From Dehalococcoidia bacterium (lineage in GTDB: Bacteria; Chloroflexota; Dehalococcoidia; Dehalococcoidales; UBA3254): a stretch of DNA of 64,000 nt. The notes under the pieces are model-generated. The model was not told the DNA's origin. It saw nothing but the letters and a program-made list of their open reading frames with translations, and did no database searches. A program made the position numbers and the translations under genes. The DNA lies in assembly GCA_025361145.1 (NCBI GenBank), contig JANYAV010000004.1, positions 62,001 through 126,000 of the forward strand. The letters are read 5' to 3'. Below, one piece after another: positions 1 to 64,000 of the stretch. Within the stretch, counting starts at the first letter, position 1. Each line of letters begins with the position of its first letter.

Positions 1-1
1 T

Positions 2-490
2 GGTACTGTTGCTGATAACATCCGGTATGGACGTCCCGAGGCCACCGATGCTCAGGTTAGGCAGGCAGCGGAGGCAGTCGGTGCTGACGATTTTATCAAA
101 CGGCTCGAGAAAGGTTATGATGCGGAACTGGTCGAACGTGGCCAAAATCTGTCACTCGGGCAACGTCAGCTCTTAAGTTTTGCAAGGGCGATTGTGGCTG
201 AACCCAAAATACTGATATTGGATGAGGCTACTGCCAGAGTAGATAGCTCCACCGAAGCCGTGATTCAGCAGGCACTGAAAAGGTTGTTGAAAGGACGGAC
301 ATCATTCGTTATTGCTCACCGCTTATCGACTATCCGCGGCGCAGACCGCATAGTGGCTCTGGATAAAGGTAGGATCATGGAAATCGGGACTCACAACGAG
401 TTACTGGCGCGAGACGGTGTTTACAGTCGCCTTTATAAGATGACCTATGAATCTCAGGGCCGGCGCGAAAGTCCTCCTCCGACCAAATAA
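2..490 (+). CDS. ABC exporter ATPase, C-terminal fragment
   Basis: This is the last 162 codons of an ABC-transporter ATP-binding domain; the gene begins before the window and is open in frame 2 from base 2. The signature motif reads LSLGQRQL, a common variant of LSGGQ. Walker B (ILILDEAT) with a D-loop and the switch histidine in IAHRLSTI follow. The order and the short tail after the H-loop fit the C-terminal ATPase of a fused membrane-plus-ATPase exporter (MsbA/MdlB type) acting at the cytoplasmic membrane. The substrate cannot be told from this fragment. Confidence is high for the family and none for the cargo. Confidence 0.9.
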   Translation, partial: GTVADNIRYGRPEATDAQVRQAAEAVGADDFIKRLEKGYDAELVERGQNLSLGQRQLLSFARAIVAEPKILILDEATARVDSSTEAVIQQALKRLLKGRTSFVIAHRLSTIRGADRIVALDKGRIMEIGTHNELLARDGVYSRLYKMTYESQGRRESPPPTK

Positions 491-526
491 CCAGGAATTT
501 GGATACATAAAGAATGAACAGGTCTG

Positions 527-1518
527 GTGTATAACAATAAAATGTGCGAAGAATTACTACCTGGATTTTACAAAATCAATATTCCTTTGCCCAATAGCTC
601 CCTGAAGTATCTCAATTCGTATATAGTTTTAGGATCTACCAGATTTTTAATTATAGATACAGGGCTTAACCGGCCCGAATGTCTGAATCAGTTTTTAAAA
701 GCGCTAAATACATTGAACCTGGATTTGAACCAGGCTGATTTTTTTATAACTCATGCGCATTCCGACCACGATGGTCTTTTAGGCCATCTTGCTAAACCAA
801 GCTCAAAAGTATATTTAAATGAAAAAGAAATACCCAGTTTTAACCCCGATGAGAAACAAAAAAGGCGAAAGATACGTCACGAATTTTATCTGTCTAATGG
901 TTACCCCGAAGAAGAATACCAGTTAGCTATAAAAATAATATAGGTATACTCTATGGCTTGAAAAGCCATATTGATCTTACCCCTCTCAGGGAAGGCAATT
1001 GGTTAGGGGTTGGTGATTATCACTTTCAATGCATCGAGACGCCGGGACATTCCTCAGGGCATATGTGTCTTTATGAACCAGCCAGGAAGGTGCTTATTGC
1101 TGGAGATCATATCCTGAACGATATAACCCCCAATATCACCTGGGCGCCGGACTTCGAGAATCCTTTAGATCAATATTTTAAGAGTTTGAACAAAGTTGAT
1201 GCTCTTGACGTGAACCTGGTTTTGCCCGGGCACCGGACCATAAATAAGGATCACCATAATCGTATCAAAGAAATAAAGAAACATCATCAGCGCAGGCTGG
1301 ATGAAGTAATTCTGGCTTTAAAAGATGGGGAACAGACGGCTTTTCACATAGCCTCAAAATTAAGCTGGGACATCAAATATAGCAGCTGGGAGAGCTTTCC
1401 GCCAGGCGCAAAATCCTTTGCCGTTGGGGAAGCTCTGGCGCATATCAAATACCTGGAATGCGATGGCCGCATAGAATGCCTCACCAAAGACAATCAGTAC
1501 TTCTATGCTCTGATATAA
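527..1518 (+). pseudogene. Metallo-beta-lactamase-fold hydrolase, frameshifted
   Basis: Two adjacent reading frames make one MBL-fold protein of about 330 residues. The first (GTG at 527 or ATG at 542, stop at 941-943) carries the zinc motif THAHSDHD. The second, in the -1 frame and continuing to 1518, carries the later ligands in GHSSGHM, LIAGDH and VLPGHRT. Reading across the A5 run at 931-935 with one base restored joins them without losing sequence. The C-terminal part after about 1260 looks like the winged-helix tail seen in LACTB2-like proteins. The cause may be a real loss-of-function deletion, a homopolymer sequencing error or, less likely, slippage. The substrate is unknown. Confidence 0.8.
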
Positions 1519-1641
1519 ATTGTTTATTTAGCGAGCAAAACTGACAACCGGAATTTTAAGGGTGCCAGGCATTTAACCCCACCTTGCAGAATAGGTAATT
1601 TCCGGCAACGAAAAGTAGCAAGTTCCAAATGAGCTGTGTGT

Positions 1642-1669
1642 TTGACATACTGTTTTTTATTATGATAAG
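1642..1669 (+). promoter_or_regulatory. Candidate sigma-70 promoter for the molybdoenzyme leader
   Basis: A perfect TTGACA at 1642-1647 is followed after 16 bases by GATAAG (4 of 6 matches to TATAAT). Transcription would start near 1676, giving a leader of about 250 bases before the GTG at 1928. The call rests on motif match only. Confidence 0.45.
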
Positions 1670-1734
1670 CTAGCTCAATAGTTATGATATTGGAGATAAG
1701 TTTGAGGATGACTCTAACTTTGAATTTTGAGCAG

Positions 1735-1833
1735 ATGGACTATATCTACGCCGTGCGCACAAGGTGCGCTGGGGGGCTAGGTATGGCAAATTTAAGATTA
1801 AATTAAACTAATTGTGATTACAGAGATATTTTG
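1735..1833 (+). promoter_or_regulatory. Structured leader of the molybdoenzyme operon
   Basis: The stretch from 1519 to 1927 has no gene. Its middle holds a tight hairpin, GCGCAC (1755-1760), loop AAG, GTGCGC (1764-1769), followed by a G6 run and a GGCTAGG segment, then AT-rich sequence up to a terminator. Together with the promoter at 1642 this looks like a cis-regulatory leader. I could not match it by eye to a known riboswitch consensus. Confidence 0.35.
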
Positions 1834-1864
1834 AATACCTCCCCAAGGCGGGAGGTATTTTTTT
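1834..1864 (+). terminator. Intrinsic terminator inside the molybdoenzyme leader
   Basis: A ten-base-pair perfect stem (1834-1843 with 1850-1859, six-base loop) runs into a seven-T tract at 1858-1864. It sits 63 bases before the start codon of the downstream gene and after the candidate promoter, so it can act as an attenuator rather than as the end of the previous gene. Confidence 0.75.
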
Positions 1865-1927
1865 GGAACAGAGCCATCCCGTACTATTTTGTTAAGTGCA
1901 TATTAAATATAGATTGGAGAGCACGCT

Positions 1928-4168
1928 GTGAGAAAAACAGATACGCACCCAGGAGAGTGGAGATGGGAAGAAGACGGGGTAACTATCACCAGGACCATCG
2001 CCTGGTCAGGCCCGGGTTGTCATAGCCAATGTGGTTTGCTGGTGTACAGCAAGGACAACCGTGTTTTGAAGGTTGAGGGTGATCCCGCAACCCCTTATAG
2101 TGAAGGACGTCTGTGTTTGCGCTGTCTGGCTCTGCCCAAAGTAGTGCATCATCCTGATCGTTTAACCCGTCCTTTAAAACGGGTTGGTCAGAGAGGCGAA
2201 GGCAAATGGGAGCAGATTACCTGGGATGAAGCCTACGGTCTGATCATAGAGAAGACTCGGAAAATTCAAGCACAATATGGTCCGGAGTCTATAGCAGTGA
2301 TGATGGGAACTGGCCGGAATATCTGGCATATTGGTGCCAAGCTGGCCTATACCGGATTTGGTACTCCTAATGTCTGTATGCTTTTCAGCGGTCTGTCTTG
2401 TTATGCCCCCAGACTAAGAGTTATGCCCATCACTCAGGGCTTTTTTTGTGTAGCGGATTGTTCTCAGATGTTCCCTGACCGTTTTGATAATCCGGCCTGG
2501 AAGGTCCCCGAATGCGTTTTGGTATGGGGCAATAATCCGTTGGTCTCTAACCCGGATAGTTTTATGGGCTGGTGGCTGGTTGAGTGCATGAAAAGAGGCT
2601 CAAAACTGATTGTCGTTGACCCCAGACGCACCTGGCTGGCTACCAAAGCTGAGACCTGGCTTCAGATCAGACCCGGTACAGACGCTGCACTGGCGCTGGC
2701 GATGATCAACGTCATCATCGAAGAAGGGCTCTACGATAAAGAGTTTGTCGAAAAGTGGACTTTTGGCTTTGATAAGCTCAGAGAAAGGGCCAGGCAATAT
2801 ACTCCCGATAAAGTTGAAAAAATTACCTGGATTCCTAAAGAGAAAATAATAGAAGCTGCCAGGTTTTATGCTAATAGCAAACCGGCAGCCATACAATGGG
2901 GAGTTGGTTTTGAGCAGGCCAATTCCGGGATATCCAGTATTCTAGCTCTACAGGCTTTGTGGGGTATTACCGGTAACCTGGACGTTCCTGGAGGCAATAT
3001 TATTAATAAACCCACTACCTTCCGGGAGATTCCACCACCTCTCTGGGGGCGTCAAGAGCTGTCCTCTGAGTTAAAGAAAAAGAGAATCGGCGGGAAAGAA
3101 TATCCCCTGGTTCCTATGGCTCAGCCAGATATCCTGATAGACGCCATGCTTACGGGCAAACCCTATCCAATCAAAATGGCATGGATACAGTCTTCCAATC
3201 CTATCGCTTGTATGGGCGCTGATTCTAAGAAAACTCTGCAAGCTTTAGAAGCTATGGATTTTGTGGTTGTAGCCGATCTTTTTATGACCCCCACTGCGAT
3301 GGCCGCGGCTGATTTAATACTGCCGGTATCTTCTGCTCTGGAGCGTGATGCTATCCGTGCAGAATGTTATGAAACTGCCTGGTGGGGTCCGATACGCACT
3401 GTCAACAAGGTGGTCCAGGTCGGTGAATGCAAGTCTGACGAGGAGATAATTTTAGAGCTGGGCAAGAGGCTTAATCCGGAGGGCTTCCCCTGGAAGAACG
3501 TGGAGGAGATGCTGGACTTTTTACTCCAGGCTACCGGCAAGTCCTTTAAGGAACTCCGGGAACAGGGCGCTCCGCGCTATTTTCCCTTTGAGTACAGGAA
3601 ATATGAAAAAGGCCTGTTGAGAGCTGATGGGAAACCCGGTTTCGAGACAGAGAACGGCAAATTTTTATTATCCGTTCCTTACTTTGAAAAGATTGGTTTG
3701 GATGGCCTGCCGTACTTTGATGAGCCGCCTGAAAGTCCTTTTAGCACTCCGGAATTGGCCAAAGAATATCCTCTGGTTCTTACCACCGGTGCCCGGCATT
3801 GGGGACTGTTCAGTTCCGAACAGCGGCAGATCCCGGAGTTGAGGGAGATCCATCCTAATCCGATCACCGAGATCCATCCGGAGACTGCTGAGAAATACGG
3901 GATTAAAGATGGGGACTGGATCTGGATAGAAAATATGCGGGGTAAATGCAAACAAATAGCCAAAGTAACCGCTAGCATAGATAAACGTGTAGTGCATGCT
4001 CAACATGGCTGGTGGTTCCCGGAGAAACCCGGACCTGCGCCTTCACTCTTCGGTGTTTTTGAATCTAATATCAATCTCCTGGTGCCTTATGGGCAGCAAG
4101 GGCCTTCAGGATATTGCGCTCCTTATCGTTGTGGTATCTGCCGCATTAGAAAGGTTCAGGAGGAATAA
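1928..4168 (+). CDS. Molybdopterin oxidoreductase catalytic subunit
   Basis: A 746-residue member of the DMSO-reductase (bis-MGD) family. It starts at GTG 1928 with GGAG about ten bases upstream. The N-terminal iron-sulfur segment reads GCHSQCGLLV then LCLRC; C31, C35, C63 and C66 are visible. Aligned to the usual four-cysteine motif, the first position is Ser27, so the cluster may be atypical or use a different ligand. Cys158 (SGLSCYAPR) lies where the protein ligand to Mo or W normally sits. The cofactor-binding C-terminal domain begins near YPLVLTTGARHWG. It is followed after one base by a two-cluster ferredoxin subunit, so it probably works as a soluble or peripheral AB enzyme. No twin-arginine signal is seen. 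The substrate is unknown; a transhydroxylase, acetylene-hydratase-like or reductase role are all possible. Confidence 0.88.
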   Translation: MRKTDTHPGEWRWEEDGVTITRTIAWSGPGCHSQCGLLVYSKDNRVLKVEGDPATPYSEGRLCLRCLALPKVVHHPDRLTRPLKRVGQRGEGKWEQITWDEAYGLIIEKTRKIQAQYGPESIAVMMGTGRNIWHIGAKLAYTGFGTPNVCMLFSGLSCYAPRLRVMPITQGFFCVADCSQMFPDRFDNPAWKVPECVLVWGNNPLVSNPDSFMGWWLVECMKRGSKLIVVDPRRTWLATKAETWLQIRPGTDAALALAMINVIIEEGLYDKEFVEKWTFGFDKLRERARQYTPDKVEKITWIPKEKIIEAARFYANSKPAAIQWGVGFEQANSGISSILALQALWGITGNLDVPGGNIINKPTTFREIPPPLWGRQELSSELKKKRIGGKEYPLVPMAQPDILIDAMLTGKPYPIKMAWIQSSNPIACMGADSKKTLQALEAMDFVVVADLFMTPTAMAAADLILPVSSALERDAIRAECYETAWWGPIRTVNKVVQVGECKSDEEIILELGKRLNPEGFPWKNVEEMLDFLLQATGKSFKELREQGAPRYFPFEYRKYEKGLLRADGKPGFETENGKFLLSVPYFEKIGLDGLPYFDEPPESPFSTPELAKEYPLVLTTGARHWGLFSSEQRQIPELREIHPNPITEIHPETAEKYGIKDGDWIWIENMRGKCKQIAKVTASIDKRVVHAQHGWWFPEKPGPAPSLFGVFESNINLLVPYGQQGPSGYCAPYRCGICRIRKVQEE

Positions 4169-4169
4169 C

Positions 4170-4505
4170 ATGACCAGATACGGCTTGCTGATTGACTATG
4201 AATTTTGTACCGGTTGCCATACCTGTGAAATGGCCTGTAAACAAGAAAACGACTTTGGAGTTGGCAAGACAGGCATTAAAGTGAACGAAATCGGTCCCAT
4301 GCAAACTGGTCCTGATAAGTGGGCATTGGACTATGTTCCAGTTCCCACCGACCTCTGTGATTTATGCAGCAAACGGGTTAGCGAAGGGAAAAAACCCTCC
4401 TGCGTTATGCATTGTCAGGCCGGCGTCATGAAATATGCCCCAGTCAACGAACTGGTTAAGTTCATGGAACTTAAAGCTAAGACTGTAATTTTCGCGCCTC
4501 GCTAG
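4170..4505 (+). CDS. Ferredoxin-like beta subunit of the molybdoenzyme
   Basis: A 111-residue iron-sulfur protein. ATG 4170 is preceded by AGGAGG at 4158-4163 and lies one base after the stop of the catalytic subunit, so the two are translationally coupled. The cysteine pattern CTGCHTCEMAC followed by LCDLC and CVMHC fits two [4Fe-4S] clusters, as in the DmsB/NrfC electron-transfer family but shortened to half the usual length (normally four clusters, about 200 residues). It should pass electrons between the catalytic subunit and an unknown partner. The open frame extends upstream into the previous gene, but only ATG 4170 has a ribosome site. Confidence 0.88.
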   Translation: MTRYGLLIDYEFCTGCHTCEMACKQENDFGVGKTGIKVNEIGPMQTGPDKWALDYVPVPTDLCDLCSKRVSEGKKPSCVMHCQAGVMKYAPVNELVKFMELKAKTVIFAPR

Positions 4506-4553
4506 GTTGGGTTGCTTTAATATTTTATATAATTTTACCTGGAGAACGAGTTT

Positions 4554-4733
4554 ATGAAGAATGAATCTGAGATTAAAAAGTTGACCTGTTTGGGTTGTGC
4601 CAGCAGATGCGGCATGTTGCTGTATACCCACAATGGACGGGTGACCAAGATAGAAGGAAATCCAGAAAGCCCGGTCAGCCGGGGATGGTGCTGCAGCACG
4701 GGTAGAGCAGCTATGGCTGAATCTTTTAGTTAA
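4554..4733 (+). pseudogene. Decayed molybdopterin oxidoreductase N-terminus
   Basis: A 59-codon frame with its own GGAGA site at 4541-4545 encodes only the N-terminal iron-sulfur domain of a second molybdopterin enzyme: CLGCASRC, then GRVTKIEGNPESP and GWCCSTGRAA, the full four-cysteine pattern. It stops at 4731. In the +1 frame from about 4721 the translation LLVNPLKN resembles the next conserved block (HPDRLKYPL) of the family, so a one-base frameshift ended the gene. Nothing similar continues past about 4760. I read it as the remnant of a paralogue of the gene at 1928; a stand-alone small iron-sulfur protein is the alternative. Confidence 0.65.
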
Positions 4734-4778
4734 CCCGCTTAAGAATATATGTACAATTCAGTTTTCACCCAAAATACC

Positions 4779-4813
4779 AATGAGCCCTTAAACGACGAGT
4801 TTAAGGGCTCATT
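4779..4813. terminator. Fifteen-base-pair inverted repeat, probable terminator
   Basis: A perfect 15-bp stem (4779-4793 with 4799-4813) around a five-base loop lies between the decayed molybdoenzyme gene and the convergent small gene at 4838-4996. There is no long T tract on either side, so termination is likely but not textbook. Confidence 0.55.
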
Positions 4814-4837
4814 GACACTGGAACTCCTGGGCGGATA

Positions 4838-4996
4838 TTAGGCTTCCTGGCTCAGGATTTTTTTCTTTAAAGTTTCCCATTCGGAGACGGTTAAAACGCA
4901 TAGATTTCCCTTTTCTCCGATTTCAACCTGGGTATCGCTGATTTTGACTACCGGGCAGCATGAACCTTGCCTGCAAAGAGTAATAATTTTTTCCAT
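4838..4996 (-). CDS. Conserved-looking 52-residue cysteine protein
   Basis: A short minus-strand gene that starts at ATG 4996 after an AAGGAGATGTGAA ribosome site and ends at TAA 4838. It encodes 52 residues with cysteines at 8, 13, 14 and 33; the C-x4-CC-P block near the N-terminus followed by a short beta-strand pattern could bind a metal or take part in redox chemistry. A TATAAT at 5036-5031 (minus strand) gives a plausible -10. I do not recognise a named family; no function is claimed. Confidence 0.7.
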   Translation of the reverse strand: MEKIITLCRQGSCCPVVKISDTQVEIGEKGNLCVLTVSEWETLKKKILSQEA

Positions 4997-5098
4997 TTCA
5001 CATCTCCTTTTAAAAATACTTCCTACTTTTATTATATACCAAGAAAGTTTAACAGGTATTGGCCTGGATTAGTCCGTAATTTAGAGTGTTTGATTGTT

Positions 5099-5128
5099 TT
5101 GACATAATATTAAAATTAGTGAGAAAAT
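5099..5128 (+). promoter_or_regulatory. Candidate promoter of the AEC transporter gene
   Basis: TTGACA at 5099-5104 is followed after 18 bases by GAAAAT (4 of 6 matches). It lies about 30 bases upstream of the start codon. Motif evidence only. Confidence 0.4.
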
Positions 5129-5159
5129 ACTCCCATAACTCAATGAGGTGACTGTAGAC

Positions 5160-6125
5160 ATGGACGTATTTCTAATAACCTTTCAGGCTGTTGCGGCTTT
5201 ACTTGGAGTGGGAGTTTTAGGTTTCTGGATTATCGGCAGAAAGCAGATCACCTCCAATACACTGGGTTTTTTATCTTCTTTAGCTATTGATGTAGCTATA
5301 CCCTGCCTAACCTTATCCAGCCTGATAATAGATTTTGCTCCGGAAAAAAATCCTGACTGGTGGCACCTACCCTTGTGGTGGGTGGGTTTTACTGCCATCG
5401 CTTTGATTCTAGCATTGTTATCCTCATATCTGGTTAAAAAAGAATACCGTGGTGAATTTACTACTGGTGTTTTTTTTCAAAACGGTCTTTTCTTTCCCCT
5501 CATAATTATTATTGGTTTATTTGGGCCTAAAAACCTCTATTTGCCACTGTTATTCCTTTTTATCTTTCTTCATCCTACAGTCATATTCGGTACTTACTCC
5601 CTTTTCTATCGGAATAAGATAGAGGCTCCCAAGCTTAATTTTAAGAGGTTGATTAATCCTGTGCTGGCAGCCACCATTGTGGGTTTGGGGATAGCTTTAA
5701 TGGGTTTGAAACCTTATATCCCCGATTTCGTGAAGAACATAATATTAATGCTGGGGGCGATGGCTTCCCCGCTTTTTATGATGATACTGGGTGGCAATGT
5801 TTATCACGATATCAAGGGTGAAAACCGTGGGAACAACCAGATTTATTTGAAGGAAATCATTAAATTTGTGGCAGTCAAAAATCTCTTATTCCCTATTATT
5901 TTTCTTGCCATCTTAATCTGGTTGCGCCCGGACTATATAATTGGGTTAATCATCATTATTGAAGCTGCAGTACCTCCGGTCACAGCTATTCCGATCTTCG
6001 CTCAGCGCTCCGGTGGTAACCGGACTCTAGCCAGTCAATTAGTGGTGGCTAGCTTCCTGGTTTCCATTTTTACTATTCCGGCGGCTATTCTCCTTTTCAG
6101 TCAATATTTCCCTTTTCCAAAATAG
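5160..6125 (+). CDS. AEC-family auxin-efflux-carrier-like transporter
   Basis: A 321-residue integral membrane protein with about ten hydrophobic segments in the 5+5 arrangement of the AEC (PF03547) family. The second half begins near residue 170 (NPVLAATIVGLGIALMG). ATG 5160 is preferred because GAGGTGA at 5145-5151 lies at the right distance; a GTG at 5148 overlaps that site. Members export or take up organic acids, amino acids or malonate-like anions across the cytoplasmic membrane. It is flanked by convergent genes and a bidirectional terminator, so it is a single-gene unit. The substrate cannot be predicted. Confidence 0.88.
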   Translation: MDVFLITFQAVAALLGVGVLGFWIIGRKQITSNTLGFLSSLAIDVAIPCLTLSSLIIDFAPEKNPDWWHLPLWWVGFTAIALILALLSSYLVKKEYRGEFTTGVFFQNGLFFPLIIIIGLFGPKNLYLPLLFLFIFLHPTVIFGTYSLFYRNKIEAPKLNFKRLINPVLAATIVGLGIALMGLKPYIPDFVKNIILMLGAMASPLFMMILGGNVYHDIKGENRGNNQIYLKEIIKFVAVKNLLFPIIFLAILIWLRPDYIIGLIIIIEAAVPPVTAIPIFAQRSGGNRTLASQLVVASFLVSIFTIPAAILLFSQYFPFPK

Positions 6126-6153
6126 TTGCCTCCTATCTTGCTCATCTAGAAAT

Positions 6154-6195
6154 AAAAACGAGCCCTTAGATTTCAGTCTGAAGGCTCGTTTATTA
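6154..6195. terminator. Bidirectional terminator between convergent genes
   Basis: AAACGAGCC at 6156-6164 pairs with GGCTCGTTT at 6183-6191, with further pairing inside. T-rich tracts follow on both strands. It serves the AEC gene (plus) and the kor-ACT operon (minus). Confidence 0.75.
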
Positions 6196-6211
6196 TCTGG
6201 TTAATTTCAGA

Positions 6212-6643
6212 TTATAAAGCGTAAATTTCTTTACCGAAGGTGTGTACCCAATTTTGCTTTAATACGTTCAGGGCTTCTTCAGTTTTATCCACACCCAGGA
6301 TGACAATAGGCTGGCCGCTTTCCCCCCGGCCCAGGAAAGGATATAAATAGAGGACGTTGATACCGGCAGATTTTAAGGGCTTTAAAATCGCTACAAGACC
6401 GCCCGGATGATCCGGTACTTCTACGGCGATTACCTCAGTTTCCTTAATGCTGTAGCCATGGCTTTTCAGAACATTCTCTGTCTTTGCAGGGTCATCAGTA
6501 ACAAATCTAACGGTTGAAATATCGGAGGTATCTGCTACCGAAATGGCACGGATGTTGATACCTTCTACCCGCAGGTGTTCGCTAACCGCCAGGAATTTTC
6601 CAGGAACGTTGTCCAAACTAACGGAGACTTGTTTAACAGACAT
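6212..6643 (-). CDS. Tandem ACT-domain protein, last gene of kor operon
   Basis: A 143-residue protein made of two ACT domains (about 3-70 and 71-140), each with the glycine-rich ligand turn (NVPGKF and DHPGGL). ACT pairs usually bind an amino acid and act as sensors. Two ATGs are adjacent; the second (6643) is better spaced from GAGGAG. The gene is 24 bases downstream of the kor gamma subunit and co-directional, so it probably tunes the oxidoreductase, or the amino-acid branch that it feeds, to amino-acid supply. No catalytic domain is attached. The family call is firm; the ligand is unknown. Confidence 0.85.
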   Translation of the reverse strand: MSVKQVSVSLDNVPGKFLAVSEHLRVEGINIRAISVADTSDISTVRFVTDDPAKTENVLKSHGYSIKETEVIAVEVPDHPGGLVAILKPLKSAGINVLYLYPFLGRGESGQPIVILGVDKTEEALNVLKQNWVHTFGKEIYAL

Positions 6644-6667
6644 CATCGACTCCTCAAATTTTAAGCT

Positions 6668-7198
6668 TTAAACCAGGTTAAATCCGGCACTCAATGCTTC
6701 GTTATTGATTTTGATCAGCTTCTGGTTGCCTTTCATTGCTACAATCAAGCCATCAATCAAGCTCTGCAGGTTTACCAGATTGCTCTTCTTAATAAAAGCC
6801 CCCAGGATCACCATATTAGCCGATTTGATACTGCCCAATTTCTCGGCAATGGCATTAGCCGGGATGCTTACAACCTCAATATCACCCCGGTCCGGAGGAA
6901 CGGAGATGAGAGTTGAATTCAAAAACATAACTCCGCCTGATTGGAGGGTATTCTGAAATCGTATCATAGAGGGTTGATTCAGAGCTACTACGAAGTTGGG
7001 GGAAGAGGCCACCGGAGAAGAGATCTCTTCATCAGAAATGGAAACCGTGCAATTAGCCGTGCCTCCGCGTACTTCGGCTCCGTAGGCCGGTAGATAGGTC
7101 ACGAATTTACCTTCCTGCATCGCTGCCTGTGTTAAATTGAGTCCCATTGATAAAACACCCTGGCCGCCAAAACCCGCGAAAACTGTTTTAATTAACAT
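6668..7198 (-). CDS. korC: 2-oxoacid:ferredoxin oxidoreductase gamma subunit
   Basis: A 176-residue KorC/PorG-type subunit (PF01558). The N-terminus KTVFAGFGGQGVLSMG is the family hallmark; YGAEVRGGTANC follows. It overlaps the beta-subunit stop by 11 bases. It completes the four-subunit enzyme that converts a 2-oxoacid and CoA to acyl-CoA and CO2 with reduction of ferredoxin, or the reverse carboxylation, in the cytoplasm. Which 2-oxoacid (2-oxoglutarate or a branched-chain oxoacid) is not decided by the sequence seen here. Confidence 0.92.
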   Translation of the reverse strand: MLIKTVFAGFGGQGVLSMGLNLTQAAMQEGKFVTYLPAYGAEVRGGTANCTVSISDEEISSPVASSPNFVVALNQPSMIRFQNTLQSGGVMFLNSTLISVPPDRGDIEVVSIPANAIAEKLGSIKSANMVILGAFIKKSNLVNLQSLIDGLIVAMKGNQKLIKINNEALSAGFNLV

Positions 7199-7943
7199 CT
7201 TTTTTACCTGTCGTATCTTTAATTACGCCCAGAGGAAATTCCTTAGACATGACCTCATCTACCCACTTAACGGACTGAATAGCGCTCATTTTCCAGTTAG
7301 TAGGGCATGGGGAGAGAATTTCCACTAGAGAATAGCCCAGTCCGTCCAACTGGCATTGGAAAGCCTTCTTAATGGCTTTCTTGGCTTTACGGATGTTTGC
7401 CGGTGAATTGACAGCTACTCGCTCGATGTAGCAGGTGCCCTGGACCTGGCCCAGGATCTCACTCATCTTAATGGGATAGCCTTCATATTTTCCTTCTCTA
7501 CCGAAGGGCGAAGTGGTGGTCTTCATACCCAGCATGGTGGTAGGCGCCATCTGGCCTCCTGTCATACCATAGACCGCGTTATTAATAAAAATAGCAGTGA
7601 TGTTCTCACCTCGGTTAGCGGTATGGATGGTTTCGGTAGTACCGATGGCGGAGAGATCCCCGTCTCCCTGATAGGTGAAAACGATAGACTCAGGCAGTGC
7701 CCGTTTGATGCCGGTGGCTACGGCGGCGCCTCTGCCATGGGCTGATTCCACCATATCAACATCGAAATAATAATAGGCGAAAACCGAGCAACCCGGAGGC
7801 GGCACACCGATGGTCCTGTCCTGGATGCCCAGCTCATCGATCACTTCACAGCAAAGCCGGTGAATGATTGAATGTCCACAGCCCGGGCAGTAGTGAAAAA
7901 CAGCCTTTTTTAACGATTTCGGACGACTAAATATTTTTTCCAT
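7188..7943 (-). CDS. korB: 2-oxoacid:ferredoxin oxidoreductase beta subunit
   Basis: A 251-residue thiamine-diphosphate-binding subunit. The motif FTYQGDGDLSAIG with the later NN (FINNAVYGMTGGQ) is the TPP/Mg site. HYCPGCGHSI near the N-terminus is typical of KorB/IorB. It starts four bases after the alpha subunit ends. It carries the active-site cofactor for oxidative decarboxylation of the 2-oxoacid. Confidence 0.93.
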   Translation of the reverse strand: MEKIFSRPKSLKKAVFHYCPGCGHSIIHRLCCEVIDELGIQDRTIGVPPPGCSVFAYYYFDVDMVESAHGRGAAVATGIKRALPESIVFTYQGDGDLSAIGTTETIHTANRGENITAIFINNAVYGMTGGQMAPTTMLGMKTTTSPFGREGKYEGYPIKMSEILGQVQGTCYIERVAVNSPANIRKAKKAIKKAFQCQLDGLGYSLVEILSPCPTNWKMSAIQSVKWVDEVMSKEFPLGVIKDTTGKKDVN

Positions 7944-7947
7944 TTAT

Positions 7948-9015
7948 TTAACTCAAACCTTTTTGATAATAGAGACGGGTGATCACGCGTAAAAACTCGG
8001 TAGAAGTGGGAATTACTCCCCCCGGTCGGCCATAGAAGGCCACTTCTCCAGCGCCTTCTAAAGACAGCTTCACGTCATCAATCATTTGTCCCATGTTCAT
8101 CTCAAAATCCAGGAAATATTTGGTATTTTTGGCTAGTTCTTTTAACTGTTGCTGCGGGAAGGGGAACAGGGTGATAGGCCTGAATAAACCGACTTTCAAA
8201 CCGGCAGCCCGGGCTTCATTGATGGCGCCTTTAGCGATCCTGGCCGCGATGCCGAACGCTGTTACAATTAATTGGGCGTCGTCAGTTAGATAATTTTCGC
8301 AACTCACTTCATTTTTCTGCAGCAATTGATAACGTCTAAAAAGGCTCCAGTTGAGTTCTTCTAGTTCCGCTGGATTAGAGGTAAACGTCCTCACAAATCG
8401 GCTTGGACGGCCTTTTGCGCCCCTCAACCCGTTGGCTCTAACCGGCAATTGGGCGGGAGCTTCATGTTTAAATTCAACCGGTTCCATCATCTGGCCGAGC
8501 ATTCCGTCTCCCAGTATCATGGCCGGAATAGAATATTTATCTGATAATTCAAAAGCGCGGTGTGTCAGGTCTGCCAGTTCTTGCACGGAAGAAGGGCCAA
8601 ATACAATTGTCCGGTAATCTCCGTGTCCGCCCCCGCGCGTAGATTGATGATAGTCAGATTGAGCGGCGGCGATGCTGCCTAAGCCAGGTCCACCGCGGGA
8701 CATATTGACTATCAATCCTGGGAGCTGGCAAGCCGCCATATAAGAGATGCCCTCCTGTTTTAAGCTAATCCCAGGGCTGGAAGATGAAGTCATGGCGCGA
8801 ACTCCGGTCACGCTGGCTCCGTAAACCATATTAATGGCAGCAATCTCACTTTCAGCCTGGATGAAGGTGCACCCGGGCCGACGGCTTAGATTGCTCGCCA
8901 TATATTCGGTCAATTCGTTTTGAGGGGTGATGGGATAGCCAAAATAACACTGACAGCCGGCCCTTATGGCCGCTTCACCGATTGCAGCATTTCCAGTCAT
9001 CAATACTTTAGCCAC
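7948..9015 (-). CDS. korA: 2-oxoacid:ferredoxin oxidoreductase alpha subunit
   Basis: A 355-residue alpha subunit with the YFGYPITPQNE motif that binds the TPP pyrimidine side, and SRGGPGLGS further on. The start is GTG 9015, inside the last codons of the ferredoxin subunit (8-base overlap), with GAGGT seven bases upstream. The open frame continues further upstream but through the ferredoxin gene in another frame. An ATG three codons inside is an alternative. The order D-A-B-C with overlaps makes one operon. Confidence 0.92.
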   Translation of the reverse strand: MAKVLMTGNAAIGEAAIRAGCQCYFGYPITPQNELTEYMASNLSRRPGCTFIQAESEIAAINMVYGASVTGVRAMTSSSSPGISLKQEGISYMAACQLPGLIVNMSRGGPGLGSIAAAQSDYHQSTRGGGHGDYRTIVFGPSSVQELADLTHRAFELSDKYSIPAMILGDGMLGQMMEPVEFKHEAPAQLPVRANGLRGAKGRPSRFVRTFTSNPAELEELNWSLFRRYQLLQKNEVSCENYLTDDAQLIVTAFGIAARIAKGAINEARAAGLKVGLFRPITLFPFPQQQLKELAKNTKYFLDFEMNMGQMIDDVKLSLEGAGEVAFYGRPGGVIPTSTEFLRVITRLYYQKGLS

Positions 9016-9217
9016 GGTAAACCTCAATCGCCACTTCAGGGCAGACAATAGCGCAAGAAGCGCATCCGGTGCACTCATCGTTTTCTTTGCATGAAGACGG
9101 TAAGTAACCGGCGGCATTCAACTTGTCCGAGAGCGTAATTAATTTTTTCGGGCAAAACTCGATACAGAGTTCACAGCCCTTGCAGAGTTCCTGATCTATT
9201 GTTATTCTTCCTTTCAT
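9008..9217 (-). CDS. korD: 2-oxoacid oxidoreductase ferredoxin subunit
   Basis: A 69-residue 2[4Fe-4S] ferredoxin-like delta subunit. Both clusters are canonical: CKGCELCIEFCPKK and CTGCASCAIVCPEV. It is the first gene of the korDABC-ACT operon and passes electrons from the TPP site to free ferredoxin. GAAAG-type ribosome signal precedes the ATG at 9217. The upstream 200 bases before the divergent gene at 9442 should hold its promoter, but I see no strong match. Confidence 0.92.
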   Translation of the reverse strand: MKGRITIDQELCKGCELCIEFCPKKLITLSDKLNAAGYLPSSCKENDECTGCASCAIVCPEVAIEVYRG

Positions 9218-9393
9218 ACTCTAACCTTTTTGAGATAGGTACATCTCAGTTAATACAAAAATACCTCTATAATTCTACCGTAAATTTGAGTCTGCTGCAA
9301 AAATGAATCTAACACTTAATAAATATAATGTTTAGTAAATATGGATATGATATTAAGGGATACAAGTATAAAATTTCAAACTCAGTGGATTTC

Positions 9394-9402
9394 TGGTATG
9401 AT
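9394..9402 (+). promoter_or_regulatory. Extended -10 promoter of the Gre-like gene
   Basis: TG at 9394-9395, one base, then TATGAT at 9397-9402 forms an extended -10 about 40 bases before the ATG at 9442. The -35 is weak. Motif evidence only. Confidence 0.45.
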
Positions 9403-9441
9403 TAAAAGGATAAAAACTTTTTAGGGAAGGATTTAAGATAC

Positions 9442-9822
9442 ATGACCAACGTAGAAACAACCAGAATCAACAATTTCGTCTGTCCGGGCTGCGGTGAAGT
9501 AATGAAGCAGGTAGTTGCCATTGATGGAGTAGTTAAAGGCTGGTGCCGGACCGCCAATAAGGAAATCAAAGTCAACGTCAAAGAAATTAAAGTAGCAGAA
9601 GAACCCGTTAAAGTTGAAAAGGCTCATAAAACTGAAAAATTAGATTTACTAACCACCTTAAAGCAAAAAAGAGAAAAAGTCTTGAAGCAAGTGGTTTCAG
9701 CGCGCGAGGATGGAGATCTCAAGGAAAACTCCGGTTACCATGCGGCCAGGGAGGAGTTGAGTATCATTGACGATAAAATCCTCAAAGAAACCGACCGCAT
9801 CAGACGCGAAAAGCAGAAATAG
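9442..9822 (+). CDS. Gre-like coiled-coil protein with Cys-rich head
   Basis: A 126-residue protein. Residues 1-45 carry CPGCG (C14, C17) and C35 in a zinc-ribbon-like setting. After a charged linker, residues 66-124 form an antiparallel coiled coil whose tip reads REDGDLKENSGYHAA. This matches the tip loop of GreA/GreB, including the two acidic residues (D92, E95) that GreA uses to hold Mg in the RNA polymerase secondary channel. The FKBP-like C-terminal domain of GreA is absent. It may act as a small transcript-cleavage, anti-pausing or competing secondary-channel factor. That role is inference; the motif match is seen directly. GGAAGG precedes the start, and it is a single-gene unit with its own terminator. 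Confidence 0.8.
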   Translation: MTNVETTRINNFVCPGCGEVMKQVVAIDGVVKGWCRTANKEIKVNVKEIKVAEEPVKVEKAHKTEKLDLLTTLKQKREKVLKQVVSAREDGDLKENSGYHAAREELSIIDDKILKETDRIRREKQK

Positions 9823-9853
9823 TTCAGGTTAAGATTTTCATTTAATTAAATTC

Positions 9854-9887
9854 AGGGGCTTGTATTAACAAGTCCCTGTTTTGTTTT
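9854..9887 (+). terminator. Terminator of the Gre-like gene
   Basis: AGGGGCTTGT (9854-9863) pairs with ACAAGTCCCT (9868-9877) with one mismatch, followed by GTTTTGTTTT. Confidence 0.75.
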
Positions 9888-10052
9888 AAAATAGAGACAC
9901 GTCAATCTCTGGGAGATGCCTGCGATTTAACGGAATCTCTGCAAGCACGGCACCTGCAGATGTATCATATATAAAAATGCGATATTTATGGACATTATTT
10001 TTTACTCACTGCATAATTGGGGTGTAATTATAGGAAAAGGGGAGGTACACTG

Positions 10053-10496
10053 ATGAAAACGCTGGTAGTTTACGATTCAATTTACGGTTTTACGGAGAAG
10101 ATCGCGAAAGCCATCGGTTCTGGGATTGCGGGTGAGGTCAAAGTTGTTCGTGTTACTGAAATTATGCCAGGTGATATTGAGAGTGCTGATCTTCTGGTAA
10201 TTGGTTCGCCCACGCAGGGTGGAAGGCCTTTAAAACCCCTTCAGGCATGGCTGGAAAATTTAACGGAAGAGGATGTGAAAGGTAAGAAAGTGGCCGTTTT
10301 CGATACCCGTGTACCCGCTGCCTGGGTCAAGATATTTAGCTTTGCCGGACTGAAAATAGCGGGTGTCATGAAGAAAAAGGGCGCTACCTTGATCGGAGAA
10401 CCCCAGGGGTTTTTCGTGAAAGCCGCAAAAGGCCCCTTTGTTGATGGTGAAGAGGCACGAGCCAGGGAATGGGGCAGCAAAATAGCGGTTGGCTAA
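10053..10496 (+). CDS. Flavodoxin
   Basis: A 147-residue flavodoxin-fold protein. YDSIYGFTEKIA is the FMN phosphate-binding loop (usual T/S-x-T/S-G-x-T), and IGSPTQGGRP and FDTRVPAAW are the two isoalloxazine loops. ATG 10053 follows GGGGAGG at ideal distance; upstream in-frame codons lack a site. It is a one-electron carrier in the cytoplasm that may substitute for ferredoxin. The flavoprotein gene 33 bases downstream may be co-transcribed. Confidence 0.88.
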   Translation: MKTLVVYDSIYGFTEKIAKAIGSGIAGEVKVVRVTEIMPGDIESADLLVIGSPTQGGRPLKPLQAWLENLTEEDVKGKKVAVFDTRVPAAWVKIFSFAGLKIAGVMKKKGATLIGEPQGFFVKAAKGPFVDGEEARAREWGSKIAVG

Positions 10497-10529
10497 AGGG
10501 TTCCTAACGTTTAAAAGGAATAATGAATT

Positions 10530-11717
10530 ATGGCGAATTATAACACTGTGGTAATTGGGGGAGGAGCGGCTGGGATCTGTGCGGCCATTGCGGCGGCCCG
10601 TAAAGGCGAGACTGTCGTTATCTGCGAAAAGACCGCACAACTTGGTAAGAAAATCCTGGCTTCAGGCAATGGCCGCTGCAACCTGTTAAATGAAGACTTC
10701 AATGAGTTTTATTTCAATCCTGCAGCACGCTCGTTAGTGAAGTCGGTCTTATCTCAATACGATAAGCTAAAAATACTGACTTTTTTCCAGGAATTGGGAC
10801 TGGAAACCACTTCTAAAGAAGGCCGTATCTTTCCAGTCACCAATCAGGCAGAGTCTGTTCTTCATGTTCTGGAAATGGAGTTAAAGCGGCTCTCTGTGGG
10901 TGTAGAATACAATTTTAATTGTAATAGTATTTCTTCCTCCAAAAACGGCCTTTTGGTTAGCTCTGTCAGCGGCAATAAAATAGAGTGCCGTAAGGTTATT
11001 TTAACTGGCGGGGGCAAGACTTATCCAGCCTTTGGCTCTGATGGCAGCGCTTACGAAATTGCCAAACAACTGGGTCATACGATAATAGAGCCTGTGCCTG
11101 CTGTAGTGCCTCTGGTGATTAAAGACAGCCTATGTTTTTTATTGCAGGGACAGCGAATCGCGGCTTCTGCCCGAAGTGTCATTGAGGGACAGGAAGGCGA
11201 GAAAGCCGGGGGAGAACTGCTTTTCACAAAATACGGATTGTCCGGCACCTGCATCCTGGATGTCAGCGAGTCGGTTTCGCTGGCCCTTAACCGGGAACAC
11301 AAAACCAGAGTCTACGTATCGATCGATTTAGTTCCTTTTTGGGATAGCGCTCAGCTTAAAAATGAATTGGAGAGGCGTCAGAAAGCCGGCTGGCTGGCGG
11401 AGGAGATGTTGACAGGGCTTTTACCCCTGAAATTGGCTCAGTCTCTGAAAGACGTTTTTGGTAAAAACAATCTGGATAAGGCGGTTAAAAGCCTGAAAGA
11501 CTGGCGCTTTGAGGTGAGCGGGACCCGCGGTTGGAACGAGGCTGAGTTTACTAGCGGCGGGGTCAATGTCAATGAAGTAAAAATTGGGACTCTAGAGTCT
11601 AAGCTCAAGCTTGGTGTTTATCTAGCGGGTGAGATATTGGACGTGAACGGGAAGCGCGGCGGCTACAATCTAGGTTGGGCCTGGGCTTCCGGTTTAGCTG
11701 CGGGCCAAACCAAATAA
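10530..11717 (+). CDS. FAD-dependent oxidoreductase, BaiN/HI0933 family
   Basis: A 395-residue flavoprotein. The N-terminal Rossmann motif VIGGGAAGICAAIAAA and ASGNGRCNL, plus the late NVNEVKIGTLESK and GGYNLGWAWASG block, identify the HI0933/BaiN family (PF03486). AAAAGGAA precedes ATG 10530. Members are NAD(P)/FAD enzymes; BaiN reduces bile-acid double bonds, but most members are uncharacterised, so no substrate is given. It ends 34 bases before the convergent UPF0210 gene. Confidence 0.88.
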   Translation: MANYNTVVIGGGAAGICAAIAAARKGETVVICEKTAQLGKKILASGNGRCNLLNEDFNEFYFNPAARSLVKSVLSQYDKLKILTFFQELGLETTSKEGRIFPVTNQAESVLHVLEMELKRLSVGVEYNFNCNSISSSKNGLLVSSVSGNKIECRKVILTGGGKTYPAFGSDGSAYEIAKQLGHTIIEPVPAVVPLVIKDSLCFLLQGQRIAASARSVIEGQEGEKAGGELLFTKYGLSGTCILDVSESVSLALNREHKTRVYVSIDLVPFWDSAQLKNELERRQKAGWLAEEMLTGLLPLKLAQSLKDVFGKNNLDKAVKSLKDWRFEVSGTRGWNEAEFTSGGVNVNEVKIGTLESKLKLGVYLAGEILDVNGKRGGYNLGWAWASGLAAGQTK

Positions 11718-11751
11718 TGCTGACCACCTTTTTATTTTTAGAACACCGGAC

Positions 11752-13119
11752 TTAATTTCTAAAGCTGTGTATAGGCGCCGGAATGCGGCCGCTGCGCTGG
11801 ATGAACTCCTTGCTGGAAAAGGGGTTAACTGACATCACAGTGGCTTTACCTAAAAGTCCCCCGTATTCCACTTCATCTCCCGCCTTTTTGCCGTAAACAG
11901 GGATAATGCGCACTGAAGTAGTCTTGCTGTTGATCATACCGATGGCGGCTTCATCGGCGATGATGGCGGAGATAGTTTCAGCCGGGGTATCACCAGGAAT
12001 CAATATCATATCCAATCCCACCGAACAGACGCTGGTCATGGCCTCCAGTTTATCAATGGAGATTGAGCCCTTTTTGACCGCTTCCACCATACCGGCATCC
12101 TCGCTGACCGGTATGAAGGCCCCGGAAAGACCCCCAGCGTGGCTGCAGGCCATTAGTCCACCCTTTTTGATAGAGTCAGTCAGCAGAGCCAGGGCAGCCG
12201 TAGTGCCGTGTGTTCCACAGGACTCCAGACCCATCTCCTCCAGAATATTGGCGATGCTGTCTCCGGGACGGGGCGTGGGAGCCAGGGATAGATCAACTAT
12301 GCCGGAAGAAACCTGCAAACGTTGAGAAGCTTCCTGGGCGACCAGCTGGCCAACTCGGGTAATTTTAAAAGCCATACGTTTGATGGTATCAGCCAGGACA
12401 TCAAAGGTTTCACCGCGGGCTTTTTCCACAGCTGCGCGAATCACGCCGGGACCGCTGATACCCACATTGATGGCGCACTCAGGTTCTCCGATGCCGGTGA
12501 AAGCCCCGGCCATAAAGGGGTTATCTTCCACGGCATTGGCAAAGACGGTGAGTTTAGCGCAGCCAATACTGTTTTTATCCGCAGTCAGACGAGAAATTTC
12601 TTTGATAATATGCCCCATGTCTTTGATAACCGTCATATTCAAACCGGCGCGGGTAGTGCCAACGTTAATGGAAGAACAGACCACGTCTGTGGCTGCCAGG
12701 GCAGCCGGCAAAGAATCGATCAGGATGCGGTCACCTTTGGTAAGTCCCTTATGGACCAGGGCGGAAAAACCGCCGATAAAATCTACACCCACTTCTTTGG
12801 CGGCTAGATCCAGGGTTCGGGCAAACTCAACATAATTATCTTCACTGGTAGCGCCGGCGATCAGAGAGATAGGGGTGACGGCGATACGTTTATTAACGAT
12901 AGGAATGCCAAACTCGCTTTCGATTTCCTGGCCAACAGCCACCAAATGTCCAGCCAGGGTCAGGATTTTATTACGGATTTTCTGGCGGGCCCGGGGACCA
13001 TCCGGATCGGCACAATCGAAGAGGCTGATTGCCATGGTTATAGTGCGAATGTCCAGGTTTTCATCCTGAATCATGCGGATAGTCTCGAGGATATTCTCTT
13101 TATTGATCATGGCGGACAT
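11752..13119 (-). CDS. UPF0210/DUF711 PFL-like protein
   Basis: A 455-residue member of the DUF711 (UPF0210) family, related in fold to pyruvate formate-lyase/glycyl-radical proteins but without a known activity. Family blocks seen include [18 protein letters not shown] near the N-terminus, the [15 protein letters not shown] segment and the C-terminal [12 protein letters not shown]. The length is typical. It lies 15 bases after an ACT-domain gene; this pair is conserved in many bacteria and the ACT protein is thought to regulate it. Function unknown. Confidence 0.9.
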
Positions 13120-13134
13120 AAGCCTGTGCTCCTG

Positions 13135-13404
13135 TTAAATCTCGTGCATGGCATTGAAGATGTCTTCGCGCTGGATCTTGATCTGCATCTCCAGTTGCTT
13201 ACCTTTGATATCCAATTTCTTCTGAATTGCGGGAACGCCGAGAGTGGCATCGGCCATGTCCACTAGCATTATCATAGCGAAATATTCCTGCAAAGTGGTC
13301 TGGCTGATATCCAGGATATTGACTCCGACGGCGGCCAATTCTCCGCTCACACCAGCGATGATACCTTTTTTATCTTTTCCGATCACTGTGATAACCGCTC
13401 TCAT
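13135..13404 (-). CDS. ACT-domain regulator, UPF0237 family
   Basis: An 89-residue single ACT domain (UPF0237). It begins MRAVITVIGKDKKGIIAGVS, with the glycine turn that binds ligand. GAGGTAA precedes ATG 13404. It is always-small, cytoplasmic and paired with the UPF0210 gene 15 bases downstream. It likely senses an amino acid or similar small molecule; the ligand is unknown. Confidence 0.9.
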   Translation of the reverse strand: MRAVITVIGKDKKGIIAGVSGELAAVGVNILDISQTTLQEYFAMIMLVDMADATLGVPAIQKKLDIKGKQLEMQIKIQREDIFNAMHEI

Positions 13405-13549
13405 AATTTACCTCACCTGTCTTTATAAGGATACCTTAAACTAAGCTTAACACAAAATCAAAGCAGATCTTAACCAAAGATTAATAATTGCCTGTTATAT
13501 TCAATATGGAGCCAGAAAATAGAGTCTTTTCATCTACCTCCTTTTAGTA

Positions 13550-13580
13550 TTCAGCCGGGCCTTGACCAAGCCCGGCTGAA
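13550..13580. terminator. Eleven-base-pair inverted repeat after pyrK
   Basis: TTCAGCCGGGC (13550-13560) pairs perfectly with GCCCGGCTGAA (13570-13580). It lies 37 bases past the pyrK stop on the minus strand. There is no T tract in either direction, so it may be a weak terminator or an mRNA 3'-end stabiliser. Confidence 0.55.
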
Positions 13581-13616
13581 TCATTTCAATGTTAAAAAGG
13601 GAGATGAGTGTCCTTT

Positions 13617-14390
13617 CTACTTGAGTTCTCCCCAGACCACGTCACTCATTTCGAAGACGGGGCCGTCTTTGCAGACCTGCTTCAAGCCCTGGGCGGTATT
13701 AATGGTGCAGGCGTAGCAGAAACCCAACCCACAGCCCATCCTGACTTCCAGAGAAACTTGGACAGGTTTGTCTGTGAAGGAAGAGGCATAATTGGCCGCT
13801 ATAGCCTTTAACATTGGCATAGGGCCGCAAATGAAGACTTGATCTGCCTTAGCAGCGTTTTCAGGCAAGAGAGCAGTGACCAGTCCCTTATAACCGGCTG
13901 AGCCGTCTTCAGTGGCAACTTTAAAATCAATTCCCGGCGGTAACCTGGAAGTCGGTACAAGCTGGTCAGCTGTTCTGGCCCCGGCCACAAGGGTGACATT
14001 TTTACCGGCTTTGAGCGCTTCCTCGGCCAGATAAATGAGCGGCGCGATACCGATGCCGCCGGCCACCAGAAGCAGGTTTTTAGCAGTGGGGTTGACCTGG
14101 AAGCCGTGGCCTAAGGGGCCCAGAATATCCAGGTTCTCCCCGCTCTGTCTTTGAGATAACCATTGTGTGCCCCCACCGACCCCGGCGTACAGTAACTCCA
14201 GTCCGCCGTCGAAGGTCCTGTGTATACTGATAGGCCGTCTGAGCAGACGCTCCGTTCCCCGGTCGCAGGTAATCATGACATACTGACCGGGTCTGGCATC
14301 CAGGGACATTTGGGAAGAAGCCACCTTCAGGTGGAAGATGCCGGGCATCACTTCGCGGTTGGAGATAATCTGGGTTAGTTCTTGATTCAA
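13617..14390 (-). CDS. pyrK: Dihydroorotate dehydrogenase electron-transfer subunit
   Basis: A 257-residue PyrK-type iron-sulfur flavoprotein. It has the FAD site RPISIHR and RPGQYV in the N-terminal half, the NAD-binding LLLVAGGIGIAPL, and the C-terminal [2Fe-2S] cysteines C-x4-C-x2-C then C in MGCGLGFCYAC and VCKDGP. It links the NAD-dependent dihydroorotate dehydrogenase (PyrD1B) to NAD. It is the last gene of the pyr operon. No pyrD lies in the window, so the partner must be elsewhere. Confidence 0.92.
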   Translation of the reverse strand: MNQELTQIISNREVMPGIFHLKVASSQMSLDARPGQYVMITCDRGTERLLRRPISIHRTFDGGLELLYAGVGGGTQWLSQRQSGENLDILGPLGHGFQVNPTAKNLLLVAGGIGIAPLIYLAEEALKAGKNVTLVAGARTADQLVPTSRLPPGIDFKVATEDGSAGYKGLVTALLPENAAKADQVFICGPMPMLKAIAANYASSFTDKPVQVSLEVRMGCGLGFCYACTINTAQGLKQVCKDGPVFEMSDVVWGELK

Positions 14391-14504
14391 AGTCTCTTAC
14401 ACCCTCACCTTTATCCTCTCCCTCAATGAAGAGAAGATTGGAATTTGAATTTTAATATTGAAATTAATTTGAGGTTTGAAAAATGGGATTTGGGATTACC
14501 TCCT

Positions 14505-17500
14505 CTACTCCTTCACCTTTGGATTATCCTTGTTTCTATAAGAGGAAACGGGCTGGATATTATAATTTTGCGCGCCGTTGAGCAGTGCTTCCACGGCCAC
14601 CCGGGCGGTATCCAGTGAGGTGAAGCAGGGCACTCGTCTTTCAGCCGCGGTGCGTCTAATCTGGAAACCATCACGCAGCGGAATTTTGCCGCCGGTAGCG
14701 GTGTTAATGACAGCGCTAACCGAACCGTCAACCATGACATCCACTACATTGGGGTGGCCTTCATGCAGTTTTTTGGTGGTGACATTGACCTTCATACCAG
14801 CCGCTTCGATCATGGAGGCTGTGCCTTCGGTAGCGTAGAGCCGATAGCCGATCTGGTACAACTTACGGATAATTTTTAGGGCTTCGGGTTTGTCGCGGTC
14901 GGCGATGCTGAGCAATACGCCACCTTTAGCAGGGAGCATAAGACCGGCGGAAATCAAGGCCTTTGCCAGGGCAGACTCAAAAGTATAGTCGATGCCCATG
15001 ACCTCACCCGTCGATTTCATCTCCGGCCCGAGGTAGGTATCCACGCCGGTTAATTTGGACATGGAAAAGACCGGAGCTTTAATAGCGATCAGCTTTTGTT
15101 TGGGCCAGAGTCCGGTAAAATAGCCTTGCTCTTTAAGGGTGTGTCCCAGCATGACCCTGGTAGCCACCTTGACCATGGGTACACCGGTGACTTTAGAGAG
15201 AAATGGCACGGTGCGGCTGGCCCGGGAATTGACTTCCAGTATATATACAGTGGAATTACCTCCATCAACGCCTGGCATGACGATAAACTGGATATTAAAG
15301 AGACCCCGGATGTCCAGTCGGCGGCCGATGCGGATGGCGTAATCTATCATGGTGCCGACCTCGACTTCAGTCAGATTGACACCAGGATACACGGCCATAG
15401 CGTCTCCGCTGTGCACGCCAGCGCGTTCGATGTGTTCCATGACCCCAGGGATCAGGACGTCTGTGCCGTCACAGATCGCGTCCACTTCACACTCCTTACC
15501 TTCCAGATATTTATCAATGAGGACTGGATGTTTAGTGTCCAGCTCAATGGCGATTTTCATATAACGCACTAACTCGCTGGCGTTGTGCACGATCTCCATG
15601 GCGCGTCCACCCAGGACATAACTGGGGCGAACCATGACAGGATAGCCGATCAATTCCGCCACATTAAGAGCATCGTCGATATTAGTGACCCCCGATCCGG
15701 GCGGCTGAGGAATGCCCATTTTACTGAGGACTTCCTCAAAGAGCCTGCGGTTTTCAGAAAGATCGATATTAGCTGAGCTGGTGCCAAAAATAGTCATGCC
15801 GGCCTGACTTAGAGAGTTAGCCATGTTAATAGCGGTCTGACCGCCGAATTGGACGATGGAGGGAGTGCGGCAGGGTGGTTCGGTGCTGTTTTCGTTTTCC
15901 AGGATATCGCGCAGGCTTTCTTCATCCAGCGCTTCAAAATACAGCCGGCTGGAGGTATCGAAATCGGTAGAGACCGTTTCAGGATTGGAATTGACCATAA
16001 TGCTTTGATAACCTGAGCTTTTCAAAGCCATAGAGGAGTGGACGCTGCAATAATCGAACTCAATGCCTTGAGCGATGCGGATAGGGCCCGAACCGATTAC
16101 CACTGCTTTGTTACCCGGCAGAGGCAGAGCCTCATTTTCCTGTTCATAGGTGCTGTAAAAATAGGGGGTCTCGGCATCAAACTCGGCAGCGCAGGTATCC
16201 ACCATTTTATAGACCGGCCGGATATTCCATTGATGGCGCAATTCCCTCACTTGTTCAGGCAGGCGGTCAGCCAGGGTGCCGATCTGGATGTCTGAAAAAC
16301 CCATGCGTTTGGCGTCTTTCATTAATTCAGGCGTGATATCTTTAGATAAAAGCTGCTTTTCCATATTGATAATATTGATAAATTTTTGCATGAACCAGTG
16401 ATCGAACTGGGTCTTCTGCATGATTGCTTCAGGTTTAATGCCCCGGCGCAGAGCGGCAAAGACAGCCCATAAACGCAGGTCGTTGGGATAAAGAGGGTAA
16501 GAGGAGATGTCTTGAGTCATCTCCCATTTGGGGTCTTCCCAGAGCAGAGAGCGTTTGCCGAATTCGAGAGAACGCACGGCTTTTTGCAGCGCCGCCTCAA
16601 AGGTGCGGTCGATAGCCATGACTTCACCAGTGGCCTTCATTTGAGTACCGATGACGCGGTCGCCTGAGGCAAATTTATCGAAGGGCCAGCGGGGGATTTT
16701 AACCACGATATAGTCTAGCGTCGGTTCAAAGGCGGCGATGGTTTTGCCGGTGACCTGATTAGGGATTTCATCCAATCTTTTACCCGCGGCAATTTTACCC
16801 GCTACACGTGCGATGGGGTAGCCGGTGGCTTTACTTGCCAGGGCGGAAGAACGGCTGACCCGTGGGTTGACCTCGATGACGTAGTAAGGGGTCAGGCCGT
16901 CCCTGTTGGGCGGGTTGGGATGCAGGGCAAATTGTACGTTGCAGCCGCCCTCAATGCCCAGAGAACGGATAATATTAAGACTGGATGAGCGCAACATCTG
17001 ATACTCTTTATTGGTCAGTGTCTGGCTGGGAGCCACCACGATACTGTCTCCGGTATGCACTCCCATCGGGTCAATGTTTTCCATATTGCAGACGGTGATG
17101 CAGTTATCGGCGGCATCCCGCATGACTTCATATTCCAGCTCTTTCCAGCCGGCTACGGATTTTTCTAGCAGCACCTGGTGGATCGGGCTGGCAGCAATGC
17201 CGCGTTTAGAGATCTCTTCCATCTCTTCCCAGGTGTTGGCGATGCCGCCGCCGGTGCCGCCCAGAGTGTAGGAGGGGCGAATGATCAAAGGCAGTCCCAT
17301 GCTGGTCGCCGCCGCCCTGGCTTCCTCTATGTTATTGGCAATAGTGCTCTCCAGTACTGGTTCGCCTATTTTTTCTAGCAGGTTCTTAAAAAGATCGCGC
17401 TCCGAGGCGTTGCGGATAGTCTGGATCGGTGTACCCAGGCAGCGGACATGGTATTTTTCCAGAACACCGGCGTCAGCCAGTTCGACGGCCAGGTTCAGTC

Positions 17501-17777
17501 CAGTTTGACCGCCCAAAGTGGGGAGCAGCCCATCAGGTCGTTCTTTCTCGATAATGCGCGTCACTGAATCCAGAGTCAGCGGTTCAATATACACAATATC
17601 GGCGATGTCCTCATCGGTCATAATGGTGGCAGGATTGGAATTTACCAGCACCGAGATCACGCCTTCCTCGCGCATGGCTTTGCAAGCCTGCGTGCCGGCG
17701 TAATCAAATTCTGCCGCCTGTCCGATAATGATGGGGCCGGAGCCTATTATCAGTACTTTTTTCGGTTTGTTAGACAA
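14505..17777 (-). CDS. carB: Carbamoyl-phosphate synthase large subunit
   Basis: A 1090-residue full-length CarB. Two homologous ATP-grasp halves are seen: [17 protein letters not shown] near residue 12 and [17 protein letters not shown] near 565. The C-terminal allosteric MGS-like domain begins near residue 950 ([13 protein letters not shown]). It makes carbamoyl phosphate from bicarbonate, ammonia from CarA and two ATP, for pyrimidine and arginine synthesis. It follows carA by 76 bases in the PyrR-controlled operon. Confidence 0.97.
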
Positions 17778-17853
17778 GGTGTGCTCCTTTGGAACAAATC
17801 ACAAATCACAAAATTAAAAATAATAAGTAAATTACCAACCATAAAACTTAAAA

Positions 17854-19026
17854 CTATTTTTTACTGGCCTTGATCATGGTCACAAATTGGTCGAAGAGAT
17901 AGCGGCTGTCCCAGGGGCCGGGCGAATCCTCAGAGTGATACTGGATTGAGAAAATGGGTAGAGACTTATGGCGCAAGCCCTCAACTGTATTATCGTTGAG
18001 GTTGATGTGCGTAATCTCAAGTTCAGCGGGTAGGCAGGAAGCATCCACAGCATAACCGTGATTTTGAGCGGTGATATAAGTACGGCCTGTTTTAAGGTCT
18101 TTCACCGGGTGGTTGCCGCCGCGGTGGCCGAATTTTAATTTGAAGGTGGTGCCGCCGAAGGCATGGGTGATCAACTGGTTGCCCAGGCAAATACCCATGA
18201 TTGGTTTCTGGCCGACCAACCCGCGTACAGTGTCAACTGCATAATTCAATAGCTTTGGATCGCCCGGGCCGGGAGAAAGCAGGATACCGTCCGGGTTCAT
18301 ATCCAGAATTTCCGGGGCGCTGGTGGTACAGGGCACCACAGTGATTGAGCAGCCACGCAGGCTTAGTTGTCGTAAAATATTGTATTTGAGACCGCAATCA
18401 AAGGCGGCGATTCTATATTTAGGGTTTTTGGTGCGCAGTGACTTGATGCCGCACAGGTAAGGCACGTTCTTGCCCCGTTTTAAACAAGGCTTTTGATTGA
18501 AACAGCTGTCACAGGGTAAGCCCCATTGATAGGTTTGAGTTGTGGAAATATCTTTCACGAAATCGGTAGATCCATAGTCCGGCAGTCTTCTTAATTCTGC
18601 CAGTGCCTCGGAGGGTGTGCGGGTGGTGGTCAGGTAACCCATCATCACCCCTGCGCTGCGCAGCTTGCGGGTGAGGGCGCGGGTATCGATGCCGCAAATA
18701 CCGGGGACATTGTTCTCCTGCAGAAACTGGTGAATAGTCTTACTGCTGAGGTAGTGGCTGGGTTCCAGGCATTCTTCCCGCACGATGAAACCCCTCACCT
18801 GGATTTTACGCGATTCGGTATCCAGTTCGTTGATGCCGTAGTTACCGATTAGGGGGTAGGTAGGCAGTACAATTTGACCGGCATAAGACGGGTCAGTCAA
18901 TATTTCCTGGTAACCGGTCATGCTGGTATTAAAAACCACTTCCCCATAGGTGTCAACGTCTGCCCCGAAGGAAAAACCCTCATAGACTGTACCGTCCTGC
19001 AGAGCTAGAATTGCCCGTTTAGTCAT
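17854..19026 (-). CDS. carA: Carbamoyl-phosphate synthase small subunit
   Basis: A 390-residue glutaminase subunit. The class I amidotransferase triad is present: Cys280 (GICLGNQ), His364 and Glu366 (FSIQYHSED). The N-terminal CPSase domain opens with AILALQDGTVYEG. Between the two domains there is an extra segment with cysteines at 172, 175, 181 and 192 (PCDSC, KPCLK, YLCG) that typical CarA proteins (about 355-380 residues) lack. It could bind a metal. The gene lies 39 bases after pyrC in the operon. Confidence 0.96.
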   Translation of the reverse strand: MTKRAILALQDGTVYEGFSFGADVDTYGEVVFNTSMTGYQEILTDPSYAGQIVLPTYPLIGNYGINELDTESRKIQVRGFIVREECLEPSHYLSSKTIHQFLQENNVPGICGIDTRALTRKLRSAGVMMGYLTTTRTPSEALAELRRLPDYGSTDFVKDISTTQTYQWGLPCDSCFNQKPCLKRGKNVPYLCGIKSLRTKNPKYRIAAFDCGLKYNILRQLSLRGCSITVVPCTTSAPEILDMNPDGILLSPGPGDPKLLNYAVDTVRGLVGQKPIMGICLGNQLITHAFGGTTFKLKFGHRGGNHPVKDLKTGRTYITAQNHGYAVDASCLPAELEITHINLNDNTVEGLRHKSLPIFSIQYHSEDSPGPWDSRYLFDQFVTMIKASKK

Positions 19027-19065
19027 TCTAATACCAACCTTGTCTTCAAAGTTTAAAAGAGTAAA

Positions 19066-20358
19066 TTATTCCCGGAATACTATCTTGCCCTGGTAAATAG
19101 TTGTTACCACTTTGCCTTTCAATTTGGCTCCGTTCAGCGGTGTGTTATGGCCCTTAGAAGCAAAGGTTGCAGCATCCACTGTCCATTCTTTATCAGGGTC
19201 AATTAACACGATATCGGCTGGGCTGTCCACTTCAAGTGTGCCCAGTTTCCCCCATCTTGCTCCCAGAATTGCTGCCGGCTCGCGGGTCATCTTGGAGATC
19301 AGTAATTCCAAATCGATCTTGCCGCTGTTGACCAGTCCCATCAACATGCCGAAGGCCGTCTCCAGGATGCTGATGCCGAAGGGGGCGAAGGCGAATTCAC
19401 AGCTCTTTGCGAGAGCAGTATGCGGCGCGTGGTCGGTAGCTATGGCGTCTATCGTCCCGTCCTTCAATCCTGCGATCAGGGCTTCGATGTCTTTTTGTGT
19501 GCGCAGAGGAGGATTGACCTTGGCGTTTGTGTCGTAACCCATCACCTTTTCTTCTGTCAAGGTGAGGTGGTGAGGTGTGACTTCGCAGGTCACCTGTACG
19601 CCTCTTTTCTTACCTGCTCGCACCAGCTCAACTGAGCCAGCGGTGCTGACATGAGCGATGTGTAAATGTGCTCCGGTCAATTCCGCTAGAGCGATGTCTC
19701 TTGCGACCATGCTCTCTTCAGCGGCGGCCGGAATGCCCTGTAGTCCCAATCGGGTGGAGATGATGCCTTCATTCATTTGGCCGTTTTCCGCCAGTACTTT
19801 ATCTTCACAATGTTCTATCACCGGCAGTCCGAAGGCCAGGCTGTAATCCAGTGCCTGGCGCATTAAGCGTGAATTCATCACTGGGTTGCCGTCATCACTG
19901 AAAGCCGCTGCACCGGCGGCCGCCATTTCCCCCATATCAGCCAGGGCTTCCCCTTTGCGGCCCCGGGTAATACAGCCGATTGGCAGCACCCGCACGGCCC
20001 CTTCACTGGCAGCCTTATTCTTTACATAATCTATAATAGCCCGGTTATCAATCGCTGGTTCGGTGTTAGGCATGCAGCAAATGGTGGTGAAACCGCCGTT
20101 GGCCGCCGCTTTAGTCCCGGTCGCAATCGTCTCTTTTCCTTCCTGGCCCGGGTCCCTGAGGTGGCAATGCAGGTCGATAAAGCCGGGAGCGGCGATTAAA
20201 TTCTTGCCGTCCAGCACCTCATAGCCGTCAGTCGGAGGCTTTTGGTTTCCTGTACCCAGCCAGGCAATTTTACCTTCTTCGATCAGGATGGAACCAACGG
20301 CATTTAATTTCTGAGACGGGTCGACGATATGGGCGCCTTTAATCAGGATCGGTTTCAT
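19066..20358 (-). CDS. pyrC: Dihydroorotase
   Basis: A 430-residue class I dihydroorotase of the amidohydrolase superfamily. The metal motif is [11 protein letters not shown] (His64, His66); later ligands lie in EHCED, HIAHVST and ATDHAPH. It cyclises carbamoyl aspartate to dihydroorotate. Its start overlaps the pyrB stop by four bases (ATGA type), so translation is coupled. Confidence 0.97.
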
Positions 20359-21359
20359 GCTTTTTTCCCTCCTGCCAGCAGATAGAGCAGGGCCATACGC
20401 ACGGCCACTCCGTTTGTTACCTGCTCGTTAACCACGGATTGCGATCCGTGCGCGACGCCGGAAGAGATTTCCAGCCCCTCGTTCATCGGCCCGGGGTGCA
20501 TCACCAGCGCATCCGGTTTGGCCAGTTTCAAACGTTCTTCGTTGACTTGATAGATTTGTATGTATTCCCGCATGCTGGGCAGCAATCCGGTTTGCATTCT
20601 TTCCAGTTGCAGCCGCAGTACCATTACCACATCAGCCCCTGCGATGGCTTTGTTGATATCCGGTTCAATTCTGACTCTCGGGAAGTTGTCACCGGGTTCT
20701 CTGAGTCCCACCGGTAACAGCGTCGGCGGGCTGCACACTGTGACTTCCGCCCCCATGATGGTCAGTCCCCAGATGTTGGAGCGAGAGACCCGTGAGTGCT
20801 TGGTGTCTCCGATAATGGTGACCTTGAGCCCTTTAACCGCGCCTTTATGGGCTTTCATAGTATACATATCCAGCAGCGCCTGGCTGGGATGAGCGTGCCA
20901 GCCGTCGCCGGCGTTAATTACACTGCCCTTGATGTGCTGGGCGGCCAGGTTAGGAGCGCCGGACTGGGGATGGCGCATGATCACTACATCCGCTCCCAGC
21001 GATTCCAGGGTTAAAAGGGTATCGATCAATGACTCGCCTTTGGTGATGCTGGAGGCTGAGGCCGTCAGATTAGAGACATCGGCGCTCAGGCTTTTAGCTG
21101 CCAGTTCAAATGACAGGCGGGTGCGCGTGCTATTTTCATAAAAGAGGGTCATCACTGTGCGGCCGCGCAAAGCGGGCACTTTTTTAACCGGGCGTGCCAG
21201 CACCTCTTTCATGGAGTCTGCGATATGCAGAACGAGTTCGATTTCATCCGCCGTAAAGTCATCCAGGTCGAGTATATGATGGTGCCGCCAGGCGGAAGCT
21301 GTTACAGCTGCTTTTGGGGGCAATACCAGGGTTGATCCGTCTTCATGCCATGTCGTCAT
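20355..21359 (-). CDS. pyrB: Aspartate carbamoyltransferase catalytic subunit
   Basis: A 334-residue PyrB. The carbamoyl-phosphate loop [15 protein letters not shown] (STRTR at 77-81) and [11 protein letters not shown] are diagnostic. About 20 N-terminal residues precede the usual family start. No regulatory pyrI gene is present. It begins two bases after pyrR and overlaps pyrC by four bases. It catalyses the first committed step of pyrimidine synthesis. Confidence 0.97.
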
Positions 21360-21361
21360 GT

Positions 21362-21910
21362 TTATTGGCCCTCCTCTTGCGCCGGATAGATCGCCACTTG
21401 ATCGATAGTGTCCGTTTCTGTCAGTTCAACCTTGATTTCTTCAGAGTGGGCACTGGGAATGTTTTTACCTATATAGTCAGCCCGGATGGGCAGCTCGCGA
21501 TGTCCGCGGTCTACCAGCACCGCTAGTTGAATGGCATGCGGCCGTCCGAAATCTATTAGCGCGTCCAGCGCGGCGCGCGTGCTGCGTCCTGTGTAAAGGA
21601 CGTCATCTACCAGAATTATGGTCTTTTGGCTGATGTCTCCCGGGATTAAAGTGCTGTTAAGCAGGGGCTTAAATTCCCTTGAGTCCAGGTCATCCCTGTA
21701 AAGGCTGATATCCAGAATCCCCACGGGAATATCCGTACCTTCAAAGGTCTTGATGTTGGCCGCTAAGCGTTTGGCCAGAGGAACACCGCGGGTCAGCATG
21801 CCGACCAGAATAAGCCCGGAAAGAGACTTATTGTGTTCGATAATTTCGTGGGCAATACGGGCGAGGGTGCGGCGGATATCTTCCGCAGTCATGATTACTT
21901 TTACAGGCAT
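21362..21910 (-). CDS. pyrR: PyrR attenuator protein/uracil phosphoribosyltransferase
   Basis: A 182-residue PyrR, the usual length, starting at ATG 21910 ([16 protein letters not shown]). The PRPP loop is [21 protein letters not shown] further upstream is in frame but falls inside the terminator hairpin, so it is not the start. PyrR binds UMP/UTP and the leader RNA of its own operon to promote termination; it also has uracil phosphoribosyltransferase activity. It is the first gene of pyrRBC-carAB-pyrK, and the matching RNA site is present upstream. Confidence 0.96.
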
Positions 21911-21941
21911 AAAAAACCCCTTGTCCAGTTTTGGCAAGGGG
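21911..21941 (-). terminator. pyr operon attenuator terminator
   Basis: On the minus strand CCCCTTG, an inner CC, a six-base loop, GG with one bulged A, and CAAGGGG are followed by TTTTTT and then directly by the pyrR ATG. The 5' arm can instead pair with GGTAAGGGG upstream (nine pairs, one G-U), which is the antiterminator. Confidence 0.92.
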
Positions 21942-21967
21942 TAGTCTTATTCTGTCTATTCATTTTT

Positions 21968-22005
21968 CCCCCCTTACCAGCCTCTCTGGACTGAGTTAAA
22001 GGTTT
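21968..22005 (-). promoter_or_regulatory. PyrR binding loop and antiterminator
   Basis: The minus strand reads AGTCCAGAGAGGCT at 21992-21979, the classical PyrR-recognised loop. It is enclosed by a stem CCTT..AC.CAG with CTG.GT.AAGG (anti-antiterminator). The 3' side of that stem, GGTAAGGGG, is the same segment that can pair with the terminator 5' arm. PyrR bound to UMP stabilises the loop, frees the terminator and shuts off the operon. All three alternative pairings can be read from the sequence. Confidence 0.92.
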
Positions 22006-22023
22006 ACTAGTTGACTAAAGGAG

Positions 22024-22052
22024 ATAATACACCCTCTGCCACTAAAAAGCAA
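22024..22052 (-). promoter_or_regulatory. Candidate promoter of the pyr operon
   Basis: On the minus strand TTGCTT (22052-22047), 17 bases, then TATTAT (22029-22024; 5 of 6 matches). Transcription would start near 22017, just before the PyrR loop. Confidence 0.55.
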
Positions 22053-22195
22053 ATGCTTTTAGCTCCTCGAACTTTCGCTCTATTGACATCTTATTCTAAA
22101 CTGGCTAGCATCAATATAGTTAATTTCTAATCGGTTGAAGATTACCGCTTTGTCGGCACCATTTTCCATTAACCTTTTAAGGATTGCATACGTCG

Positions 22196-22891
22196 ATGAA
22201 CAATATTATTAGCATTATTATCCCTACCCTGAATGAAGAAGCCTCCATTGGCCAGGTTATTGACGAGGTACCTGTCAGAGCCTTAGAAAAATCAGGTTAT
22301 CGCGTTGAAATTCTGGTTGTGGATGGGCTAAGCACCGATCATACCGTTAAAATTGCCCAGGAAAAAGGTGCCCGCGTCTTGGTAGAAACTCGCCGGGGCA
22401 AAGCCCGGGCCATTCGGACCGCTCTTGAAGGGGATGATTCTAAATTTGTTTTTATGCTGGATGGTGATTACACCTATTCAGCCACCTCTATCCCGGCCAT
22501 GCTGCAGGCTCTTCAAAAATATCCCGTGGTTATCGGCTCCAGGTTAAAAGGTAAACGGGAAAAAGGGGCGCTCAGAACGGTCAATTTTATTGGCAATCAT
22601 CTTTTAACTCTCATTGCCAATATTTTATATGGCACTCGCATCAGCGATTTATGCACCGGTTTCTGGGGCTTCCGCCGAGAAGTTATTCAGAACCTGAATC
22701 TGACTTCTGATGGCTTTCAGCTGGAAGCTGAGCTTTTAATTCAAGTCGCTAAAAAGGGTTATAAGATTGGAGAGGTTCCCATCCTTTACCGCTGCCGCGC
22801 CGGTAAAGCCAAACTCAGCGGTCTCAAAGACGGTTTCAAGATCGGTAAATTTCTTTTCGATAAAAAATTCCATAAAGGAACTCGCAGCTAA
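22196..22891 (+). CDS. GT2 glycosyltransferase, polyprenyl-phosphate sugar synthase-like
   Basis: A 231-residue GT-A enzyme like dolichol/undecaprenyl-phosphate mannosyltransferase (DPM1/ DPG synthases). IIIPTLNEEASIGQVI opens the domain, and MLDGDYTYSA contains the metal-binding DGD. LCTGFWGFRR is typical of the family. No membrane anchor is attached. It should charge a lipid carrier with a single sugar at the cytoplasmic face. Its position before the STT3 gene suggests that it supplies a lipid-linked donor to the glycan pathway. ATG 22196 is preferred over a TTG 12 bases upstream, which abuts the AAGGA site. Confidence 0.88.
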   Translation: MNNIISIIIPTLNEEASIGQVIDEVPVRALEKSGYRVEILVVDGLSTDHTVKIAQEKGARVLVETRRGKARAIRTALEGDDSKFVFMLDGDYTYSATSIPAMLQALQKYPVVIGSRLKGKREKGALRTVNFIGNHLLTLIANILYGTRISDLCTGFWGFRREVIQNLNLTSDGFQLEAELLIQVAKKGYKIGEVPILYRCRAGKAKLSGLKDGFKIGKFLFDKKFHKGTRS

Positions 22892-23439
22892 AAGTTTAAA
22901 GCTAGCAGCTCGAAGCTTGAAGCTCGAAGCTAGCACTGGCTTGTCATTCTGGAGCGCAGCGAAGAATCTCAGGGTTGGGTGGAGAAACTCGCAGCATCTT
23001 GGAGCATCACCTTAACTCGCAGCAGCGAATAGGATAGCGGGAGACCCTTTAGGGTGCATAGAATCTTGGGTGGGGATCGAGGTCGTCGCTTGTACTTATA
23101 ACTAGAAGCTAGAAGCTAGCAAGGGCTTGTCATCCTGAGGCCTGGATGGCTGGCCGAAGGATCTAGGGCGGGGACTCGTATCTCGCAAGCTCTTGTCGGT
23201 GTCATTCTGGAGCGCAGCGAAGAATCTCAGGGTTGGGTGGAGAAACTCGCAGCATCTTGGAGCATCACCTTAACTCGCCGCAGCGAATAGGATAGCGGGT
23301 ACCCTTTAGGGTGCATAGGATCTCAGGGCGGAGGGGAAACTTGAAACTCGCATCTCGCATCTCTATAATTCTCTTAAGTAACAATCATTTAAAATTTATT
23401 ATCGCGTCTTTAACCAGATCGCTGATAGGATAGAGCAGA
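22892..23439. repeat. Modular dispersed repeats, cluster 1
   Basis: No gene is seen. Short GAAGCTAG/AGCTCGAAGC motifs (22892-22935, 23100-23120) flank three repeat types. Type A (22941-22984, 23199-23242) reads TGTCATTCTGGAGCGCAGC then GAAGAATCTCAGGGTT. Type D (22999-23076, 23258-23327) has the block CAGCGAATAGGATAGCGGG, then CCCTTTAGGGTGCATAG. Type B (23127-23186) has a GGCC..GGCC core. The A+D pair occurs twice about 258 bases apart, so it was duplicated as a unit. Confidence 0.85.
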
Positions 23440-25872
23440 ATGGAGAATCCCTCAAAGCCTGAAAAATCCAGAAACCGTTTCTGGTATCTCTACGGGTTGA
23501 TTTTATTGGCTATCTTCGGCGCCTCCCTGGCTCTGCGGGTGTTCCCCATGCAGTCAGCGGTGTTCGGTGCGGGTTCTGTCAACTTACAGGGACCAGATGG
23601 CATCTATCACCTTCGCCTGGTTGAAAATCTGCTCCAGCATTTCCCTTTCCGCATCTCTTTTGACCCCTATACCTTTTTCCCTAGCGGCCAGGCGGTCGCT
23701 TTTGCTCCGCTTTATGATTATCTGGCCGGCTTTGTGGCCTGGGTCGTGGGACTCGGCTCACCCAGTCAGCATACCATTGAAGTGGTAGCCGCCTATTTCC
23801 CCGCTGTCCTGGGGTCGCTGGTGACTGTCCCGGTCTATTTTATTGGTAAGACGCTGTGGAACCGGACGGCTGGCTTAATTGCCGCTTCGATCGTTGGTAT
23901 TTTACCCGGGACTTTTCTTTTCCGTTCCAGGCTGGGCTATTTTGACCATCATGTCGCTGAAGTCTTTTTTAGTACCCTCTTTCTGCTCTGCCTCCTTTTA
24001 ACCCTCCGCTATCTCAATAAAAATCCATTCTCTTTTAACGCTATTCTAAATAAAAATTGGAAAACCTATACCAGGCCCTTATTATTTTCCGCTCTCACCG
24101 GTATAGTTCTCGGCTTATATCTGCTGGTCTGGATAGGCGGCCTGCTTTTCGTCTTTTTGTTTTTCTGCTGGCTGGTGGTTATGTTTATCCTTGAACATCT
24201 GAGAAAACGGTCCACCGATTATCTTTGCCTTATTAGTGTTCCGGTTTTTCTTTTAGGCTTATTGACGATTCTTCCCTTTTTAAATCAGATCCTTTATTCG
24301 GAGCTTGAGGTTTTCTCTCTGGCCTTCGGTTTGATCGCCTCGCTGGTGTTATTCGCCGTTTCCAAATTTATGCAAATTAAAAAGCTGGGAGGTTTTTTCT
24401 ATCCTTTGGCTCTTGTTGGCTTGGGGTTACTTGGCATCCTCTTGCTTTATCTGCTTTTTCCGGCCTTGTTCCACTCCCTTTTAAATAAGTTTTCCGTCTT
24501 TAAACCGGACACCAGTTTATTAACTGTGGCGGAGGCTAAGCCCTGGCTTACCGCCCAGGGAACTTTTACCCTGGCCCCTATCTGGAATGAATTTGCTTTG
24601 AACGGCATTGTAGCGCCCATCGCTTTTATAATTTTAGTCGTTGGTCTTTTTAAAAAAATCTCCGCTGAGAAAGTCCTGCTTCTCTTATGGTCTGTTTTAA
24701 TTCTCTGCGCCACTCTGGGGCAGATGCGCTTCGCCTATTACCTGGCTGTTATCGTGGCCCTTTTATCCGGCTATTTTTATAGCGAAATAATTAGCCTGAT
24801 CAAACGTTTATTTGATAGGCTTTATTCAAGGCCTTCTCAAGCCGCTGCCCTGGTCGAATCCCGTTCCAAACCTAAGCTCAAGGGCCAGGCTAAATTGGCT
24901 TATGAAAAACAAATGAGTGCCCGGCAGAACCAAACTCAGCCGTCTGGCGTGAAAACGCTCTGGCCCAAGCTCTGGGCCATCAGTATCTCTGCAATCCTGG
25001 TGTTTCTACTGGGCGTTTTTCCCGTAATTAAACCGGCAATAGCGATAGCCGGTTCTAACGCGGGCATCAATAGCGAATGGCGCGATTCTTTACTCTGGCT
25101 CAAAGATAATACTCCGGACCCTTTCCAGGATCCGGCTTACTACTACCAGCTTTATCAGAAACCCGTAAATGGTCCATACCTGTACCCCAAATCAGCTTAT
25201 GGAGTTATGGCCTGGTGGGACTATGGGCATCTGATTACTGAAATTGCCCATCGTATCCCTTATGCCAATCCCAACCAGTCCGGCGCGGTCACCGCAGCGC
25301 AATACTTTATTTCTCAGGATGAGGCGGCTGCTAATAAGATATTGGACCAATCTGCACCCCAATATGTAATTATCGACTATGATATCGCCATCCCCTTTAA
25401 CGTCGCCAATGGCTCTATCACCGGGCAGAAATTTTATGCTATGCCTACCTGGGCCGGCACGGCCATATCTCAATACTATGATATTTATTACCAGCAAAAA
25501 AGTGGCAAATTGTACCCCGTTCCAATGTATTATCCGGATTATTATTACTGTTTAAGTACCAGGCTCTATAATTTCCATGGCGCGGCTGTGGTGCCCAATA
25601 ATTCAACCACTGTCATCTCTTTCACTCAGGACTCTGGTGTAAACGTCATACAGACCAGCCAGACCTTTGCCACTTACGAGGAAGCCAGTCAGTTCCTCAA
25701 CAAACAGACTTCTGGCAATTATCGTCTCGTCGGTACTTCTCCTTTCAGCAGCCCTGTCCCCCTTGAAAAATTAACCCATTATCAAGAAGTTTATAAATCC
25801 CCTTCGGGGGTCAGCTATAATGATAAAATCACCAATTCGTCCTATATCGAAATTTTTAAATATAATCCATAG
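23440..25872 (+). CDS. STT3/AglB-type oligosaccharyltransferase
   Basis: An 810-residue GT-C membrane protein. The N-terminal half has about 12 hydrophobic segments. The first loop contains GPDGIYHLRL, the acidic metal-binding motif, and RLGYFDHHVAEV is the second acidic loop. The soluble C-terminal part carries the hallmark WWDYG at residues 592-596. STT3 proteins move a lipid-linked oligosaccharide to asparagine in N-x-S/T sequons on the outer face of the membrane. The gene follows a lipid-sugar synthase and precedes a Wzm/Wzt exporter, so protein N-glycosylation (perhaps an S-layer) is a reasonable inference. A short lysine-rich cytoplasmic insert lies near residue 475-500. Confidence 0.88.
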   Translation: MENPSKPEKSRNRFWYLYGLILLAIFGASLALRVFPMQSAVFGAGSVNLQGPDGIYHLRLVENLLQHFPFRISFDPYTFFPSGQAVAFAPLYDYLAGFVAWVVGLGSPSQHTIEVVAAYFPAVLGSLVTVPVYFIGKTLWNRTAGLIAASIVGILPGTFLFRSRLGYFDHHVAEVFFSTLFLLCLLLTLRYLNKNPFSFNAILNKNWKTYTRPLLFSALTGIVLGLYLLVWIGGLLFVFLFFCWLVVMFILEHLRKRSTDYLCLISVPVFLLGLLTILPFLNQILYSELEVFSLAFGLIASLVLFAVSKFMQIKKLGGFFYPLALVGLGLLGILLLYLLFPALFHSLLNKFSVFKPDTSLLTVAEAKPWLTAQGTFTLAPIWNEFALNGIVAPIAFIILVVGLFKKISAEKVLLLLWSVLILCATLGQMRFAYYLAVIVALLSGYFYSEIISLIKRLFDRLYSRPSQAAALVESRSKPKLKGQAKLAYEKQMSARQNQTQPSGVKTLWPKLWAISISAILVFLLGVFPVIKPAIAIAGSNAGINSEWRDSLLWLKDNTPDPFQDPAYYYQLYQKPVNGPYLYPKSAYGVMAWWDYGHLITEIAHRIPYANPNQSGAVTAAQYFISQDEAAANKILDQSAPQYVIIDYDIAIPFNVANGSITGQKFYAMPTWAGTAISQYYDIYYQQKSGKLYPVPMYYPDYYYCLSTRLYNFHGAAVVPNNSTTVISFTQDSGVNVIQTSQTFATYEEASQFLNKQTSGNYRLVGTSPFSSPVPLEKLTHYQEVYKSPSGVSYNDKITNSSYIEIFKYNP

Positions 25873-26314
25873 GTGTAATAGGTGTCATCCTGGAGTCCCG
25901 ATAAAATCGGGACGAAGGATCTCAGGGTTGCGTGGAGGAAACTCGAAGCTGACAACCAAGTTGTCATCCTGGAGTCCCGATAAAATCGGGACGAAGGATC
26001 TCAGGGTGGGGTTCATTAATCATAAATCAATCATTGGGTGCCGAAGCGCGTCGCTAGAAACTGACAACGAAGTTGTCATCCTGAGGCCTGGATGGCTGGC
26101 CGAAGGATCTAGGGCGGGGACTAGTATCTCGCCACTCTTGTCGGTGTCATTCTGGAACTTCGTCGCCTGTACTCATAAATTGAAGCTAGAAACTGACAAC
26201 GAAGTTGTCATCCTGAGGCCTGGATGGCTGGCCGAAGGATCTGGGGCGGGGGACTTGGAAATATTTAGAAATTCGTATTTAATATTTTATATTTAGGTAT
26301 TAGAATTTAATATT
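25873..26314. repeat. Modular dispersed repeats, cluster 2
   Basis: No credible gene; a frame that stays open here just reads through repeats. Two type C copies (25882-25930, 25962-26008) have the core GTCCCGATAAAATCGGGAC between TGTCATCCTGGA and GAAGGATCTCAGGGT. Two type B copies (26068-26130, 26204-26256) have GGCCTGGATGGCTGGCC in the same position. Spacers carry CTGACAACGAAGTTGTCA, which is itself palindromic. Confidence 0.85.
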
Positions 26315-27067
26315 ATGTTTGAATATCGTGAATTAATCCGTAATCTAACCATTGCAGAACTCAAGAATCGTTACCAGAATACCTCTTTGGGCTTCTTGTG
26401 GTCTTTGCTCAGTCCTTTTCTTATGGCTTTGGTATTATGGTTTGTCTTCAAGAATTTGTTTAAACAAGAACCGAATTTTGCCATCAACTTGATCGTTGGT
26501 ATCATGATGTGGCGTTTCTTCGCCACAGCAACCAGCGCCTGTCTTCAGGGCATTGTCTCCAAACCTAACCTGGTCACTAAGGTCTACCTCCCCCGGCAAA
26601 TTCTGGTGTTGAGCAGCGCTCTCTCTGCCCTGATCGGCTCATTGCTGGAATTTGTTGTCCTGATCCCCATTATCTATTTTTTACTGGGTTATCTGCCCTG
26701 GACCATTATTTTATACCCCTTTATTCATTTCATCTTTTTCTTGGCGATTTATGGCCTCGGTCTGTTATTGTCCTCTTTCTACGTTTATTTTCGGGATCTG
26801 AGTCAAATCTGGGAAGTCTTGATCAGCATTTTAATCTACTGCAGCCCCATTATTTATCCCATATCTGTAGTACCGGCCTATCTGGTGAAATATTACATGT
26901 TGAATCCCATCACCCATTTCGTCTTTATTTACCGTGATCTTATGATCAATGGGCAGCTTCCTTCTCTCACAAACCTGGTTGTTGTTGTGCTGTTTGCCCT
27001 GATCATGCTCTTGATAGGCAATCTGGTCTTTAGTAAATTGCAGCGCCGCTTCGCCGAGGAAATTTAA
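26315..27067 (+). CDS. wzm: ABC-2 polysaccharide export permease
   Basis: A 250-residue ABC2_membrane permease with six hydrophobic segments. YRELIRNLTIAELKNRYQNT is the conserved amphipathic start of Wzm/TagG proteins. It pairs with the ATPase gene that begins at its stop codon (TAATG overlap). Together they flip a completed lipid-linked glycan or teichoic-acid-like polymer across the membrane. The symbol is given by family, not by proven substrate. Confidence 0.88.
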   Translation: MFEYRELIRNLTIAELKNRYQNTSLGFLWSLLSPFLMALVLWFVFKNLFKQEPNFAINLIVGIMMWRFFATATSACLQGIVSKPNLVTKVYLPRQILVLSSALSALIGSLLEFVVLIPIIYFLLGYLPWTIILYPFIHFIFFLAIYGLGLLLSSFYVYFRDLSQIWEVLISILIYCSPIIYPISVVPAYLVKYYMLNPITHFVFIYRDLMINGQLPSLTNLVVVVLFALIMLLIGNLVFSKLQRRFAEEI

Positions 27068-27798
27068 TGACTGCTATTGTTGTAGAAAATATCTCAAAAA
27101 AATTCCGCATACCCCATGAAAAGAAAAGGACTCTTTTCCACAATCTGATAGGCATCATTAAAAGGCAAATGTCCTATGAAGAATTTTGGGCGCTGAAAGA
27201 CATCAACTTTGAAATAAAAGCGGGAGAAACCCTGGGCATTATTGGCAAAAACGGCTCAGGCAAATCTACACTGCTCAAGATTTTAGCCCGGGTTCTTTAT
27301 CCTGACACTGGCACAGTCAGTCAGGAAGGTAAAGTAGCCTCTTTTCTGGAGTTAGGGGTAGGTTTTCAGTCTGAGCTTACCGCTGAAGAAAATGTCTATA
27401 TTTACGGTTCCATTCTGGGCATGACCCGTAGTGAAGTACTCCAGAAATACGATCAGATCTTTGATTTCGCTGAATTAAATAATTTTAAAAATATGAAGCT
27501 TAAAAACTATTCCTCCGGTATGTATTTAAGGCTGGCCTTTGCCACTGCCATTCATGCTAACCCTGATACTATGCTCATTGATGAGGTTTTTGCGGTAGGG
27601 GATACCGCTTTTCAAAAGAAATGCTCGGATAAGATTACGGAATTCCAGAATCAGGGCAAGACCATTGTCTTCGTTTCCCACTCTATGGAATCGGTTAAAC
27701 AAATTTGCCAGCGAACTTTGCTACTCAGCGGCGGGAAAATAGTGTCGCTCGGTCCCACCGAAAACGTAATCAAGAAGTATATGGAAATTTCTCAATAA
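27067..27798 (+). CDS. wzt: ABC polysaccharide export ATPase
   Basis: A 243-residue ATPase. Walker A is IIGKNGSGKSTLLKIL, the signature is YSSGMYLRLAFA and Walker B is TMLIDEVFAVGD, all typical of Wzt/TagH. It lacks the C-terminal carbohydrate-binding domain found in O9a-type Wzt (about 430 residues), so export is probably not coupled to recognition of a capped chain end. It overlaps wzm by one base. Confidence 0.9.
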   Translation: MTAIVVENISKKFRIPHEKKRTLFHNLIGIIKRQMSYEEFWALKDINFEIKAGETLGIIGKNGSGKSTLLKILARVLYPDTGTVSQEGKVASFLELGVGFQSELTAEENVYIYGSILGMTRSEVLQKYDQIFDFAELNNFKNMKLKNYSSGMYLRLAFATAIHANPDTMLIDEVFAVGDTAFQKKCSDKITEFQNQGKTIVFVSHSMESVKQICQRTLLLSGGKIVSLGPTENVIKKYMEISQ

Positions 27799-28239
27799 TT
27801 TTTATTATATTGTGGTGTCATTCTGGAGCATTACCTTAACTCGCAGCAGCGAATAGGATAGCGGGAGACCCTTTAGGGTGCATAGAATCTTGGGTGGGGA
27901 ACGAGCTCATCGCTGGTACTTATAACTTGAGAAGCTAGAAGCTCAGGGGCTTGTTGCTGGAGCATTACCTTAACTCGCAGCAGCGAATAGGATAGCGGGT
28001 ACCCTTTAGGGTGTATAGGATCTCGGGGTTGGGTGGAGAAACTTGAACCTCGCAGTTTGCTTTCTCTTTCATCTCCCTTGATGGGAGAGGATTCAGGTGA
28101 GGGTGTATAATATTTGGGTTGTTTGGTGTCATCCTGGAGCGAAGCGAAGGATCTCAGGGTGGGGTGGATACTCGCAGCTCGCAGTTATAAGCTGATGAGT
28201 GTAACGAATCGGGAAGAATCTGGCGGTTGGGGACTAGCC
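27799..28239. repeat. Modular dispersed repeats, cluster 3
   Basis: Two type D copies (27815-27900 with a TGTCATTCTGGAG head, and 27958-28035) and one type A copy (28126-28170, TGTCATCCTGGAGCGAAGCG). The GAAGCTAGAAGCT motif occurs again near 27930. A reading frame runs from 28114 through the last copy into the next gene, but its amino acids there are repeat-derived. Confidence 0.82.
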
Positions 28240-30078
28240 ATGCAAAAAATTTTTGAAAATTTAATGCCCTGGGGTACTAAGCAGCGTCGTATCTTTCAAC
28301 TTGGCTTTTCAGCCATCCAAATCATTCGTTATCAAGGTTGGCGCGTTTTTTGGTCTAAAGCCAGCCCCAAAATAAAGCTTTTTCTATTACGCAATTCTGC
28401 CGATTCCTATCATCGTTGGATACTTAAAAATGAACCTTCTCTGAATGCACTTGAACTTCAGAAACAAACTTCCTTGTCTTTCAACTATCGTCCCAAAATA
28501 AGTATCGTCATGCCTGTCTGGAATTCTGAAATGGTCTGGTTGGGATCTGCCATTGAATCTGTGATTCGGCAAACTTATGATAACTGGGAACTATGCATTG
28601 CTGATGGAGCTTCTACGAATCCTTCTGTCAGAGAAGTCTTAGATCAGTACTTCCAGGACACAAGAATTAAAATCAAATACCTTTCTCAGAATTTAGGTAT
28701 ATCTGGAAATTCAAATGCCGCCTTATCTTTAGCAGTTGGTGAATTCGTGGCATTTTTAGATCACGATGACGAACTAGCGCCATTTGCCTTATTTGAGCTG
28801 GTTAAACGATTGAATGAGAAACCGGACCTGGATTTTATCTACTCAGATGAAGATAAAATTACGGATGGTAAAAGAAGAGTCGACCCCTTTTTTAAGCCGG
28901 ATTGGTCTCCGGATTTTTTGTTATCTACTATGTACACCTGTCATCTGAGTACCTACCGCAAGAAAATAATTGATGAGATCGTTAGCTTTCGTTTGGGGTA
29001 TGACGGTTCACAAGACTATGATCTAGTCTTGAGATTCGTTGAGAACACCACGAGGATCGATCATATCCCCAAAATTCTCTACCATTGGAGGATGGTTTTA
29101 GGATCCGCAGCCAATGATGTGAATGCTAAACCTTACGCCTATCTCGCCGGTAAAAAAGCGCTTACTGACTATATGCAACGAAACGGTATTTTAGGTGAAG
29201 TCCTGGATGGAGCTTGGCCTGGCTTATATAGGGTGCGCCGTCAAATCACTGGTAATCCTCTGGTTAGCATCATTATCCCCTCAAAAGACAAGCCCGATAT
29301 TCTTAAAACATGTATTGAATCTGTCTTGAATAAAACCGACTATCCTAACTACGAAATCATAATCGTGGATAACCAGAGCAGCGATAATACAACCTTTGAA
29401 TATTACAAGACGTTAGAGACCCACTCTAGAGTTAATATCTTGCATTATGATCAGCCTTTTAATTTTAGTGCCATCAATAATTTTGCTGTTTCGAAAGCTA
29501 AAGGTGAACACATATTATTTTTAAATAACGATACTGAGGTGATTTCCCGAGAATGGTTGACCTCCATGCTTGAGCATTCTCAGAGAAAAGAAGTCGGCGC
29601 AGTCGGTGCCCAATTGCTTTTCCGTAATAAATCAATCCAGCATTGCGGAATTATTTTAGGACTACAAGGTATCGCTGGTCATCCTTATTCGCGGCAGTAT
29701 GGTAACCATTACCAGGGAGCTAGACCTTCTTTAATATGTAATTATTCCGCGGTGACCGCGGCTTGTATGATGATGCGGAAATCAGTCTTTACTGAGGTAG
29801 GTGGATTTGACAGCGAGTTAGCAATAGATTACAACGACATTGACCTTTGTCTTAAAATCAGAAAACTGGGTTACTTAGTTGTCTACACGCCCTATGCAAA
29901 ACTATTCCACCTCGAATGTTTGACAAGAGGTCACAAAGATAATCCTGAAAAAATGCAAGTATTTCAAAAAGAATTTGAACTCATGCGGTTTAGATGGGGA
30001 TCTATCATCGACCATGGAGATCCTTATTATAATCCTAATTTGAGTTTAGATAGGGCGAATTTTTCTTTAAAAAACTAA
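28240..30078 (+). CDS. Two-domain GT2 glycosyltransferase, copy 1
   Basis: A 612-residue cytoplasmic enzyme with two GT-A domains. The first starts near residue 82 (PKISIVMPVWNSE) with its metal-site block AFLDHDDELAPFAL; the second starts near 345 (PLVSIIIPSKDKPD) with ILFLNNDTEVIS. This two-GT2 layout is found in rhamnan and O-antigen synthesis enzymes. ATG 28240 is chosen because it gives the same N-terminal length as the adjacent paralogue; the longer frame begins inside a repeat. It probably adds two different sugars, or alternates linkages, in the exported glycan. Confidence 0.85.
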   Translation: MQKIFENLMPWGTKQRRIFQLGFSAIQIIRYQGWRVFWSKASPKIKLFLLRNSADSYHRWILKNEPSLNALELQKQTSLSFNYRPKISIVMPVWNSEMVWLGSAIESVIRQTYDNWELCIADGASTNPSVREVLDQYFQDTRIKIKYLSQNLGISGNSNAALSLAVGEFVAFLDHDDELAPFALFELVKRLNEKPDLDFIYSDEDKITDGKRRVDPFFKPDWSPDFLLSTMYTCHLSTYRKKIIDEIVSFRLGYDGSQDYDLVLRFVENTTRIDHIPKILYHWRMVLGSAANDVNAKPYAYLAGKKALTDYMQRNGILGEVLDGAWPGLYRVRRQITGNPLVSIIIPSKDKPDILKTCIESVLNKTDYPNYEIIIVDNQSSDNTTFEYYKTLETHSRVNILHYDQPFNFSAINNFAVSKAKGEHILFLNNDTEVISREWLTSMLEHSQRKEVGAVGAQLLFRNKSIQHCGIILGLQGIAGHPYSRQYGNHYQGARPSLICNYSAVTAACMMMRKSVFTEVGGFDSELAIDYNDIDLCLKIRKLGYLVVYTPYAKLFHLECLTRGHKDNPEKMQVFQKEFELMRFRWGSIIDHGDPYYNPNLSLDRANFSLKN

Positions 30079-30210
30079 AAACCGATATTGCTAGGACGAA
30101 AAGAACATGATATCTCAAAAATCGACAAACTAGTGAAACATACAACCTATTGTTTATTAGCAAATTCCTTGATTTAAAATGAAATGCTTATTGAAAAATT
30201 ATAAATTACG

Positions 30211-32052
30211 ATGATAAAAATAATTAAAATATTAATCTCGAATAATAAACACAGACTCGTGACCCATGAGCTCATATTGTCAGCTATTAGAACTGTAAGA
30301 GATGAAGGATGGCGTATTTTTTTAATTAAAGCTAGAGTGAAAATACTACCAATATTCAATCCTGGTTATGAATATTCATACCATAATTGGATCATCAGAA
30401 ATGAACCGGAAACGACAGAGCTTGAACTTCAGACACAAGAATCATTATTATTAAAAAATCGCCCCAAAATTAGCATAATCGCTTCAGTAGAATACTCTGA
30501 AAAAACATCGTTGAAATTTGCTATCAAGTCCGCTATTAAACAAACTTATGATAACTGGGAGTTGTGTTTGGTCGTCGTCGGTTCGACTAAGCCTGAAGAC
30601 ATTCAAGCTTTTAAGTTGTACACTCAAAAAGATCCTCGGATAAAAGTAAAATTTCTTGAAAAGAACCTTGGAAATTCCGGGAATTATAACGCAAGTTTAT
30701 CTTTAGCAACAGGTGAGTTTGTCATATTGTTAGATCATGATGATGAACTGGCCTGTTTTGCTTTATATGAAATAGTAAAGGTTTTAAATGAAAAACCTCA
30801 TTTGGATTTTATTTATTCAGATGAAGATAAAATCATGTCCAATGGCAAAAGATTGGCTCCCTTTTTCAAGCCTGATTGGTCGCCTGATTACCTTCTTTCT
30901 TGTATGTATATCGGTCATTTAGCTGCATATCGTAAAACTTTAGTTGATAAAATAGAAGGTTTTAGATCAGCTTATGATGGCTATCATGAGTATGATTTTG
31001 TCCTGAGATTTATTGAGGAAACAAAAAGCATTTATCATATCCCCAAAATCTTATATCACCGAAGGATGTTTAGAAGTCTTGTCGCAAATGATGTGAAAGT
31101 CAAACCAGATGCACGTATCGCCGGCAAAAAGGCACTAGTTGATTATATCCATAGAAATGGTATTCTAGGTAATATCATTGATGGAGACTGTCCTGGTTCG
31201 TATCGACTGCGCCGACAGATCATCGGTAGTCCTTTGGTTAGTATCATCATACCCTCTAAAGATAAGATAAATGTTCTCAGGTCCTGTCTTGAATCGATCT
31301 TGAACAAAACAGAATACCCTAATTATGAAATCATAGTCGTGGATAATCTAAGCACTGAAAACACAACGTTTGAATACTATCAAACAATTGTAACTAACCC
31401 CAGAATAAATATTTTGCATTATGATAAATCGTTCAATTACAGCGACATTAATAATTTTGCAGCCTTACGAGCAAAAGGAGACTACCTTTTGTTTTTAAAT
31501 AACGATACCGAGGTAATTTCAGGCGAGTGGCTATCTGCAATGCTCGAACATTCTCAGCGAAACGAAGTTGGCGTAGTTGGTGCCCAACTTCTTTATCACA
31601 ACCGAACATTACAACACTGTGGAGTTATACTGGGACTGGTATATTTTGCTGGTCATCCTTTCCTCAGGGAGTATAATAATCATCAGCAGGGAGGTAGACC
31701 TTCTGTTATTTGTAATTATTCCGCTGTTACCGGTGCGTGCATGATGATTAGAAAATCAGTTTTTTATGAAGTAGGCAAATTCGATACTGATTTGGCGATA
31801 ACTTTAAATGACGTTGATCTTTGTCTTAAAATAAGAAAACACGGTTATCTAGTTATATATACACCTTATGCTCAATTATTTCATTACGCATCTCTTACAA
31901 GAGGCGGTCCTGAAGATGCTGAAAAAAGGCTATGCTATCAAAAGGAACATGATTTAATGCGCCTTAAATGGGCAGACGTTGTTGACAGGGGGGATCCCTA
32001 TTATAATCCTAATTTGACTTTAAAGAGAGAAGATTTCTCTTTAAAATATTAA
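30211..32052 (+). CDS. Two-domain GT2 glycosyltransferase, copy 2
   Basis: A 613-residue paralogue of the preceding gene, colinear along its full length: SAIRTVRDEGWRIF at the N-terminus, VILLDHDDELACFAL in domain one, LLFLNNDTEVISG in domain two and the shared ending GDPYYNPNL. It is visibly more AT-rich than copy 1, and the first catalytic loop has changed (ASVEYSEKT in place of MPVWNSEM), so the specificity of domain one may differ. It arose by tandem duplication and divergence or by import of a related gene. No clear ribosome site precedes ATG 30211. Confidence 0.85.
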   Translation: MIKIIKILISNNKHRLVTHELILSAIRTVRDEGWRIFLIKARVKILPIFNPGYEYSYHNWIIRNEPETTELELQTQESLLLKNRPKISIIASVEYSEKTSLKFAIKSAIKQTYDNWELCLVVVGSTKPEDIQAFKLYTQKDPRIKVKFLEKNLGNSGNYNASLSLATGEFVILLDHDDELACFALYEIVKVLNEKPHLDFIYSDEDKIMSNGKRLAPFFKPDWSPDYLLSCMYIGHLAAYRKTLVDKIEGFRSAYDGYHEYDFVLRFIEETKSIYHIPKILYHRRMFRSLVANDVKVKPDARIAGKKALVDYIHRNGILGNIIDGDCPGSYRLRRQIIGSPLVSIIIPSKDKINVLRSCLESILNKTEYPNYEIIVVDNLSTENTTFEYYQTIVTNPRINILHYDKSFNYSDINNFAALRAKGDYLLFLNNDTEVISGEWLSAMLEHSQRNEVGVVGAQLLYHNRTLQHCGVILGLVYFAGHPFLREYNNHQQGGRPSVICNYSAVTGACMMIRKSVFYEVGKFDTDLAITLNDVDLCLKIRKHGYLVIYTPYAQLFHYASLTRGGPEDAEKRLCYQKEHDLMRLKWADVVDRGDPYYNPNLTLKREDFSLKY

Positions 32053-32109
32053 GATAAAGAATTATTAAATAAAATTATTCCCTAGTTAATTCAATGACAT
32101 ATTATGGTT

Positions 32110-33225
32110 TTATTTAAGGACATATTTTCGCGCCAAATTAGCCATCATCCAGTGTATTCTGATTGAGAATTTCAAAAATATATTCCTATGATCGGTATTA
32201 GAAACAAAAATAGCTGTGTCTAATTTGGGATTAGTGGAATTGATATTAAAAACGTCATATGCGCTTGTAATTTTATAAAAATCTACATAGTTAAATTTAT
32301 ATTTATGGTCGAGTTCTTTTTCTATTTCCTTGTCAGCAAGTAAATTATACAAGACTTCTAGTCCCCAAAGATTTAAAGTATTATTTTTAACGTCTAGAGC
32401 CAGTCGACTTAAAAAATAGGGGATATACTTAGTTTCTATTACGCCGTATTTGTTAGCTTCAGGAAAAATATTTGCAAATTCATGTTTATCCTTTATAGTC
32501 AGATAATTATTTAGGATTCGAAAATATTCGAAATTGGCACGTAATAAGTTTCCCTTGTTAGCACCGCTAGCATTCATGTCGTTATCTCGGAGCCTAAACC
32601 GTACCAATCTACTATTCATAATATGGATTTCATATTTTAAACATAGTCTGATCCACATATCAAAATCAGGAAGGCTGGCCATTCTTTCATCCAATAAACC
32701 AATTTCGTCATAACATTTCTTTCTAATTAAAACGCTGGGATGGCAGAGGCAGTTGCCCTTGCAAAAGAACTGATTTAGCCAGGCGAATCTTGATTTATTT
32801 GTTGCTTGGAAAACTGAAGTATACCAGTGTTGCTTTTCCAGGATCGGCTTACTTGATTCATCAATAAAGGTCATCATGGTAAATACTGCCCCAATCTCAG
32901 GGTGTTTATCCAGAAAGTCTACCTGTTGTTCTAGCTTAGTATGTTCCCATGCATCATCGGAGTTTACGATGGCGATATATTGACCGGATGCTTTACGGAT
33001 ACCAAGGTTGGCCGCAACACAGGCACCTTTATTCACCACATGAGTGTAGAGGTTGATTCGAGGGTCATTGAAGCCTTGGATAATCTCGACTGACCGGTCT
33101 TGGGATCCGTCATCCGTTATAATAAATTCGAAATCATGGTAAGTTTGGTCCAGAATACTTTGAATGCATTCTCGAATATATTTTTCATGATTATATGAAG
33201 CCATGACAACACTGACTTTGGGCAT
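32110..33225 (-). CDS. GT2 glycosyltransferase
   Basis: A 371-residue GT-A family 2 enzyme. PKVSVVMASYNHEKYI opens the nucleotide-sugar domain, ITDDGSQDRS and AIVNSDDAWEHTK (metal-binding acidic pair) follow, and LPDFDMWIRL is the acceptor-side block. Residues after about 250 have no recognised domain. It converges with copy 2 of the two-domain enzyme and heads an AT-rich minus-strand block. Donor and acceptor are unknown. Confidence 0.83.
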   Translation of the reverse strand: MPKVSVVMASYNHEKYIRECIQSILDQTYHDFEFIITDDGSQDRSVEIIQGFNDPRINLYTHVVNKGACVAANLGIRKASGQYIAIVNSDDAWEHTKLEQQVDFLDKHPEIGAVFTMMTFIDESSKPILEKQHWYTSVFQATNKSRFAWLNQFFCKGNCLCHPSVLIRKKCYDEIGLLDERMASLPDFDMWIRLCLKYEIHIMNSRLVRFRLRDNDMNASGANKGNLLRANFEYFRILNNYLTIKDKHEFANIFPEANKYGVIETKYIPYFLSRLALDVKNNTLNLWGLEVLYNLLADKEIEKELDHKYKFNYVDFYKITSAYDVFNINSTNPKLDTAIFVSNTDHRNIFLKFSIRIHWMMANLARKYVLK

Positions 33226-33317
33226 GTTAACTATTTTAAAACCTTTTTTAATTTACTATATTTGTAGTATACACTGATTGCTTCACGCGATGTAAGGATT
33301 TATCGATTCCATTGTTG

Positions 33318-34007
33318 TTAGGGATGTCTTTGTCGCCGGTCTGGCTGAGTTGTTCTGATTAATTCTGCTGCTGGATTTCCAATAACCGTTGAAAACGGCC
33401 GAACGCTTTTTGTCACTACCGCCCCCATCCCGACTGTGCAGCCTTTTCCAATGATAATAGGCCTGTCATCATTTCCTTGTTTTATTATGGCACCAGTTCC
33501 AACGTAGGCATGATCTTCGATAACTACTCTTCCATTGCAGTGAACGTTAGGAGCAAATGTCACAAAGTCACCTATTACACAATCGTGAGCAATATAAGAA
33601 TAAATGTTGGCATGAAAGAAGCATCCAATCTTCACGTTAGATGTAACCATAGTGAAACCACAGAAAATGGCGCCTTCTCCGATGGTATTATTGTCATAAA
33701 TGATATTATTAGAGGCGATAATCGGAAACGGGATGATGCCCGAAGACATCATTTTATTGGCGATGCGCTCCCGGACTTTAGAATCAGCGATCGCGATATT
33801 GAAATACTTTTGGTCAGCATTACAAGACAAAAAAACCTTGTCGCTTATCACTCTATACCCATTAATTACCGTTTCATTTTCCAGATTCTCAACCACAAAA
33901 ACTAGTTCATAATTATTAGGTCTATTAGTTGCCGCAAGATATGAGTGCGCCATTGGTATCACTTCTCGTCCGAAACCACCCATTCCAACTAATCCATAAA
34001 TATCCAT
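33318..34007 (-). CDS. NeuD-like sugar O/N-acyltransferase
   Basis: A 229-residue left-handed beta-helix acyltransferase. The N-terminal Rossmann-like part starts MDIYGLVGMGGFGREVI, typical of NeuD/PglD. The hexapeptide-repeat part runs from about residue 100 to 205 (IGEGAIFCGF, IGCFFHANIY, HDCVIGDFVTF, IGKGCTVGMGAVV). It would acetylate an amino sugar. With the aminotransferase gene next to it, this suggests an N-acetylated amino-deoxysugar in the glycan (as in PglE/PglD). The sugar is an inference. Confidence 0.82.
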   Translation of the reverse strand: MDIYGLVGMGGFGREVIPMAHSYLAATNRPNNYELVFVVENLENETVINGYRVISDKVFLSCNADQKYFNIAIADSKVRERIANKMMSSGIIPFPIIASNNIIYDNNTIGEGAIFCGFTMVTSNVKIGCFFHANIYSYIAHDCVIGDFVTFAPNVHCNGRVVIEDHAYVGTGAIIKQGNDDRPIIIGKGCTVGMGAVVTKSVRPFSTVIGNPAAELIRTTQPDRRQRHP

Positions 34008-34111
34008 GATATTTATCCAATACTCCCTTTATTTATGGCTTTTCCGAATAAACATGTTATGTTATTGCAAATCCTAATTAAATTGCTGATTCCTGACCCG
34101 AAGGTAAATTG

Positions 34112-35236
34112 TTAATTTTGCAATCCCTTTATGATATCGCATATTTTTTCTACGGCAGAAATCTCTAGGTTACCGTAATAAGGCAAGCATAAAACCTCTT
34201 TAACCACATTATTGGCTATCGGCAAATTATCCGGATTGGCAGAGGGCAACTGTTTGTAGCAGGCATAATCACTACATAAGGGGTAAAAATATTTACGAGA
34301 ATAAACATTATAAGCTTTTAGCTGCTCGTAAATATCATCCCTTGACCTCCCAAATTTCTGATGGTTAACCCGGATCACAAAATATTGATAGCTGGGTTGG
34401 ATATTGTTGGGGATTTCGCTAAAAGTAATCCCCTCAACTCCCCTTAGAAGAGCCTTATACGTCTCGCTGATTTTCTTACGTTTGTTTCTTTCAGCTTCCA
34501 TGTATCTCAAATTGACAAGACCCAGGGCTGCTTGAATCTCGTTCATTTTGCCGTTGATCCCAGTCAGCATCACTTCTTCTTCGTTCTTGATTCCGAAATT
34601 CTTGAGAAGATCGAAGCGTTGTTTTAGATTAACATCTTGACAGGTGAGAGCCCCACCTTCGGCTGTATGAAATAATTTAGTGGCGTGAAAACTGAACATG
34701 GTTATGTCGCCAAAATTTCCTATGCCCGTTTCATCAATCTGTGCGTTAAACGCATGAGCGGCATCATAAATCACCTTCAATCCATACCGGTCCGCAACTT
34801 CTTGGATTTTGACTACGTCACAAGGATTACCAAAAACATGCACGCCCAGAATCGCGGTAGTTTTAGGGGTGATCATCTGTTCAATCTTACTTGCGTCAAT
34901 ATTCATTGTGTTATTATCGATATCACAGAAAATCGGTGTGATCCCATTCCAAGATAATATGTGAGGAGTAGCCGCGAAGGTAAAGGGCGTAGTAATAACC
35001 TCGCCAAAAACTCTTAGACTATTAATCGCTACAATCAAAGCTATAGTACCATTATTAAATAGGGAGATATTGGGGACTTTTAATACCTGGCGAATTTCCT
35101 CTTCGAGTTGATGATGTTTTGGGCCATTATTAGTCAGCCATTGAGAGTCCCAAATTTCTTCTAATTCGTGTTGGAATTCATTTAAATCCGGGAGTAGAGG
35201 ACGTGTTATATATATTGGTTTATCAAAGGGCTTCAT
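34112..35236 (-). CDS. DegT/DnrJ/EryC1/StrS sugar aminotransferase
   Basis: A 374-residue PLP enzyme. SFHATKLFHTAEGGA places the PLP lysine at Lys187, and VIYDAAHAF carries the pyridine-contacting Asp. ATG 35236 is taken as the start: GGAG lies eight bases upstream and the product then begins at the usual family position. The longer frame adds 53 unrelated residues. The enzyme transaminates a keto-deoxy-NDP-sugar. Together with the adjacent acyltransferase it can make an N-acyl amino sugar. Confidence 0.88.
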   Translation of the reverse strand: MKPFDKPIYITRPLLPDLNEFQHELEEIWDSQWLTNNGPKHHQLEEEIRQVLKVPNISLFNNGTIALIVAINSLRVFGEVITTPFTFAATPHILSWNGITPIFCDIDNNTMNIDASKIEQMITPKTTAILGVHVFGNPCDVVKIQEVADRYGLKVIYDAAHAFNAQIDETGIGNFGDITMFSFHATKLFHTAEGGALTCQDVNLKQRFDLLKNFGIKNEEEVMLTGINGKMNEIQAALGLVNLRYMEAERNKRKKISETYKALLRGVEGITFSEIPNNIQPSYQYFVIRVNHQKFGRSRDDIYEQLKAYNVYSRKYFYPLCSDYACYKQLPSANPDNLPIANNVVKEVLCLPYYGNLEISAVEKICDIIKGLQN

Positions 35237-35354
35237 TATTTTTCTCCATTTTTTTAATAGTTGTTTAAAATAATCTTGTTGTTGAGATCGGATTTTGGCT
35301 TGTTGCCAAAAAGTATGGTACTCTAACCCCTTTAGTCCTGAAATAGGGAATGTT

Positions 35355-37418
35355 TTATTTTGTTTGTTCCTCGTTTTTAACTTTGCGAAGTTCATTTACT
35401 AATAAATTAATTCTAGGTTTGACTTGATTATTGTAACTGAAAATCCTTTGGAGCTTAAGAGCTCCCCTTTCACCAATATCGCGTAGAGTCGTAGGATCTT
35501 TATAAAACGATTCTATAATATGAACGATGTTGTCGCTATTGTGTGGGATAATCACAATTTCCTTATCGTTGAGAAGGTGTGTGTTAAGTTTGAGCTCATC
35601 GGTACAAAATATTGCTACTTTTCTGAGTCCCGCTTCAACGCAACAACCAGTTGGGAAACCGTCAAAAGAACCAGCTGATAAAGTAAAGGGAATATTGGGG
35701 CTGAGAATTAAGTCTTTGTCAGAGTAAAACCTATTAAACCAATCCGATATTTGGAAGCCATAAAATGAGATTTTCGTTTCTAGACCTGCGATAGGAAGAT
35801 CGCTTTCATCAAAATTCCCTACGACATGGAAAAAGATATTATTATGCAGTTTCACAAGCTTTTGGGCTACTTCCAGAAAGACATCATATCCCTTATCAAT
35901 TCCCTTTGCCATGTATTTATTAGCAACAAAACAAATATCTAATCTATCTTTATGCAAACCGTAGCTTAATTTTTTATAATATTTACTTTTATTGATAGTA
36001 GCTAGTGGTACAATACCGCCATAAATGAACTCTATTTTAGATTTGGGACAGAAATCGTTTTTAACCAGATATTCATATGTAATCTGTTGAGTTACAATTA
36101 CTTTTCGGAACATAGTGGAACCAAATACACGCCTTAGCTCATTGTCAGATCGTTCTTGATTTAACTCAAAACCTCCTCCAGGATATAAAGTAAAAACGAA
36201 TGGTATTTTCCAGTCTTCAAGGGTTCTTATGAACACCTTAATGTTATTAAGAAATGTTAGATATGCTAAACGAGCATTATGATTATCAATAAAGTGAGTT
36301 GTAATCCTTGTTCTTCCTTTGAATTTGGGATAACGTATTTCAAAATCATGAATAATAGTATTCAAATTTTTAATTTCTTTCGTAAAGTGGAGATGTTCCC
36401 CCGTTGTCAACACAATAGAGTTTCTAAAGTATTTTAAATAACTAAAGAATTCCTCGAATCGAAATGCCGAAAGAGGATGAGGGAAAATGGTGTCCAGGAC
36501 AATTAAATCAATTTTTTTCTCACGTTTCCTAAATAATTTAGTATTTGCTTCGTGTAGTGCTTTAAAAGTCAGTTCCAAGGATTTTTTAAAAGCTTGCCTC
36601 GGATGCTTTATTGCGCGTATTAAACGAGGTTTAAGCTGACTCGTTTTCATATTATTGATTATTTGTTCTTTCAATCTGGAAAATTGCTCACTATATTGAT
36701 AGGAAAAATAATGGTCATAGATATCTATGTGGGTAAGGATGTCATAAAAACCCTCATAATTTGATTTTTTGCTCCACGCTCCATTGGAATGAATTCTGTA
36801 GGTAGACATCCAGTCACGGATAAATCCGATCTTGCCTAGCTGCCCACAAGCCATGTTAAACATCCAATCCACAGTATTGATATCAAATAATTTTTCTGGG
36901 AGCTGATTAATAATTTTAGACCTATACATACAACACGAGAAATTACCAATATAATTAATTGCAATCAGTTCTTTAACGGTAATAGTATCTGTCTCAAGCG
37001 ATACCTGATCAGGATGTGCTGTAAACCTTCTTTCGGCCTCATAATATATCATGATAGCGTTAAAACAAACAGAATAGTCTAGATGACTCTCAAAAAACTC
37101 CATTTGCTTTTGAAGTTTATAAGCATCTGTCCAGTAGTCATCTCCTTCACAAAAAGCGATATAATCTCCAGTGCATTTATCCAAACATCGCTTAATATTT
37201 TTAGTGATTCCGAGATTAGTTGTTAATGGAAGAAGTGTTAATTTATCAGGATAATTACTTTGGTAATCTTGCATGATCTGTCGGGTATTATCTGTTGAGC
37301 AATCATCTCCCAAAATTACTTCAAGGTCATAACTACCCTTTTGCATCAAAATGCTATCTAAACATTGGGCAATATATTTTTCATGATTAAAGGCAGTGAC
37401 CACGACGCTTATTTTCAT
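35355..37418 (-). CDS. Fused GT2-GT4-like glycosyltransferase
   Basis: A 687-residue protein with two different folds. Residues 1-230 are GT-A family 2 (MKISVVVTAFNHEKYI, LGDDCSTDN, FCEGDDYW). After a linker, residues about 305-680 look like a GT-B enzyme: ICFVANKYMAKGIDKGYDVF is the usual central block, followed by SFDGFPTGCCVEAGL, equivalent to the E-x7-E donor region of family 4. A single protein could therefore add two consecutive sugars. The region is AT-rich compared with the rml genes next to it. Donor sugars are unknown. Confidence 0.8.
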   Translation of the reverse strand: MKISVVVTAFNHEKYIAQCLDSILMQKGSYDLEVILGDDCSTDNTRQIMQDYQSNYPDKLTLLPLTTNLGITKNIKRCLDKCTGDYIAFCEGDDYWTDAYKLQKQMEFFESHLDYSVCFNAIMIYYEAERRFTAHPDQVSLETDTITVKELIAINYIGNFSCCMYRSKIINQLPEKLFDINTVDWMFNMACGQLGKIGFIRDWMSTYRIHSNGAWSKKSNYEGFYDILTHIDIYDHYFSYQYSEQFSRLKEQIINNMKTSQLKPRLIRAIKHPRQAFKKSLELTFKALHEANTKLFRKREKKIDLIVLDTIFPHPLSAFRFEEFFSYLKYFRNSIVLTTGEHLHFTKEIKNLNTIIHDFEIRYPKFKGRTRITTHFIDNHNARLAYLTFLNNIKVFIRTLEDWKIPFVFTLYPGGGFELNQERSDNELRRVFGSTMFRKVIVTQQITYEYLVKNDFCPKSKIEFIYGGIVPLATINKSKYYKKLSYGLHKDRLDICFVANKYMAKGIDKGYDVFLEVAQKLVKLHNNIFFHVVGNFDESDLPIAGLETKISFYGFQISDWFNRFYSDKDLILSPNIPFTLSAGSFDGFPTGCCVEAGLRKVAIFCTDELKLNTHLLNDKEIVIIPHNSDNIVHIIESFYKDPTTLRDIGERGALKLQRIFSYNNQVKPRINLLVNELRKVKNEEQTK

Positions 37419-37466
37419 TTATTGTATTTTTTACTTCTCTATTATTTATTATTGCTTACGTCAGTC

Positions 37467-37982
37467 CTATTTATTAGGACATTTATTCCAATCGAACGGC
37501 TCTCCGCTTTTAGGATCAATAATAGCAGGATCATTCCACTCCCGTCGCTGCTCATCCGGATCGGCATAGTTATATTGCATATTTACAAAATAGATCAGCG
37601 TTGTCGGCTCAGAACTGACGTTTTTGATTCCATGCCAGTAAAGGCCGGGTATTCTCACCAACTGTGGTTTCTTGGAACTGGCTATGATCTCCAGCAGTTT
37701 GCCTTTAGTTGCAGGAGATTCCGACCGGTCATCATAAGCGCAAATTTTTAAAGCCCCGCTTACCACATAGAAATAATCCACCTGGCCTCTCAAATGCCGG
37801 TGCCAGGCTCTCACAATGCCAGGATAGGTAAACGACGTGTTGACCTGCACCAATTTGTCTTCCTGAAAGAATTCTTTCCAATCCAGCCTCAGCGATTCCA
37901 TAAAAAAACCACGCTCATCGGGAAGCAGCTTTAGATCACAGCTTCTCACGCCAGGTAAATCTTTGTATTCTTTAATTTCCAT
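37467..37982 (-). CDS. rmlC: dTDP-4-dehydrorhamnose 3,5-epimerase-like cupin
   Basis: A 171-residue RmlC-type cupin. FFMESLRLDW, VRAWHRHLRGQVDYFYV and LKICAYDDR are the cupin strands with the catalytic histidine region, and the tail (NYADPDEQRREWNDPAI) has the form seen in RmlC enzymes. It is the last gene of rmlA-B-D-C. It is somewhat divergent from textbook RmlC, so a related sugar epimerase is possible. Confidence 0.82.
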   Translation of the reverse strand: MEIKEYKDLPGVRSCDLKLLPDERGFFMESLRLDWKEFFQEDKLVQVNTSFTYPGIVRAWHRHLRGQVDYFYVVSGALKICAYDDRSESPATKGKLLEIIASSKKPQLVRIPGLYWHGIKNVSSEPTTLIYFVNMQYNYADPDEQRREWNDPAIIDPKSGEPFDWNKCPNK

Positions 37983-38025
37983 GTTAACCCCCTATACCTC
38001 ACTCGTTGTATGCGGGTTACGTTCT

Positions 38026-38102
38026 TCGTCCCGCGTATTGCGCTTCTGCGTCCTGCGTCTTAGCGTCTTAGCGTCCTGCGCTTCCGCGTCTCAGCGTTCC
38101 GC
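38026..38102 (-). repeat. ACGC-headed 7-8 bp repeat array between rmlD and rmlC
   Basis: About ten tandem units of 7 or 8 bases on the minus strand (ACGCTGAG, ACGCTAAG, ACGCAGG, ACGCGGG and similar). The TGA of rmlD (38093-38091) is part of the first unit. No gene. Confidence 0.85.
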
Positions 38103-38966
38103 GATATGTCCCTTCTCCCTCAAATACTCCCTCAACGCTTCTTGCCACGATCTCACCGGGCTTATTCCAAGCAGCTGTAGCTGATAATTTCGTAATACTG
38201 AATATGCCGGACGTTTAGCCTTTTGAGGATATTGATCGGAAGTGATGGGAATAACCGGTGTTTTGTTGCCTATTGCGTCCAGCGTCTCGCGTGTTAATTC
38301 ATACCATGAACAAGTGCCGCTATTGGTGATATGAAATGTTCCATAGTATTCAGTTTCGACTATTTCCGCAATTTTATTGGCTAAATCTAAAGTGTAAGTA
38401 GGGGAGAAAACCTGGTCGCTGACCACCCTCAGTTCTGGTTTTTCTTTAGCTAATTTAATCATAGTCTCAATGAAATTGCCGCCTTTCCCTGCGGCCCCTG
38501 CAACACCAAATAATCCCGAGCTTCTGACAACCATATGTTTTTGGCATAGATTACGGACTAATTCCTCGCCGGAGAGCTTGGATTTACCATAGATATTTAA
38601 TGGTATCGGTTTATCAAATTCGGTGTATCCGTCCTGGCGTATTAATGGATCTCCGCCAAATACATAGTCGGTGCTGATCTGTGCCAGTTTAGCCCCGATT
38701 TTCTGGGCCTGTACCGCCACGTTACGGGCGCCCATGGCATTCACCGCGTAAGCTTTATCTTGCTCTGTCTCGCAATCATCTACTCGAATAAAGGCCGCGG
38801 TGTTAATGATTGCCTCAGGCTGATATTTGACGAAGGCCTTCTCAACCGATTCCATACTGGTAACTTCTATCTCAGATTGAGTCAAAGGTATTAAATCCCG
38901 TCCTTTGAAGACCCGGCACAGATCTGTTCCCAGCTGCCCATCCGCCCCGATTATTAATATCTTCAT
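38091..38966 (-). CDS. rmlD: dTDP-4-dehydrorhamnose reductase
   Basis: A 291-residue SDR enzyme. The NAD(P) motif is IIGADGQLGTDL; ISTDYVFGG and YGKSKLSGEE carry the catalytic Tyr and Lys. It reduces dTDP-4-keto-rhamnose to dTDP-L-rhamnose in the cytoplasm. The last residues and stop (HIAER, TGA) run into the repeat array, so the repeat defines the C-terminus. Confidence 0.95.
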   Translation of the reverse strand: MKILIIGADGQLGTDLCRVFKGRDLIPLTQSEIEVTSMESVEKAFVKYQPEAIINTAAFIRVDDCETEQDKAYAVNAMGARNVAVQAQKIGAKLAQISTDYVFGGDPLIRQDGYTEFDKPIPLNIYGKSKLSGEELVRNLCQKHMVVRSSGLFGVAGAAGKGGNFIETMIKLAKEKPELRVVSDQVFSPTYTLDLANKIAEIVETEYYGTFHITNSGTCSWYELTRETLDAIGNKTPVIPITSDQYPQKAKRPAYSVLRNYQLQLLGISPVRSWQEALREYLREKGHIAER

Positions 38967-38987
38967 CGCCCTTTCCTGCTTCCCGTC

Positions 38988-39165
38988 TAATGCGTCCTGC
39001 GTCTTAGCGTAGTGCGTCTCAGCGTCCTGCGTCCTGCGTCTTAGCGTAGTGCGTCTCAGCGTCCTGCGTCCCGCGTCCCGCGTCCTGCGTCTTAGCGTAG
39101 TGCGTCTCAGCCTCTCGTGTATTGCGCTTCTGCGTCCCGCGTCCTGCGTCTCAGCGTCCCGCGTA
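38988..39165 (-). repeat. ACGC-headed repeat array between rmlB and rmlD
   Basis: About 24 units of the same 7-8 bp family fill the gap; a larger period containing ACTACGC recurs three times. The rmlB stop codon TGA (39153-39151) lies inside the array. Confidence 0.85.
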
Positions 39166-40155
39166 CATCCTCTCGTAATACCCAGCGTATTCCCCGCTTT
39201 TGATTCTCTGCCACCACGCTTTATTATCGATATACCACTTAATCGTGGCGGTCATGCCTTCTTCAAAGGACATTAAAGGTTCCCAACCTAGTTCGTTCTT
39301 GATCTTAGCTGCGTCAAGCGCATAGCGCCTGTCATGCCCAGGCCGATCAGTTACATATTTGATAAGGCTTTCCGGCTTTCCCAGTGTTTTTAAAATAAAT
39401 TTTACCAGCTCCAGGTTGTTTTTTTCGATGTTTGAGCCTACATTGTAAATCTCACCCGGTAGGCCCTTAAGAACAACTGCTTCCAATGCTCGGCAGTGAT
39501 CTTTAACGTGAATCCATTCTCGTACATTCAAACCATCACCGTAAACCGGAATATCTTTCCCCTCTAGCGCGTTGGAAATAACCAGGGGAATCAGCTTTTC
39601 GGGAAATTGATAAGGCCCGTAGTTATTTGAACAGCGTGTAATCATAACGGGCAGTCCATATGTCTTCCAATAAGCCCTGCAAAGCAAATCAGCCGATGTC
39701 TTGCTGGCCGCATAAGGGCTGTTAGGCAACAAATTTGAAGTCTCAGTTGCCTTGCCCTTTTCCAGCGAACCGTAGACTTCATCCGTAGACACCTGGATAT
39801 ATTTTTCTATCTTATTTTGTCTGATCCCATCCAGTAATACCTGGGTGCCTTTAATATTGGTGTCAATAAATGGTGAGGCATCCAGGATGCTGCGGTCTAC
39901 GTGAGATTCCGCAGCAAAGTTTATTACAACATCTATCCCCTGGCTTAGTATGCTGCCGATTTGGATTCTGTCGGTGATATCTCCCTTAATGAATTGATAC
40001 CTAGCCTGGCCTTCCAGATCTTTTAAATTTTCCAAATTTCCTGCGTAGGTCAGCTTATCCAGGTTGACCACCTGCCAATCTGGATGTTGTTTCATAATAT
40101 AATGAATAAAATTGCTGCCTATGAATCCGGCCCCGCCGGTCACTAATATTTTCAT
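39151..40155 (-). CDS. rmlB: dTDP-glucose 4,6-dehydratase
   Basis: A 334-residue extended SDR. VTGGAGFIGSNFIHYI binds NAD; STDEVYGSLE and YAASKTSADLL hold the Asp-Glu and Tyr-x3-Lys catalytic residues of RmlB. It converts dTDP-glucose to the 4-keto-6-deoxy intermediate. Its final codons (tac gcg gga cgc tga) coincide with repeat units. Confidence 0.97.
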   Translation of the reverse strand: MKILVTGGAGFIGSNFIHYIMKQHPDWQVVNLDKLTYAGNLENLKDLEGQARYQFIKGDITDRIQIGSILSQGIDVVINFAAESHVDRSILDASPFIDTNIKGTQVLLDGIRQNKIEKYIQVSTDEVYGSLEKGKATETSNLLPNSPYAASKTSADLLCRAYWKTYGLPVMITRCSNNYGPYQFPEKLIPLVISNALEGKDIPVYGDGLNVREWIHVKDHCRALEAVVLKGLPGEIYNVGSNIEKNNLELVKFILKTLGKPESLIKYVTDRPGHDRRYALDAAKIKNELGWEPLMSFEEGMTATIKWYIDNKAWWQRIKSGEYAGYYERMYAGR

Positions 40156-40180
40156 TGTCTTTTTCCGTTACTAAATATTT

Positions 40181-40590
40181 GTCTTAGCGTCCTGCGCGTT
40201 CTCCGTCCCGCGTCTCAGCGTCTCAGCGTTCTGCGCTTTTGCGTCCTGCGTCTCAGCGCCCTACGTCCTGCATCTTAGCGTCCCGCGTCCTGCGCTTTTG
40301 CGTCCCGCGCCCTGCGTCTCAGCGTCTCAGCGTCTCAGCGTTCTGCGCTTTTGCGTCTCAGCGTCTCAGCGTCCCAGCGTTCTGCGCTTTTGCGTCCTGC
40401 GTCTTAGCGTCCTGCGTTTTTGCGTCTCAGCGTCTCAGCGTCCCAGCGTTCTGCGCTTTTGCGTCCTGCGTCTTAGCGTCCTGCGTTTTAGCGTCCTGCG
40501 TTTTAGCGTCCTGCGCGTTCTCCGTCCCGCGTCTTGCGTCCAGCGTCCAGCGCTTCTGCGTCCCGCGTCCTGCGCGTTCTCCGTCCCGCG
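40181..40590 (-). repeat. Long ACGC-headed repeat array between rmlA and rmlB
   Basis: About 410 bases of degenerate 7-8 bp units, the longest array in the window, beginning at the rmlA stop. A sub-period of roughly 67 bases (with GCAAAAGCGCAGA on the minus strand) repeats at least twice. One plus-strand frame stays open through it because 7+8 gives a 15-base period; the product is pure low complexity. Confidence 0.85.
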
Positions 40591-40591
40591 C

Positions 40592-41659
40592 CTACATCAC
40601 GACTTTACAATTATCACCCACAAACAAACTCAGGTTTTTAAATCCATTGTCCTCTTTGATTATTTCCGACTCTAACCCGATTATACTATCGCTAAGCTGC
40701 TCAATATTGGTTATGCGGCATTTCCCGATAATCACAGAGTGTCCGATGGAAGATTTTTTGATTATTGTTCCTTCTCCTATACTGGTGAAAGGCAGAATAC
40801 ATGAATTACTGATTTGGCAATTTTCCGCGATGGAAACCGGCCCTCTGATTATACAGTTTTCGATCACGCAGTTCTCACCAATGTAAACCCTTCCGGAAAT
40901 TTTGCTGGCTGTATCAATTTTACCTCTGATATCTCTCTTGAGAAAATCATCCAGTACTACCCGGTTGGCCTCTAATAGATCATCTTTTTTACCGGTATCT
41001 AGCCACCAGCCTTCTAAAATATGGCTATGCACGGTTTTCCCGTCATCAATTAGTTGTTGAATCGCATCCGTTATTTCCAGTTCTCCGCGGGCTGATGGTT
41101 TGATTTTGGAGATGGCGAGATGTATGTCTGGCTTGAAAAGGTATACGCCAACCATAGCCAGGTCGCTCTTTGGGACTTTGGGCTTCTCAACCAGTTTGGT
41201 CACTTTCCCATCCGCATCCAATTCCGCTACCCCGAAAGATCTGGCATCAGCCACCTTTTTTAACAAAATAAGAGCGTTCGGTAGGTTACTCTGAAATTCA
41301 TCCACAAAGGCTTTGATTCCGCCATGAATGAGGTTGTCTCCTAAAAACATCAGAAAAGGTGAGTCTCCCAGGAAGGTTTCGGCTGTCTTAACCGCGTGGG
41401 CCAGACCCCCTGGGTTAACTTGGGAGATATAAGTGATATCAACGTCCCATTTGGAACCATTACCCACAAATTCACGTATATAATGCCCGGTTTCAGGCGA
41501 GATAATAATCCCTATATCACTAATGCCTGCTTCTTTGATTTGTTCCAATACATAAAAAAGAATCGGTTTATTAGCTACGGGCAAAAGTGATTTAGCCATA
41601 GTATTGGTGAGAGGTTTGAGCCTGACCCCTTTTCCTCCGGCTAATATTAGAGCTTTCAT
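40592..41659 (-). CDS. rmlA: Glucose-1-phosphate thymidylyltransferase, long form
   Basis: A 355-residue nucleotidyltransferase. LILAGGKGVRLKPLT is the NTP loop and FLGDNLIHGG the metal site. A left-handed beta-helix tail starts near residue 240 (SGRVYIGENCVIENCII), as in the StrD/RmlA2-like long form (about 355 residues) rather than the 290-residue RmlA. It supplies dTDP-glucose to RmlB and heads the operon. Confidence 0.92.
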   Translation of the reverse strand: MKALILAGGKGVRLKPLTNTMAKSLLPVANKPILFYVLEQIKEAGISDIGIIISPETGHYIREFVGNGSKWDVDITYISQVNPGGLAHAVKTAETFLGDSPFLMFLGDNLIHGGIKAFVDEFQSNLPNALILLKKVADARSFGVAELDADGKVTKLVEKPKVPKSDLAMVGVYLFKPDIHLAISKIKPSARGELEITDAIQQLIDDGKTVHSHILEGWWLDTGKKDDLLEANRVVLDDFLKRDIRGKIDTASKISGRVYIGENCVIENCIIRGPVSIAENCQISNSCILPFTSIGEGTIIKKSSIGHSVIIGKCRITNIEQLSDSIIGLESEIIKEDNGFKNLSLFVGDNCKVVM

Positions 41660-41796
41660 TTATTCACTTCCTATTCGCAAAATTAACAACGTAAACCAAT
41701 TCAGTAAAAGATTGACTGATATTAAGCGTTTATGTACTAATGTATTATATATTATTGATAAAGATGATGACAGCCCATTTTTGTGTAATTAAGGTA

Positions 41797-42681
41797 CTAT
41801 CGGTGGAATCTCAACCCATCTTTTAGTCCTGTTACCAGGTTCTTGAATATTTTCGCATCCTTTCTGATCAGTTTGACTGAATAATATGGAAATATCAAAA
41901 ATATTTGGCTGGTAATGAAGATTAATTTTTTGAGGCCTCTCAGATTATTCCTGGCAAAAACAAAAGGATTCCTCATGCTGTAATACGCCTGAATCGGATT
42001 GTTTATCCATTCTGCCTTTACCTTATGCCAGACGGTAGGAGAGGGAACATAAAGGCAACGATATCCGGCTTTATTAGCCCGGAAACAATAATCAGCATCC
42101 TCAAAATAAACAAAGTATTCCTTGTCTAACAATCCTATCTTATTCAATACCTCCTTTTTGATTAGCATGGCGCAGCCGCAGATGTAGGGCACGAAACGAG
42201 GGTAGTTATAAGATTCCAACTTTCTTCCCTTGCCCAGATGAGATGCATATCCGAAAAGACCTATTTTGCCTCCCGCGCTCCATATCTGGTCCGGAACGTC
42301 AAAGTATAATATCTCGGGGCCCGCAATACCGATCTTTGGATCAGTCTGAATAGCTCCTACTAAATCTTTTAAAATACTTTTCCCAACTACGGTATCATCA
42401 TTAAGCAGTAAAATATAATCAGCAGCTGATTCCCGTATCCCCACATTGTTGCCTTCCGCAAAGCCAAGGTTACTCTTGTTTTCGATTATTCTAATTTGGG
42501 GGTATCCTTTTTTGATCTTTAAAAGGGAATCATCTGTTGAACCATTATCGACGATAATTATCTCATAGCTTGGATAATCGATTTGGGTGACAGATTTCAA
42601 GCATTCGAGTACATCCTCGCCGCCATTATAATTTAATATAACTATGGAAACTGTTGGGTATTCTTTAAGAACCGCCTGCAC
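41797..42681 (-). CDS. GT2 rhamnosyltransferase-like enzyme
   Basis: A 294-residue GT-A enzyme. VSIVILNYNGGEDVLECL, IIVDNGSTDDS and LLLNDDTVVG are the donor-site motifs; YFVYFEDADYCFRANKAGY is the block typical of WbbL-type rhamnosyltransferases (GT2_RfbF-like). A final hydrophobic stretch (LIFITSQIFLIFPYYSVKL) may attach it to the membrane. Next to the rml genes, L-rhamnose is a likely donor, by inference. Confidence 0.83.
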   Translation of the reverse strand: MQAVLKEYPTVSIVILNYNGGEDVLECLKSVTQIDYPSYEIIIVDNGSTDDSLLKIKKGYPQIRIIENKSNLGFAEGNNVGIRESAADYILLLNDDTVVGKSILKDLVGAIQTDPKIGIAGPEILYFDVPDQIWSAGGKIGLFGYASHLGKGRKLESYNYPRFVPYICGCAMLIKKEVLNKIGLLDKEYFVYFEDADYCFRANKAGYRCLYVPSPTVWHKVKAEWINNPIQAYYSMRNPFVFARNNLRGLKKLIFITSQIFLIFPYYSVKLIRKDAKIFKNLVTGLKDGLRFHR

Positions 42682-42750
42682 AAAACTCGTCCTTTATTTA
42701 AGTTATTGGGTTCAATTCCTCGATCATAGAACTCATTAAAAAGCTATTGT

Positions 42751-43917
42751 TCAGCCTATCTGACTAATTAACTTTTGGAATAAATCGTTGATGTTGTCCC
42801 AACCACACACTGTGGGCGCCGTATAAGTCACCGCTTTGCCCGCTTTAATCTGAGCGTATTCATCCGTTATCTTATTAGCAACGCTGGTTGCATCCCCGCA
42901 GGGAACCAACCTGGTACCTTGATAATCCTGTAATGCTTCCTTCAGATTTTCCAGGTCGCTAATAATAATCGGTTTCCCATAGGCCATGGCCAGGCTCGCC
43001 ACACCGCTGCCAGCGCTTCTTAGATATGGCAGCGCCACCACATCCGCTGCGGAAAAATATTTGGGCACCCCAGCGTCGGGCACAAACTCTGGCTGAAAAG
43101 TAATTTGTTTGTTGTACGGCGAGTCTTTGATCAGCCTCTCCAAACCTTCTTCATCCCCCCAATTCTCACCAGCGATGATCAGTCTGGAATGCAGGGCTAT
43201 TTCTTCAGGGAGTTTATTGAAAGCCTCCACCAGGTAGCGTACGCCTTTATATTTTCTGATCATGCCGAAATAAAGCACCACAAACTCTTCTTTAATTCCC
43301 AGTTCCTGGCGGGCTGACTCTCGGCTGTAACTCTGAGAATAGCTGTCGAAAACCCCCAGCGGTATCACAAACACCTTCTCTTTTGGCAGGCGGTAGGTTT
43401 CCATCGTCTGTTTCTTAACTGTGTCGGAATGTACCACAAATGCCGCCGCTTTGTTCATGATCCATTTGCCCATTACTCGTGAATATAGACGCAGGACCGG
43501 TTTTCCAGCCTCCAGTGGATCAACTATTTCATGCAGCTCCAGTATCAATTTGGCCTTTATCTTCACGGAGTTGACCAGCGCCAGAAATAGCTCCATATGG
43601 GCTACTGACGACGTCCACCAGGCCATAATGATGACATCCGGTTTTTCTTTTTTCAGAAATTGGTACGCCTTGCTCCAGCTTATCGGAGAATTCCAGTCCA
43701 TCCCCTCGTAAACCCGTATTCCCGGGCTAAATTCCAATGTATAGTCATGTCTATCGACGTTCTTATTGCCGGGATAAAGAAAGCGTGGCAGCAAATTGCG
43801 GATCGTCACTGCTGAGACTTCGTTTTTTGCGGAGAGTGAATTAGCTAAACAGATGGTATAGGCTGTTAGTCCGCTGAAATATTTTTTGCCAGGCCCCACG
43901 ACACAAATTTTCGTCAC
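42751..43917 (-). CDS. GT4 glycosyltransferase
   Basis: A 388-residue GT-B enzyme. The N-terminal domain opens KICVVGPGKKYFSGLTAY. The donor domain carries VLYFGMIRKYKGVRYLVEAF, then AGSGVASLAMAYGKPII with the family 4 acidic motif region. GTG 43917 has AGGAAAAGAG seven bases upstream; an ATG 18 codons earlier lacks a site and adds an unrelated segment. Acceptor and donor are unknown. Confidence 0.83.
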   Translation of the reverse strand: MTKICVVGPGKKYFSGLTAYTICLANSLSAKNEVSAVTIRNLLPRFLYPGNKNVDRHDYTLEFSPGIRVYEGMDWNSPISWSKAYQFLKKEKPDVIIMAWWTSSVAHMELFLALVNSVKIKAKLILELHEIVDPLEAGKPVLRLYSRVMGKWIMNKAAAFVVHSDTVKKQTMETYRLPKEKVFVIPLGVFDSYSQSYSRESARQELGIKEEFVVLYFGMIRKYKGVRYLVEAFNKLPEEIALHSRLIIAGENWGDEEGLERLIKDSPYNKQITFQPEFVPDAGVPKYFSAADVVALPYLRSAGSGVASLAMAYGKPIIISDLENLKEALQDYQGTRLVPCGDATSVANKITDEYAQIKAGKAVTYTAPTVCGWDNINDLFQKLISQIG

Positions 43918-44013
43918 AAAAACTCTTTTCCTACAATTTTGAATCTGCCCCCATCCTAACCCCTCTACCATTTTAAATCAATTCTCACAATCCGTATACC
44001 GCCACTTGGGGGG

Positions 44014-44216
44014 GTCAGCATCCCGCATCGCGCCTCCTGCATCTTAGCATTCCGCGCCCTGCGTCCCGCGTCTCAGCGTCCTGCGTCTTAGCGTCTCAGC
44101 GTCCCGCGTCTTGGCGTCCCGCGTCCTGCGTCTTAGCGTCTCAGCGTCCCGCGTCTTGGCGTCCCGCGTCCTGCGTCTCAGCGTCTCAGCGTCCTGCGTC
44201 TCAGCGTCTTGCGCTT
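44014..44216 (-). repeat. ACGC-headed repeat array upstream of the GT4 gene
   Basis: About 27 units of the same 7-8 bp family. Within it a 59-60 base block (TCTCAGCGTCCCGCGTCTTGG on the plus strand, abbreviated) occurs twice in tandem. It precedes the minus-strand GT4 gene instead of following a gene end. Confidence 0.83.
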
Positions 44217-44399
44217 TTCTTTACACACTAGAACAATTGTGCTAATATCCTTTTATACCGCACTTTAACAATTTAATACCGAAGACCCTTCTCCTGTTTT
44301 AACAGGCTAAGCCACTTGCCAGGTAATTTTTATTGTTTATGGAGAACAACTTAAATATGGTAGTTTCCAGTTTCCATCTCTCTTCCAATTCCTGTGGAC

Positions 44400-44705
44400 T
44401 GTCTTCCCTGGAAAAACAGTTGTCATCCTGAGGCCTGGATGGCTGGCCGAAGGATCTAGGGCGGGGACTAGTATCTCGCAGCTCTTGTCGGTGTCATTCT
44501 GGAGCGCAGCGAAGAATCTCAGGGTTGGGTGGAGAGATTCGCAGCTAGAAACTGACAGCTCTGCTGTCATCCTGGAGCGAAGCGAAGGATCTCAGAGTGG
44601 TGGGGCTGACTAGAAACTGACAACGAAGTTGTCATCCTGAGGCCTGGATGGCTGGCCGAAGGATCTAGGGCGGGGACTCGTATCTCAGCTTCGCAATTAG
44701 AACCC
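44400..44705. repeat. Modular dispersed repeats, cluster 4
   Basis: Alternating copies: type B (44419-44480), type A (44490-44535), type A (44564-44604) and type B (44628-44690), with the CTGACAACGAAGTTGTCA spacer. The rest of the gap, 44217-44399 and 44706-44925, has no gene; 44710-44880 is pyrimidine-rich with repeated GACTCRTT words. Confidence 0.83.
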
Positions 44706-44929
44706 TCACTTGTCCCGACTCATTCCCCGCTGGATTTGAGTGGTTTACCACTCATTTTGACTCATTAAGGGCTGGAATTGACCCGTTTAGGACTCGTTTT
44801 AGCCTTAAAAACACCTGTTTCTACCCTCAAAAACCTTGTTTTGGCCCCGACTCGTTTCTAAAATATTGCTATTTTACTTGTTTTCCCCTTGTGCCTCATT
44901 ACTCATCGTTGACTAATTACGCCGGCTAT

Positions 44930-44959
44930 TTGACACATATACCTGACGTGCTTCAAAAT
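44930..44959 (+). promoter_or_regulatory. Candidate promoter of the nucleotidyltransferase gene
   Basis: TTGACA at 44930-44935, 18 bases, CAAAAT at 44954-44959 (4 of 6). It lies about 45 bases upstream of ATG 45007. Confidence 0.42.
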
Positions 44960-45006
44960 GCTTGTATTACCTATCTGACTCATCATGGACTTTGTAAGGA
45001 TCAAAA

Positions 45007-45774
45007 ATGAAAGCCATTATCTTAGCCGGCGGATATGCAATCCGGTTATTGCCCTTAACTAAACACATTCCTAAACCTCTGCTTCCGGTCGCCGGCAAAC
45101 CGGTGATAGATTATATTCTTGATCAGCTTAATCAAATCGCAGAAGTTGATGAAATCATTGTTTCAACTAACCAATGCTATGAAGCTAATTTCCGCTATTG
45201 GCTGCGCGGTCTTACTTCTTCCACTAAGAAGATCAAAGTTGTTACTGAACAGTCAATCAAAGAATCGGAGAAATTGGGCGCTATCGCTGCTATACAATAT
45301 GTTATAAACACGGAAAAGCTTGATCAAGATGATCTCCTGGTGGTGGCCGGAGACAATATCTTTGAGTTCAGTTTAAATGAACTTGTTAATTGTTTTAAAG
45401 CAACACGCAAGCCCGTTTTAGCCTTCTATGACTTTACTGACAAAATTGACACTGACCTGAGTTGCTATGGACTGGGCATTGTCGATCAGAACCTGAAAGT
45501 AGTCGGTTTTCAGGAAAAACCTCAAAAGCCCCAGTCCTCTTATGTTGCCACCGGTTGTTACCTGTATCCGCGAGGCATTCAACCTTTGCTCCAGGAATAC
45601 CTGCAAGATAAGAACCACCCGGATGCCCCGGGTTATTTTATTGAGTGGCTGTATAAAAGAGTGGATGTATACGGCTTTGTTTCCGCTAAAACTTGGTACG
45701 ATATCGGTTCTATCGCATCATACGACCAGGTCAATGAATATTATAAAAATAAGAATTCTCAAACCAGTTTATAA
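45007..45774 (+). CDS. Sugar-1-phosphate nucleotidyltransferase
   Basis: A 255-residue NTP_transferase (PF00483) enzyme without the beta-helix tail. AIILAGGYAIRLLPLT is the nucleotide loop (the usual GTR is AIR here), KPLLPVAGKP binds the sugar phosphate and VVAGDNIFEFS the metal. It would make an NDP-sugar for the glycan island; it is shorter than and distinct from the rmlA product. AAGGATC precedes the start. The nucleotide and sugar are not decided. Confidence 0.85.
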   Translation: MKAIILAGGYAIRLLPLTKHIPKPLLPVAGKPVIDYILDQLNQIAEVDEIIVSTNQCYEANFRYWLRGLTSSTKKIKVVTEQSIKESEKLGAIAAIQYVINTEKLDQDDLLVVAGDNIFEFSLNELVNCFKATRKPVLAFYDFTDKIDTDLSCYGLGIVDQNLKVVGFQEKPQKPQSSYVATGCYLYPRGIQPLLQEYLQDKNHPDAPGYFIEWLYKRVDVYGFVSAKTWYDIGSIASYDQVNEYYKNKNSQTSL

Positions 45775-45786
45775 ATAACCGACTTT

Positions 45787-46317
45787 TTATTTGGTATAAG
45801 CTATTCGCAGACTGCGGTATAGCATCAGGAAAACCAATCCCATGATTGGAATCAAAAACAACATTGGCCAGTAACCCAGGCCAGACCAATCGCCTAGAGC
45901 GGTTTGGATGTTTCCGTAAACTAAAAAAGTATTCATGGCTATGATCGTTAATTTCAACGCGAAAAGGCAGCGCACCATAAATATTCGCAACAGCTCAGCT
46001 TTTTCGACTGTAATTTTAGACTTGACATAATCAGGAAGATTGATCATGCTTTTGGGGTCGCGGACTGAGGCTAAAGCTATTATGATACCTGTAAATAATA
46101 GATAAATAAAAACTACCATTCCAGGATAGATTAGTATCCCGTTTTTACCACCCCAGCCGTCCGCTTGTCCCTGGAAGTTGAAGTGGGTGGGGATAGTATC
46201 AGGCAGGTTGTTGACGTTGACCGCACTAAAATAGATCACAAAAATTACCATTAAGAACGGGATCAACTCAAACCTTAAAGGCAATATTTTCTGGAGTTTA
46301 GTCAACATATTTCCCAT
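45787..46317 (-). CDS. DUF1648 membrane protein
   Basis: A 176-residue membrane protein with about four hydrophobic segments. The block PDTIPTHFNFQGQADGWGGK between the first two is the DUF1648 signature, found in SdpI-like immunity and membrane proteins. No toxin gene is next to it, so an immunity role is not supported. It ends 12 bases from the convergent nucleotidyltransferase. Confidence 0.82.
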   Translation of the reverse strand: MGNMLTKLQKILPLRFELIPFLMVIFVIYFSAVNVNNLPDTIPTHFNFQGQADGWGGKNGILIYPGMVVFIYLLFTGIIIALASVRDPKSMINLPDYVKSKITVEKAELLRIFMVRCLFALKLTIIAMNTFLVYGNIQTALGDWSGLGYWPMLFLIPIMGLVFLMLYRSLRIAYTK

Positions 46318-46335
46318 GATACTTCCTTTAACAAA

Positions 46336-46367
46336 ACTCCCTCCCCTGAGGCCTCAGGGGAGGGAGT
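46336..46367 (-). terminator. Palindromic terminator after guaB3
   Basis: A perfect 32-base palindrome (16-bp arms) followed on the minus strand by TTTTGTT. It separates guaB3 from the DUF1648 gene; any hairpin loop must open a few central pairs. Confidence 0.8.
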
Positions 46368-46387
46368 CAATCAACCTTAAATTTAGA

Positions 46388-47545
46388 TTAACAGGTCTTG
46401 GAGCCAACCTTCTGCGAAATCTGCCATGATTTGCCCTCGGTTGTAATCGAAGGAGCGATCACCATTTCAGTTTTCTGCATATCGGCTATGGTACGTGCTC
46501 CGCAGACTCCCATGCAGGTGCGCAAAGCGCCTACCAGGTTCTGGGTTCCGTCTGTGCGGTGTGAAGGCCCCATCAGGATTTGCTCAAGATTAGATTGAAC
46601 ACCAACCTTGATGCGGGTGCCTCTGGGCAGGGAGGCGTGGGGAGTTGCCATGCCCCAGTGGTAACCATGACCGGGGGCTTCTTCAGCCATAGCGAAGAGC
46701 GAACCTAGCATAACGGCATCGGCGCCAGCCACAATCGCCTTGCAGACATCGCCGCCATTGCGGAAACCGCCGTCGGTAATAATAGGAACATAACGTCCGG
46801 TCTCGCGTCTGTATTCTTCGCGGGCGGCCGCGCAGTCGATAGTGGCTGTAATCTGGGGTACACCGACTCCCAATACCGTTCGTGAAGTGCAGGCAGCGCC
46901 AGGTCCTACGCCAACCAGAATGCCAGACACGCCGGTCTTCATCAGTTCCAGGCAAGCGCTGTAGCTCACGCAGTTACCGACAATTACTGGAATCGGAGAT
47001 GATTTGCACAACTCTGAGAAAATTAAGCCGCGCTGGCTTTTGGAAAGGTGGCGGGCACTGGTGACTGTAGAGGCGACGTCTAGAATATCTGCTCCGGCCT
47101 CATATATGGCTGGAGCGTATTTTTTAGTATTGGCCGGGGTAGTAGCGACGGCGGCAATCCCTCCGCCTTTCTTGATGGCTCTAATCCGGTCGCCAATCAA
47201 TTTTTCTTTGATTGGGGCGGAATAAACTTTTTGCATTAGAGCGGTGACTTCGTCAGGTAGGGCATTAGCGATCTCGTTAAGGACATCTGCTGGATTGTCA
47301 TAACGGGTCTGAACGCCTTCAAGGTTTACCACTGCCAGGCCGCCCAGCTTGCTCATAGCTATGGCGAATTTAACATCAGTCACGCCGTCCATGGCAGATG
47401 CCAGGAAGGGGATGCCAAAGTTGATTTTTCCGATTTTAAAATCTAGTTTAGTCTGGTCCGGATTGACCGTAACATCACCGGGGACTATCGCGACTTCATC
47501 GAATCCGTAGGATTGACGAAGCTGTTTAAACTGTGGGGTAGTCAT
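46388..47545 (-). CDS. guaB3: IMP dehydrogenase GuaB3 family
   Basis: A 385-residue (beta/alpha)8 enzyme of the IMPDH/GMPR superfamily. The catalytic loop [15 protein letters not shown] puts the nucleophile at Cys219. [14 protein letters not shown] and [12 protein letters not shown] bind the phosphate. There is no CBS pair between the barrel halves, so it matches the GuaB3-type (about 380 residues), not canonical GuaB (about 490). AAGGAGAAAATC precedes ATG 47545. It probably acts in IMP to XMP conversion, or in the reverse GMP reductase direction. Confidence 0.9.
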
Positions 47546-47566
47546 ATGATTTTCTCCTTTTAAAGC

Positions 47567-47595
47567 AATATAGCAACATTTTTTTATTGAATCAA
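47567..47595 (-). promoter_or_regulatory. Proximal promoter candidate of guaB3
   Basis: On the minus strand TTGATT (47595-47590), 17 bases, TATATT (47572-47567). This would give a very short 5' leader for guaB3. Confidence 0.45.
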
Positions 47596-47644
47596 TATAC
47601 TAATAGGTTGATCAAATCAGATAATTATATGAAATTATTAACTG

Positions 47645-47671
47645 CAAAAAAAGGGACATTTAAATGCCCTT
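47645..47671 (-). terminator. Intrinsic terminator in the guaB3 upstream region
   Basis: On the minus strand AAGGG-CAT, loop TTAA, ATG with one bulge, CCCTT, then a T tract (seven in all). It begins about 13 bases after the start point expected from the promoter at 47718-47691. Confidence 0.75.
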
Positions 47672-47690
47672 CGGCAAGGTATTAGGAGTT

Positions 47691-47718
47691 ATTATACACC
47701 CTTGGACTAAGATGTCAA
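47691..47718 (-). promoter_or_regulatory. Consensus sigma-70 promoter, minus strand
   Basis: TTGACA (47718-47713), 16 bases, TATAAT (47696-47691): both hexamers are perfect. Transcription would start near 47684 and run toward guaB3. Confidence 0.7.
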
Positions 47719-47778
47719 GAAAAGCTGGTGACTTGCCTAATCAGGCGGTTTTTGGTAGATTTAAGTAGTATTTCATAT

Positions 47779-47869
47779 GGGGCCGTAGTTCACTCGGGAG
47801 AACGTCCCGATTCCATCGGGAAGGTAAGGGGTTCTCCCGTGATTAATAATTAACAGGGTTACCTAGTAT
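47779..47869 (+). repeat. Remodelled tRNA-Ala unit, copy 1 (91 bp)
   Basis: The first 25 bases equal the acceptor 5' strand and D-arm of the tRNA-Ala at 47961. The anticodon arm is replaced base-for-base in length by TCCCGAT-TCC-ATCGGGA (47805-47821). The T-arm and acceptor 3' strand are lost. Instead CGGGAGAAC (47795-47803, old D-arm) pairs perfectly with GTTCTCCCG (47831-47839), enclosing the inner hairpin. A 30-base AT-rich tail completes the 91-base unit. Confidence 0.85.
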
Positions 47870-47960
47870 GGGGCCGTAGTTAACTCGGGAGAACGTCCCG
47901 ATTCCATCGGGAAGGTAAGGGGTTCTCCCGTGATTAATAATTAACAGGGTTATCTAGTAT
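47870..47960 (+). repeat. Remodelled tRNA-Ala unit, copy 2 (91 bp)
   Basis: Tandem copy, exactly 91 bases on from copy 1, with only about two differences (TTAAC for TTCAC in the D-arm, ATCTAG for ACCTAG in the tail). Both paired stems are kept (47886-47894 with 47922-47930, and the inner hairpin at 47896-47912). Confidence 0.85.
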
Positions 47961-48036
47961 GGGGCCGTAGTTCACTCGGGAGAACGTCTGATTTGCATTC
48001 AGAAGGTAAGGGGTTCGAATCCCCTCGGCTCCACCA
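47961..48036 (+). tRNA. tRNA-Ala (anticodon TGC), CCA encoded
   Basis: Complete cloverleaf: acceptor GGGGCCG with CGGCTCC (one G-U), D-arm GTTC/GAAC, anticodon stem TCTGA/TCAGA with loop TTTGCAT (anticodon TGC at 34-36, T33 and A37), T-arm AGGGG/CCCCT with TTCGAAT, discriminator A at 48033 and encoded CCA at 48034-48036. It is the third member of the tandem array and the only intact one. Alanine is the expected identity, though the classical G3-U70 pair is satisfied by the third acceptor pair, which is seen here. Confidence 0.95.
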
Positions 48037-48045
48037 TTTACATTG

Positions 48046-48294
48046 ATGTATTACGTTTACGTTTTACATAGTTCAAAGACTAATCGTTTCTATATCGGTT
48101 CTGCCAAAGACGTCGTTCTCCGGCTGGCCAGACATAACCTCGGTCACAATTCTTCAACTAAAGCTTATCGCCCCTGGATTTTGGTATATTCGGAGCAATT
48201 TAATACTTTGTCTGAAGCAAGACAACGAGAAATGCTTATCAAATCGTGGAAAAACCCTCACTATATGCGTGTTATGTTAGACATTAGCCTTTAA
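48046..48294 (+). CDS. Small GIY-YIG nuclease-domain protein
   Basis: An 82-residue single-domain GIY-YIG protein. YYVYVL (GIY position), FYIGSAKDVVLRLARHN (YIG, catalytic Arg) and the late SEARQREMLIKSWKNP (metal-binding Glu) are all in place. ATG 48046 is nine bases after the tRNA CCA and has no ribosome site, so it is probably expressed from the tRNA transcript. The damaged copy at 48412 aligns from the same ATG. Single-domain members of this kind are common and mostly uncharacterised; relatives are UvrC-like or homing-type nucleases. Whether it cuts DNA or RNA is unknown. Confidence 0.88.
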   Translation: MYYVYVLHSSKTNRFYIGSAKDVVLRLARHNLGHNSSTKAYRPWILVYSEQFNTLSEARQREMLIKSWKNPHYMRVMLDISL

Positions 48295-48301
48295 TATTTG
48301 G

Positions 48302-48397
48302 AGAACGTCCCGATTTCATCGGGAAGGTAAGGGGTGCCGACTTCGTAAGGCATTCCGTATGAACGGAGTAAATCGGAATTCGAATCCCCTCGGCTCC
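48302..48397 (+). pseudogene. tRNA-Ala remnant, copy 4
   Basis: Starts with the D-arm end GAGAACG, then the inner hairpin TCCCGAT-TTC-ATCGGGA and AGGTAAGGGG. About 43 foreign bases split the T-arm, after which TTCGAATCCCCT, CGGCTCC and ACCA return. The 5' acceptor strand and most of the D-arm are missing, so it cannot fold as a tRNA. Confidence 0.78.
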
Positions 48398-48411
48398 ACC
48401 AATAAACATAG

Positions 48412-48660
48412 ATGTGTTACTTGTATATTTTACAGTGTGAAAAAAGTGATCGTTTTTACGTCAGGTCAACGAAAGATATAATCCGCTGCCTAACCAAGCA
48501 CAACGCAGGTCATTATCTGTCAACGAAAGCCTACCGACCGTGGAATCTTAAATACTCTGAGGCCTATCCAACTTAGTCCGAAGCAAGACAGAGAGAAACA
48601 AAAATAAAATCCTGGAAGAACCCGGATTACATGCTTGCTTTGTTGGCACTGACTAGATGA
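48412..48660 (+). pseudogene. GIY-YIG gene, second copy with in-frame stop
   Basis: Colinear with the intact gene from its ATG (CYLYIL for YYVYVL, FYVRSTKD for FYIGSAKD, KAYRPWNLKYSE, SEARQRE, SWKNPDYM) and similar in length, but TAG at 48574-48576 replaces a codon before SEARQRE and the YIG triad is YVR. It sits 15 bases after the CCA of the tRNA remnant, the same arrangement as the intact pair, so the tRNA 3' end and the gene were copied together. Confidence 0.85.
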
Positions 48661-48662
48661 TC

Positions 48663-49694
48663 TTACATCTTGTTATTTTCTAGTTTATTTAACCTGGACC
48701 CGATTAATTTTTTATAAACAGATTTGGCACAGATGATGTCCTGGACTGCCAGTCCGGTTGAATCGAAAATGGTTATTTCGTGGTCGTTTTGACGTCCCAC
48801 AACGACGCCATTAATTATTTGACCAATGGTACCAATAATATTTTCAGGCTTAATTATGCCCTGGGAGAGAGGAACATTCACTTCTCCAGAGTGGCAGGCC
48901 TGGTCCATATCGTCAACTATGACCCTTGATTTCTGGGTGAGACTGGACTCAAGCTCTTGTTTGCCCTGAGCATCAGCCCCGATAGCGTTGATATGAGTTC
49001 CAGGCTTAATGTAGTCTTGTTTTATGATTGGTTCCCTTGATGGTGTGGTAGTCATAACGATGTCTGAATCTGATACTTCTTCCAGGCTATTCACTGCGCG
49101 GATATCAGATTTCACCATCCCTTTCATCTCACTAACGTATTCATCTCGGGCTGATTTCTTCACATCATATACTTTTATTTCTTTAATCCAGGGTATGATT
49201 TTACTAATGGCAATAAGTTGCATCTTGGCCTGTGTGCCGGCACCCACAATACCCACTACTGATGAGTCCTTTCTTGCGAGGTATTTCACCGCTACAGCTC
49301 CCGCCGCACCGGTGCGCAATGTAGTGATATAGGTCCCATCCATAATGGCGAGAACCTTACCTGTGGCCGGATCGTTGAGAATTATCGTTGCCTGAACGGT
49401 GGGTAGCCCCCTTTCGTGGTTGCCAGGGTGAACGCTGACCCATTTTATTCCGGCTATCTCATCCACATAAGCCGGCATTGCGCGAAAATCGCCATGGTAG
49501 GATGGGAGGTCCAGATATAATTTAGGCGGCATAATCACCTGATTGAGTGCGGTAAGTTTGAAGCTTAATTCTACGGCGTTTATGGCTTCTTCTATGGTTA
49601 GCAAGTCCCTGACAATTCGCTCAGAAATGATAAGCATATTTGAATCAGCGCCAAGATTATTCGGGGCAACTTTACTTGAAGTTTTCGAATCCAT
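48663..49694 (-). CDS. Ornithine cyclodeaminase/mu-crystallin family protein
   Basis: A 343-residue OCD_Mu_crystall protein. The NAD motif VGIVGAGTQAKMQL, GTYITTLRTGAAGAVA and GADAQGKQEL are characteristic. ATG 49694 has AGGGGA six bases upstream. Family members include ornithine cyclodeaminase, alanine dehydrogenase and ketimine reductases, which cannot be told apart here. It ends two bases from the GIY-YIG pseudogene, on the opposite strand. Confidence 0.87.
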   Translation of the reverse strand: MDSKTSSKVAPNNLGADSNMLIISERIVRDLLTIEEAINAVELSFKLTALNQVIMPPKLYLDLPSYHGDFRAMPAYVDEIAGIKWVSVHPGNHERGLPTVQATIILNDPATGKVLAIMDGTYITTLRTGAAGAVAVKYLARKDSSVVGIVGAGTQAKMQLIAISKIIPWIKEIKVYDVKKSARDEYVSEMKGMVKSDIRAVNSLEEVSDSDIVMTTTPSREPIIKQDYIKPGTHINAIGADAQGKQELESSLTQKSRVIVDDMDQACHSGEVNVPLSQGIIKPENIIGTIGQIINGVVVGRQNDHEITIFDSTGLAVQDIICAKSVYKKLIGSRLNKLENNKM

Positions 49695-50003
49695 ATCATT
49701 TCCCCTAATTAAAGTGGTAGATTGCCCACTGCAATTCGATTTCTTCTAGAAATTCTTTGAAAATTATTTATCTCAATATTATTATATAGTCAAGCTGCTG
49801 TTATTGCCTCCGGTCACCTTTTCCTTCATAATATTTATCTATTCCTCCGAATCCGATTTGCTTGTTATGTTCTGATTCCTTCATGAAATTGTTTAATCTT
49901 TTTTTAAAAAAGGTTTTGCCGGCATTTTCTGGTAGAATAAAATAGTTGCGGTACCACTGAGATTTCAAGCTTCCGGTAATAATACCCACTGAAGGAATGA
50001 ATT

Positions 50004-52157
50004 ATGGTTCCAGAAAGAGAAATTTTCGGGAACATTCCATTAGGCCCAATCATCTATATCATTGCGCTCCTGGTGGTAGCTCTGATGGTCTACGCTGTTT
50101 ACCGCAGGGTCAAGATCTGGCGGTTAGGTAAACCGGATAACCGTCTGGTCGGCCGCCGGTCTGCCAGATGGAAAGCCTTCATCAATGCCGCCATCATCGA
50201 TGGTCTTTTTCATAGAAAATTCGTGGCTGTGGCTGAAAATATTGGACACCGGCCAGCAGTGCTAAAAGACCTCATTCCTCAAGAATTCTACCCGGGTGTT
50301 TCCCATTTTCTGATCTTTATGGGTTGTCTATTCCTCCTCGTTGCCACCAGCATGGATATCGTCAGTCATTACATTTATGATTTTATTGTAGGCAATGTTT
50401 ATTTCTTTCATTTACTGCTTTCTAATGTGGGCGGCCTGATGGCTTTAATCGGCGTGATTATGGTCTTTTTCCGCCGCTACGGCGAGCGTCCGGAGAGATT
50501 GGATAATAAGACCGAAGACCTGATGGCTCTGCTGTCCATTAGCGTAATCGTGATTACCGGTTTTGTGGTGCAGGGTTTTCGCATTGCTGCCACCGAACTG
50601 CCATTCCATCCGACCTGGTCATATTGGGCGCCCATCGGGCGGATGCTGGCTCTCGCTTTTAGCGGGATCGATCATGACTCTCTTTTACTTATCCATCGTT
50701 CGATGTGGTGGGTTCATTCGCTGATTGTCTTCGGTTTTCTGATTTATATTGCCTGGAACTTTAACCGTCTCTGGCATATTATCCTATCGCCGTTGAATGT
50801 ATTCTGGAAAAACCTGGGGCCGCGGGGGGCTATGGTTCCTATCGATCTTGAGAAAGCCACAGCTTTGGGCGTTGCAAAGGTAGAGGATTTTAGCTGGAAG
50901 AATTTATTAGACCTGGACGCCTGCACCCGCTGCGGCCGCTGTGCCGACGTTTGCCCCGCTCATCTCAGCGGTAAAGTTCTCAATCCCAAAAAAGTCATAC
51001 AAGACCTGAAGGGGAACTTGTTAGATAAAGCCCCGGCGCTGCTTGCGGCTAAAGCTAAAAGAAATACACAAGAACAAGCACCAGTTCAGGCTGAAACCAG
51101 GCCTATGATTGGCGGTGTTATCGAGACCGAAGCTATTTGGAATTGTACGACTTGTTATGCTTGCCAGGAAGTGTGTCCGGTCGCCATAGAACCGATGTAT
51201 AAGATTGGTGAAATGCGACGGAACCTTGTAATGGAGCAAGCCTTGATACCGGAGACTGCGGAAGGCGCTTTACGTAGCATTGAGAATAGAGGCCATCCCT
51301 GGCGGGGCACAGCGCTCACCCGCACAAGCTGGTTTGAAGGCATGGACATTCCCACCATGGCGGATAATCCAGAAATAGACATCCTTTACTGGGTAGGCTG
51401 TACCGAAGCACTAGAAGACAGAAGTGTTAAAGTCGCTCAGGCCACCGCCAAATTAATGAAATTGGCCGGTGTTAAATTCGGCGTGCTGGGCAATGAAGAA
51501 AGCTGCTGCGGGGATCCTGCCCGCCGTTTGGGCAATGAATACCTATATCAAAGACAGGCCGTGAAGAATATCGAGGTCCTGAAAAAATACAATTTTAAGA
51601 AGATTGTGACCGGTTGCCCCCACTGTTTCAATACTTTAAAGAACGAATATCCGCATTTTGGCGGCAATTACGAAGTTGTCCATCATACCGATTTTCTGCT
51701 GCAGCTCTTTAAGGAAGGGAAATTAAAGATATTGAAGGGACCTCAGGGGAAAGTTACCTATCATGATCCCTGCTATCTGGGAAGGTACAATAACCTTTAT
51801 GAACAGCCCAGGGAACTTTTAAGTTATATACCCGATGTTATTCTGGTCGAAATGGCGCAAAATAGAGAGCGCAGTTTCTGCTGTGGAGGGGGAGGGGGCC
51901 ATATGTGGCTTGAGGAGCAAGCAGCTGGGCAACGAATCAATGCAATGCGGACTGACCAGGCCAGGGCGGCTAAGGCCGATATAGTGGCGACTGCTTGTCC
52001 CTATTGTCTGCAGATGTTTCAGGATGGTATTAAGACCATAGGCTCTGAAGAAACTCTGAAGGTCATGGATATCTCGGAAATCCTGGCTGCTTCGGCAGTC
52101 TACCAGGCATCTGAAATTTCTAACGAAGCAATGTGTGATCGTATTAGTGTGCCTTAA
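50004..52157 (+). CDS. Cytochrome b/ferredoxin/HdrD-type membrane oxidoreductase
   Basis: A 717-residue fusion. Residues 1-260 hold five to six membrane segments like nitrate reductase gamma (NarI) or HdrE, with histidines H101, H231 and H238 as possible haem ligands. Residues 305-395 carry two [4Fe-4S] clusters (CTRCGRCADVCP and CTTCYACQEVCP). The rest has two CCG domains (ESCCGDPARRLGNE and FCCGGGGGHMW) as in HdrD. Such proteins link menaquinone or another lipid carrier to a cytoplasmic redox partner. AAGGAATGAATT precedes the ATG. The soluble partner is not encoded alongside. Confidence 0.88.
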   Translation: MVPEREIFGNIPLGPIIYIIALLVVALMVYAVYRRVKIWRLGKPDNRLVGRRSARWKAFINAAIIDGLFHRKFVAVAENIGHRPAVLKDLIPQEFYPGVSHFLIFMGCLFLLVATSMDIVSHYIYDFIVGNVYFFHLLLSNVGGLMALIGVIMVFFRRYGERPERLDNKTEDLMALLSISVIVITGFVVQGFRIAATELPFHPTWSYWAPIGRMLALAFSGIDHDSLLLIHRSMWWVHSLIVFGFLIYIAWNFNRLWHIILSPLNVFWKNLGPRGAMVPIDLEKATALGVAKVEDFSWKNLLDLDACTRCGRCADVCPAHLSGKVLNPKKVIQDLKGNLLDKAPALLAAKAKRNTQEQAPVQAETRPMIGGVIETEAIWNCTTCYACQEVCPVAIEPMYKIGEMRRNLVMEQALIPETAEGALRSIENRGHPWRGTALTRTSWFEGMDIPTMADNPEIDILYWVGCTEALEDRSVKVAQATAKLMKLAGVKFGVLGNEESCCGDPARRLGNEYLYQRQAVKNIEVLKKYNFKKIVTGCPHCFNTLKNEYPHFGGNYEVVHHTDFLLQLFKEGKLKILKGPQGKVTYHDPCYLGRYNNLYEQPRELLSYIPDVILVEMAQNRERSFCCGGGGGHMWLEEQAAGQRINAMRTDQARAAKADIVATACPYCLQMFQDGIKTIGSEETLKVMDISEILAASAVYQASEISNEAMCDRISVP

Positions 52158-52225
52158 ATGCAATTTTCTCAAACTTCCTCGCCGCGTATTTTCTATCTGG
52201 GATATTCTGTCATCAAGATCGGAAA

Positions 52226-52254
52226 TATACAATTATCGTATTATGGTATATAAT
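52226..52254 (+). promoter_or_regulatory. Candidate promoter of the zinc-ribbon/helicase pair
   Basis: TATACA at 52226-52231, 17 bases, perfect TATAAT at 52249-52254. A leader of about 105 bases precedes the zinc-ribbon gene. Confidence 0.5.
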
Positions 52255-52365
52255 AGTTGTATTGGTTGAAGTTAGGTTATTAAGTACTGCGTTAAATCCT
52301 CAGAGATTTCCCCAAGTATTGGATGGCCAAGCTCAAACTAAAGTATTTGAAGAGGAGGTCATTCA

Positions 52366-52686
52366 ATGACTGTGCAAGAAAAAGCCATGAAATGTTTTGA
52401 TTGTGGCAATGCCTTTGTATTCAGTGTGGAAGAGCAGACTGATTTTCAGGCTAAGGGGTATACTAACTCTCCTAAACGTTGTCCCGCCTGCCGCGAGACC
52501 AGAAAAGCTCGCCAGTTGAGCAGTGGTAACTTCAGAAACATTCAGCCCGGGTTCCGCGTTGAGCGTAAGCTATTTCCGGCTACCTGTGCGCAATGCAATA
52601 AAGTGACTCAGGTCCCATTCGAGCCCAGAGAGGGCCGCCCAGTGTATTGCCGCGATTGCTACAATACCATCAAAACCAGCCGGTAA
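52366..52686 (+). CDS. Zinc-ribbon protein
   Basis: A 106-residue protein with two zinc-binding units. The first is CFDCG with CPACRE (about residues 10-45), the probable-zinc-ribbon form; the second is CAQC with CRDC (about 77-101), as in CxxC-x-CxxC proteins. GAGGAGG precedes ATG 52366. It lies 69 bases before the DEAD-box gene; this neighbour pair suggests a role with RNA or ribosomes, by inference. Confidence 0.83.
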   Translation: MTVQEKAMKCFDCGNAFVFSVEEQTDFQAKGYTNSPKRCPACRETRKARQLSSGNFRNIQPGFRVERKLFPATCAQCNKVTQVPFEPREGRPVYCRDCYNTIKTSR

Positions 52687-52755
52687 AACCGGTACGTCTC
52701 TATGACAGTTAGTCTGTCAAAGTATCTAAACAAATAAAAAAATCCAAGGAGTTTA

Positions 52756-54147
52756 ATGAGTTTCGAAATCTTTAATCTTAATCCAAAAGTCCTGTCTGGT
52801 GTACGGGCACAGGGTTATACTGAACCTACCCCAATACAGGCACAAGCTATACCCATCGTTATTCAGGGACGTGATCTGATCGGCCTGGCGCAAACTGGCA
52901 CCGGGAAGACCGCAGCCTTTGTGTTGCCTATGCTGCATCGTTTAATGGAGTTCCCTAAAGGCAGAGTTACTGCTTTGATCGTGTCTCCTACCCGTGAACT
53001 GGCGGAACAAACCTGTGAGAATATTAATGTTCTGGGTAAATATACCGGCTTGCGCGCCATCTCAATTTACGGTGGTGTAGGGGCTGACGCTCAATTACGC
53101 GGCATTCGCAGAGGCGTGGAGATCATCGTCGCCTGTCCCGGTCGTTTATTAGATCATGTCCTGAAGGGTAATCTTGATTTATCTCATGTGGAAGTCTTGA
53201 TTATTGATGAGGCTGACCGCATGTTTGATATGGGCTTCTTGCCCGATATTCGCACCATTGTAAAATGCCTGACCAAACCGCGTCAAACCTTGCTGTTTTC
53301 AGCCACTATGCCTCCTGATATACGCAAGCTGGTCCAGGAAGTTCTGCACAACCCGGCGGAAGTCAAAATCGGAATCTCGGCGCCCGCAGAGAGTGTATCG
53401 CATGTCCTGTATCCGGTGAAACCGCATTTGAAGACTCCATTGTTAAAGGAGCTTTTACGCACTTCGGATACTGATTCGGTACTTGTTTTTGCCCGGACCA
53501 AACATCGCGTGGAAAAACTAGCTCAGCAATTACAGAGGTCTGGTTACAAGGTTGCTGCCCTTCAGGGCGATATGTCTCAGTGGCAGCGCCAGGAAGCCAT
53601 GGAAGGTTTTCGCGATGGTTCGCTGAAAATTCTGGTGGCAACCGATATCGCAGCGCGTGGTTTGGACGTCCTGAGTATTACGCATGTAATCAATTATGAT
53701 ATGCCGGATACCACGGACGCGTATACACACAGAATCGGTCGCACCGGTCGTGTCAAAAACACTGGTGAAGCGTATACACTGGTAACCAATGATGACAAGG
53801 AAATGATCAGGGCCCTGGAGCGTATCTTCAAGAAGCCGCTTGAGACCCGCCAACTGGAGGGTTTTGATTATACCGCCGAGGCTGCCATTCCCGCGGATGC
53901 TATGCCCGCCAGAATGCAATACGGTCGTCCCAAACCTGAGGTACGTAACGATCGCCGTCCTGTTCAAAACAGCCGACCGCGTTTCCGCAGTCAGGAACCC
54001 AAACCGTCTATCGGTGATAAACAACCGGAACGTGGAAGACTGGTATCCAGCCGGACATCTACTGGTGAAAACCGCCCGGCCGAGCGTAGTGCTCGCCCGG
54101 CCACACGTCAGCAGCCTATTCGCCGTGAAACTTCAACCACTCGCTAA
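52756..54147 (+). CDS. DEAD-box RNA helicase
   Basis: A 463-residue RhlE-like helicase. In order: Q motif (PTPIQAQAIP), LAQTGTGKTAAF, PTRELAEQ, DEADRMFDMGF, FSATMP, ARTKHRVEKLAQQL, ATDIAARGLDV and HRIGRTGR. A basic, disordered tail rich in Arg, Pro and Gln follows from residue 385, typical of RNA-contacting extensions. AAGGAG precedes ATG 52756. It unwinds RNA in ribosome assembly or cold adaptation; the paired zinc-ribbon gene upstream fits that. Confidence 0.95.
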   Translation: MSFEIFNLNPKVLSGVRAQGYTEPTPIQAQAIPIVIQGRDLIGLAQTGTGKTAAFVLPMLHRLMEFPKGRVTALIVSPTRELAEQTCENINVLGKYTGLRAISIYGGVGADAQLRGIRRGVEIIVACPGRLLDHVLKGNLDLSHVEVLIIDEADRMFDMGFLPDIRTIVKCLTKPRQTLLFSATMPPDIRKLVQEVLHNPAEVKIGISAPAESVSHVLYPVKPHLKTPLLKELLRTSDTDSVLVFARTKHRVEKLAQQLQRSGYKVAALQGDMSQWQRQEAMEGFRDGSLKILVATDIAARGLDVLSITHVINYDMPDTTDAYTHRIGRTGRVKNTGEAYTLVTNDDKEMIRALERIFKKPLETRQLEGFDYTAEAAIPADAMPARMQYGRPKPEVRNDRRPVQNSRPRFRSQEPKPSIGDKQPERGRLVSSRTSTGENRPAERSARPATRQQPIRRETSTTR

Positions 54148-54167
54148 AGCTTCGAGTAATAAAATTT

Positions 54168-54199
54168 ACCGGTATTCTCATTGAGAATACCGGTTTTTA
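54168..54199 (+). terminator. Terminator of the DEAD-box gene
   Basis: ACCGGTATTCTCA with the facing TGAGAATACCGGT, almost no loop, then TTTTT. The palindrome also could act for the opposite strand. Confidence 0.78.
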
Positions 54200-54308
54200 T
54201 TTACCTGGCAAAATGGATTAATTGAACACAAATTTGTTGTTCGTCTATATAATTACTTTAAAAATCGAAGACAACTTGAAAAGAAAAAGATTTTAACTCA
54301 GAACCCAA

Positions 54309-55982
54309 CTAGTTGAGGTTGTAAGCTTTGTTATCGAAGAGTTTGACGCAGGCGTCAACTACCATTGGGTCATAAAGCGTGCCGCGATTAAGGTTTATTT
54401 CCTCAAGTGCTTTCTCAATCCCCAGTGCGGGACGGTAAGGCCTGTGGGAGGACATTGCTTCTACAACATCGGCAACAGCCAGAATGCGGGCTTCTATAAT
54501 GATCTGGTTGCCGTTTAATCCTGAAGGGTAGCCCGAGCCGTTCATTCTTTCATGGTGCTGGAGTACGATTTTGGCGATAGGCCAGGGGAACTCTATGGTT
54601 TTTAAAATTTCATAGCCGATACGAGTATGATCCTTGAGCATATCAAATTCAGGCTTGGTTAATTTCCCGGGTTTGCTCAGGATATCGGATGGGACTAATA
54701 TTTTGCCGATATCATGGACGAAGGCTGCCATAGTCAAACCCTCGTATTGTTCGTCTGAGAGTCCCATAGACCTGGCGATATCGAAACTAAGTTGTGCCAC
54801 ACGGCGCTGATGTCCGGCGGTGTAGGGATCGCGGACTTCGCCGATATAGGCCATGGCCTCGATGATTTCTCTGATGGTCTTTTGTAGTTGCTGCAGGCTT
54901 TGCTGCACTTGCGTTTGTGCCTGTTTGCGTTCGGTAATATCCTCCAGAATGCCGTCGAAATATTGAATCAAGCCGGAATCGAAACGGATGGCCACCACAG
55001 TGTTAGATACAAGGATTTGACGCCTGTCTTTGCGGGTCAATTGAAGTTCACGGGTGACTTTCCAATCAGTTATGCTGACTTCATTGGTGTAAGGAGTGCC
55101 TTCTGCGGTGTTGGTCCAGATTTTACAGACATCAATCATTAGCAGTTCTTCGCGGGAGTAGCCAGTGATTTCTTCCATGGCCTTGTTGACTTCCAGAAAC
55201 TTGCCTCCTGGGCCGGGGGTGCAGCGGAAAATACCGAGCTTGATGTTATCCACCAGATCGCGATTTTTCCCCTCCGACTCACGGGCCAGTAATGCCGCTT
55301 GCTTATGTATTGTCAATTCTTGCTGTAAGAGGCGGTTGGCTTTTTCTAATTCCTCAGTGCGTTGTTTTACCCTTTTTTCTAGTTCGCTATCAACTGTAAC
55401 AGGGGCATCAGATATCTCGGGTTTTTGGTAGATGGCCACCAAACCATTAAAAGCACCAGCCTGGTCCCAGAGGACACCGACCGAGACCTGGAGGGATATG
55501 TCCTGGCCGTCACATTTGGACGTCGTCAGGCTGCCGATCCAATAACCCCGCGCAGCCAGACCGTTAAAGACTTCCTCTTTTTTGAGGGCAGACATAATAT
55601 TGGAGCGGATCTCCTGAGAAGCATTCTGTCCCATTACTTCAGCGGTTTTCCAACCAAATAGCCGCTCGGCTGCTGAATTCCACCGGGTTATATTTAGATT
55701 TTTATCCGCGGCAATAATAGCGTCCGGTGATACTCCGGTTAATACATTGTGAAAATGGTGCAGTTCTTTATTGGAAGATCTGAGATTTTGTAGTTCTTGT
55801 CGAGCCTCAGCCAGTTCGATCTTCTGTTTTTCGAGCAGCACCTGGTGCAAGCGAAGTTCGCGTAAAATCTGCTGGTTGGAGTCGGTTTCCGATATATTCG
55901 AAGATGCCAAATTTGGGGAAAATTTCCACGGATGCTCTTCAGTAATTTCGTCTTGGTTAACGTTTTCATCTCGAATAATCAA
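54309..55982 (-). CDS. PAS-PAS-HD-GYP cyclic-di-GMP phosphodiesterase sensor
   Basis: A 557-residue regulator. A coiled segment (40-75) precedes a PAS domain (about 80-195, ITRWNSAAERLFG), a coiled linker (208-240), a second PAS/PAC (about 245-355, FLEVNKAMEEITGYS) and an HD-GYP domain from about 370 (AGHQRRVA, FVHDIGKILVP, HHERMNGSGYP). HD-GYP domains hydrolyse cyclic di-GMP. There is no receiver or membrane segment, so it is cytoplasmic. The start is TTG 55982 with AAGGT about seven bases upstream. The PAS signal is unknown. Confidence 0.9.
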   Translation of the reverse strand: MIIRDENVNQDEITEEHPWKFSPNLASSNISETDSNQQILRELRLHQVLLEKQKIELAEARQELQNLRSSNKELHHFHNVLTGVSPDAIIAADKNLNITRWNSAAERLFGWKTAEVMGQNASQEIRSNIMSALKKEEVFNGLAARGYWIGSLTTSKCDGQDISLQVSVGVLWDQAGAFNGLVAIYQKPEISDAPVTVDSELEKRVKQRTEELEKANRLLQQELTIHKQAALLARESEGKNRDLVDNIKLGIFRCTPGPGGKFLEVNKAMEEITGYSREELLMIDVCKIWTNTAEGTPYTNEVSITDWKVTRELQLTRKDRRQILVSNTVVAIRFDSGLIQYFDGILEDITERKQAQTQVQQSLQQLQKTIREIIEAMAYIGEVRDPYTAGHQRRVAQLSFDIARSMGLSDEQYEGLTMAAFVHDIGKILVPSDILSKPGKLTKPEFDMLKDHTRIGYEILKTIEFPWPIAKIVLQHHERMNGSGYPSGLNGNQIIIEARILAVADVVEAMSSHRPYRPALGIEKALEEINLNRGTLYDPMVVDACVKLFDNKAYNLN

Positions 55983-56318
55983 ATTAAGTTACCTTGCCGT
56001 TACATTTGCTAGAATTGACTGCATTATAGCTGATCTTAATTTATAAGTAAATATAAAATAATGGTGTCAACGCAGCGAATTTAGTATAAGAACGGAAGAC
56101 GAGTTTTTACAGGGATATTTAAACGCAATTCAGGCATGTGTATTTAGGCGAAATCGAGTATAATATAAAATGGAATTTGATTGATTTCAAGATTGGAGAA
56201 TTAATCCGGCGACCAGTGAGGCGAGCCTTTGCAGTTTGTTTACGAAGGTATACCAAATGGCAGCAGCTCTATGCGTAGCTATAAAATAGGTTGATCAACT
56301 AGTAGAGGGGAGATTCTT
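55983..56318. other. Intergenic region with divergent promoters
   Basis: No gene seen. It separates the minus-strand HD-GYP gene from the plus-strand flavin reductase. A TATAAT at 56159-56164 with a poor -35 could serve the flavin reductase, giving a leader of about 150 bases. Confidence 0.4.
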
Positions 56319-56897
56319 ATGGAAAAGATTAAATTAGGCACACATCCTGTTTTATATCCTATGCCGACTTTTTTAGTAGGATCGAATGTAAATCAGAAAC
56401 CCAATTTTATGACTGTAGCCTGGGCTGGCGTAGCCTGTAATGAGCCGCCTATGGTTTCCGTGGCTATACGTTCAGTGCGCTATACCTTGAAGGGTATTCG
56501 GGAAACTGGCGTTTTTTCGATCAACATTCCTTCCGTAACAATGGTAAAGGAAGCCGATTATTGCGGCATAGTTTCAGGTGCTGTCACTGATAAGGTTAAA
56601 GATTGTGGTTTTAAAATCTTTTATGGTGTCCTGCAGACAGCTCCAATGATTGAGCAGTGTCCCGTTAACCTTGAATGCAGGGTTGAACACCAGTTGGAGT
56701 TGGGTTCGCATATTCTGGTGATTGGGCGCATCATAGAAACTTATATCAGTCCGGAATGCCTGACGGACGGCAAGCCGGATGTAAAAAAAATAAAACCACT
56801 TATCTACACATCAGGGTCAGGCTCTCAATACCACGGGTTTGGAGAAATGGTTGGTGCTGCTTTTTCAGCGGGAAAAGCTTTGATAAAGAAAGAATAA
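56319..56897 (+). CDS. Flavin reductase-like FMN-binding protein
   Basis: A 192-residue split-barrel protein (Flavin_Reduct). PTFLVGSNVNQKPNFMTVAW and GVFSINIPS are the FMN-contacting strands typical of the flavoredoxin branch. AGAGGGGAGA precedes ATG 56319. It may carry electrons as flavoredoxin or reduce free flavin. It is followed after 17 bases by the PurO-like gene and then two desulforedoxin-like genes, suggesting a redox-linked cluster. Confidence 0.88.
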   Translation: MEKIKLGTHPVLYPMPTFLVGSNVNQKPNFMTVAWAGVACNEPPMVSVAIRSVRYTLKGIRETGVFSINIPSVTMVKEADYCGIVSGAVTDKVKDCGFKIFYGVLQTAPMIEQCPVNLECRVEHQLELGSHILVIGRIIETYISPECLTDGKPDVKKIKPLIYTSGSGSQYHGFGEMVGAAFSAGKALIKKE

Positions 56898-56914
56898 TTT
56901 CAAAAGGGGGAATC

Positions 56915-57628
56915 ATGAATAATCCGATTGGGCCGTATCCTGGCAGACAAATATTTTTAGGTAAAACAATCAAAGGTGATCCCTGTTTCGCTTATTTGAT
57001 TACGGGGCGTTCACCCGAGAGCCGGCAGCGCAAGGCTGTGCGGGTGGAGGACGTAATCAGGATTGGTCCGCTGGGTGACCAGGCCTACGATCCGCTGCGA
57101 CACTATAATGGAGTTAAGTTGGATAGCGGATCAGGAATCTTAAGCGTCAGCAATGGTATTCAGACGGATGCCATTTATGAGTTCTACAAACTGCTGTTGA
57201 ACACTGACTCCAATCCTGGCAAAGAATATTTGGCAATGACCCTGGAAGGTGCGGGAGCGGAACCTGATAGCTATTCTACCCCCCGGATCGCTGGTGTGAT
57301 CACCTTTAAGGATCAACAGCCACTTTGGGTGATCGGGATCAAGGCCCAGTTTGCCCACGCTAAAAGCTGGCAAATCGAGCCGGAAGCTGGTACGTTGACT
57401 ACGGTATCAACTTATCAAGGCTCGCTAGAAAGCCCCGCGGCCACCAATCCTGATTTCGCCTTACCAGTGCTGGAATTTAAGGCTAAGACGGCTGTCGAAC
57501 TGGCCAAGTTTATCTTCGATATTTCGGCGGCTAATTATAAAGACAACGATATTCGTGTCTGTGCAGTGGCCGGAATATATGGTGGAAAGGGCCTCTGGAC
57601 TTTGCAGATCAAGAACGCTCAGGCTTAA
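56915..57628 (+). CDS. purO: PurO-type IMP cyclohydrolase
   Basis: A 237-residue protein of the IMP_cyclohyd family (PF07826). YPGRQIFLGKTIKG and the RSPESRQRKA segment are characteristic, and HYNGVKLDSGSGILSVSNG carries the central block. ATG 56915 has AAGGGGGAA at good distance; the longer frame overlaps the upstream gene. The enzyme closes FAICAR to IMP in the last purine step. It is the archaeal-type enzyme, less common in bacteria than PurH. Confidence 0.85.
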   Translation: MNNPIGPYPGRQIFLGKTIKGDPCFAYLITGRSPESRQRKAVRVEDVIRIGPLGDQAYDPLRHYNGVKLDSGSGILSVSNGIQTDAIYEFYKLLLNTDSNPGKEYLAMTLEGAGAEPDSYSTPRIAGVITFKDQQPLWVIGIKAQFAHAKSWQIEPEAGTLTTVSTYQGSLESPAATNPDFALPVLEFKAKTAVELAKFIFDISAANYKDNDIRVCAVAGIYGGKGLWTLQIKNAQA

Positions 57629-57741
57629 ATAACGCGTTTTATGATCGTATAGTGCTTTGACAGGCTAAATAATTGCTTTTATAATTGGGGTAACGTTGAA
57701 AACGATGAAACGTTTTAACTTAAAGAGGGAGGTTTTGGACA

Positions 57742-57861
57742 ATGGCAAATGTTGCTGGTAAAAGATATCGTTGTGCCAAATGCGGCTCAGAGTTCATCGT
57801 GACCAAGGGCGGTACCGGTGCTCTGGTATGCTGCGCTCAGCCCATGGAATTAAAAAAGTAG
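57742..57861 (+). CDS. Desulforedoxin-like mini-protein 1
   Basis: A 39-residue protein starting at ATG 57742 after GAGGGAGG. Cysteines are at 11, 14, 30 and 31 (RCAKCGSE and VCCAQPM), the C-x2-C-x15-C-C spacing of desulforedoxin and of the desulfoferrodoxin N-terminal domain, which binds one Fe per monomer and dimerises. It is adjacent to a paralogue 33 bases downstream. A small redox role is inferred. Confidence 0.83.
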   Translation: MANVAGKRYRCAKCGSEFIVTKGGTGALVCCAQPMELKK

Positions 57862-57894
57862 CAATCCGGTGACTGAATTAGGAGGCAAGTTAAC

Positions 57895-58038
57895 ATGGCT
57901 AATATGTTAGGAAAAAGATATCGCTGTGCCAAATGCGGCACAGAAGTTTTATGCACTAAAGCCGGCGCCGGTGAGGCTGTCTGTTGCGGCGAACCTATGA
58001 AGACCCAGGAAGCAAAGGCTATTCCTTCTTCCGACTAG
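57895..58038 (+). CDS. Desulforedoxin-like mini-protein 2
   Basis: A 47-residue paralogue of the preceding gene, starting at ATG 57895 after AGGAGG. It keeps MANxxGKRYRCAKCGxE and VCCGEPM with the same C-x2-C-x15-CC spacing (11, 14, 30, 31), adds C20, and ends in an extra eight-residue tail. The pair is a tandem duplication. Heterodimers are possible. Confidence 0.83.
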   Translation: MANMLGKRYRCAKCGTEVLCTKAGAGEAVCCGEPMKTQEAKAIPSSD

Positions 58039-58100
58039 ATAAATATAAGTCCCGAAAACCAAATAGGTAAACTGACCCGGAAGCGCATCTCCTTAAGAGA

Positions 58101-58667
58101 TTACTTACCCTGTAGAAGACTGAAGAATTCATTGCGGGTTTCCGATTTGTTGCGGAAGGTGCCTCGCAAAGCAGAGGTAACGATAGCGCTGCCGGGTTTC
58201 TTTATGCCTCGCATGATCATGCAAAGGTGTTCCGCCTGGACCACTACCCCTACACCCATTGGGCTTAAAGCCTCTACAATAGAATCGGCGATAACCGAGG
58301 TCATGCGTTCCTGAATCTGAGGCCGCTTGGCGACAATTTCCACTACCCTGGCCAGTTTACTGGCCCCCACCACGCGCCCGTTTTTGTTGGGGATATAACC
58401 CACGTGAGCTGTGCCGTAAAAAGGCAGCAAATGGTGTTCGCACATCGAATAGAAGGGGATGTCCCGCACAATCACCATCTCGTTGTAGCCTTCTTCAAAG
58501 CCTACGCTGAGCTCATCACGGGGGTCCTGCCCGATCCCTGAATATAGTTCAGAGAACATTTCAGCGACGCGGCGCGGCGTATCTTTCAAGCCCTCTCGAT
58601 TGGGATCTTCCCCTATAGCCTGGATAAGCAGTTTGATGGCCTGTTTGACCTTTTCCTCGTTTATCAT
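58101..58667 (-). CDS. folE: GTP cyclohydrolase I
   Basis: A 188-residue FolE, typical length. The zinc and catalytic residues are in SMCEHHLLPF (Cys, His) and AEHLCMIMRG (second Cys); RVAEMFSELYSG and RPQIQERMT are also conserved. It makes dihydroneopterin triphosphate for folate or other pterins. It is read toward the mini-desulforedoxin genes, convergently. Confidence 0.96.
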   Translation of the reverse strand: MINEEKVKQAIKLLIQAIGEDPNREGLKDTPRRVAEMFSELYSGIGQDPRDELSVGFEEGYNEMVIVRDIPFYSMCEHHLLPFYGTAHVGYIPNKNGRVVGASKLARVVEIVAKRPQIQERMTSVIADSIVEALSPMGVGVVVQAEHLCMIMRGIKKPGSAIVTSALRGTFRNKSETRNEFFSLLQGK

Positions 58668-58784
58668 CTTTCTCCTAGCGCCAACCCAGTGCTTTTTACA
58701 TGACTGCCAGATCAGCCGGCAATGCTAGTCCTAAAGGAGGGTTCTTGAGGATTATTTCAAAGGACCTCCCTATTTTACCAAAAC

Positions 58785-60089
58785 TTATAAATCCTCAACC
58801 CGGATAAAATTACTGATTTCTTTGACTACACTTAAAGTGGTCATTTCTTTTAAAGCCTTTTGCAGGGCAGCTTCGTTGGACGGGTGAGTCATAATTACAA
58901 TTTCGGCGGATTGGGTGGGCAGGTCGGTCTCTTTCTGGATGCAGGCTGAAATACTTATCTGATTATCACCCAGGACCCGGGTAATCTGGGTCAATACCCC
59001 AGCCTGATCAGCGACACTCATGCGGATATAATAGCGGGTAATGACTTCAGCCATAGGTTTAATGGTTTTTGGTTTGGGTTGCCATCTAACGCGAGGAGCA
59101 GAACAGAGCATAATATCCTGTGCAACCGAGACAATATCGGCTAGAACAGCGCTACTGGTGGGTTGAGGGCCAGCGCCCCGGCCGTAAAAAATGACATTAC
59201 CGACGAGATCACCTTCTACCAGTACGGCATTATACACACCGTCCACCTTGGCCAGCAGGGCATCTTCCGAGATAAGTACAGGATGAACACGTACTTCAAT
59301 CCATTTATCATCCTGTTTGGCGATAGCCAATAGTTTAATAGCAAAGCCTAACTCGCTGGCGTATTTAAAATCGCGGGAGCTTAAGCGGGAGATACCCTCA
59401 TGGTGGATATCAGAGGGAAGTACGCGGGCATGGAAGCCCAGCGAAGAAAGAATGGCCAGCTTGTAGGTAGAGTCAATGCCTTCAACGTCGTCGCGCGGAT
59501 TAGCTTCGGCATAACCCAGTTCCTGTGCGTTTTTTAACACCGCTGAAAAATCTGCGCCTTCTTTAGCCATGCGGGTCAGGATATAATTGGTAGTGCCGTT
59601 GATGATGGCATAAATGCCATTGATTTTATTAGCTACGAGATCGAATAAGAAGGGACTGATTAAGGGTATACCGCCGCCAACACTGGCTTCATAGCGCAGG
59701 CTGACATTATTCTTCTGGGCCAGGGCAAAAAGCTCAGCTCCGCGTTTAGCGATGACCTCTTTATTGGAAGTCACTACATGCTTACCGGCCATGAGTGCTT
59801 TCTGGTGATATTCAAAAGCCGGATGCTCTCCGCCGATGGCCTCTACGATAATGTCTATGCCGGGAGTGGCGAAGAACTCATCGTCACTTGTGGTAAAGAG
59901 GGATGGATCGAATTCCTTAGCTGCCGGACGTTTTAAGTCTTGCGGGAGGACCTTGATTCTTTTTATCTCCAGGGGGCAGCCGGCCTGCTCAGCCAGCACG
60001 GCTGCTTTTTCCTGAAGAACCTTAGCTACCTGACCGCTGATTACCCCTAAACCCATCAGGCCGATTCCGATGCTTTTTCTATCCTTCAT
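58785..60089 (-). CDS. hom: Homoserine dehydrogenase
   Basis: A 434-residue enzyme with three parts. The NAD(P) domain opens IGIGLMGLGVISGQV, the catalytic region holds GGGIPLISPF, NGTTNYILTRM and EANPRDDVEGIDSTYKL, and a C-terminal ACT domain starts near residue 350 (YYIRMSVADQAGVLTQI). It reduces aspartate semialdehyde to homoserine; the ACT domain allows threonine feedback. It lies 15 bases after the parvulin gene. Confidence 0.95.
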   Translation of the reverse strand: MKDRKSIGIGLMGLGVISGQVAKVLQEKAAVLAEQAGCPLEIKRIKVLPQDLKRPAAKEFDPSLFTTSDDEFFATPGIDIIVEAIGGEHPAFEYHQKALMAGKHVVTSNKEVIAKRGAELFALAQKNNVSLRYEASVGGGIPLISPFLFDLVANKINGIYAIINGTTNYILTRMAKEGADFSAVLKNAQELGYAEANPRDDVEGIDSTYKLAILSSLGFHARVLPSDIHHEGISRLSSRDFKYASELGFAIKLLAIAKQDDKWIEVRVHPVLISEDALLAKVDGVYNAVLVEGDLVGNVIFYGRGAGPQPTSSAVLADIVSVAQDIMLCSAPRVRWQPKPKTIKPMAEVITRYYIRMSVADQAGVLTQITRVLGDNQISISACIQKETDLPTQSAEIVIMTHPSNEAALQKALKEMTTLSVVKEISNFIRVEDL

Positions 60090-60104
60090 TGTGTTTTGTC
60101 CTTT

Positions 60105-61457
60105 TTAACGTTTGAGAGCCTCGTCGTAAGCAAATTGCTGCAAGTCGGAACTAAAATCATCAGTAAATCTACTGGTGTTATCCTTGGTGTATTGGTCCAT
60201 CCATGTGTTAAACAGGTTGCCAATAAGCGTGGAGCGGTTGGCATCACTGGTAGTTTGATCTTCAATGCCGTTGACCTGAATTAGCCAGACCGCCCCGGTA
60301 GTAGTCTGTTTGCTGTCAGCCAGAGGTCCGGTAACGGTATCTTTAGCTAAAATCACTTTACCACTTGCGTCGAAGATTTGCCCATCAACCACATCGCCCA
60401 GGGTTCCTTTGGCTATATTACCCAGATCGCCGCCGTCCGTGGCTGCGTTTTTATATTGGGAATTGGCTTTAGCCAGAGTAGCCCAGTCATTGCCGTCCCC
60501 ACCCGCAGCCAGTTTCGCCTTGATTTCTTCCGCCTGTTGCAAGCTGCCCAGCAGCATAGCATAAACATAGGCTTTGCTATCGGTATCAGCAGTCGCAGTT
60601 ACTTTAATCAACCAATAACCCGTATTTTTAGAAAGCGTTGGGTCATCCAGGGTTGTAAGTTCATTTTTTACGATTCCAGTGTCGAAGATTTTATTTTCCA
60701 ATAAAGCAACATTAGTGGGGTTAATGTCGCTTAAAGTTGAAGAAAGGATACCTTTCGGCAGCCAGCCCAAATCGCCTTTCTTATCTTTTGTGGTTTTATC
60801 CAGTGAAAGGGCTGCGGCGATATCGGGGAAGGTCTCTCCCGTATTAATTCCAGCTTTTACCTGGTCGGCTTGAGCCTGGCTTTCCAACAGCATCGCCCAG
60901 ACAGCCCTGTGTTCTGCCGTAGCGGCGACCTGCGCTGAGAAATAATCCGCTTTTATTTTATCGACTAATAATTGTCTGCGGACGGAGTCCTTAGTGAATT
61001 GCTTTCCGGTCAATTTATTGTCAGTGATATATTTCGCTACTTCATCATCGCTGACAGTAACCGGCTTTTCTAATTTAGCAGCAGCCTCTGCAATCAGGAA
61101 ATTACCTTCGGCGGATTGCACCGCGGCGTTCGCGTACATTGAAAGGTTCTGTACGTTGGGTTCGAGTCCGTAATTCTGGTAAATTTTAATAAAAAAGGAC
61201 ATCGCGTCGGTCAAATAGTCCAGATTATATCCGGTATTATCGATCTTTAAGACTACCTGGTCCAGCTTTTCAGCCAGATCTCTGGCAGGTTTAATTTTCG
61301 CAAAATAGAGGCCGGTGCCAATTACTGCGATAATGGCCGCGATCAAGACTATACCGGAAATTAAAACGATACGCTGTAACCGCTGTTGTTTCTGCCAGTG
61401 AGTGAGTTGGCGGTGAGTCATCTCATGTTGTGGTTTTTCGATTTTTTTCTTAGGCAA
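60105..61457 (-). CDS. Membrane-anchored double parvulin isomerase
   Basis: A 450-residue protein with a basic N-terminus, one membrane segment at 31-50 (LISGIVLIAAIIAVIGTGLY) and a large exported part. A SurA-like N-domain (about 60-180) is followed by two parvulin repeats, AMLLESQAQADQVKAG.. with KGDLGWLPKG and AMLLGSLQQAEEIKAK.. with GGDLGNIAKG. It is a peptidyl-prolyl isomerase/chaperone on the outer face of the membrane, similar to PrsA/PpiC. Confidence 0.88.
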   Translation of the reverse strand: MPKKKIEKPQHEMTHRQLTHWQKQQRLQRIVLISGIVLIAAIIAVIGTGLYFAKIKPARDLAEKLDQVVLKIDNTGYNLDYLTDAMSFFIKIYQNYGLEPNVQNLSMYANAAVQSAEGNFLIAEAAAKLEKPVTVSDDEVAKYITDNKLTGKQFTKDSVRRQLLVDKIKADYFSAQVAATAEHRAVWAMLLESQAQADQVKAGINTGETFPDIAAALSLDKTTKDKKGDLGWLPKGILSSTLSDINPTNVALLENKIFDTGIVKNELTTLDDPTLSKNTGYWLIKVTATADTDSKAYVYAMLLGSLQQAEEIKAKLAAGGDGNDWATLAKANSQYKNAATDGGDLGNIAKGTLGDVVDGQIFDASGKVILAKDTVTGPLADSKQTTTGAVWLIQVNGIEDQTTSDANRSTLIGNLFNTWMDQYTKDNTSRFTDDFSSDLQQFAYDEALKR

Positions 61458-61658
61458 ACGAAACCCCCCTTTTCTTGCCCAGTGGTTTTAGCTGCAAAGC
61501 CAGTCTATTACGGGCAATAATTCTTTTCTATTATAGCGAAATGGGCGGTGTTTTCAAATGTTCCAGTTAACTCTACCCAATGCGGCCGGATTCTGCTACT
61601 ATCAACCGGGTGTATTTTTCTGTTACTGAGGGAGGAGTCGGTTTGTTATGTATTCAGT

Positions 61659-61687
61659 TTGACGTTGTGTTAGAATGTTGGCACAAT
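61659..61687 (+). promoter_or_regulatory. Candidate promoter of nadE
   Basis: TTGACG at 61659-61664, 17 bases, CACAAT at 61682-61687. It lies about 40 bases before GTG 61726. Confidence 0.42.
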
Positions 61688-61725
61688 AGTAAAATGTTTT
61701 ACAGGTGTCCTCAAAGGGGGGCCAG

Positions 61726-63717
61726 GTGGACCGGGATCTTAAGTTAACACGGGATTTGGGCTTTTTACGTATAGGCGCGGCCGTTCCGCAATTGCGGGTG
61801 GCTGATGTCGATTTTAATGTGAAGTCCATTCGTAGTTTAATTCGTCAGGCTCGGCGTCAAGGTGTGCAGGTCCTGGCTTTCCCTGAAATGGCAGTTACCG
61901 GTTATACACTGGGCGATCTGGTACAGCACCAGGCTTTACTGACAGGCGCAGAAAAAGGGCTGGCTAGTCTGGCTGCGGATAAAGACGCTCAAGCCATGCT
62001 GCTGATGGTGGGCGCTCCCCTTTTAATCGGACAGAAGATATTTAATTGCGCGGTTCTGATCAATCAGGGCAGGATTATCGGAGCAGTCCCCAAAACCAGA
62101 CTGCCCAACTACAAAGAGTTTTACGATGACCGCTGGTTTGAGTCGGGTGATAATGCTTCCACCGATATCGCGATTATTGCAGGGGCAGAAGTTCCCTTCG
62201 GTACTGACCTGTTATTCCAGATTAATGGTAATTCGGCCGCAGTCGTCGGCGTGGAGGTCTGTGAAGACCTGTGGGTACCGCTTTCACCCCATGAAAAACA
62301 GGCCGTAGCTGGGGCAAACCTACTTTTTAATCTCTCCGCCAGCAATGAAGTTCTGGGCAAGTATGATTGGCGCCGTACTATGGTCTCCGCTGAGTCAGGG
62401 CGCTGTTTGGCGGCTTATTGTTATGTCTCCAGCAGTATCGGAGAATCATCTAACGATGTGGTTTTCGGCGGCCATGCTATGACGGCTGAAAATGGGATAA
62501 TACTTGCGGAGTCGCCCCGTTTATGCAGCGCTGAACAATTGATCATCAGTGATATTGATATCGACCGTCTGGCCTTTAACCGCCGCCAGATTTCCAGCTT
62601 CAGGGATAATTCATGCTGCGGTGAACCTTTCCGCATGTTAGAGATTGATGTAGGAGAAGTTGCCGCTGCCAAATTATATCGTACCATGGAAGCCCATCCT
62701 TTTGTGCCGTCTGATCCCTCTCGCCGGAATGACAGATGCCATGAGATTTTTTCCATGCAGGTTGGAGCGCTGACCAAAAAGCTGAGCGGAGCAAAAAAAG
62801 AAAAGATTGTACTGGGTATGTCGGGCGGTTTAGATTCAACACTGGCGCTGCTGGCAGCCGTTAAAACACTGGATTTCCTGGAGTTGCCGCGTACCAATCT
62901 TTATGCTTTTACATTGCCGGGTTATGGTACTACAGAACGTACCAAAGGCAATGCCACCCGTTTATGCAAAGCCCTGGGAGTGTCCCTGGCGGAAGTGGAT
63001 ATTACCGTCACCTGTGATTCACAATTGAAAGACCTCAAGCACAAGGGACATGAAGATGTGGTTTTTGAGAACGTCCAGGCCCGTTATCGTACTGCCTTTC
63101 TTTTTAACAAAGCTAATGAATTGGATGCCATCATGCTGGGAACCAGCGATCTGACGGAAGTGGCCTTAGGCTGGAGCACTTTTGCCGGCGACCAGGTTTC
63201 TCACTATCACATCAATGTCTCAGTGCCTAAAACCCTGGTGCAATTCCTGGTGCGCTGGGTAGCGGTTGATGAGATCAAAGATGCCAAAACTCGAAAGATC
63301 CTGATAGATATTCTGGATACTCCCATTTCTCCTGAATTATTGCGGCACAACGGCGGCGTGATCACGCAAAAAAGTGAAGATATTATCGGGCCGGTGGAGT
63401 TAGCTGATTTCTTCCTGTATCCTTTTATTCGCTTCGGCATGGCTCCGGGTAAAATCCTATATCTGGCTGATCAGGTGCGGTCACAGGGTTTATTTGATAG
63501 TAAATATAGTCTGGATGACCTTAATAAATGGTTTAAGAGTTTTATTAGTCGGTTCTTTGCCAACCAGTTCAAACGGACCTGTTTGCCCGAGGGGCCTAAG
63601 GTGGGTTCGGTCAGTCTCTCTCCCCGCGGCGACTGGCGCATGCCTTCTGATGCTGAACCAGCCCTCTGGTTAGCTGACCTGGAAGCCATGTATCAGAAAT
63701 TAAAAACAGCGAAATAA
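61726..63717 (+). CDS. nadE: Glutamine-dependent NAD synthetase
   Basis: A 663-residue two-domain enzyme. The N-terminal nitrilase-like glutaminase has Glu (FPEMAVTGYT), Lys (PKTRLPNYKEFYDDRWF) and Cys (GVEVCEDLW). The C-terminal synthetase has the P-loop MSGGLDSTLALL and GTSDLTEVALGW. GTG 61726 is preferred: AGGGGGG lies six bases upstream, whereas a TTG seven codons earlier has none. It converts deamido-NAD to NAD using glutamine and ATP. Confidence 0.95.
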   Translation: MDRDLKLTRDLGFLRIGAAVPQLRVADVDFNVKSIRSLIRQARRQGVQVLAFPEMAVTGYTLGDLVQHQALLTGAEKGLASLAADKDAQAMLLMVGAPLLIGQKIFNCAVLINQGRIIGAVPKTRLPNYKEFYDDRWFESGDNASTDIAIIAGAEVPFGTDLLFQINGNSAAVVGVEVCEDLWVPLSPHEKQAVAGANLLFNLSASNEVLGKYDWRRTMVSAESGRCLAAYCYVSSSIGESSNDVVFGGHAMTAENGIILAESPRLCSAEQLIISDIDIDRLAFNRRQISSFRDNSCCGEPFRMLEIDVGEVAAAKLYRTMEAHPFVPSDPSRRNDRCHEIFSMQVGALTKKLSGAKKEKIVLGMSGGLDSTLALLAAVKTLDFLELPRTNLYAFTLPGYGTTERTKGNATRLCKALGVSLAEVDITVTCDSQLKDLKHKGHEDVVFENVQARYRTAFLFNKANELDAIMLGTSDLTEVALGWSTFAGDQVSHYHINVSVPKTLVQFLVRWVAVDEIKDAKTRKILIDILDTPISPELLRHNGGVITQKSEDIIGPVELADFFLYPFIRFGMAPGKILYLADQVRSQGLFDSKYSLDDLNKWFKSFISRFFANQFKRTCLPEGPKVGSVSLSPRGDWRMPSDAEPALWLADLEAMYQKLKTAK

Positions 63718-63747
63718 TTAGTTATCAGTAGAGAGAACTCCCCACCG

Positions 63748-63797
63748 TAGATCCTTCGTCCCGATATAATCGGGACTCCAGGATGACAGCAAAGCTG
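63748..63797 (-). repeat. Modular dispersed repeat, type C, single copy
   Basis: On the minus strand TGTCATCCTGGAGTCCCGAT then ATCGGGACGAAGGATCT: type C with loop TAT in place of AAA. It lies 31 bases after nadE, far from the glycan island, and is the only copy in reverse orientation. Confidence 0.8.
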
Positions 63798-63819
63798 TCA
63801 GATTTTAGTATTTAGACAG

Positions 63820-63852
63820 CCCCTGGCTCCAGATTTGGAGCAGGGGGTTTTT
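63820..63852 (+). terminator. Terminator of nadE
   Basis: CCCCTGGCTCCA (63820-63831) with TGGAGCAGGGG (63836-63846) and one bulge, followed by TTTTT. The remaining bases to 64000 hold a TATAAT at 63901-63906 and an ATG at 63973 that is open to the window edge but has no ribosome site; I cannot call a gene there. Confidence 0.75.
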
Positions 63853-64000
63853 GTTATGAAAAGCAATATAATGAAAGTTAATATATGAAAAAAGAATTGT
63901 TATAATGTTAAAGCGGGTGTAGAATAAACTTAATCAAATTGTTCCTATGTTATTAGTGGTGGATATGTAAGAATGCCGTTGAATTGGGGGTTTTATCCAT

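Follow-up and report, generated by a model that had tools for sequence, protein, structure and literature searches.

Here we describe a locus in the 64-kb stretch of DNA under analysis (hereafter the window) in which copies of a tRNA-Ala gene alternate with copies of a small GIY-YIG nuclease gene and which, judged from comparative sequence analysis, probably belongs to a widespread family of minimal selfish elements, each built from a small GIY-YIG gene and a stretch of tRNA, that would spread in homing fashion and be copied by repair. A small tRNA-linked element, with four tRNA-Ala-derived and two GIY-YIG copies interleaved, had been proposed in a first-pass annotation of this DNA, and the idea proves broadly right with the corrections given below. 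All of the parts could be located on the plus strand between positions 47779 and 48660, namely two degraded tRNA units, an intact tRNA gene, a GIY-YIG gene, a further degraded tRNA copy and a GIY-YIG pseudogene (Table 1).

Table 1. Features of the tRNA-Ala/GIY-YIG locus and its neighbours, in window coordinates.
Feature	Position	Strand	Support or remark
Left neighbour, GuaB3-type IMP dehydrogenase-related, outside the element	46388..47545	-	NCBIfam TIGR01304
Degraded tRNA-Ala unit 1	47779..47869	+	98% identical to unit 2; 86% to tRNA nt 1-56
Palindrome TCCCGATTCCATCGGGA replacing the anticodon arm, unit 1	47805..47821		
Near-palindrome CCCGTGATTAATAATTAACAGGG starting at the T loop, unit 1	47836..47858		Read from sequence
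Degraded tRNA-Ala unit 2	47870..47960	+	Sequence comparison
Palindrome TCCCGATTCCATCGGGA, unit 2	47896..47912		
Same near-palindrome CCCGTGATTAATAATTAACAGGG, unit 2	47927..47949		
Intact tRNA-Ala(UGC), CCA encoded	47961..48036	+	ARAGORN; Rfam tRNA 66.3 bits; cloverleaf fold
Intact small GIY-YIG nuclease gene, 82 aa	48046..48294	+	Pfam PF01541 60.4 bits
Degraded tRNA-Ala copy (copy 4), nt 19-76	48300..48401	+	Alignment score 67.8 vs best of 40 shuffles 22.1
Palindrome TCCCGATTTCATCGGGA replacing the anticodon arm, copy 4	48308..48324		
Hairpin-forming 43-nt insertion, 5' edge of T loop, copy 4	48336..48378		
GIY-YIG pseudogene, one in-frame TAG	48412..48658	+	Pfam 32.8 bits, first 54 codons
Right neighbour, alanine dehydrogenase / ornithine cyclodeaminase family, outside the element	48663..49694	-	NCBIfam TIGR02371

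The intact tRNA-Ala(UGC) is the sole tRNA called by ARAGORN in the window, and its nearest relatives in the 1.7-Mb genome are the other Ala tRNA genes found there, GGC and CGC, so that the window copy is apparently the genome's only UGC copy. As had been annotated, the intact nuclease gene begins nine bases past the tRNA CCA, with an ATG at 48046 and an alternative TTG start at 48043. The pseudogene had been placed 15 bases after its CCA; its first ATG in fact lies 10 bases after this second CCA, and reading through the TAG gives a 52.7-bit HMM match. An Rfam match to RNase P at 48580-48645 (17.2 bits against a gathering score of 100) was rejected as a chance match within coding sequence.

The three degraded tRNA copies have been remodelled in a common way. 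Units 1 and 2, of 91 bp each, are 84-86% identical to nt 1-56 of the intact tRNA; unit 1 retains the 5' side and D arm, its anticodon arm having been replaced and its 3' half lost. Copy 4 is missing its 5' third and keeps the 3' side of the T arm, the 3' acceptor strand and the CCA intact. In all three, the anticodon arm has given way to a perfect-stemmed palindrome, TCCCGATT(C/T)CATCGGGA, and hairpin-forming sequence interrupts the T loop, namely the near-palindrome in units 1 and 2 and the 43-nt insertion in copy 4.

GIY-YIG genes lie beside tRNAs elsewhere too, at many isotypes and in several phyla. We compared 255 de-duplicated small GIY-YIG loci, drawn from the top of a score list rather than at random, from the class to which the window's genome belongs, one class each of Patescibacteria and Bacteroidota, and a few other genomes. 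A tRNA is found within 200 bp on the same strand at 82 of the 255 and on the opposite strand at one (sign test 2e-23, a naive value that ignores relatedness). Same-strand tRNAs accompany 46 of 116 loci in Patescibacteria, 25 of 76 in Bacteroidota and 3 of 11 in the other genomes; the link is weaker in the window's own class (8 of 52). At least 16 isotypes are used, and tRNAs become rare past ~400 bp from the GIY-YIG loci, these distant bins serving as an internal control within each set. On a tree of 251 sequences, tRNA adjacency changes 32 times, compared with at least 61 times in 300 shuffles. The tRNA-linked proteins are mostly of the form VYxLxS...YxG, whereas Rfam found nothing in the 57 kb covering 20 loci of a YIMTN...LYTGVT subfamily in the same set of genomes. 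Furthermore, when 20 loci of the tRNA-linked form were picked for having no close tRNA, 5 adjoined a same-strand tmRNA and 2 lay within 23S rRNA.

Several individual loci illustrate the range of arrangements. Protein similarity led to tandem units of degraded tRNA-Pro and GIY-YIG in a Sphingobacteriales genome (L023), and a GIY-YIG gene in a Phycisphaerales genome (L025) is flanked by degraded tRNA-Pro pieces and an intact tRNA-Pro. Small GIY-YIG genes adjoin tmRNA on the same strand at L132, L115, L147, L152 and L156; among the tmRNA-linked loci, only L115 has the 3' end of the tmRNA duplicated, over a short stretch of 18 nt. GIY-YIG ORFs were also observed inside 23S rRNA in L027 (Halanaerobiales, ~269-499) and in L144 and L165 (Patescibacteria), with no recognised intron around them in the scans made. 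A scan of 400 genomes of the phylum for the exact pattern of palindromic anticodon arm and T arm, which was too strict, returned two matches, one with the full architecture (L067) and one a palindromic partial tRNA without a nuclease (L066). A protein search found no relatives in viral contigs and a plasmid search gave no match, but DNA patterns recovered the arrangement in two viral contigs (L069 and L424), and two unannotated Staphylococcus phage records, one of them a wastewater assembly, match at 38%. In the IMG/VR contig L069, an intact tRNA-Pro and a GIY-YIG gene share positions 87-760 with several palindromic copies of tRNA-Pro; phages may carry the element, or host DNA may make up this end of the contig.

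A second regularity is that part of the adjoining tRNA recurs on the far side of the nuclease, at up to 52 loci; this figure is an upper bound, since a few of these "partial copies", L180 for one, probably represent a different, intact tRNA of that isotype. Which part recurs depends on the side of the whole tRNA: with the whole tRNA upstream it is a 3' part (the window, L067, L182, L196, L266 and L268), and with the whole tRNA downstream a 5' part (L112, L138, L140, L153 and L256). The tRNA 3' end, which the first-pass annotation took to be the insertion or expression site, is not a general site, because most elements in the Patescibacteria sample run from a 5' tRNA fragment through the nuclease to a whole tRNA and because breakpoints favour the D, anticodon and T loops. 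The broader suggestion of a tRNA-linked element withstands the refuting condition set in that annotation, similar pairs being present elsewhere at many isotypes and across several phyla. Hairpins are predicted for the partial tRNA copies. In L231, a palindromic partial tRNA-Ala copy (1721-1796) is called tRNA-Phe by ARAGORN; degraded tRNA copies near such nucleases can be mistaken for functional tRNAs and so pollute annotation. Separately, different contigs (L064, L298 and L299) of a same-family genome (G002) carry 3' fragments of tRNA-Ala, at least three in all, with no GIY-YIG seen beside them; these fragments are possibly contig ends or integration scars.

The strongest single item of evidence is an orthologous empty site at a Bacteroidota tRNA-Arg(UCU), the sole empty/occupied pair found. 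In genome G702 (L365), an upstream gene is followed directly by the tRNA and then by a downstream gene with no insert, whereas G573 (L256) and the 90% identical G602 (L364) have the same genes and tRNA with ~570 bp extra before the tRNA. This extra DNA consists, in order, of a truncated GIY-YIG copy, nt 1-52 of tRNA-Arg with a palindrome in the D loop, and a whole GIY-YIG gene with its 3' end directly against the intact tRNA-Arg. This presence/absence polymorphism is more simply read as an insertion, because part of the tRNA occurs a second time in the extra DNA, although G702 might conceivably have undergone a precise deletion. The comparison with empty sites that the first-pass annotation had called for thus succeeded at this one target; the window locus gave no clean empty site, the orthologous flanks in G001, G002 and G024 having no adjoining tRNA called. 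In G001, of the same genus, inspection of L273 shows the conserved left flank stopping near the equivalent of window position 47723 and giving way, from ~612, to a transposase-like reading frame.

The window copy of the nuclease has the Y4, Y15, G17, R25 and E61 of the GIY-YIG superfamily, columns that are nearly invariant among 83 tRNA-linked sequences, and dN/dS between the G573 and G602 nucleases is 0.07, the mark of purifying selection. This selection, together with the same-strand bias, the hairpins in the partial copies and the choice of stable-RNA neighbours generally (tRNA, tmRNA and 23S rRNA), would also suit a host enzyme of RNA processing or tRNA quality control encoded beside its substrates, with the partial tRNAs acting as processing signals or decoys. 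We regard such a role as unlikely: the isotypes are patchy and variable with several in one genome, pseudogenes and multiple decayed copies occur alongside the orthologous empty site, and the GIY-YIG enzymes known to us are DNA cutters.

On the nuclease tree, tRNA-linked proteins cluster by isotype more than shuffled data do. Across all tRNA-linked sequences the isotype changes 47 times against a minimum of 59 in 300 shuffles, and within Patescibacteria alone 26 times against at least 31. Part of this clustering is vertical inheritance, since four Leu loci share neighbours, an upstream gene being common to all. Other sisters have the same isotype and no common flank (Cys L309/L329, Met L219/L349, Asn L112/L303 and Pro L083/L350), and the window and L067, with sister proteins (support 80) and tRNA-Ala genes in different genomes of one class, likewise have no common flank; flanks were compared over 1-1.5 kb, so that the absence of a shared one is weak evidence. 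Site-specific homing enzymes usually possess a DNA-binding domain. The 82-aa nuclease has no recognisable one, which counts against its being an enzyme of that kind.

The palindromes raise a different question, namely whether they, rather than the nuclease gene, are the true mobile unit, inserted into loops by a hairpin-dependent process with GIY-YIG as the mover. Several observations would fit. Around tRNA-linked nucleases that have partial copies, GC-rich palindromes reach ~10x background within 100 bp, at 0.37 per locus upstream and 0.21 downstream against ~0.03, and in several phyla palindromes occupy loops of the partial tRNA copies. Among 53 insertions of at least 10 nt in partial copies, 32 touch the D, anticodon or T loop where 18.5 are expected (p about 1e-4 under uniform placement), and 22 are significantly palindromic (p <= 0.02 each, uncorrected); the loop bias of these insertions also counts in favour of the nuclease element. 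A single 20-mer, CCTGCCTGCCGGCAGGCAGG, lies within the D loop or at its edge in both Patescibacteria (L102, L120, L153 (one change)) and Bacteroidota (L227, L256).

Nevertheless, movement of the palindromes by GIY-YIG is rather improbable, and tRNA remodelling is not peculiar to the nuclease: CCTGCCTGCCGGCAGGCAGG occurs 40 times in viral contigs with a single copy near a GIY-YIG gene (L424, in a tRNA D loop), the palindromic partial tRNA of L066 is without a nuclease, and in the window's genome TCCCGA-TCGGGA palindromes also tip repeats of the form TGTCATYCTGGAG...CGAAGRATCT. From the distance of most CCTGCCTGCCGGCAGGCAGG copies to GIY-YIG genes and the presence of TCCCGA-TCGGGA on other repeats, we take the palindromes to be a separate dispersed family; they appear to be separate passengers that gather in loop-coding DNA, with the partial tRNA copies, apparently free of selection, as favoured landing places. 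In the window, palindromes TCCCGATNNNATCGGGA stand at the tip of this dispersed hairpin repeat (TGTCATYCTGGAG-palindrome-CGAAGRATCT) at 25896, 25975 and 63759, and in the viral contig L417 (~2230-2340) CCTGCCTGCCGGCAGGCAGG sits in the variable region of a tRNA-Met-like gene whose other arms are apparently intact.

Ordinary tandem duplication of a tRNA region with a resident GIY-YIG gene, and no element at all, could be argued from the window alone, in which the two 91-bp units and the doubled GIY-YIG are plain tandem repeats, tRNA regions being ready to recombine. This reading is very unlikely, being largely refuted by recurrence across phyla; it leaves unexplained the excess of same-strand tRNAs at one GIY-YIG subfamily and not at another, the far-side partial copy of the same tRNA, and the empty site. 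Most improbable of all is an origin of the partial tRNAs as attachment-site scars left by islands of the integrase type, with GIY-YIG as leftover cargo: such islands classically integrate at tRNA and tmRNA genes and leave 3' fragments as scars, but many of the fragments are 5' parts, the ~570-bp insert of G573 is mainly GIY-YIG and tRNA sequence, and no integrase-like ORF was noted by inspection among those at 46-50.5 kb around the window locus.

How might an element of a GIY-YIG gene and a stretch of tRNA spread? The nuclease most likely cuts its cognate tRNA gene, preferably in a loop-coding part, and repair would then copy the element into the cut gene. The copied segment would bring along whatever part of the tRNA was lacking and so leave one complete tRNA gene on one side and an orphan part on the other. 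We infer, in other words, that the anatomy is the expected product of gap repair, a cut tRNA gene having been mended from an allele with nuclease and part-tRNA, and that the nuclease itself moves the element. The same-strand orientation would follow from homology, and co-orientation would let the nuclease share in transcription of the tRNA. The repeats so formed would permit tandem duplication by recombination, as in the window, while the orphan tRNA copies would decay and gather dispersed palindromes in their loops.

The closest parallel, and a published precedent, is SegB of phages T4 and T6. This free-standing GIY-YIG homing endonuclease is reported to cut inside tRNA genes at the motif RAWTSGAAC, is enriched near tRNAs of many isotypes, and is required through its nuclease activity, along with recombination proteins, for tandem amplification of a tRNA segment (PMC13096335). 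On that account, both it and the window protein are GIY-YIG nucleases in or beside tRNA genes; and, by our own reading, the reverse complement of the motif, GTTCSAWTY, appears to fit the T-arm/T-loop consensus of the window tRNA, GTTCGAATC. The T loop is broken inside or next to GTTCGAATC in the window, L227 and L151. However, SegB is a phage protein of 221 aa, whereas the window gene encodes an 82-aa catalytic domain on a bacterial chromosome, and the partial tRNA copies and loop palindromes are features of the element that we did not find described for SegB in the excerpted text. A single BLASTP comparison with T4 SegB aligned 18 residues only (E 0.009), with no full-length similarity to the SegB family; similarity being minimal, we claim for the element a SegB-like way of working and not an identity with SegB.

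GIY-YIG ORFs have also been described in non-intron insertions in the rRNA genes of Candidate Phyla Radiation bacteria, mostly at the tops or bases of stem-loops, by authors who view GIY-YIG outside a homing context (PMC11270868). Those insertions and the tRNA-linked elements both place GIY-YIG in genes for stable RNAs, and do so in the same kinds of bacteria; they probably belong to the same phenomenon, although the excerpted account concerns rRNA only and neither mentions tRNA nor describes flanking partial copies. With the GIY-YIG enzymes of group I introns (I-TevI type), the element has the catalytic core and a probable homing-type spread in common; unlike them, it has no separate DNA-binding domain and no match to group I intron families in 47500-48700 at E up to 1, and the tRNA would be restored by the copied segment rather than by splicing. 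The palindromes, for their part, resemble the double-hairpin or repetitive hairpin elements of mitochondria in being short hairpins; mobility has been proposed for those elements, some of which lack the target duplications that DNA transposition leaves, and no endonuclease is mentioned for them (PMC2800124), whereas the palindromes described here are bacterial and enriched in the loops of partial tRNAs.

Perhaps these loci are all chromosomal parasites of one cross-phylum class that consist of a single small GIY-YIG nuclease, lodge in the hairpin-loop-coding parts of tRNA, tmRNA and rRNA genes, divide into isotype-specialised lineages and are linked to loop-seeking palindromes; we offer this wider picture as a tentative and rather doubtful extension. 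Free-standing nucleases of the homing type are a known kind; what looks new is their tRNA-nested form in bacteria, with its partial tRNA copies and loop palindromes. No description of a tRNA-linked bacterial GIY-YIG family was found in the open-access literature. If the reading of the window locus as a member of a selfish element family is true, it would help to explain the abundance of small GIY-YIG genes in uncultured bacteria and would provide a bacterial-chromosome counterpart of phage SegB. The elements may then be among the smallest selfish elements known, entering essential tRNA genes without killing their host.
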